In this document: positions 1 through 36,168 of the stretch, piece by piece
Layout of the letters: each line of letters starts with the position of its first letter
Position numbering within the stretch: position 1 is the first letter of the stretch
Assembly: GCA_027306785.1 (NCBI GenBank)
Contig: DAHUZB010000015.1
Coordinates: forward strand, 1-36,168
DNA from: Vulcanimicrobiota bacterium
GTDB taxonomy: Bacteria > Vulcanimicrobiota > Vulcanimicrobiia > Vulcanimicrobiales > Vulcanimicrobiaceae
Length of the DNA: 36,168 nt
Direction of reading: 5' to 3'
Made by a program: the position numbers and the translations under genes
Notes under the pieces: generated by a model
Told to the model about the DNA's origin: nothing
Databases searched by the model: none
The model's input: only the letters and a program-made list of their open reading frames with translations

Positions 1-2483
<2,483 letters not shown>

Positions 2484-2520
2484 GTCCGCTCTCCAGTACC
2501 CGGGGAGCCATCCAAAAGTT

Positions 2521-2535
2521 GCAGGTTAGACCTGC
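2521..2535. promoter_or_regulatory. palindrome in the clpB leader, candidate operator
   Basis: GCAGGT-TAG-ACCTGC is a perfect inverted repeat with 6-bp arms and a 3-bp spacer. It begins just downstream of the predicted clpB start point, where a repressor would block transcription. It matches neither the CIRCE element of HrcA nor the HAIR element of HspR. The arms are short, so chance is possible. Confidence 0.35.
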
Positions 2536-2545
2536 CAATCCGAGC

Positions 2546-2573
2546 ATGATACACCCCTTGCGCCTTGCGGCAA
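2546..2573 (-). promoter_or_regulatory. candidate sigma70-type promoter of clpB
   Basis: Reading the minus strand, TTGCCG (2573-2568) is followed after 16 bp by TATCAT (2551-2546), a fair -35/-10 pair. The expected transcription start is near 2539, about 55 bases before the clpB ATG. This is pattern matching only. Confidence 0.5.
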
Positions 2574-2625
2574 TTTGTAGTAGCCTACTTATGCAAAGTA
2601 ATCAGCCTGAAAGGAACCCGCTGCC

Positions 2626-3165
2626 ATGTCTACGTTTGCCCTCGATCCCACCCACTCGTCCGTCGAGTTCTCGGTCCGCCACATGATGTTCTCGAAGGTG
2701 CGCGGCGTCTTCGGGACGTTCAGCCTGGAGCTGACCGTCGACGATGCCACGAGCCTGCCGAGCGCCGTCAAGGCCTCGATCGATGCCTCCTCGATCGACA
2801 CCAAGGTCGCCGATCGCGACGCGCATCTGCGCTCGGCCGATTTCCTCGACGTGGAAAAGTTCCCCACGATCACCTTCGCGAGCACCTCGATCACGGGGAA
2901 AGCGGCGGGCTTCACGATCGCGGGCAACCTGACGATCCACGGCGTCACCAAACCCGTCGCCCTCGATGCGCAGCTCGGCGGCCGCGCGACCGATCCGTGG
3001 GGCAACGACCGCATCGCGTACGAAGCCTCGACCAAGATCAACCGCAAGGAGTTCGGTCTGGGCTGGAATCAGGCGCTCGAGGCGGGCGGCGTGCTCGTCG
3101 GTGAGGAGCTCGAGATCAGCCTGACGATTCAGGCCGTCAAAGTCGCGACGCCCGCCGGGGTCTAA
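2626..3165 (+). CDS. YceI-family lipocalin-like protein
   Basis: A 179-residue protein of the YceI family, a single beta-barrel domain that binds polyisoprenoid-type lipids in structurally studied members; the cellular role is generally unknown. The start MSTFALDPTHSSVEFSVRHM is the typical YceI opening (DPxHSxVxFxVRHL), and the family signatures for the middle (SADFLDVEKFPTITFAST) and the end (NRKEFGLGWN) are present. There is no signal peptide, unlike the periplasmic E. coli protein, so this form is probably cytoplasmic. GAAAGGAA at 2609-2616 can serve as ribosome binding site. The gene is divergent from clpB and ends only 3 bp from the convergent lipoprotein gene. Confidence 0.93.
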   Translation: MSTFALDPTHSSVEFSVRHMMFSKVRGVFGTFSLELTVDDATSLPSAVKASIDASSIDTKVADRDAHLRSADFLDVEKFPTITFASTSITGKAAGFTIAGNLTIHGVTKPVALDAQLGGRATDPWGNDRIAYEASTKINRKEFGLGWNQALEAGGVLVGEELEISLTIQAVKVATPAGV

Positions 3166-3168
3166 CGG

Positions 3169-4158
3169 CTAGGGCGGCGTGATCCAAGCGATCGCGGGGC
3201 CGGAGCGGAGCGTAAACCAAACGTTCCCGCCCGCTCCGGTCGCGATCGTCGCCAGCGTGTCGGTCTGCACGTCCGCGTCGGGAAAGACCGCGATCGCGCC
3301 CTGGGTCGTGATTCGCCCGATCGCGCCCTGAGCGAGAAACCAGAGCGCGCCGTCGGGCCCGCTTCCGATCGCGCCCGGGTACGCCACACCCGCCGGCAGC
3401 GCATACTCCGTGAAGGCACCGCTCGTCGTCATACGCCCGATCTTCGCCGCCTGACGCTCCGTGAACCAGATCGCGCCGTCGCTACCGGTCGCGATCCCGT
3501 ACGGCGCGCTGCGCGCGGTCGGGATCGCAAACGATGTCACCACGCCGAGCGGCGACACGTGCGCGATGCGACTCGTTCCGATCTCCGCAAACCACGGCGT
3601 GCCGTCGGGTCCGAGCGTCATCGGGCCGGGATTGCTCCCGGGCGGCAACGGGTACTCCGTGACCGCCCCCGCGGTCGTGATGCGCCCGATCGCCTCGTCT
3701 CCCTGTTCCGTGAACCACAAGGCTCCGTCGGAGGCGCTGACGATCCCATCCGGCTGGCTCGAGGGCTGCGGCAGCGGGTATTCCGCGATCGTTCCGCCGG
3801 TCGTGATGCGCCCGATGCGGTTGCCTTGGTACTCGGTGAACCACAACGCCCCGTCCGGACCGGTCACGATCGTCGCGGGTTCATCGTGCGCACCGGGTAG
3901 CGGATAGCTCGCGATGCTTCCGTCGGGCGCCATGCGTCCGATGGCACCCGCGTCGAACGCGGTGAACCACATCGCACCGTCCGGCCCGAGCGTGAGCCCG
4001 ACGGGCCCGGCGAGCGTCGGCGGCAACGCGTACTGCGCGTGCGCCGGCGGTAGCTGCGACGGCGCGGGCGTAGTCGGCACCGAAGGCGGCGGCGCGCCGG
4101 AACCACCGCACCCGCTCAAGAGAAGAACGCCCAGGCACACCAACCGCGCGCGCATCAT
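3169..4158 (-). CDS. beta-propeller lipoprotein, virginiamycin B lyase-like
   Basis: 329 residues. The N-terminus is a lipoprotein signal: Arg, a hydrophobic stretch and the lipobox LLSGC, so the mature protein should be lipid-anchored outside the cytoplasmic membrane. After a Pro-rich linker come about seven repeats of the type GPDGALWFTE...IGRITT, each one blade of a propeller related to virginiamycin B lyase (Vgb) and the NHL/SMP-30 families. Vgb linearises streptogramin B antibiotics, but most such proteins in soil bacteria have no proven lyase activity, and I cannot confirm the catalytic residues by eye. Two adjacent Met codons (4158 and 4155) are possible starts. It is divergent from the RMD1-like gene. 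Confidence 0.85.
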   Translation of the reverse strand: MMRARLVCLGVLLLSGCGGSGAPPPSVPTTPAPSQLPPAHAQYALPPTLAGPVGLTLGPDGAMWFTAFDAGAIGRMAPDGSIASYPLPGAHDEPATIVTGPDGALWFTEYQGNRIGRITTGGTIAEYPLPQPSSQPDGIVSASDGALWFTEQGDEAIGRITTAGAVTEYPLPPGSNPGPMTLGPDGTPWFAEIGTSRIAHVSPLGVVTSFAIPTARSAPYGIATGSDGAIWFTERQAAKIGRMTTSGAFTEYALPAGVAYPGAIGSGPDGALWFLAQGAIGRITTQGAIAVFPDADVQTDTLATIATGAGGNVWFTLRSGPAIAWITPP

Positions 4159-4208
4159 GTTCGAGCGCTTCGCGACCTTCGTGCAACGAGCCTGGGCATG
4201 TCGTTTGC

Positions 4209-4214
4209 TATCAT
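4209..4214 (+). promoter_or_regulatory. candidate -10 element, possibly leaderless start
   Basis: TATCAT ends 6 bases before the ATG at 4221, which would put the transcript start at or next to the start codon. No Shine-Dalgarno is visible in front of that ATG, and no convincing -35 hexamer is seen. Confidence 0.35.
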
Positions 4215-4220
4215 GTGCGC

Positions 4221-8185
<3,965 letters not shown>

Positions 8186-8193
8186 GCGCGCTC

Positions 8194-9531
8194 CTACGCG
8201 TCGAGCCGCGCGATCGCGGCGACCACGAGATGATCCTCGCTCGGTGCGATCGTGCGCAGATCCAGAAGCACCGCGCCGTCGGTCACACGGGCCACGATCG
8301 GCACCCGCTCGCGGCGCAGCGCTTCGGCGAGCGCATCGGGAAAGGGCGTCGCGAGCGCAACCGCGATCGACGGCACGCGCGCGTGCGGCAGCGTGCCCCC
8401 GCCGACCGTGCTCTCGCACGCGACGGCACTCGCACCCGGATGCGCGAGCAGATAGGACCGCGCGCGTTCGCGCAATTCGTCGGTCGTCGCCGCGAGCATA
8501 CGATAGAACGGGATCGCGGTGCGCGTCTGCGCGCTGCGATGGAGGTGCAGCGTCTGCGCGAGCAGCGCGAGCGTCACCTTATCGACACGCAGCGCGCGCA
8601 CGAGCGGATTGCTGCGCAGTCGCGCCACGAGCGCGCGCGATCCGACGATGATCCCCGCCTGCGGTCCGCCGAGCAGTTTATCGCCCGAGAACGCAACGAG
8701 TCCGACCCCGTCGCGTATCGCTTCCTGCACGGTGCGTTCGTGCGGCAGTCCGTACTCGCGCAGATCGACGAGCGCGCCGCTTCCCAAATCTTCGACTACC
8801 GGCACGCCCACGCGCGCGCCGAGCTGCGCGAGTTCGCCTCCGCCGACGTCGTGCACGAAGCCTTCGATCGTAAAGTTCGAGCGATGCGAACGCATCAGCA
8901 GCGCGGTCCGCGGCGAGAGCGCCGCTTCCACGTCGCGCACGTACACCTTATTGGTGCTGCCGACTTCGACCAGACGCGCACCGCTGCGCGCGAGCACGTC
9001 GGGCAGGCGAAACCCTCCGCCGATCTCCACCAGCTGGTTGCGCGCCACGATCACCTCGCCGCCGCGCGCAAAGGTATCGACGATCAGCAGTACCGCCGCG
9101 GCGCAGTTATTCACCACGACGGCATCCTGCGCGCCGGTGAGATCGCACAGGATCGCGCTCGCGCGTTCGTAGCGCGAACCGCGCTCGCCCGCGAGCAGAT
9201 CGTACTCGAGATTCGAGTAGCCCTCGCTCACCGCGCGCGCGGCGGCGAAGGCCTCGTGCGCGAGCGGCGCGCGCCCGAGGTTCGTGTGCAGCAACGTGCC
9301 GGTCGCGTTGATCACGCTGCGCAGCGAGCGCGCCGCGAGCGCCTCCAGACGTTCGGCCACGTGCTGCGCGACCAGCTCCGGCGGCTCGTCCGCACGACGC
9401 AGACGAACCCGATCGAGTTCGGCGCTCACCGCCGCCCGCAACGCATCGCGCCCCACGAGAGACTCGTAGGGCGCGACCGACGGGTGTTCGAGCAGCGTAT
9501 GCACCGCGGGCACGCCGCGGAACACGTTCAT
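8194..9531 (-). CDS. selA: L-seryl-tRNA(Sec) selenium transferase SelA
   Basis: 445 residues, a PLP enzyme that converts seryl-tRNA(Sec) to selenocysteinyl-tRNA(Sec) using selenophosphate. The PLP-binding Lys is K285 in SGDKLLGGPQAG. Other family signatures are INATGTLLHTNLGRAPL, the SNLEYDL segment with ERGSRY, and MRSHRSNFTIEGF. It lies between the thioredoxin gene (7 bp upstream) and selB (8 bp downstream). No clear Shine-Dalgarno precedes its ATG, so translation may depend on coupling to the thioredoxin gene. selC (tRNA-Sec) and selD were not found in this window. Confidence 0.96.
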   Translation of the reverse strand: MNVFRGVPAVHTLLEHPSVAPYESLVGRDALRAAVSAELDRVRLRRADEPPELVAQHVAERLEALAARSLRSVINATGTLLHTNLGRAPLAHEAFAAARAVSEGYSNLEYDLLAGERGSRYERASAILCDLTGAQDAVVVNNCAAAVLLIVDTFARGGEVIVARNQLVEIGGGFRLPDVLARSGARLVEVGSTNKVYVRDVEAALSPRTALLMRSHRSNFTIEGFVHDVGGGELAQLGARVGVPVVEDLGSGALVDLREYGLPHERTVQEAIRDGVGLVAFSGDKLLGGPQAGIIVGSRALVARLRSNPLVRALRVDKVTLALLAQTLHLHRSAQTRTAIPFYRMLAATTDELRERARSYLLAHPGASAVACESTVGGGTLPHARVPSIAVALATPFPDALAEALRRERVPIVARVTDGAVLLDLRTIAPSEDHLVVAAIARLDA

Positions 9532-9538
9532 GAAGAAG

Positions 9539-9865
9539 CTACGCGACGTGCTTGGAGAGCATCGACTCGATCACGTTCTGCGGGACGTAACCCACGATGC
9601 GATCGACCGGCTGCCCGCCTTTGAAGAGGATCAGGCAGGGGATACCCGCGACCTGATACTGGCCCGCGATGCTCGGGTTCTCGTCGGTGTTCAGCTTCAC
9701 GAACTTCGCCTTGCCCGCGTTCAGCGAGGCGACTTTCTCGACGACCGGCGAGAGCATGCGGCACGGGCCGCACCAGGGCGCCCAAAAGTCGACGAGCACC
9801 GGCTGGCTGCTCCCGAGCACTTCGGACTGGAAATTCGCTTGGCTGACGTCTGGCAATGCGCTCAT
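9539..9865 (-). CDS. trxA: thioredoxin
   Basis: 108-residue cytoplasmic disulfide reductase with the classic WCGPC active site (C32, C35) and the buried Asp of VDFWAPW. Length and fold order match E. coli Trx1 almost residue for residue. The conserved cis-proline is P76 in GIPCL; the next residue, normally Thr, is Cys77, placing a third cysteine beside the active site. GGAGG lies rather far (17 bases) from the ATG. It heads a compact run with selA and selB, 61 bp downstream of gyrA, so a link to selenium metabolism is possible but unproven. Confidence 0.95.
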   Translation of the reverse strand: MSALPDVSQANFQSEVLGSSQPVLVDFWAPWCGPCRMLSPVVEKVASLNAGKAKFVKLNTDENPSIAGQYQVAGIPCLILFKGGQPVDRIVGYVPQNVIESMLSKHVA

Positions 9866-9926
9866 GGTTGGTTTTTCACTTTCCTCCGGTCATCTAGACC
9901 CGTGCGATACGAGTGGAAGTTGCGTG

Positions 9927-12431
9927 TTACCCGTCGATCTCCATGGGTTCACCCGTGATCCCCGTCACCTGCTCGGCCTGTTTGCCGAGGTTCGTGATCG
10001 CGATCACTTCGTCGCCTTCGCCGAGGCGCTGCAGGCGCACGCCCTTGGTGGAGCGTCCGGCCTTGCGGATGTCGCCCACCTTCAGGCGGATCACCTGATT
10101 GCCGCTCGTGATCATCAGCACCTCATCGTCGGGGGCGACCATGATCTGGTCGACCACCTTGCCGATATCCTCACGCTCGCGGGCGAAGGCCTTCACGCCC
10201 TTGCCGCCGCGCGAGGTGTGGCGATAGTCGTCGATCGGCGTGCGTTTTCCGAACGCCTGCGAGGTGACGAGCAGCACTTCCTTACGATCCGGCTCGATGA
10301 CGTCCATCGCGATGATGGTATCGCCTTCATCGAGCGACATCGCCTTCACGCCGCGCGCGTTGCGACCCATCGGGCGCACGTCGGTCTCGTTGAAATGCAC
10401 CGCCATGCCCGCGGTCGACGCGAGGATGATGTCGCGCGTGCCGTCGGAGAGATCGACCGCGAGCAATTCGTCGCCCTCGTCGAGGTTGATCGCGTTGAGG
10501 CCGTTACGACGCACGTTCGCGAACTCCGAGATCGAGGTCTTCTTGATCACGCCCTGCTGCGTGACCATCACCATGTACCGTCCCTCTTCGAACTTGTCGA
10601 TCGGGAAGACCGCGGTGACGTGTTCGCCCGGCGGGAGCGTGAGCAGGTTGACGAGCGCCGTTCCGCGCGCGGTGCGCGTGGTATCGGGAATCTCGTACCC
10701 GCGCAGACGATACGCGCGCCCCTTGTTCGTGAAGAAGAGCACGTGATCGTGCGTCTTGGTCACGAAGAAGTTGCGTACCACGTCCTCGCGCTTGAGGTTC
10801 GAGATCCCGGTCACGCCGCGGCCGCCGCGGTTTTGCGTGCGGAACGTGTCGACCGAGACGCGCTTGATGTAGCCGCCGACCGTGTAGGTGACGACCACGT
10901 CGATATTGGGAACGAGCTGCTCCATCGAGATCTCGTCCTCGGCGGGCAGCACCGGCGTGCGGCGCTCGTCGCCGAAGCGCTTCTGCACCTCGAGCGTCTC
11001 GTTTTTGACGATCGCCGCGATGCGGATGGGACTCGCGAGAATATCCTGCAATTCGGTGATCAGCTTCATGAGCTCGGCGTACTCGTCTTCGATCTTCTGT
11101 CGTTCGAGGCCGACGAGCGTGCGCAGACGCATGTCGACGATCGCCTGCGACTGAATCTCCGAGAGCCCGAAGCGCGACGAGAGCTTGGTCTTGGCTTCGT
11201 CGGTCGTTTGGCTGCCGCGGATGATCTCGATGACTTCGTCGATGTTATCGAGCGCGATGCGGTAGCCTTCGAGCAGGTGGGCGCGCTCTTCGGCCTTGCG
11301 CAGATCGTACCGCGTGCGGCGCGTGACGACGTCTTTGCGGTGCTCGATGAAATACTCGAGCAGCTGACGCAGGCTGAGCACGCGCGGCTCGAGCGCGACC
11401 GAGCCGTCGGGGCGCGGTTCGCCCGCCGGCACGAGCGCGAGCATATTGAAGCCGAAGCTCGACTGCAGCGGCGTGTGCTTGAAGAGTTGGTTGAGCACGA
11501 CTTTCGGCGTCGCCGACTTCTGCAGCTCGACGACGACCTTCATGCCTTTGCGGTTGGAGAGATCGTCGAGGCGCGCGATACCCTGAATGCGCTTTTCCTG
11601 ATGCGCGTCGGCGATCGCTTCGACGATGCGGCTCTTGTAGACCTGATACGGGATCTCCGTAATCACGATCTTGTGTCTGCCTTTTTCTTCGATGATCTCG
11701 GCCTTGCCGCGCATCGTGATCGAACCGCGCCCGGTGCGATAGGCTTCTTTGATCGCATCGATGCCGAGGATCTCGCCGCCGGTCGGAAAGTCGGGGCCTT
11801 TGACCTTCTCGAAAAGCTCGTCGTCGCTCGCGTTCGGACTATCGATCAGGAGCGCGATCGCATCGGCGATCTCGCTCAGGTTGTGCGGCGGAATGTTCGT
11901 GGCCATGCCGACGGCGATGCCGCTCGAGCCGTTCACGAGCAGCTGCGGCAGCTTGGCCGGCAGCACGCTCGGCTCGGTTCCCTGGTTGTCGAAGTTGGCG
12001 ACGAAGGGAACCGTCTCTTTATCGATGTCGGCGAGCAGCTCCATCGAGAGTCGCGCGAGACGCGCCTCGGTGTAGCGGTACGCGGCGGGCGAATCGGGAT
12101 CGATCGAGCCGAAGTTGCCGTGGCCGTCCACGAGCGGGTAGCGCAGCGTAAAATCCTGCGCCATACGCACGAGCGCGTCGTAGACCGACTGGTCGCCGTG
12201 CGGATGGTAGCTCTTGAGGACCTCGCCGATGATACCGGCGCATTTGCGGTGCTGCTTGCCCGGGTCCATGCCCATATCGCGCATCGCGAAGAGGATGCGG
12301 CGTTGGACGGGCTTCAGGCCGTCGCGGACGTCGGGGAGGGCGCGAGACGCGATGACGGACATCGCATAGGAGAGGTAGCTCTCCCGCATCTCATCTTCGA
12401 CGTTGACCTGTTGGACGATATCGTTGTTCAT
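9927..12431 (-). CDS. gyrA: DNA gyrase subunit A
   Basis: 834-residue subunit that cuts and rejoins DNA during ATP-driven negative supercoiling with GyrB. The catalytic tyrosine is Y120 in [10 protein letters not shown] (E. coli Y122). The breakage-reunion domain is followed by the C-terminal pinwheel with a GyrA-box-like QNRGGRG and other RGG/RGGKG turns, which favours GyrA over ParC. The quinolone region reads [10 protein letters not shown]: the E. coli Ser83 position is Gln (Q81) and Ala84 is Ser, while Asp87 is kept. A hairpin lies 20-39 bases upstream of the ATG. Confidence 0.96.
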
Positions 12432-12450
12432 ACGCTCGTTACAAAGAAGA

Positions 12451-12470
12451 ACGGCCGGCCGGTCGGCCGT
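12451..12470 (-). terminator. candidate terminator upstream of gyrA
   Basis: ACGGCCG and CGGCCGT form a 7-bp stem with a 6-base loop. On the minus strand it is followed by TCTTCTTTG, a weak pyrimidine tract. It lies between the stop of the acidic hypothetical gene (12516) and the gyrA start, so it could end that transcript or form part of the gyrA leader. Confidence 0.4.
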
Positions 12471-12515
12471 CCGCTGCGCGCATCGCGCTTCGAGTTAACG
12501 GGTGAATATTCGCCG

Positions 12516-12869
12516 CTAGGGCGGGTCTTCCCACACGGGGATGCCGTCGTCGTCGACCGCGCCGCCGAAATCGTCGAAGGCGATCGCCGTATCCGGCTCC
12601 GCCCCCGCCTGGCCGAGCGCGCGATCGAACGACTCGGGCTCTTCGAGGCTGAAATCCACCGCCGCCGCCCGCGGCTCGTGCCGGTCGTAGGGGTCGCCCG
12701 CGAGCGCCGCGGCAAAGGCACGGTCGTCGGGCGACTCAGCCGGGGGTGCGGGCATGGGAGGCTGCGCCGCGCCGATCCGCGCCTTGGCGGCGGCGGCGGC
12801 GCTGTGAAGCAGCGTCAGGTGCTCTTGGACGGACTGCCGCAGCTCGGCTGCGAAGTCGGCGCTCGACAT
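12516..12869 (-). CDS. acidic hypothetical protein, 117 residues
   Basis: I do not recognise this protein. From the ATG at 12869 it starts with an amphipathic Ala-rich helix (MSSADFAAELRQSVQEHL and on), then a Pro-rich stretch, then an acidic, probably disordered tail ending DDDGIPVWEDPP. No signal peptide or membrane segment. The frame stays open further upstream, but that part is antisense to tsaE and looks like a shadow. Its start codon overlaps the divergent tsaE start by 2 bp (12868-12869). It is followed by gyrA on the same strand, after a candidate terminator. Confidence 0.5.
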   Translation of the reverse strand: MSSADFAAELRQSVQEHLTLLHSAAAAAKARIGAAQPPMPAPPAESPDDRAFAAALAGDPYDRHEPRAAAVDFSLEEPESFDRALGQAGAEPDTAIAFDDFGGAVDDDGIPVWEDPP

Positions 12870-13311
12870 GCATCCCGAGTTCGCCGTCCCGACGCGCGAG
12901 ACTTTCCCGACCCGGAGCGCCTTCGAGGCCTTCGCCGCGGCCTTCGCGCGCTCGCTCGTGCCCGGTGACACGGTTGCGCTCTCGGGGGAGCTCGGTGCCG
13001 GCAAGACCACCTTCGTGCGGGCCTGCGTGCGCGCGCTCCACGGCGAGGACCGGGCATCGAGCCCCACCTTCACCTTCCGCCATCGCTATCCGGGAGCGCC
13101 GCCGATCGATCACCTCGATCTCTACCGCGTGGAGGACCCGGCCGAGCTCACCGAGCTCGGGCTCGACGAGGCCTTCGCGGGGGACGCCATCGTCTTCGTG
13201 GAGTGGTGGAGCCACGCGCCCGCCCTGCTGCCGCCGCACCCGTACCACGTCGCCATCGAAGGCGCGGGCGACGCGCCGCGCCGGGTAACGATTACGCGAG
13301 GCCTCCCGTGA
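12868..13311 (+). CDS. tsaE: tRNA t6A biosynthesis ATPase TsaE
   Basis: 147 residues. TsaE is the small ATPase that works with TsaB and TsaD to make N6-threonylcarbamoyladenosine at A37 of ANN-decoding tRNAs. The Walker A motif GELGAGKTT is at residues 40-48, followed by the typical SSPTFTFRHRY and HLDLYRVEDPAELTELGLDE and the VEWW segment. The first ATG is used; no Shine-Dalgarno precedes it. It opens a plus-strand chain and overlaps tsaB by 4 bp (GTGA). Confidence 0.95.
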   Translation: MHPEFAVPTRETFPTRSAFEAFAAAFARSLVPGDTVALSGELGAGKTTFVRACVRALHGEDRASSPTFTFRHRYPGAPPIDHLDLYRVEDPAELTELGLDEAFAGDAIVFVEWWSHAPALLPPHPYHVAIEGAGDAPRRVTITRGLP

Positions 13312-13979
13312 AACTGCTCGCGGTCGAAGGCGCGCTCGGCGGCTTCTCGGCGGCCGTCGCGGTACGCGGCGAGATCGTCGCGAGTCGACAGCTCGCGGGA
13401 AACGTGGCGCTCGAAGCCGGGCTCGGGGCGGTCGGCGAGGTGCTGCGCGCGGCGGAGCTCGATCGTCGGGAACTCGATCGGCTGGCGGTCGGGATCGGCC
13501 CGGGCGGCTTCACCGGGCTGCGCATCACGATCGCCTATGCGAAATCGCTCGCGCAGGCCTGGGGACTGCCGCTCGTGCCGATCTCGTCGTTCGATGCGCT
13601 CGCATTCGGAGGCTCGTTCGAACGCGCCCTCGAGGTGGTGGTCGGCCGTACCGGGGTGATCTCGGCCCGCTATCGCGACGGCGCCGAGGTGCGCCGCGCC
13701 TCGGGCCCGACCGCCGAGGTACTCGCCGCGGTGCTGCCGCCCGCCGACCATCGCCCGCTACCCGTCGTGGGCGCCCCGGAGGACGTGCTCGGCGCTCTCG
13801 CCGAAGGCGGGTTCATCGTGGAATCCCAGGCGCCGCTCGTCACGCCCCCCGCCGCCGCCGTCGCGCTCGCGGCGCTGCTCGCGCACCCGGCCGAGAGCGC
13901 GCACGCGGTGCGTGCCGACTACGGCGAAGCGCCCGCCGCCAAACTCCCCGGCTTCACGAAGACGGCGCGGCCGCGATGA
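13308..13979 (+). CDS. tsaB: tRNA t6A biosynthesis protein TsaB
   Basis: 223 residues, ASKHA-fold partner that dimerises with TsaD in t6A synthesis. Start taken at the GTG overlapping the tsaE stop (GTGA), which gives VKLLAVEGALGGFSAAVA, the position of the family's first strand. The hallmark GIGPGGFTGLRI is present. The usual D-T-S of the first loop is replaced by E-G-A, which is tolerated in TsaB because it does not catalyse the reaction itself. It overlaps the next gene by ATGA. Confidence 0.92.
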   Translation: MKLLAVEGALGGFSAAVAVRGEIVASRQLAGNVALEAGLGAVGEVLRAAELDRRELDRLAVGIGPGGFTGLRITIAYAKSLAQAWGLPLVPISSFDALAFGGSFERALEVVVGRTGVISARYRDGAEVRRASGPTAEVLAAVLPPADHRPLPVVGAPEDVLGALAEGGFIVESQAPLVTPPAAAVALAALLAHPAESAHAVRADYGEAPAAKLPGFTKTARPR

Positions 13980-14521
13980 AGGCCGAACTCGATCCGGCCG
14001 CCGCGGGCGACGCCGAATCGCTCGCGATCACCCGCATGACCTCGGCCGAGATCGCCGACGTGACGCGTATCGAGCGCGCCTCGTTCACCACCACCTGGCC
14101 CGCCGACGCGTTCTACAACGAACTCTCCACCAACAAACTCGCGCATTACTTCGTGGGGCGCGCGGGCGGCGAGATCGTTGCCTACGGCGGCATTTGGGTG
14201 ATCTTCGAGGATTCGCACGTGACGACGATCGCCGTCGATCCCGCGCATCGCGGCAAAAAGTTCGGCGAGATCATGCTGCTGCATCTGCTCGACGAAGCGA
14301 TCGAACGCGGCGCGTCGTGGATGACGCTCGAAGTGCGCGAAAGCAATGTCGCGGCACAGCGCCTCTATCGCAAATACGGCTTCACCACGGTGACGACGCG
14401 CAAAGGCTATTACAGCGACAACAACGAGAACGCGCTCGTGATGTGGGCGGGCAATCTCAAAGGCGATCTCTATCGCGCGCGGCTGAATGCTCTGCGCGCC
14501 GGGCTGCGCGCGCACCGGTGA
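13976..14521 (+). CDS. rimI: RimI-type GNAT N-acetyltransferase
   Basis: 181 residues of GNAT fold. RimI acetylates the N-terminal alanine of ribosomal protein S18 and probably other proteins. The acetyl-CoA pyrophosphate loop is seen as DPAHRGKKFGEIML; the RimI-type end ESNVAAQRLYRKYGF and YYSDNNENALVMW is present. An extra ~20-residue N-terminal extension precedes the MTSAEIADVTRIE start of the core, so the ATG near 14037 is an alternative start, although the ATGA overlap with tsaB argues for 13976. RimI next to TsaB is a common bacterial arrangement. Confidence 0.92.
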   Translation: MKAELDPAAAGDAESLAITRMTSAEIADVTRIERASFTTTWPADAFYNELSTNKLAHYFVGRAGGEIVAYGGIWVIFEDSHVTTIAVDPAHRGKKFGEIMLLHLLDEAIERGASWMTLEVRESNVAAQRLYRKYGFTTVTTRKGYYSDNNENALVMWAGNLKGDLYRARLNALRAGLRAHR

Positions 14522-15117
14522 AGCGCGGCATCGACTACGTCACGCTCGCTCGGCGCGTGCGCGCCCATCTGGGACAGGAACACCGATACGCGCACGTGGT
14601 GCGCACCGCGCGCGCGGCCGACCTGCTCGCCGCGCGTCACGGATTGAACGCGCCCAAGGCGCGTCTCGCGGGCATGCTGCACGATCTCGCGCGCCTCTAC
14701 ACCGGCGCGCGTCTGATCGACGAGTGCGAACTGCGCCGCATTCCGATCGGCGCTTTCGAGCGCGAGCATCCGATCGTGCTGCACGCGCCGCTCGGCGCGG
14801 CGCTCGCGCAGGAGGCCTTCGCGGTGCACGATCCCGAGGTGCTCTCGGCGATCGCCAAGCACACCGTCGCCGACGCCGAGATGTCGCCGCTCGATTGCGT
14901 GCTCTATCTCGCCGACGCACTGGAGCCCGGGCGCGACTACCCCGAGCGGGCCGAGCTGTGGTCGCTTGCCTGCCGCGATCTGCGGGAAGCGATGCGCGCC
15001 GTGCTCGCGAATTCGCTCTCGTACCTGGCTCGCAAGAAGATTCCGGTCGCGCCGCAAACACTCGCGGCGGCCGCAGCGTTCCATGTGGACAGAGGGAGAC
15101 TACCATCGCTGACCTGA
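14518..15117 (+). CDS. yqeK: HD-domain symmetrical Ap4A hydrolase YqeK
   Basis: 199 residues from the GTG that overlaps the rimI stop by 4 bp. YqeK proteins cleave diadenosine tetraphosphate to two ADP with an Fe/metal HD site. Seen: H at the start (EHRYAHVVRTA), the HD pair in LAGMLHDLAR, a His in LHAPLGA, AIAKHTVADAEM and YLADALEPGRDYP, all typical of the family. Its 3' end overlaps the ribosome-silencing-factor frame by 13 bp, and its last codons contain that gene's ribosome binding site. YqeK followed by RsfS is a conserved gene order. Confidence 0.92.
   Translation: MKRGIDYVTLARRVRAHLGQEHRYAHVVRTARAADLLAARHGLNAPKARLAGMLHDLARLYTGARLIDECELRRIPIGAFEREHPIVLHAPLGAALAQEAFAVHDPEVLSAIAKHTVADAEMSPLDCVLYLADALEPGRDYPERAELWSLACRDLREAMRAVLANSLSYLARKKIPVAPQTLAAAAAFHVDRGRLPSLT
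15093..15098 (+). promoter_or_regulatory. Shine-Dalgarno that fixes the rsfS start
   Basis: AGGGAG lies 6 bases before the ATC at 15105, inside the yqeK coding region. It is the only good ribosome binding site in the area and no ATG, GTG or TTG in the rsfS frame lies within 140 bases upstream. Confidence 0.6.
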
Positions 15118-15443
15118 TCGACGTCGTTCGCGACGCCGCGCTCGACAAAAAGGGCGAAGACTTCACCACCATCGAGGTCGGAGGACGCACGATCCTCGCC
15201 GACACCTTCGCGCTCGTGACCGGGCGTTCGAAGATTCAGACGCGCGCCATCGCCGACGAGATCGCCGAGAAGGCACGCGCCGCCGGCTTCGCGGTCGGCA
15301 AGATGGAGGGCTACAACGACGGCACCTGGATCCTGATCGATCTGGGAACCGTGATCGTGCACGTCTTCACGCCCGAGCAGCGCGAATTTTACAATCTCGA
15401 GCGCCTCTGGACCGAAGTCGAGAAACGGCAGGCCCGAGGATGA
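15105..15443 (+). CDS. rsfS: ribosomal silencing factor RsfS, apparent ATC start
   Basis: About 112 residues. RsfS binds ribosomal protein L14 (uL14) and blocks joining of the subunits in starvation. Family features: an N-terminal helix (DLIDVVRDAALDKKGED), VTGRSKIQTRAIADEI, the GYNDGTWILIDLGTVIVHVF core and the EQREFYNLERLW end. The usual start is ATG in front of this helix; here the codon is ATC (ATC GCT GAC CTG), 6 bases after AGGGAG. The nearest in-frame GTG is at 14958 and would add 49 Arg-rich residues foreign to the family; CTG at 15114 is the other option. Product and frame are certain; the start is not. It ends in ATGA with the next gene. Confidence 0.9.
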   Translation: MADLIDVVRDAALDKKGEDFTTIEVGGRTILADTFALVTGRSKIQTRAIADEIAEKARAAGFAVGKMEGYNDGTWILIDLGTVIVHVFTPEQREFYNLERLWTEVEKRQARG

Positions 15444-15589
15444 GCGCCCGCCCCCGCGTCACCCACGAAACCCGAGCCAAGCGCACGCGCCGCGAGATGC
15501 TGATCAAGGCGGGCGTCTGGATCTTCATCCTGCTCTTCACCTTCAGCGTGGCGGGCGGCATCGTCGCGATCAGCCTCGCGAGCCGGTGA
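15440..15589 (+). CDS. 49-residue single-pass membrane protein
   Basis: Starts at the ATG overlapping the rsfS stop by 4 bp. The protein has a basic N-terminal third (MSARPRVTHETRAKRTRREM) and one transmembrane helix of about 24 residues (VWIFILLFTFSVAGGIVAIS), ending LASR. The charge pattern predicts the N-terminus in the cytoplasm. I do not recognise a family. The tight overlap and codon usage argue that it is a real gene at the end of the tsaE-rsfS chain. Confidence 0.7.
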   Translation: MSARPRVTHETRAKRTRREMLIKAGVWIFILLFTFSVAGGIVAISLASR

Positions 15590-15610
15590 AACACCCGCGC
15601 CCGCGCGCGA

Positions 15611-15626
15611 TACACTCCCCCGGAGG
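15611..15626 (+). promoter_or_regulatory. candidate -10 element and ribosome binding site of the TPM gene
   Basis: TACACT (15611-15616) resembles a -10 hexamer, and GGAGG follows at 15622-15626. GGAGG abuts the first ATG (15627) and is 15 bases from the second (15642), so neither spacing is ideal. Confidence 0.35.
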
Positions 15627-16700
15627 ATGGATACCACGCTCATGACCCGTATCGGCGCTCTCGCCGCGTTCGTGCTCGCCGCCCTGCTGGGCAGCCTGCC
15701 CGCGAGCGCCGCGAGCTTCATTCAGGACGGGGCGCAGATGTTCTCGCCCGGCACCGTCGCGCAGCTGAACGCGCGGCTCTCCAACTTCAACGCGCAGACC
15801 GGCAAAGAGGTCGTCGTCGTCACGGTGCCTTCGTTGAACGGCGAAGCGCTGCAGCAGGCCGCGCAGAGCGTCTTCAACGAGCAGCACATCAACGGCGTGC
15901 TGATCTTTATCGCGAAGAGCGATCGGCGCGACATCATCGTCGCCGGAAACGCGACGGCGCAGTTCTTCCCCGCAAGCACCTCGGCATCGATCCGTCAATC
16001 GATGGAATCGCTCTTCAAAGCCGAGGATTACGACGGGGGCATCACGGCCGCGGTCAACGGCGTGCTCGACGTCTTCCGCGCGCATCTCGGTCAGGCGCGC
16101 CCGAACGGCTATCCTGCGACGACGCCGCAGACCACGCTCGCGCGTCCGCAATCGCAATCAGGAGGACACTTCCCCGTGTTCATGTGGATCATCATTCTCG
16201 TCATCGGCTACCTGGTATTGCGCTCGATCCTCCGCGCGACATCGGGTCCGCGCTCGTACGGCGGTCCGAACGTCGGCCCGGGGCCGGGCATGCCCGGCGC
16301 GGGCCCCGGACCGATGTATCCGCCCGGCGGCGGTTACGGCTACGGCGGCCCCGGCTACTACGGCGGCGGCGGTGGCGGATTCTGGAGCGGACTGCTCGGC
16401 GGCCTCGGCGGCGCCTGGCTCGGCAACGAGCTCTTCGGCGGCAATCGCGGCGGCAACACGATCATCGACCAGAGCGGCGGTAACCCGATGATCCCGGGCG
16501 ATCAAGGCGGCGGCTGGGGCGGCGGCAACGCGGGCGGCTGGGGCCAGGACTCCGGTCCCGACATGGGCTCGGCCAGCGCCGGCGATTGGAGCGGCGGCGG
16601 CTTCGGCGGCGATTCCGGCGGCTGGGGCGGCGGTGACGGCGGCGGCTTTGGCGGAGGCGGCGATTTCGGCGGCGGCGGCGACTCCGGCGGCGGCTGGTAG
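15627..16700 (+). CDS. secreted TPM-domain protein with glycine-rich tail
   Basis: 357 residues from the first ATG, 352 from the second (15642), which gives a neater signal peptide: TRIGALAAFVLAALLGSLPASA. The mature part begins with a TPM (TLP18.3/Psb32/MOLO-1) domain: LNARLSNFNAQTGKEVVVVTV, GVLIFIAKSDRRDIIV, and the C-terminal helix FKAEDYDGGITAAVNGVLDV. One transmembrane helix follows (FMWIIILVIGYLVLRSIL), then about 150 residues very rich in Gly with Trp, Asp, Tyr and Pro, ending in GGGW repeats. TPM proteins act in the cell envelope with unclear biochemistry; phosphatase activity was shown for a plant member. A strong terminator closes the gene. Confidence 0.88.
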   Translation: MDTTLMTRIGALAAFVLAALLGSLPASAASFIQDGAQMFSPGTVAQLNARLSNFNAQTGKEVVVVTVPSLNGEALQQAAQSVFNEQHINGVLIFIAKSDRRDIIVAGNATAQFFPASTSASIRQSMESLFKAEDYDGGITAAVNGVLDVFRAHLGQARPNGYPATTPQTTLARPQSQSGGHFPVFMWIIILVIGYLVLRSILRATSGPRSYGGPNVGPGPGMPGAGPGPMYPPGGGYGYGGPGYYGGGGGGFWSGLLGGLGGAWLGNELFGGNRGGNTIIDQSGGNPMIPGDQGGGWGGGNAGGWGQDSGPDMGSASAGDWSGGGFGGDSGGWGGGDGGGFGGGGDFGGGGDSGGGW

Positions 16701-16710
16701 ACGGTGCGAG

Positions 16711-16740
16711 CGGGCGGCAGCAATGCCGCCCGTTCTTTTT
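16711..16740 (+). terminator. rho-independent terminator of the TPM gene
   Basis: CGGGCGGCA and TGCCGCCCG form a perfect 9-bp stem with a GCAA tetraloop, followed by TTCTTTTT. It starts 11 bases after the stop codon. Confidence 0.9.
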
Positions 16741-16750
16741 CCTTACTCCC

Positions 16751-17128
16751 GTGCTCGTTCGCATTCTCACCGGCGACGATGCGCGCCGACAAGGGCAGGC
16801 ACGCGCATACCTTCGCGCACACTGCAATGCGGAGGCTCCGGCATTCATCAATGATATCGTCGCTCTCGAGACGGTATGGGTACTCGAGCGACGCTACGGC
16901 TACAGCCGCGATCAGATCGCCGATGCGTTCGAGCACCTGCGGCGAACCGCGACCCTCGCGTTCGAAGCGGACGCCTTGCTCGCGGACGTGCTCGAAGAGT
17001 ATCGCGCCGGAGCCGATTTCTCCGAAGCGTTCATCTCACGCCGCAACACGGCGCACGGGTGCATGACGACGCTCACCTTCGATCGCCACGCAGCCGCCCG
17101 CCTCGCCGGATTCACGATGCTCGACTAG
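16751..17128 (+). CDS. PIN-domain (VapC-like) protein, N-terminus truncated
   Basis: About 125 residues from a GTG at 16751 with no ribosome binding site. VapC-type RNases start with a strand ending in D-T-N-V-L-V-R; here the sequence begins VLVRILTGDD, and the codons in front read LTP, so the first catalytic Asp is missing. The other acidic positions are present: Glu in ALETVWVLE, Asp in GADFSEAF and Asp in LTFDRHAAARLAGF. The start of the frame runs into the TPM terminator, which suggests that a deletion removed the first codons and any antitoxin gene. It may be a dead toxin remnant; an unusual start further upstream cannot be excluded. Confidence 0.6.
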   Translation: MLVRILTGDDARRQGQARAYLRAHCNAEAPAFINDIVALETVWVLERRYGYSRDQIADAFEHLRRTATLAFEADALLADVLEEYRAGADFSEAFISRRNTAHGCMTTLTFDRHAAARLAGFTMLD

Positions 17129-17161
17129 GTGCACCATCACGGGCAGCCGAAGCTCGGCGCC

Positions 17162-17872
17162 ATGCTTGAGATCGAAGCGCCGACGGTCGGGTCCGCGTAC
17201 GTCTTAGGATTCCGTAACATCGGCAACGTCCTACGAGAGTATTGGTGGCTTTACGCGCTCGCGGCCACCACCGAAGCCGCGCTCAACGCGAGCGGCACCT
17301 CCGCCTGGCAGTTGTGCGGAGGGTTTTTGTGCGCCGGCATCGCGCCCATTGCGGCGCTCGCGACAACGGCGCGCATGGTCCGTCGCGATGCGCACATACG
17401 CGCACTCGACGTGCTCGCGCTGATCGCCTTCGCGCTCATCAACATTGCGATCTTTGCCGCAGCGATCGGCATTTCGTACGTCGTATCGCTGTTAGCATCG
17501 GGGTTTTCATTCTTCGTCGGGCTCGCCGCGCTCTCCGGGGGCACCTGGCTCGTGTTCAAGCTCGCGATCGCGCATATCGTCTACGTGAATGCGCGAACGC
17601 GGAACATCGGCGAGGCGCTCACGCGGAGTTTTGATGTAGTCGCGGGCGCGTGCTGGTGGAGGTACTTCGGTTTGACGGTCGCGATCTCGCTCAGTCTCTT
17701 CGCGCCGGTCACGTTCGTCGCGTTCCGATTCCCACACGCGCTCCACGATCCCGGTTTCACGCCGCGCTTCTTCTCCCAGCTGCTCTTCGTCGTACTCATG
17801 ACCGTCGCCGTCGTCTGGAGCACGGCTGCGAGCACCGCGTTCGCCTCGGCGCTCGGCATCCTGGAAACGTAG
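17162..17872 (+). CDS. multi-pass membrane protein of unknown function
   Basis: 236 residues from the ATG at 17162; a GTG at 17129 directly after the PIN stop is the alternative. About six hydrophobic segments are seen, including EYWWLYALAATTEAAL, FLCAGIAPIAALATTARM, a long LIAFALINIAIFAAAIGISYV region and a C-terminal FFSQLLFVVLMTVAVVW. The loop NARTRNIGEALTRSFDVVAG, a short amphipathic stretch between membrane segments, recalls the YciC/DUF975-type and glycerophosphodiesterase-type membrane domains, but I cannot assign it. No signal of regulation. It ends 32 bases before the large secreted protein. Confidence 0.65.
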   Translation: MLEIEAPTVGSAYVLGFRNIGNVLREYWWLYALAATTEAALNASGTSAWQLCGGFLCAGIAPIAALATTARMVRRDAHIRALDVLALIAFALINIAIFAAAIGISYVVSLLASGFSFFVGLAALSGGTWLVFKLAIAHIVYVNARTRNIGEALTRSFDVVAGACWWRYFGLTVAISLSLFAPVTFVAFRFPHALHDPGFTPRFFSQLLFVVLMTVAVVWSTAASTAFASALGILET

Positions 17873-17904
17873 CGCGACCGAAACAAGGCTTAGGAAAACG
17901 TCGT

Positions 17905-20900
17905 ATGGTAGCACCGTCCATGCGACGTTTTCTTGCTTTCGCACTCGCCGTGTCGTTCGCGCTCGGCAGTGCCCTCATCGCGGCATCGCCCGCCCACGCG
18001 GCGTCGGCGCATGTCGACGCTTCGTATCTGCAGTCCGTCTCGTGGCGACTCATCGGGCCGTTCCGCGGCGGGCGCGCGCTCGCGGTGACCGGCGTGCCGG
18101 GTCAGCCCGAGCACTACTACTTCGGCGCGGTTGACGGCGGCGTGTGGGAAAGCACGAACGCGGGCCGCACCTGGAACCCGATCTTCGATCGCGAGCACGT
18201 CGGTTCGATCGGAGCGATCGCCGTTGCGCCGAGCAGCCCGACGACGCTCTACGTCGGAACCGGCGAAGCCGATATGCGTTCCGACATCGCCTACGGTAAC
18301 GGCATGTACAAGTCGACCGACGGCGGCAAGACGTGGACGCACATCGGTCTCGCGGATACGCGGCAGATCGGAGCGATCGTCGTCGATCCGCACGATGCGA
18401 ACGTGGTGTACGTCGCGGCGCTCGGCCATCAGTACGGCCCGAGCACGGAGCGAGGCGTCTTCAAAACCGTCGACGGCGGCAAAACCTGGACGAAGGTGCT
18501 CTACAAGAACGAGAACACCGGCGCGATCGATCTCGCGATGGATCCGCAGAATCCGAACGTCGTCTACGCCGCGCTCTGGCAGACGCGTCGCCCGCCGTGG
18601 AACGTGTATCCGCCCTCGAGCGGACCCGGCAGCGGCCTCTACAAAACGAGCGACGGCGGCAAGACCTGGACGCAGTTGACCCACGGATTGCCCTCCGCGG
18701 TCGGACGCATCGGCATCGCGGTCGCGCCGTCGGATCCGTCGCGCGTCTACGCGCAGGTCGATACCGGCACCGATGTCGCCGCGGGCGGCGTCTATCGCTC
18801 CGACGATAGCGGCGCCACGTGGACGCATCTTGCGGGCGGCAAGGATCAGGTGCGCATCTGGAAGCGCGGATGGTACTTCGGCGGCATCACCGTCGATCCG
18901 AAGAATCCGAACGTGGTGTACGTGATGGATACCGCCACGTACCGCTCCGACGACGGCGGCAAAACGTTCGTCGCGATCAAAGGCTCGCCGGGCGGTGACG
19001 ACTATCACTCGCTTTGGATCGATCCGAACGATCCCACGCACATGATCCTCGGCGGCGATCAAGGCGTGGTCGTCTCGGTCGACGGCGCCAAGACGTGGAG
19101 TTCGTGGTACAACCAGCCGACGGGGCAGTTCTATCACGTGATCACCGACAACCGCTTCCCGTACTGGGTGTACGGCGCGCAGCAAGATTCGGGCGCGATG
19201 GCGGTGCCGTCGCAGACGATTCACACCACGATCACGACGATGGATTGGCATCCGATGGACGTCGGTGGTGAGAACGGCTACGTGGCGCCCGATCCGAAGC
19301 ATCCGGGTTCGGTGTTCGGCGGCGCCGACACGACGACGTACGAGCAGCTCTCGACCGGCTGGGAGCAAAACATCGATCCGCAGACCGCGTATCCCGATCG
19401 CCTGTGGCGCCACGCGTGGACGCTTCCGGTCGTCGTCTCGCCGGTCGATCACGCGCTCTACACTTCGCGCCAGCGCATCTTCCGCACCACCGACGAGGGC
19501 AAGACGTGGAAGATCATCAGCCCCGATCTCACCCGTAACGATCCAAGCGAGAACCATCTCGCAAATCTCGACGCACCGACGAACGCCGATTCGAGCGGAC
19601 TGCCGCGCCGCGGCGTCGTCTACGCGATCGCGCCCTCGCCGTTCTCGGCCACGACCATTTGGGCCGGAACCGACGACGGCTACGCGTGGCGCACGACCGA
19701 CGGCGGCGCGCATTGGACGAACATCACGCCCAAGCACGTCACGCCGTGGAGCAAGATCGCGATGATCGAGCCCTCGCCGTTCAACGCGAATGCGGCATAC
19801 ATGGTGATCGATCGTCATCGCCTCGACGACTACACCCCGTACATCTACAAGACCACCGACGCCGGCAAGAGCTGGTCGCTCATCAGCAGCGGCATCCCCG
19901 ACGGCTCGTTCGTCAACGTCGTCCGCGCCGATCCGAAGGTACGCGGGCTGCTCTACGCGGGCACCGAGAAGGGCATGTACGTCAGCTTCGACGACGGCGC
20001 GCACTGGCAGTCGCTGCAGCGTAATCTTCCGGTGACCTCGGTGCGCGATATCGACGTGCACGGTGCGGATCTCGTGATCGCGACGCACGGCCGCGCGCTC
20101 TGGATCATGGACGACATTACGCCGCTGCGTCAGGCGGCGAAGGCCGTGGCCGCGCGCGGCGACTATCTGTACGCGCCCGAAACGGCGTATCGCCTGCGCC
20201 ATGCGGGCAGCTTCGGTTTCGGCATCGCCGACGAAGGCACGCCGATTCAGCCCGAAGAGCCGCAGGCGGCGAATCCGCCGCTCGGCGTGATCTTCGACTA
20301 CTACCTGCACGGCGCGGCGCGTACGCCGGTCGTGATCTCGGTCGTCGATCGCCACGGACACGTGATGCGCCGCTATTCGAGCGCCGACACGCCGACGCGG
20401 CTGAATCCCGCGCATCTCGACATCGCACCGCGCTGGATTCCGCAACCGGTGCTGCCCTCGGCCGATCCGGGCGCGCATCGCTTCGTGTGGGATTTCAGCA
20501 CCCATCACGACGGCGGACCGCTCGCACCTCCGGGACACTATACCGTACGTCTCAGCGTGAACGGCAAGACCTACACGCAAGCGTTCACCTTGCTGCGCGA
20601 TCCGCGCATCGCGGTGACCGATCGCGCGCTGCATCAGCAGTACGCGCTCGCGATGCAGATCGAAACGAAGCTCTCGCAGGTCGCCGCCGCGAAGACGCGA
20701 GCCGAGCACGTGCTCGCGTCGAAGAAGCTCGGCAGCGCTCAGAGCGCCGAACTGCGGAACGTGATCATCGGTGAACGACCGGCGGGCAACCCCGACGACT
20801 CGGTCGGCAAACCGAACCTGAACTTCGACTCGCTGAACTCGCTGAACGACGCGTTCGGCAACCTCGAAGGAGCGGTAGAGAGCGCCGATGCGGCACCGAC

Positions 20901-20988
20901 GCACGATCAGTTGACGGCGTTCGCGAAGCTGACGCACATGCTCGACGGCACGATCGCAAAGCTCGCGAAACTCGCCGGTCCGAACTAA
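17905..20988 (+). CDS. secreted Asp-box (VPS10/sortilin-like) beta-propeller protein
   Basis: 1027 residues from the ATG at 17905, which has AGGA 9 bases upstream; the ATG at 17920 is also possible. A signal peptide ends at SPAHA-AS. The body is a double-size propeller with at least ten Asp-box turns (S/T-x-D-x-G-x-T-W), for example STDGGKTW near residue 137, VDGGKTW, TSDGGKTW, SDDSGATW, TTDEGKTW, TTDGGAHW and TTDAGKSW. Near residue 850 a FlgD-like Ig fold is suggested (HRFVWDFSTHHDGG...GHYTVRLSVNGKTYTQAF), followed by a helical tail. Such proteins are annotated as glycosyl hydrolase or sortilin-type in soil bacteria; no catalytic residues can be named here. A terminator follows. Confidence 0.88.
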   Translation: MVAPSMRRFLAFALAVSFALGSALIAASPAHAASAHVDASYLQSVSWRLIGPFRGGRALAVTGVPGQPEHYYFGAVDGGVWESTNAGRTWNPIFDREHVGSIGAIAVAPSSPTTLYVGTGEADMRSDIAYGNGMYKSTDGGKTWTHIGLADTRQIGAIVVDPHDANVVYVAALGHQYGPSTERGVFKTVDGGKTWTKVLYKNENTGAIDLAMDPQNPNVVYAALWQTRRPPWNVYPPSSGPGSGLYKTSDGGKTWTQLTHGLPSAVGRIGIAVAPSDPSRVYAQVDTGTDVAAGGVYRSDDSGATWTHLAGGKDQVRIWKRGWYFGGITVDPKNPNVVYVMDTATYRSDDGGKTFVAIKGSPGGDDYHSLWIDPNDPTHMILGGDQGVVVSVDGAKTWSSWYNQPTGQFYHVITDNRFPYWVYGAQQDSGAMAVPSQTIHTTITTMDWHPMDVGGENGYVAPDPKHPGSVFGGADTTTYEQLSTGWEQNIDPQTAYPDRLWRHAWTLPVVVSPVDHALYTSRQRIFRTTDEGKTWKIISPDLTRNDPSENHLANLDAPTNADSSGLPRRGVVYAIAPSPFSATTIWAGTDDGYAWRTTDGGAHWTNITPKHVTPWSKIAMIEPSPFNANAAYMVIDRHRLDDYTPYIYKTTDAGKSWSLISSGIPDGSFVNVVRADPKVRGLLYAGTEKGMYVSFDDGAHWQSLQRNLPVTSVRDIDVHGADLVIATHGRALWIMDDITPLRQAAKAVAARGDYLYAPETAYRLRHAGSFGFGIADEGTPIQPEEPQAANPPLGVIFDYYLHGAARTPVVISVVDRHGHVMRRYSSADTPTRLNPAHLDIAPRWIPQPVLPSADPGAHRFVWDFSTHHDGGPLAPPGHYTVRLSVNGKTYTQAFTLLRDPRIAVTDRALHQQYALAMQIETKLSQVAAAKTRAEHVLASKKLGSAQSAELRNVIIGERPAGNPDDSVGKPNLNFDSLNSLNDAFGNLEGAVESADAAPTHDQLTAFAKLTHMLDGTIAKLAKLAGPN

Positions 20989-21005
20989 CCCGCACGGCTT
21001 GCTAC

Positions 21006-21047
21006 AAGAAAGAAGGGATGTCGCACACGCGACATCCCTTCTTTCTT
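21006..21047. terminator. bidirectional terminator, 19-bp perfect stem
   Basis: A perfect 19-bp inverted repeat (21006-21024 and 21029-21047) with an ACAC loop. The outer stem is A/G-rich on one side and C/T-rich on the other (CTTCTTTCTTTG), so it can end both the plus-strand Asp-box gene and the convergent minus-strand GH18-like gene. Confidence 0.85.
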
Positions 21048-21068
21048 TGCGTGCCGTCCGCGTTGGTG

Positions 21069-22001
21069 TTACGTCCGCACCCTCGCTGCCGCGAGTCCTT
21101 CGCGGATCGCCTGCGCATAATCGCTCGGGAGAATCGACTGGTTCGTACAGAGCGTCGTGTTCGTCTCGTTGTAGAATATGTCGCTCGAATTCCAGAGGAA
21201 GCCGCCGACGGTGCCGCTCTGCGCCCACTGGCCGAACTGCGTGGTGATGCCCTGCGGGCAGGTTCCCATCCAGCTCTTCGAGGTGGTATTGGCGACCCAG
21301 AGCCCCGGCAGCACGAAGGCCTCGGGATTCGCAACGCCGGTCGGCGCCGCGGATGCCGCGATCGTCTGTGCCCATTCCGCCGGATTGTTGCCCGACCCGC
21401 CGTCATAGCACTGGGGGTTGTACCAGCGTACCGGCTGCGTATTGCCGCATGCCGCGTACGACTTCGTAAGACACTCCAGCCAGAACGATTGATTCCAATA
21501 CGGGCAGTAGGTGACGGCCGCACCGAGCCCGTGCAGCTGCGTCGTGAGGTTCACCAGATTCACCACATCGCCCGGCGCGTAGTTGCCTTCGTAATCGAAA
21601 TCGAATCCGTCGATCGGCAGATTCGCCATCAGCGCTTTGAAGTTGACGAGCGCGCTCGGCATATTCGCCGCGATATGGTCGAAATCGCTCTGGAACGGTC
21701 CGATGCTAAAGAGCATGGTCGAGACGGAGCTGTTCGCTTTGAGTTTGGCGAGGAGCGCCGGAAGCTCGGGGTTGACCCCCTTCTTCGGATCGGTGCTCGT
21801 GACGAACCGTCCGTTCTGCACGATCGGCGTATCGTTGTAATAGAAGTCGCCGTTCGTCTGCACGTGGAGCGCCCACAGCACGATCGTCGTGAACGTGGAT
21901 GTGCTCAGCTGCGCGAGCTGCTCCGCATACGAAGGCGTCGGATTCGGATACTTGTCTTGAAAGAGGCCGCTGCCGTACAGCGCGACATTGTCGAGTTGCA
22001 T
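21069..22001 (-). CDS. glycoside hydrolase family 18-like protein
   Basis: 310 residues from the ATG at 22001; the frame runs on to an ATG at 22127, but the extra 42 residues are basic and look spurious. The key motif is DGFDFDYE at residues 131-138, the DxxDxDxE catalytic signature of GH18 chitinases and endo-N-acetylglucosaminidases, with E138 as acid. Before it, a strand pattern (ALYGSG, FTTIVLWALHV, VSTMLFSIGPF) fits the TIM barrel; after it come AVTYCPYWNQ and PGLWVANTTSKSW. Five Cys residues suggest export, yet no signal peptide is visible at either start. It lies between two terminators on the minus strand and so is probably transcribed alone. Confidence 0.75.
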   Translation of the reverse strand: MQLDNVALYGSGLFQDKYPNPTPSYAEQLAQLSTSTFTTIVLWALHVQTNGDFYYNDTPIVQNGRFVTSTDPKKGVNPELPALLAKLKANSSVSTMLFSIGPFQSDFDHIAANMPSALVNFKALMANLPIDGFDFDYEGNYAPGDVVNLVNLTTQLHGLGAAVTYCPYWNQSFWLECLTKSYAACGNTQPVRWYNPQCYDGGSGNNPAEWAQTIAASAAPTGVANPEAFVLPGLWVANTTSKSWMGTCPQGITTQFGQWAQSGTVGGFLWNSSDIFYNETNTTLCTNQSILPSDYAQAIREGLAAARVRT

Positions 22002-22146
22002 AACACCCTGGCGCTTTCTCGGGAACCCGGGTCCCGGAACTGCGTAAACGCGTCGATGCACGTCATGCGACTCTTGCCGAAGCGCGCGGATGCCTTCCTG
22101 CCGAGCAAGCCGGGCCTTTCGGCTCATCGCACGTGTGTGAAGACGA

Positions 22147-22180
22147 GGAGAGAGCCGCGGATATATCCGCGGCTCTCTCC
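22147..22180. terminator. 34-bp perfect palindrome, probable terminator of the peptidase operon
   Basis: GGAGAGAGCCGCGGATA is followed directly by its complement, giving arms of 17 bp with no spacer; as RNA, a 14-bp stem with an ATATAT loop. It lies 25 bases beyond the stop of the S10 peptidase. No long T tract follows, so termination would rest on stem strength. Confidence 0.65.
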
Positions 22181-22204
22181 GTGCCCGCCTACGAAGCTCG
22201 TACG

Positions 22205-23731
22205 CTAGTGCGTGGCAAGCACGCGATCGTACCAGCGTTCAAGATCGCCGCGATAGGTGACGAGCGCACTCGGATTCAGGTAGATCATATGTCCGGATTG
22301 ATAGAAGCCGAACGTGATGTTGTGCTGCAGCGGCGGAGCGATCCCCAGATGGTCGAGCGTATACTCCGTCGCGAAGAACGGCGTCGCGAAATCGAAGTAG
22401 CCGTTCGCCGAGAAGACCTGCAGACGCGGATTCTGCGTCATCGCCGCGGCGAGATCGGGCGTGACGTTCGTCGGCGGATCGTCGCCGTTGTGCTTCCAGT
22501 CCCACTTGGCACCGAGTAGTCCGCCGTACGACACCGGGCGATACGGAATACCGGCGTGGTAATCGAGCACGTTCGTGATGTAGTTGTTGAACGAGCCGAT
22601 GAACGCACCGTCGATGCCAACGTCGGAGGGATCCCAACTCGGATAGTTCGCCATCTGATCGATGTCGTAGGTTTCGTAGCGCGCGTCGTAGCGGCCCACG
22701 ATCGTGTTGTCGTCGCGAAGCAGCTCCTTGAGAAAGCGGAAGTACGGGATCCGCAGATTCGCGTTACGAATGTAATCGGTCGGAAGGCCGAGGTAATCGT
22801 GCAGACGCGCGACGTCGGCGTTGAACTCCGCGTTCGAGAGATTCGAGCCTTGCGCGAGATCGTGCAGATACGTGGTGCCGGCGAAGTGCTCCACACCGCG
22901 CAGGAAGTTCTGCAGGCTCTGTCCGTGCGCGTTCGCGCGATGGTGGTAGTACGCCGTCGCGGCCTCGGTCGGCAGATAGAGCACGAAGCCCCAGTCGCCG
23001 CCCGCGATCGGATTGCCGCCGCCGAGCCCGCCCAGATTGAAGTTCAGAATCGACGATTGCAGCACGACGCCGTTCATCTCCACGCCCGCCTGCTGCAGCA
23101 TATTCACGAGCACGCAGTCGCGCGTCGTGCCGTAGCTTTCGCCGAAGAGTACCTTCGGCGAATTCCAGCGCCCGAACTTGGTGATGTAGCGCTCGATGAA
23201 CTGCGTGAACGCACGGCCGTCCTGATCGACGCCCATGAATTCCTTCGGCGTGCCCGCGCCGACGACGCGGCTGTAACCGGTGTTCGGCGCGTCGATGAAG
23301 ACCTCGTCGGTCTTATTGAGGAGGCTGTAGCCGTTGGGCTCGAGCGCGTACGGTGCGGGACCGTTCGGCGCTCCGTTGCGCAGGTGCACGCGCACCGGTG
23401 CGAACGACCCCATGTGCAGCCAGATCGTCGAACTGCCGGGACCCCCGTTGTAGAAGAACGTCACCGGACGTTTGCTCGCGTTCGCGCCGTCCTCGGTGTA
23501 GGCGACGTAGAACATGCGCGCGGTGATCTTGTTGCTCACCGGATCGTGCAGCGTAATCGTTCCGGCACGCGCCGTGTACGCAATCGCGTGTCCGTCGATG
23601 GTGATCGTGTGGTGCGTTACCGCATCCTTCGCGACCGGTGGTACCGGCGCCGCGGCGTGTTTGGGAGCCGCCGCGAGAAGCATGGCGGCAGCGATGCACG
23701 CGCCGAGCGCGCGATGAATCATCTTCATCAT
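22205..23731 (-). CDS. secreted S10-type serine carboxypeptidase, paralogue A
   Basis: 508 residues with a signal peptide (ALGACIAAAMLLAAAPKHAAA). S10 family features: NGGPGSST oxyanion region, nucleophile Ser in FGESYGTTR, catalytic Asp in FSANGYFDFATPF, and His in SGHMIY near the C-terminus. The enzyme should remove C-terminal residues from peptides outside the cytoplasm. AGGAGG overlaps the stop codon of the upstream paralogue; the second Met (23728) has better spacing (6 bases) than the first. It is closely related in layout to the next gene upstream, from which it is separated by 7 bp: a tandem duplication. A palindrome terminates the unit. Confidence 0.92.
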   Translation of the reverse strand: MMKMIHRALGACIAAAMLLAAAPKHAAAPVPPVAKDAVTHHTITIDGHAIAYTARAGTITLHDPVSNKITARMFYVAYTEDGANASKRPVTFFYNGGPGSSTIWLHMGSFAPVRVHLRNGAPNGPAPYALEPNGYSLLNKTDEVFIDAPNTGYSRVVGAGTPKEFMGVDQDGRAFTQFIERYITKFGRWNSPKVLFGESYGTTRDCVLVNMLQQAGVEMNGVVLQSSILNFNLGGLGGGNPIAGGDWGFVLYLPTEAATAYYHHRANAHGQSLQNFLRGVEHFAGTTYLHDLAQGSNLSNAEFNADVARLHDYLGLPTDYIRNANLRIPYFRFLKELLRDDNTIVGRYDARYETYDIDQMANYPSWDPSDVGIDGAFIGSFNNYITNVLDYHAGIPYRPVSYGGLLGAKWDWKHNGDDPPTNVTPDLAAAMTQNPRLQVFSANGYFDFATPFFATEYTLDHLGIAPPLQHNITFGFYQSGHMIYLNPSALVTYRGDLERWYDRVLATH

Positions 23732-23738
23732 CTGCCTC

Positions 23739-25289
23739 CTAGCGTCCGAGCACGCTGTCGTACCAGCGTGCCAAATCGGCTTTGTACTGCGCCAAAGCCG
23801 GAGTGCTCAAATAGATCATGTGTCCCGATTGGTAGAACCCGAAGGTGATGTTCTTCTGCAGTTCCGGCGCGATGTTCAGGTGATCGAGCGTGTACTGCGT
23901 GGCGAAGAACGGCGTTGCGAAATCGTAGTAGCCGTTCGCCGAGAAGACGTGGAGCCGCGGATTCTGCGTCATCGCGTCGGCGAGGTCGGGGGCGACGTTC
24001 GTGGGGTAGCTGCCGTTATGCGAGAAATCCCACGACTTTCCGGCGCCGTAGATGATGCCGTAGATATTCGCGCGGTACGGGATCGGCGGATTGTACTTCA
24101 GATCGACGCGCAGGTACTGATTCACCGCGGTCGTGTACGGGCCGTCGATCGAGGAATCGGTGGGATCCCATTCGGGGCCTTCTTCGTTCGCGCGATCGGT
24201 GGTGGTGGTGGTATAGCGCGAGTCGAGTCGGCCGAACACCTCGCCCTGCGAACGCAGCAGCTCGGCTTGGTAGCGCGAGTACGGGATGCGCAGGTTCGAT
24301 TCGCGCACGTACTGTTGCGAGACGCCGAGGTAGTGACTCAGTTTACGAATCACGTCGTTGCGTTCCGAGGCGGAGATCGTGTCGCCGCGATAGAGCGCGT
24401 CGAGATACTCGCCGAGCGCGAAGCGATCGACCTCGGCGACGTAGGTCGCCACGTCGGCGGGCGCGTTCGCCACCTTGTGGTGATACCACGCGGTCGCGGC
24501 TTCGGTCGGCAGATAGAAGACGTACGGCCAATCGCCGCCGCCGATCGGATTGCCGCTCGTGAAATCGAGCCCGAAGTTCAGGATCGAAGACTGTAGCACC
24601 ACGCCGTTGAGCGCGATGCCGTGCTGGAGCAGATAGTCGGCGAGTCCGGCCGAGCGCGTGGTGCCGTAGCTCTCACCGAAGAGAAACTTCGGCGAATTCC
24701 AGCGGCCGAATTTGCTGATGTAGTCTTCGACGAACTGTCCGAACGCCGCGATGTCCTGATCGACGCCGAAATAGAGGCGTTCTTTGCCCGGCATGTTGCG
24801 GCCGAAGCCGGAGTCGGGCATATCGATAAAGACGAGATCGCTCTTGTCGAGCAGGCTGTACGGATTTTTTTCGATGCGATAGGGCGGCGAACCCGAAGCC
24901 TGCCCGTCGGCCGCGAGCACGCGCACCGGACCGAGCGACCCCATGCGCAGCCACATCGTGGAACTGCCGGGACCGCCGTTGTAGAGGAACGTGACCGGCT
25001 GCGTTAGCGGGTTCGCGCCGTCTACCGTATAGGCGGTATAGAAAACGCGCGCGGTCGGATTGTTCTGCTGGTCGTGCAGCGTGATCAGGCCGGCGCGCGC
25101 GGTATAGTGGATCGTCTTTCCGTCAATCGTGATGACGTGCTCGGTGACCGAGTCGGGATACGCGCCGGGCTCGCTCTGGGCGGCTTTCGGCGGCGGTGGG
25201 GATGCTTTCGGCGTCTCGCTCTTGGCGCGCACGGGTGCGGCCGTCACGGCAAGCGCGGCGAGCATCAGCAAAGATAGCGCACGCTTCAT
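23739..25289 (-). CDS. secreted S10-type serine carboxypeptidase, paralogue B
   Basis: 516 residues. The signal peptide KRALSLLMLAALAVTAAPVRA is followed by a Pro/Lys-rich linker. Catalytic motifs match paralogue A: NGGPGSST, FGESYGTTR, FSANGYYDFATPF and SGHMIY. Similarity extends over the whole protein, including QNPRLHVFSANGY and LQKNITFGFYQSGHMIYL, but many positions differ, so the duplication is not recent. The start at 25289 lies 35 bases after the small zinc-ribbon-like gene on the same strand. Confidence 0.92.
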   Translation of the reverse strand: MKRALSLLMLAALAVTAAPVRAKSETPKASPPPPKAAQSEPGAYPDSVTEHVITIDGKTIHYTARAGLITLHDQQNNPTARVFYTAYTVDGANPLTQPVTFLYNGGPGSSTMWLRMGSLGPVRVLAADGQASGSPPYRIEKNPYSLLDKSDLVFIDMPDSGFGRNMPGKERLYFGVDQDIAAFGQFVEDYISKFGRWNSPKFLFGESYGTTRSAGLADYLLQHGIALNGVVLQSSILNFGLDFTSGNPIGGGDWPYVFYLPTEAATAWYHHKVANAPADVATYVAEVDRFALGEYLDALYRGDTISASERNDVIRKLSHYLGVSQQYVRESNLRIPYSRYQAELLRSQGEVFGRLDSRYTTTTTDRANEEGPEWDPTDSSIDGPYTTAVNQYLRVDLKYNPPIPYRANIYGIIYGAGKSWDFSHNGSYPTNVAPDLADAMTQNPRLHVFSANGYYDFATPFFATQYTLDHLNIAPELQKNITFGFYQSGHMIYLSTPALAQYKADLARWYDSVLGR

Positions 25290-25324
25290 CCGGCGTATGT
25301 CGTGCGCAGCGTCCCTTGCTTCCT

Positions 25325-25600
25325 TCAGGCCACGATGACGGCATCTCGCCCGATCGGCGCATCCTCGGGGATCGCCATCGTCTCCTCGGCCCCGATCTCA
25401 TTGGGCACGAAGAGTTTGGTGACGTGGCCCCGCGAGCAGCGGATCTCGACCGCCATCTCCTCGGGCAGCTCGCCCTCGGGGAAGCCGACCGCGTCACCCG
25501 CGTCGTCGATCAGAAACGAGCGCGCTCCGGCGGGCGCGAGCAGCTCCCCACACTGCCCGCAGCGGAGCTCACGCAGATGAACGAGGGCGAGAAACGGCAT
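25325..25600 (-). CDS. small zinc-ribbon-like hypothetical protein
   Basis: 91 residues. The start at 25600 is backed by GGAG 6 bases upstream and lies inside the 3' end of the PadR gene (32-bp overlap in another frame). The N-terminal part has CGQCGE (C14, C17) and the middle has a second half-site CSRGH, together a plausible Zn site of C2-CH type. The C-terminal part is acidic (EIGAEETMAIPEDAPIGRD). No membrane segment. I do not recognise a family. Overlap with padR suggests a shared function or at least joint expression. Confidence 0.65.
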   Translation of the reverse strand: MPFLALVHLRELRCGQCGELLAPAGARSFLIDDAGDAVGFPEGELPEEMAVEIRCSRGHVTKLFVPNEIGAEETMAIPEDAPIGRDAVIVA

Positions 25601-25994
25601 GCTCGACTCCGACCGGTTGATAGAGTTCGTTCTTCAAGCGGCCGACGGCGCGCTCGATCTGCTCCAGGTACGGCAGCATGGAGCCTTTGATCTTCCGCAA
25701 GCGCTCTCGCCCCTCCGGCGTGATCGAGTAGACGCGGCGCGAGCGCTTCGTCGGGTGATCCCACGAGGCGGTGACGAAGCCGCGCTCTTCGAGACGGCGG
25801 AGCAGCGGATAGATCTTGTTGGTGTTCACGGCGACGAGATCGCCGCAGATCGACTCGATGCGCTGCATCAAGCCGTAGCCGTGATCGGGCTGCTCTTCGA
25901 TCAGGTGCAGCAAGAGCACCGGAAAGACCGTCTTGCTCTTGATCGGGCCGCGTAAGACCTCGTCGACGCGGCGCGAGAGTGAACCGGTGGTCAT
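25569..25994 (-). CDS. PadR-family transcriptional regulator
   Basis: 141 residues. Winged-helix PadR signature: FPVLLLHLIEEQPDHGYGLMQRIE, NTNKIYPLLRRLEERGFVTASW, RRVYSITPEGRERL, then a C-terminal dimerisation helix. PadR proteins repress genes for phenolic-acid metabolism, efflux or membrane stress and usually control their own operon. GAGG 6 bases before the ATG overlaps the stop of the upstream acyl-CoA ligase gene, so the two are translated together; the ligase and the downstream peptidases are candidate targets. Confidence 0.9.
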   Translation of the reverse strand: MTTGSLSRRVDEVLRGPIKSKTVFPVLLLHLIEEQPDHGYGLMQRIESICGDLVAVNTNKIYPLLRRLEERGFVTASWDHPTKRSRRVYSITPEGRERLRKIKGSMLPYLEQIERAVGRLKNELYQPVGVEHAVSRPRSSA

Positions 25995-26003
25995 GGTCGT
26001 CCT

Positions 26004-27836
26004 CTACGCGTGGGAGTGCTCGTGCAAATCGACGGTGTAGGCGCGATCGATCACATCCCGGTAGCGATCTTCGACGACACGGCGTTTGATCTTCATGGCG
26101 GGCGAGAGCTCGCCGTTTTCGACGCTGAATTCGCGCGCGATCACGATCACGCGGCGAATCTGCTCGAAGCTCGCGAGATCGGAGGTGCGACGGCGGACCT
26201 CGGCGGTGACGAAGTCGCGCACGTCGTCGCGTTGCGCGAGTTCGTCGGGCGTGAGGTTGGGAAGTTTGAGTTCGACGCGCAGCAGATCCCAGTTCGGGCA
26301 CACGAGCGCGGCCGGGTGCGGACGGCCGTCGCCGATCACCATCGCTTGCGCCACGAACATCGAGCGCTTGATCGCACTCTCCACACGCGACGGCGCGACG
26401 TACTTGCCGGTGGCCGTCTTGAAGACTTCTTTTTTGCGATCGGTGATGCGCAGATAACCGTTCGCGTCGATCTCACCGATATCACCGGTGTGGAACCAGC
26501 CGTCCACGATCGCCTCCGCGGTGGCTTCGGCATCGCGGTAGTAGCCGTGCATCACGTTGCGTCCGCGCACCAGAATCTCGCCGTCGGGCGCGATCTGCAC
26601 CTCGCAGCCCGGAATCGGCTTGCCGACGGCACCGAACCGATTGTCGGTGATGCGGCTCGTCGAAACCACGGGTGAGGTTTCGGTGAGGCCGTAGCCCTGC
26701 ATGATCGGCACGCCCATCCCGAGGAAGGTCATCGCCACGTCGATATGCAGCGCGGCGCTACCGCTCAGCAAATTCGTGGTGCGATCGAGTCCGAGCTTCG
26801 TGCGCACCTTGTCGAGCACGAGCCGCTTCGCGAGCGCGTATTGCAGCTTCGCAACCGGCGTCGCGCCGTTACCGAGCACCTCTTGGCGCATGTACTCGCG
26901 ACCGACGGCCAGCGCCCACGGCACGAGCTTTCCTTGCAGTCCGCCCGCTTTGAGCGCCTGCCCCTTCACGCCCGCGAGCACGCGGTCGAAGATGCGCGGC
27001 ACCGCGGTCATCACGGTCGGCCGCACCTCGCGCAGATCGACGAGCAGATTGTTCGGATCGTGGCAGATGTTGTAGCGCATACCGGCGAGCAGATAGATGT
27101 AGATCATCGTATGCTCGTAGATGTGCGAATACGGCAGCACCGAGAGCACGTCTTCACCGCGATGAAACTCGTCGCGTCCGTACTCGAGCGATGATTGCGC
27201 GTCGAACCCCAGATTGTCGTGCGAGAGCATGACGCCCTTCGGCACGCCGGTCGTGCCGGAAGTATAGATGAGAACGGCGAGATCGTCGGGCTTCAGCTCG
27301 GCTTCGTAACGCTCGGGCAGATCGGGATGCGCTTCGCGAATCGCACGTCCGCGCTCTTCGAATGCGGCGAGCGAATCGTCACCGGACGAAGCGAAGACGA
27401 CCGTCCGCGGAAGCGGCATCTTCGCATCCTGCAGCTTGCCGAGCGTCTCGTGCGAATCGACGAAGAGCAGCTTTGCTTCGGAATGCTTGAGAATGTACTC
27501 GGTGTGATCGAGCGCCTGCGTGGGATAGATCGGCACCACGACGCAGCCGGCGAAGAACACGCCGAAATCACAGATCACCCAATCGACGCAATCGTGCGCG
27601 ATGAGCGCCACGCGATCGCCGTGCTGCAGACCGGAATCGCGGATCGCGCAGGCGACGCGCTCCACCCGTTCCAGCAGACGTTGCGACGAGGTGGCGGTCC
27701 AGGAGTCGCCGATGCGTTCGACGAGCACCTCGTCGCGCGGCTCATCGAGCGCGCGGCGGATCAGATGGGGCAGGGTCTCTTTCGAGGGCAGCTCAGCCGG
27801 CATGTGCGTCGCTTCGCCAGGCCGGTCATTGATCAT
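26004..27836 (-). CDS. AMP-forming long-chain acyl-CoA ligase
   Basis: 610 residues of the ANL superfamily. It activates a fatty acid as acyl-AMP and passes it to CoA. Motifs: the P-loop-like YTSGTTGVPKGVMLSH near residue 190, QGYGLTETSPVV, GWFHTGDIGEID and RITDRKKEVFKTATGKYVAPS with the C-terminal catalytic Lys region. The MQGYGLTE and KTATGKYVAP features are those of the FadD15/FAA1-like long-chain ligases. Two starts are possible, 27836 and 27803 (MPAELPSKETLP). It begins 4 bases after the comEA stop and ends 9 bases before padR. Confidence 0.92.
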   Translation of the reverse strand: MINDRPGEATHMPAELPSKETLPHLIRRALDEPRDEVLVERIGDSWTATSSQRLLERVERVACAIRDSGLQHGDRVALIAHDCVDWVICDFGVFFAGCVVVPIYPTQALDHTEYILKHSEAKLLFVDSHETLGKLQDAKMPLPRTVVFASSGDDSLAAFEERGRAIREAHPDLPERYEAELKPDDLAVLIYTSGTTGVPKGVMLSHDNLGFDAQSSLEYGRDEFHRGEDVLSVLPYSHIYEHTMIYIYLLAGMRYNICHDPNNLLVDLREVRPTVMTAVPRIFDRVLAGVKGQALKAGGLQGKLVPWALAVGREYMRQEVLGNGATPVAKLQYALAKRLVLDKVRTKLGLDRTTNLLSGSAALHIDVAMTFLGMGVPIMQGYGLTETSPVVSTSRITDNRFGAVGKPIPGCEVQIAPDGEILVRGRNVMHGYYRDAEATAEAIVDGWFHTGDIGEIDANGYLRITDRKKEVFKTATGKYVAPSRVESAIKRSMFVAQAMVIGDGRPHPAALVCPNWDLLRVELKLPNLTPDELAQRDDVRDFVTAEVRRRTSDLASFEQIRRVIVIAREFSVENGELSPAMKIKRRVVEDRYRDVIDRAYTVDLHEHSHA

Positions 27837-27840
27837 TCTA

Positions 27841-28455
27841 TCAGATACGAAGGTAGGAGCCTGCGCGGTCGAGACGGCTCGGGGTCATCCCCGCCACGTC
27901 GAGCAGCTCGTCGAGCGTGCCGTAGGGACCCTCGCGCGCTCGCAGCGCCACGATCCGCTCGGCGATCACGCGACCGATGCCGGGGACGCGCGCGAGCTGA
28001 TCGGCATCGGCGCGATTGAGATCGACCACCGCGACGCTCTTCGTCGAGCGGCGCGTGCTGCGAGCGGAGGCGCGGCGCAGCGTTCCGCCCCGGCCGCGGG
28101 CCGAGCCGACGATCCGCTCCCCGAGACGCGGCACCGCGATTTCATCGCCGTCGGCGATCCGCGCCGCCAGGTTCACGCCGACGGGATCGGCATTGGGAGC
28201 CAAGCCGCCCGCCGCCGCGACCGCGTCGTTCACCCGCGCCCCGGCGCGGACGCGGTAGAGGCCCGCGCGGCGCACCGCGCCCGCGACGTAGACGAGCGCC
28301 GACGTACCCGTGGCGGCCGAGGAGCGATGGGCGGAATGGCGCATCGGCGCCTGCGACGGCGCCGCTTGCGCCGAGATGACCGCTTGCGGCGCGGGGTGCC
28401 GGATCGCGACGACGGCGACGAGCAGAACGGCGGCAACGAGCAGGATGCGCTTCAT
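27841..28455 (-). CDS. comEA: competence DNA-binding protein ComEA
   Basis: 204 residues. An N-terminal signal anchor (KRILLVAAVLLVAVVAI) is followed by a low-complexity linker, an SLBB domain (VYVAGAVRRAGLYRVRAGARVNDAV...GLAPNADPVGVNLAARI.DGDEIAVP) and a C-terminal double helix-hairpin-helix (VDLNRADADQLARVPGIG, AERIVALR, GPYGTLDELLDVAGM). ComEA binds incoming double-stranded DNA at the membrane and hands it to ComEC. comEC lies about 3.5 kb away on the other strand, with leuS and an epimerase between. Confidence 0.94.
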   Translation of the reverse strand: MKRILLVAAVLLVAVVAIRHPAPQAVISAQAAPSQAPMRHSAHRSSAATGTSALVYVAGAVRRAGLYRVRAGARVNDAVAAAGGLAPNADPVGVNLAARIADGDEIAVPRLGERIVGSARGRGGTLRRASARSTRRSTKSVAVVDLNRADADQLARVPGIGRVIAERIVALRAREGPYGTLDELLDVAGMTPSRLDRAGSYLRI

Positions 28456-28514
28456 ACGGTGCCTTCACGACCAATCGTCCGACCGGAAAGGTAGCGCGGG
28501 CCGCCGTGGGCGAT

Positions 28515-28520
28515 TACCAT
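28515..28520 (+). promoter_or_regulatory. candidate -10 element of leuS, leaderless arrangement
   Basis: TACCAT ends 7 bases before the leuS ATG (28528), so transcription would begin at or next to the start codon. No purine-rich ribosome binding site lies between. No good -35 hexamer is seen. Confidence 0.4.
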
Positions 28521-28527
28521 CCCTCTT

Positions 28528-31005
28528 ATGGCCGACACCTACGATTTCGCCGCCGTCGAACGCGCCGCGCAAGAACGCTGGGAACGCGAGGGGATCTATC
28601 GCGCCGCCGATAGCGATCCGCGTCCGAAGTATTACGTGCTCGAGATGCTTCCGTATCCCTCGGGCGATCTGCACGTGGGCCACGCGAAGAATTACACGCT
28701 CGGCGACGCGGTCGCGCGCTCGATGCGCATGCTCGGCTATAACGTGCTGCATCCGATGGGCTGGGACGCTTTCGGTCTGCCCGCCGAGAACGCGGCGATT
28801 CAGCGCGGCATCGATCCGGCGACGTGGACGCGCTCGAACATCGCGAACATGCAGCGCCAGATTCGCTTGATGGGCACGAGCTACGACTGGTCGCGCGAGA
28901 TCGCCACCTGCGATCCGGAATACTACCGCTGGAATCAGTGGCTCTTCTTGCGCCTCTACGAAGAGGGCCTCGCCTACAAGCGCGAAGCGCCGGTGAACTG
29001 GTGCCCGAAGGATCAGACCGTGCTCGCGAACGAGCAGGTCATCGACGGGCGCTGCTGGCGCTGCAGCACGCTCGTGGAGCGCCGCAACCTCTCGCAGTGG
29101 TTCCTGAAGATCACCGCGTACGCCGACCGCCTGCTCAACGATCTCGACAAGCTCGAAGGCTGGCCCGAGCGCACGCGCACGATGCAGCGCAACTGGATCG
29201 GACGCAGCGAGGGCACGCAGTTTTCGTTCGCCGTCGACGGCGCCGATGCCACGATCGACGTCTTCACCACGCGCGTGGACACCGTCTTCGGCGTCACCTT
29301 CCTCGCGATCGCGCCCGAACACCCGGTGGTCGAGACGCTCAAGGGCATCATCTCGAAGAAGAACGCCGCCGCAATCGAAGCGTTCGCCGAGAGCCTGCGC
29401 TCCAAATCCGAACTCGAACGCACGAGCTTGATGGAGAAAGACGGCTTCTTCACCGGCGCCTACGCGATCAATCCGCTCTCGCACGAGCGCGTGCCGATCT
29501 GGGTGACGAACTACGTGCTCGCCGATTACGGCACGGGCGCGGTGATGGGCGTGCCCGCGCACGACGAGCGCGACTTCGATTTCGCGAAAAAACACGCGCT
29601 GCCGATCGCGCAGGTGATCTCGGCGCCCGGCGGCGAGATCGCGGGCCCGCTCGAAGCGGCTTATACCGACGACGGACGCCTGATCGCGAGCGGCGATTAC
29701 AGCGGCATGTCGAGCGAGCGCGCGCGCCAGGCGATCGCGGAGCGCTTCGCCGCGATGGGCATCGGCGGTAAGGTGGTCAATTTCCGCTTCCGCGATTGGC
29801 TCGTCTCACGTCAGCGCTATTGGGGAACGCCGATTCCGATCGTCTACTGCGATGCGTGCGGCGAAGTGCCGGTACCCGACGATCAGTTGCCGATCATCCT
29901 GCCCGCCGACGTGCCGATCACGGGCGAAGGCTCGCCGCTCGCGCGCGATGCCGCGTTCGTGAACGCGACCTGCCCGAAGTGCGGCGGCGCGGCGCGGCGC
30001 GAGAGCGACACGATGGACACGTTCTTCGAGTCGTCGTGGTACTATCTGCGCTACCTCGATCCGCGCAACGCCGAGCGCCCGTGGGAACCCGGCAAGGCGC
30101 GGCACTGGATGAACGTGGATCAGTACATCGGCGGCGCCGAGCACGCGGTGCTGCATCTGCTCTACTCGCGCTTCTTCTACAAGTTCTTCCGCGACAAGGG
30201 CTGGACCGACGGGCGCGACGAGCCGTTCGAGCGGCTCTTCCATCAGGGCATGGTGCTGTGCAACGGCGAGAAGATGTCGAAGTCGCGCGGCAACGTGGTC
30301 GGTATCGACGAGACCGCGCAGAAGAACGGCGTCGACGCGATGCGGCTCTTTCTGCTCTACGTGACGCCGCCCGAAGATACGAGCGATTGGACCGACGAAG
30401 GCATCAACGGCCGCGTGCGTTTTCTCAATCGCGTGTGGCGCGCGTGCGAACCGTATCTCGCGGCGGCGAAAGCCGTCTCGCCGCGCGTGCTTCCGCCTAC
30501 GTCAACGCCCGACGAGAAGGCGCTCGTGCGCGCCGTGCACGTGGCCGCGAAGTGCGCGATCGACGAAGTCGCCTCGCGCCGCTTCCACTTCAACACCGTG
30601 ATCGCGAAGCTCGACGAGTTGGTGAACGCGATGACGTCGGCCGCGCAGAAGATGCCCGAGTCGCCCGCGTTCCTCTACGCGGTGCACGCGCTGCCGCTGC
30701 TGCTCGCTCCCTACGCGCCGCACATTGCCGACGAGCTGTGGTCGCGTCTGGGCTACGATGCGAGCATTCACCTGGAGCGCGTGATCGAACCCGACGATGC
30801 CGCGCTCGCGGTCGACGAAATCACCCTCGTGGTACAGGTGAACGGCAAGATTCGCGCGCGCATACAAGCGGCGCCGGGCATCGGCGAAGACGACGCGTTC
30901 GCACTCGCGATGGCCGATGCGAACGTACAGTCCCAACTCGACGGCAAGCAGATCCGCAAGCGGATCTACGTGCCGGACAAGCTGGTCAACATCGTCGTCG
31001 GCTAG
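28528..31005 (+). CDS. leuS: leucyl-tRNA synthetase
   Basis: 825-residue class I synthetase. Signature sequences: the HIGH motif as HVGH (residues 49-52) in PSGDLHVGHAKNY, and KMSKS from residue 582 in GEKMSKSRGNVV. The editing (CP1) domain is present with TRVDTVFGVTF and GTGAVMGVPAHDERDFDFA, which removes misacylated isoleucine and norvaline. Two Cys pairs (CDACG, CPKCGG) mark zinc-ribbon inserts. The C-terminal tRNA-binding domain ends with VVQVNGKIRARI and the short terminal domain. The stop codon shares the bases CTAG with the convergent epimerase stop. Confidence 0.97.
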   Translation: MADTYDFAAVERAAQERWEREGIYRAADSDPRPKYYVLEMLPYPSGDLHVGHAKNYTLGDAVARSMRMLGYNVLHPMGWDAFGLPAENAAIQRGIDPATWTRSNIANMQRQIRLMGTSYDWSREIATCDPEYYRWNQWLFLRLYEEGLAYKREAPVNWCPKDQTVLANEQVIDGRCWRCSTLVERRNLSQWFLKITAYADRLLNDLDKLEGWPERTRTMQRNWIGRSEGTQFSFAVDGADATIDVFTTRVDTVFGVTFLAIAPEHPVVETLKGIISKKNAAAIEAFAESLRSKSELERTSLMEKDGFFTGAYAINPLSHERVPIWVTNYVLADYGTGAVMGVPAHDERDFDFAKKHALPIAQVISAPGGEIAGPLEAAYTDDGRLIASGDYSGMSSERARQAIAERFAAMGIGGKVVNFRFRDWLVSRQRYWGTPIPIVYCDACGEVPVPDDQLPIILPADVPITGEGSPLARDAAFVNATCPKCGGAARRESDTMDTFFESSWYYLRYLDPRNAERPWEPGKARHWMNVDQYIGGAEHAVLHLLYSRFFYKFFRDKGWTDGRDEPFERLFHQGMVLCNGEKMSKSRGNVVGIDETAQKNGVDAMRLFLLYVTPPEDTSDWTDEGINGRVRFLNRVWRACEPYLAAAKAVSPRVLPPTSTPDEKALVRAVHVAAKCAIDEVASRRFHFNTVIAKLDELVNAMTSAAQKMPESPAFLYAVHALPLLLAPYAPHIADELWSRLGYDASIHLERVIEPDDAALAVDEITLVVQVNGKIRARIQAAPGIGEDDAFALAMADANVQSQLDGKQIRKRIYVPDKLVNIVVG

Positions 31006-31928
31006 GCGAGATTCTTGAAGTAGTCGTAGGTCTCGCGCATCCCGTCGAGGAGCTTGGTTTGGGGAACCCAACCAAGCTCTTTTTTCGCAAGCGCGGCATC
31101 GAACTGCGCGTCGCGCGCGTCGCCCGAGCGCTTCGGCCCGTTCGTGACCGGAGCCTCGAAACCGCTGATCTGCACGAGCGCGCGATAGATATCGTTCACG
31201 CTCGTCTTGATGTTGGTGCCGATGCAGTAGCAGTTGCCGCTGCCGGCTTCGAGCGCACGCAGGTTCGCTTGCGCGACGTCTTTGACGAACACGTAATCGC
31301 GCGTCTGCTCGCCGTCCCAATCGATGCGCACGCCCTCGTGTTTGAGGAACTTGCCGATGAAGATCGAGATCACACCCGCTTCGCCGTTGGGATCCTGACG
31401 CGGACCGTACACGTTGCCGTAACGCAGCGCGGTGAAATCGAGCCCCTTCTCGGCTTTGTAGAAGCGCAGGTAGTGCTCGGCCACCATCTTCGTGATGCCG
31501 TACGGCGAGGTGGGGTGCTGCGGCGTCTTCTCGGTGATCGGAAAGCGCTCGGGTGTACCGAAGGTGGCGCCGCTCGAGGCGAAGACGACCTTCTTGACGC
31601 CGGTCTTCACCGCGGCATCGAGCACGTTGAGCAAGCCCATCACGTTGATGTCGGCATCGTACTTCGGATCGCGCGACGAGATCGCGACCGAATGCTGCGC
31701 GGCGTGATGGCTCACGACCTCGGGACGAAACTCCTGAAAGACGCGCGCGACGCCTTCATCGCGAATATCCATGTGCATAAAGCTCGCGCGTTCGGGCACG
31801 TTCGCGCGCCGGCCGCCGCCGTGCTCCCACAGCGAATCGAGCACGAGCACCTCGTGTCCCGCCGCGATATACGCGTCGGCGATATGCGATCCGATGAAGC
31901 CGGCCCCGCCGGTGATGACAATTCGCAC
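31002..31928 (-). CDS. NAD-dependent nucleotide-sugar epimerase/dehydratase (GalE-like)
   Basis: 308 residues from the GTG at 31928, which has AAGGAAG about 4-5 bases upstream; the longer open frame upstream is antisense to comEC. Extended short-chain dehydrogenase: the NAD-binding GGAGFIGS at residues 7-14, the Asp of VLDSLW, the catalytic SSGATFG and YGITK (Tyr and Lys). It probably interconverts UDP-sugars for cell-surface polysaccharide, as UDP-glucose 4-epimerases do, but the substrate cannot be read from motifs. It is divergent from comEC (53-bp gap). Confidence 0.9.
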   Translation of the reverse strand: MRIVITGGAGFIGSHIADAYIAAGHEVLVLDSLWEHGGGRRANVPERASFMHMDIRDEGVARVFQEFRPEVVSHHAAQHSVAISSRDPKYDADINVMGLLNVLDAAVKTGVKKVVFASSGATFGTPERFPITEKTPQHPTSPYGITKMVAEHYLRFYKAEKGLDFTALRYGNVYGPRQDPNGEAGVISIFIGKFLKHEGVRIDWDGEQTRDYVFVKDVAQANLRALEAGSGNCYCIGTNIKTSVNDIYRALVQISGFEAPVTNGPKRSGDARDAQFDAALAKKELGWVPQTKLLDGMRETYDYFKNLA

Positions 31929-31981
31929 TGCGCTTCCTTTCCGCACCTTGGTATGCGCGCCGCCCGTCGCAGAGGGGCTGC

Positions 31982-34288
31982 ATGCCGCGTTCGCCCATCG
32001 TCTGGTTCGCGATCGCAAGCGTGCTCGGCGCACTCGCCGTCGCCCCGCTTTCATGGCCCGACCGTTGCTGCGTGCTCGGCGCGCTCGCCGTGCTCGCGGT
32101 CGTGCTCGAAACGGGGTCGAGCGAGATGCGCCACGTTCGCGCGCTCGCGGCGGTAGCCCTCGTTTCAGGCGCCGCCTACGCTTTCGTGCGGGCGCAGGCG
32201 GAGCCGATCGTGCGCGAGACGCGCACCATGCGTTTTGCCGGAACCGTCCTCGACGAACGCAGCGATGACGGTGCACTTCGCACCTATGCCTTCGCGATCG
32301 AACGCGGTCCGCAGGTGCTCATCACCGTCCACGACGCGCTTGCGGCGGGCGAGCGTGCGATCGTTCGCGGGCGACTCGAACCGCTCGACGACGCGCGCAA
32401 TCCCGGCGAGCCGAGCGAGCGCAGCATCGAACGCGAACATCACATCGTCGGCCGTATCGCGAGCGCCGCGGTCCTGCGCGTGGACCGAGCGCCGCCGCAC
32501 GGCGCCGCGGCGCGCCTGGCGCAACTGCGCGCATGGGCGCTCGCATCGCTGCGCGCGCATCTGGGCGATCCCGATGCGGCGATCGTGGCTGGAGAACTGT
32601 GGGGCGAACGTGGCGCGATGCCGCCCGAACTGCGCACCGAGTTTCAAACGACCGGCACGGTGCACGTGCTCGTGACCGCCGGGCTGCACGTGGGCCTCGT
32701 GGCGGCGCTGGTGCTCGCGCTCGGCGTGCGCCTCACGCTGCCGCGCGTAGCGGCGTGCGCGCTTGCGATGCTCGTCGCGTGGTTCTTCGCGATCGTAAGC
32801 GGCGGCGCGCTACCCGCGCTACGCGCGGCGGCGATGGCGACCGCCATGCTCTCGGCGCGCGCGTGCGGCCGTGCGGTGATCTCGTGGAATGCGCTCGCGC
32901 TTGCCGCGGTGACGATCGTCGCAATCGATCCGCAGAGCGTGGCATCGGCGTCGTTCTGGCTCTCGTTCTGCTGCGTGGCCGCGATCTTCGCGCTGGCCGC
33001 GCCGATCGAATCATTGCTCCGGATGCACGTGCCGCATCCGCGCGTGCGCGAAGCGTGCGCAATGACGCTCGCCACGCAATGCGGTACGTGGCCCGTCACC
33101 GCCGCCGTCTTTTTACGCTTCGCGCCCTATGCGCTCGCGGCCAACGTCGCCGTGGTGCCGCTCGTTCCGCTCACGATGCTGCTCGGTGCCGCGCAGCTCG
33201 CGCTTGCGTGGGTACCGCCGCTCGCGCAAGCGGCAGCGAACCTCAACGGCTGGGTACTGGCGTGGACGATCGGCGTGGTGGAATTGCTCGCGCACGCTCC
33301 CGGCGCGAGCCTGCCCATGACGCCCGCGCCGTCATGGTGCATCGCCGCGTACGAGGCGGCTCTGCTCGCCTTCGTGCCGCTCATTCGGCGCGGCGGAGCG
33401 ACGCTTGCAGGCAGCGCCGTCGTGATGGCGACCGCGCTCGTGCTCTGGCCGCCCGGCTCGATGCGCGGCGTGCTGCACATCACGATGCTCGATGTGGGGC
33501 AAGCGGATTCCATCGTGATCGAGACGCCCGCGCACCATGCGATCCTCGTCGACGCAGGCGGGCGCCTCGAGCGCGGCCCGCAGGGCAGCGGTTCGGTGGC
33601 GGAGCGCGTGGGCGAACGCATCGTCGTGCCGTTTCTGCTGAGCGAAGGCATCCACGCGCTCGACGCGATGATCATCTCGCACCCGCACGGCGATCACGTC
33701 GGCGGCTGTGCCCCGGTACTGCGCACGATTCGCGTCGCCGAGATCGCGGATAGCGGACAGACGTATGGTGGACACGCATACCACGACTGCCTGGACACCG
33801 CGCGAGCGGATCATGTGCCCATCGTCTATCCCCGTGCGGGCGACGTGTGGCGCACGAACGACGGCGTTACCCTTACGTTCATCGGGCCGTCGCTACCGTT
33901 CATCGGCGGCAAGAATGCGATCAACGACAACTCCATCGCGTTCATCTTGCAGTATCGCTCGTTTCGTATGCTCTTTACCGGCGACGCGGGCGTCGCAGCG
34001 GAACAGCGCTTTCTCGGCGAAGGGATCGACCTTGCATCGAACGTTCTTAAGGTCGGGCATCACGGCTCCGCCTACAGCTCGTCGCCCGCGTTCATTGCCG
34101 CGATTCATCCGCGTTACGCGCTCATCTCCGTAGGTCGGCACAATCTCTTCGGCCACCCCGCGCCATCGACACTCGCCCGCCTGTCGTCCTTCGGGGCTCG
34201 GTCGTATCGAACAGACCTCGATGGAGCGTTTTCCATCGAAACCGACGGACTCTCGCTCTCCGATTCGGTCATGCTGAGCAAACGCTAG
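31982..34288 (+). CDS. comEC: competence DNA channel ComEC/Rec2
   Basis: 768 residues. ComEC carries single-stranded DNA across the inner membrane during natural transformation. Order: two N-terminal membrane helices, an OB-fold (DUF4131) domain (RFAGTVLDERSDDG...AIVRGRLEPL), a Competence domain with about eight helices including FWLSFCCVAAIF, and a C-terminal metallo-beta-lactamase domain beginning ITMLDVGQADSIVIE with HPHGDHVGG (from residue 567), NDNSIAFIL, LFTGDAG and VGHHGS. The metal motif HxHxDH is intact, so the putative nuclease site looks active. GAGGGG just before the ATG may be the ribosome binding site. A decayed copy of the last domain lies about 730 bases downstream. Confidence 0.95.
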   Translation: MPRSPIVWFAIASVLGALAVAPLSWPDRCCVLGALAVLAVVLETGSSEMRHVRALAAVALVSGAAYAFVRAQAEPIVRETRTMRFAGTVLDERSDDGALRTYAFAIERGPQVLITVHDALAAGERAIVRGRLEPLDDARNPGEPSERSIEREHHIVGRIASAAVLRVDRAPPHGAAARLAQLRAWALASLRAHLGDPDAAIVAGELWGERGAMPPELRTEFQTTGTVHVLVTAGLHVGLVAALVLALGVRLTLPRVAACALAMLVAWFFAIVSGGALPALRAAAMATAMLSARACGRAVISWNALALAAVTIVAIDPQSVASASFWLSFCCVAAIFALAAPIESLLRMHVPHPRVREACAMTLATQCGTWPVTAAVFLRFAPYALAANVAVVPLVPLTMLLGAAQLALAWVPPLAQAAANLNGWVLAWTIGVVELLAHAPGASLPMTPAPSWCIAAYEAALLAFVPLIRRGGATLAGSAVVMATALVLWPPGSMRGVLHITMLDVGQADSIVIETPAHHAILVDAGGRLERGPQGSGSVAERVGERIVVPFLLSEGIHALDAMIISHPHGDHVGGCAPVLRTIRVAEIADSGQTYGGHAYHDCLDTARADHVPIVYPRAGDVWRTNDGVTLTFIGPSLPFIGGKNAINDNSIAFILQYRSFRMLFTGDAGVAAEQRFLGEGIDLASNVLKVGHHGSAYSSSPAFIAAIHPRYALISVGRHNLFGHPAPSTLARLSSFGARSYRTDLDGAFSIETDGLSLSDSVMLSKR

Positions 34289-34746
34289 GGCCACTAATCC
34301 GCAGTCCCCGCTTCCGTTCACCTCAACCCGCGTGACAATTCCTATTGGACGATTTTGCGGGGCTCAGACCTACTTAGGCCGCTGTCCGATTATCCGGGTC
34401 CACCTCTACCTTCGGACCACTGAGGACCCGGCTAGGCTAGATACGCACCAACCCCCCACGACATCGCCGCTTCTGGGAGCGCCGCATCTAGGAGCTTTAT
34501 TTCCCCAACGGCTTGCCCTGCATCGTTCCAGATAGAGGGCTGCCAGGACGATCGCAGGCCCCGAGAGGAAGGCGATCGATGCGAGTCCCGCCGGCGATGG
34601 TGACGCAGCAAGTAACTCAAAAGGCCCGGCTATAGCATCAAGCCTTACCCGTCGCATCCGTCGGTGACTTTCAGCGACTTTCTTGGACTATGATCAACAT
34701 CCAAAGAGACCACAGGGATCGCGACGGTTACGGCGAGCAAAGAGAC
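34289..34746. other. stretch without confident genes
   Basis: No family-recognisable coding sequence. CCGGGTCC (34394-34401) and GGACCCGG (34424-34431) form an 8-bp inverted repeat with a 22-base loop. On the minus strand two short open frames overlap: 37 codons from 34758 to 34645, with a hydrophobic N-terminus MRRLVSLLAVTVAIPVV, and 83 codons from 34657 to 34406, with one hydrophobic stretch (GLASIAFLSGPAIVLAALYL). Neither has a good ribosome binding site, so I do not call them genes. Confidence 0.3.
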
Positions 34747-34772
34747 GAGGCGCCGCATTTCTGCGGCGCCTC
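34747..34772. repeat. strong 11-bp hairpin
   Basis: GAGGCGCCGCA and TGCGGCGCCTC form a perfect 11-bp stem with a TTTC loop. No T tract follows on the plus strand; on the minus strand GTCTCTTTG follows, a weak tail. It could terminate a minus-strand transcript from the tRNA-like element or form a structured leader. Confidence 0.6.
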
Positions 34773-34775
34773 GAT

Positions 34776-34934
34776 GCGCTTCGATGTGCATGTCAGCCTG
34801 ATAACCTAACCCGAACATAACACATCGCTCCGTCACCTCGCAACGCCGATCGTGGCGTCGCGGCTGGAGCGCCCGGGAATCGAACCCGGAGCCGTTCAGG
34901 TTATCAGGCTGACGGTCGACACCATCGAAGCGCC
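34776..34934. repeat. imperfect inverted repeat, one arm inside the tRNA-like element
   Basis: The arm at 34776-34807 (plus strand) contains GCGCTTCGATG and GTCAGCCTGATAACCT. The same two blocks occur in the same order on the minus strand at 34934-34924 and 34913-34898. The 11-bp and 16-bp blocks match exactly; the bases between them differ (5 against 10). Confidence 0.75.
34814..34843 (-). promoter_or_regulatory. candidate minus-strand promoter within the inverted repeat
   Basis: On the minus strand TTGCGA (34843-34838) and TATGTT (34819-34814) stand 18 bp apart. The start would fall near 34807, exactly at the edge of the repeat arm. This is weak evidence from pattern alone. Confidence 0.25.
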
Positions 34935-34936
34935 CC
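34865..34936 (-). ncRNA. tRNA-like or tmRNA-like element
   Basis: 72 bases on the minus strand. The ends pair as a 7-bp acceptor stem, GGGGCGC with GCGCTCC (one G-T pair), with A as discriminator; CCA is not encoded. The T arm is perfect: CCGGG-TTCGATT-CCCGG. The 5' part (TTCGATGGTGTCGACC) lacks a normal D arm and instead recalls the 5' end of tmRNA, where GGGGCTG is followed by a TTCGAC motif. The middle is a 7-bp stem with one bulge (CCGTCAG/CTG-A-ACGG) around CCTGATAAC, which contains GAT as in tRNA-Ile(GAT) but also resembles the tag-end hairpin of tmRNA with tandem stops TGA TAA. It may be a tRNA-Ile relic, a shrunken ssrA, or an element's tRNA mimic. Confidence 0.45.
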
Positions 34937-35014
34937 AGCTCATGCCTAATCCCTCCGATTTTTCCCACTACTAGGGCGACGCTCAATTGTGTGAGCACAG
35001 GGTTTTATGAGATC

Positions 35015-35651
35015 ATCACGTCGGCGGCTGCGCCCCGGTGCTGCGGAAACTTCGCGTCGCGGAGATTGCGGATAGCGGGCAAACGTACCGCGGACACACG
35101 CGTATCACGATTGCCTCGATACCGCCTCACGCGATCGAACGCCGGTCGTGCATCCCCGTGCGGGCGACGTGTGGCGCACGAACGACGGCGTCACGCTCAC
35201 GTTCGTCGGCCCATCGCTACCGTTCATCGCCGGCAAGAACGCGATCAATGACAACTCTATCGCGTTCGTGCTGCAGTATAAGCAGTTTCGCATGCTCTTT
35301 ACCGGCGACGCAGGCGTTGCAGCGGAACGGCGGTTTCTCGATTAAGGCATCGATCTAAACGCTGAGGTGTTGAAAGTCGGGCATCACGGATCAGCATATA
35401 GCTCATCGCCCGCATTCATCGCTGCGGTACATCCGCGCTATGCGATGATCTCCGTTGGGCGGCACAATCTCTTCGGCCACCCGGAACCATCGACAATAAA
35501 AAAGCTCGAACGGGTTGGAGCTAGCGTTTACCGAACCGATGAAAACGCCTCGGCGTGTGTGACTACCGACGGGTTCACAATTTCCGTACAAACAACTATT
35601 GTCCCGAGGCTTCGCGTGAAAGATGTGCCAGTAGGTCATACCAGGGCTTGA
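35015..35651 (+). pseudogene. decayed second copy of the ComEC metallo-beta-lactamase domain
   Basis: The sequence aligns with comEC from about 33695 to its end. It lacks everything before the ATCACGTCGGCGG block, so the HPHGD metal residues are partly lost. Two lesions are visible: a 2-base insertion in the ACACAC run near 35094-35099, and an in-frame TAA at 35343-35345 where comEC has Gly-Glu codons (RFLGEG against RFLD-stop). Intact blocks include NDNSIAFVLQY, FTGDAGVAAERRFL, VGHHGSAYSSSPAFIAAVHPRYAMISVGRHNLFGHP. Substitutions are spread throughout, so it is an old copy or came from a relative, not a fresh duplication. It cannot make a functional ComEC. Confidence 0.88.
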
Positions 35652-35745
35652 CCCTAAAATGCCGGTGAACGCGGCCCATATGAATTCGAACTGTATCGGA
35701 GGAGCGCCCGAGCTTATCAGCTATCGGAATCGTGTCGCATAGAGG
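35596..35745 (-). pseudogene. C-terminal remnant of a LuxR-type regulator
   Basis: The last ~48 codons read IADKLGRSSDTVRIHMGRVH and then RHFRVKPWYDLLAHLSREAS before the stop. The spacing matches the GerE/LuxR helix-turn-helix (IAxxLxxSxxTVxxHxxxIxxKLxV). The start of the HTH and any sensor domain are missing: the frame meets the left end of the IS element at 35746, which probably interrupted the gene. The remnant overlaps the 3' end of the ComEC pseudogene on the other strand. Confidence 0.6.
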
Positions 35746-35835
35746 TGGCCCCAGAAAACTGGACTGACCGTTAAGTGGAGTCCTTGCCCTCTGCAGAGCG
35801 AATATGCCCTGCGATTGGAGCAAGAATTTGTCCAG

Positions 35836-36136
35836 ATGACCCCGTCGTAACCACTCGCCGTCATTCAAGGCTAAGGCGGCGCTCGCCGCCGTCAAAGGCG
35901 ACCAGACCGTCGCCGAGATCGCGAGTCGCTATGATGTCCATCCCAACCAGGTCACGCAGTGGAAAACGCAACTCCTGAACGGCGTGGCCAGCGTGTTCAG
36001 CGGCGCGAGCGAAGCGGCCGGGAAAGGCGAACCGGATATTCGAGCCCTGCATGCCAAGATTGGCCAGCAGGCGCTGGAGATCGATTTTTTAGAACACGCG
36101 CTCGGGCGTGTCGACGAGCCGAGCGCAAGACGATGA
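35836..36136 (+). pseudogene. IS3-family transposase OrfA, frameshifted at its 5' end
   Basis: From codon 3 on, the protein is RRNHSPSFKAKAALAAVKGD, then an HTH (TVAEIASRYDVHPNQVTQWKTQLL) and a leucine-zipper-like end (IRALHAKIGQQALEIDFLEHAL). This is the standard OrfA that binds the IS ends. The family starts MTRRNHSP or similar; here the ATG at 35836 is followed by ACC CCG TCG TAA because the C run at 35840-35843 is one base too long. In the correct frame no start codon remains close by and a TGA lies just upstream. OrfA is therefore probably dead unless frameshifting or sequence error is involved. Confidence 0.8.
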
Positions 36137-36168
36137 TTCAGCCCGAGCACGAGTTGCCGATCGTGCGT
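36133..36168 (+). CDS. IS3-family transposase OrfB, first 12 codons
   Basis: The ATG overlaps the orfA stop (ATGA). The visible residues MIQPEHELPIVR match the usual opening of OrfB in this IS3 group (MI..EHELPVVRQ). The integrase core is beyond the window. In IS3 elements OrfB is normally made as an OrfAB fusion by -1 frameshifting or by reinitiation at this overlap. Confidence 0.7.
   Translation, partial: MIQPEHELPIVR

Follow-up and report, generated by a model that had tools for sequence, protein, structure and literature searches.

A recurrent non-AUG start codon on rsfS, alongside similar starts on infC and rpsA, in a bacterial family of the Vulcanimicrobiota

The codons AUU, AUC and AUA all occur as starts of translation, and AUG, GUG and UUG escape discrimination by IF3 while the others do not, as described in excerpts of PMC4611024. 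Few bacterial genes are known to have retained a start codon subject to rejection by IF3. According to the excerpted text of PMC13009471, AUU and AUA starts in Staphylococcus aureus yield about a tenth of the expression obtained with AUG in poor medium, infC of that species starts with AUA, and published non-canonical starts include those of infC, pcnB, cvfC1 and ccpN. On the 50S subunit, the ribosome silencing factor RsfS binds uL14, overlaps bridge B8 and blocks subunit joining; the residues of the S. aureus protein that contact uL14 are Glu70, Asp81 and Tyr98 (excerpts of PMC7125091). Among open-licence PMC papers, no report of an AUC or CUG start on rsfS, or of an AUC start on rpsA, was found.

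The rsfS start in the source window

The window is a stretch of 36,168 nucleotides (contig DAHUZB010000015.1, forward strand) from a draft genome of 3.14 Mb in 35 contigs, the nearest named relatives of which are labelled mostly Candidatus Eremiobacterota. It contains the following features around rsfS:

14518..15117, + strand: yqeK, GTG start, HD domain (PF01966, TIGR00488), its final 13 bases inside rsfS
15093..15098, + strand: Shine-Dalgarno sequence AGGGAG, 6 bases 5' of the start codon; the 87 non-canonical family starts have a block of purines at -12 to -8
15105..15107, + strand: rsfS start codon ATC, aligned with the ATC, CTG or ATT codons that begin rsfS in 87 of the 92 family genomes
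15105..15443, + strand: rsfS, ribosome silencing factor, 112 codons plus stop (PF02410, TIGR00090)
15440..15589, + strand: small downstream gene read from the sequence, 49 amino acids, its ATG overlapping the rsfS stop (ATGA)

The product of rsfS matched PF02410 with 102.2 bits (1.8e-29; cut-off 21.6) and TIGR00090 with 104.7 bits (cut-off 56.9), the latter over positions 3-99 of 99 and thus over the whole domain. By eye only, the segments KMEGY, LIDLG and EFYN of its translation contain plausible counterparts of Glu70, Asp81 and Tyr98 of the S. aureus protein. The 49-amino-acid product of the downstream gene (15440..15589) matched no Pfam family.

A first-pass annotation, made from the sequence of the window alone, had proposed that rsfS starts at ATC. 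Its description of the site, with AGGGAG at 15093-15098 on the forward strand followed by a 6-base gap and by ATC GCT GAC CTG from 15105, is accurate. The further statement that no ATG, GTG or TTG lies between 14958 and the conserved helix is true of the window: the open rsfS reading frame extends back to 14487, the nearest in-frame canonical codon on the 5' side is GTG 14958, 49 codons upstream of the start, none occurs in this frame from there to the first RsfS helix, and the next one 3' of the ATC, located by eye, is GTG 15216, codon 38, within the domain. RNA structure at the start was no more than in shuffled sequence (121-nt fold, z-score 0.12). Taken with the comparison among relatives, placement of the rsfS start at ATC 15105-15107 is well supported.

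rsfS start codons across the family

The rsfS gene was present in 92 of the 99 genomes of the window's family, a group of uncultured bacteria, and all 92 starts were read, being called by alignment and by the position of the Shine-Dalgarno sequence (rsfS of G127, at a contig edge, was left out). The start codon was CTG in 58 genomes, ATC in 28, ATT in one, ATG in two, GTG in two and TTG in one. Hence 87 of 92 genomes have a non-canonical start at the same aligned place and at the same Shine-Dalgarno distance, and five have a canonical one. The five canonical starts (G005, G050, G077, G080 and G084) were assigned by hand; in the remaining 87, whichever non-canonical codon between -4 and +2 codons had the best Shine-Dalgarno match was taken, with two of these genomes (G013 and G028) also having a TTG within this range whose Shine-Dalgarno match is of 3 nt or none. 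A Shine-Dalgarno match of at least 4 nt accompanies 85 of the 87 non-canonical starts, the spacing is 5-8 in 77 of them, and over all 87 this sequence shows up as a block of purines at -12 to -8. In 42 of the 87, the stretch between the preceding in-frame stop and codon +5 contains no ATG, GTG or TTG, and that stop lies within 15 codons of the start in 25; in these genes, therefore, no ordinary start is available there. Judged from the alignment, recurrence of this codon class at one place throughout the family is beyond chance.

These comparisons also bear on other ways of reading the locus. The annotation had considered a G-to-C sequence error at 15107, where a single base would give ATG in an assembly that is a draft of 35 contigs, and had proposed comparing the codon in close relatives. 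In that comparison the two remaining members of the genus had ATC, as did 28 of the 92 genomes of the family as a whole; such separately assembled relatives exclude an error at 15107, which we consider hardly conceivable. A canonical start at GTG 14958, or a start at CTG 15114 (likewise put forward in the annotation) or at a later codon downstream, is very improbable. In the window the open frame does extend upstream of 15105, but in-frame stops occur just upstream in many relatives, besides the 42 of 87 without a canonical codon there. On the downstream side, the codon aligned to 15114 varies among the 29 genomes with ATC or ATT starts, being CTG in only 13, TTG in 10, TTA in three, CTA in two and GTA in one; it is also further from the Shine-Dalgarno sequence, and the next canonical codon, codon 38, is already inside the domain. 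Internal Shine-Dalgarno sequences can stimulate frameshifting, and the yqeK and rsfS frames overlap in the window, so that rsfS could in principle lack a start codon of its own and be expressed as part of a YqeK-RsfS fusion, generated by a programmed frameshift close to the Shine-Dalgarno sequence. Against this, the phase of the yqeK stop relative to the rsfS start was 2 in 46, 1 in 36 and 0 in 4 of the 86 genomes measured (those with a usable position for yqeK), and in 10 of them the yqeK stop precedes the rsfS start. The varying phase therefore excludes a frameshift fusion as a general explanation, and we regard this reading as highly improbable. The coupling to yqeK suggested in the annotation is affected in part: the 13-base overlap fits coupling in the window, but because yqeK ends upstream of the rsfS start in 10 of 86 genomes, such overlap cannot be the family's general means of coupling.

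A phylogeny covering the 92 family genomes, with three from the sister family added, was calculated from YqeK together with RsfS lacking its first three codons. Parsimony gave at fewest eight changes among rsfS codon states and five between canonical and non-canonical starts, counts that are approximate given that support is weak for many inner branches and that the branch to G005 is long. CTG occurs basally in the family and ATC further inside the tree, and one gain followed by four losses of the non-canonical start fits the topology, four losses sufficing for five canonical genomes because G080 and G084 are sisters. ATG is one base away from both ATC and CTG, yet it was found as the rsfS start in only two of the 92 genomes. 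The codon is CUG or AUC and hardly ever AUG, GUG or UUG, which argues that a weak start is retained by selection in the family. Outside the family, rsfS starts with ATG in all three genomes of sister family f2; in family f3 its N-terminus differs, and a start codon was assigned in none. Other members of the phylum mostly have ATG, GTG or TTG near the aligned start. In a genome of another family of the phylum (G113, locus L239), no ATG, GTG or TTG occurs in rsfS from the upstream stop to the aligned start (AAA ATC CTG GAT), which may be a non-canonical case of its own.

The HPF family (Ribosomal_S30AE, PF02482) was matched in eight of 61 family genomes searched, mostly weakly, and in 11 of 14 control genomes. 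The family's chief ribosome-silencing factor may be RsfS.

infC, rpsA and other genes of the same family

Starts of the same kind were found on two further genes. infC starts with ATA in all 35 family loci read, out of 84 family genomes with a match, including the source genome's own copy (L259, G000:C29 near 87450); it starts with ATC in all three genomes of sister family f2 and with ATT in many other members of the phylum. The rpsA gene, encoding S1, came to light when two genomes were compared, and its name comes from NCBIfam S1 models that scored below their cut-offs. Among the best 30 family loci by score, drawn from 97 of 99 genomes with a match and with close relatives over-represented, rpsA starts with ATC in 28 and ATA in two, and 29 of the 30 have no canonical codon from the upstream stop to +4. 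The source genome's own rpsA starts with ATC (L416, G000:C19 near 46650). In family f3 an ATG is present at the expected place of the rpsA start, and in sister family f2 the start is ambiguous between ATC and TTG. The retention of a non-AUG start on rsfS alongside similar ones on infC and rpsA hints at shared control of ribosome use.

Non-canonical starts, as read from these genomes, extend beyond rsfS, infC and rpsA, and this makes a general loosening of start choice, through a variant IF3, initiator tRNA or 16S rRNA and with CUG and AUC as tolerated drift, a live rival, albeit an unlikely one. On its side, yqeK has an apparent CTG start in several family genomes (G059, G030, G014, G056 and G003) and GTG, ATG or TTG in others. 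A putrescine-aminotransferase-like gene without a canonical start has ATC or ATT in G012 (L354:1600-2973) and in its G021 homologue, 3' of a Shine-Dalgarno sequence and three codons past the upstream stop; the gene has GTG in G022. One further gene in G021, which we take to be mnmE-like, starts with CTG. On the other side, frr starts with ATG or GTG in all 30 family loci read. Moreover, drift would pass freely through ATG, whereas rsfS is canonical in only five of 92 genomes and no ATG start was seen among the 35 infC and 30 rpsA family loci. Loosening is also countered by a phase-filtered screen of 283 genes in two genomes, in which nine had no canonical start in both genomes and two of them, rpsA and the aminotransferase gene, look real.

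Two of the other flagged genes have an ATG just outside the range, and another (A159) looks like a formate-dehydrogenase-type gene read through a selenocysteine TGA; four were taken as antisense or wrong-frame noise. Since this screen missed rsfS itself, it undercounts. A wider gene set, with 45 of 327 genes flagged and 10 lacking a canonical start in both genomes, added few gene pairs. Of two other screens, one of N-termini flagged 109 of 321 gene pairs, most of which, on visual inspection, were in the wrong frame, and one combining the Shine-Dalgarno sequence with contrast was noisy.

Proposed control of RsfS and comparison with known systems

We consider it probable that rsfS of the source genome has a genuine AUC start, set by its Shine-Dalgarno sequence and selectively kept weak, that rejection by IF3 would hold RsfS low, and that its level is perhaps set together with those of the infC and rpsA products. 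Most likely, the ordinary initiator tRNA reads AUC despite mispairing at the third position of the codon. IF3 would reject starts of the AUC and CUG class, keeping RsfS output low, and more RsfS would be made when free 30S subunits exceed IF3. From the cited IF3 discrimination, the weakness of AUU and AUA starts and the action of RsfS, we infer that the factor would be scarce and would rise whenever the supply of IF3 falls behind that of 30S subunits. The infC-like control of RsfS level that the annotation had envisaged is plausible, and gains from the ATA starts of infC and the ATC or ATA starts of rpsA in the family.

As the same kind of start is present on infC (AUA) and rpsA (AUC or AUA), IF3, RsfS and S1 may be set together: IF3 keeps 30S subunits apart, RsfS keeps 50S subunits apart, and a single start-codon checkpoint may match these two factors and S1 to ribosome supply. 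More tentatively, and with somewhat less than even confidence, the three genes could belong to a regulon defined by start codon alone, comprising at least infC (AUA), rpsA (AUC or AUA) and rsfS (CUG or AUC), in which the ratio of IF3 to free 30S subunits would read ribosome supply and set, at a single step, the factors for separation of both subunits and for mRNA loading. If RsfS, a second subunit anti-association factor, and S1 do join infC in one lineage, start-codon identity would be a shared control signal and not a peculiarity of infC. In practical terms, gene callers restricted to ATG, GTG and TTG would overlook rsfS and rpsA of this lineage or give them wrong starts.

Within the same protein family, rsfS of E. 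coli likewise does not start with AUG: it has UUG (excerpts of PMC10917681). That codon ends in G and is canonical for IF3, whereas AUC and AUU are not, and CUG is absent from the spared codons named in the excerpted text of PMC4611024. Conserved non-canonical starts that limit expression, as proposed here for rsfS, are described for pcnB of E. coli (AUU) and for cvfC1 (AUU) and ccpN (AUA) of S. aureus (excerpts of PMC13009471); these are other genes with other functions, and theirs were demonstrated experimentally, while the case for rsfS is built by comparison only. The closest parallel is infC, which starts with AUU or AUA and is subject to IF3 autoregulation in E. coli and S. aureus (excerpts of PMC13009471). 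rsfS differs from it in acting on the 50S subunit, in starting with CUG or AUC and in a dependence on IF3 that we infer; like infC, it encodes a factor that separates the subunits and carries a conserved start of the IF3-rejected class behind a Shine-Dalgarno sequence.
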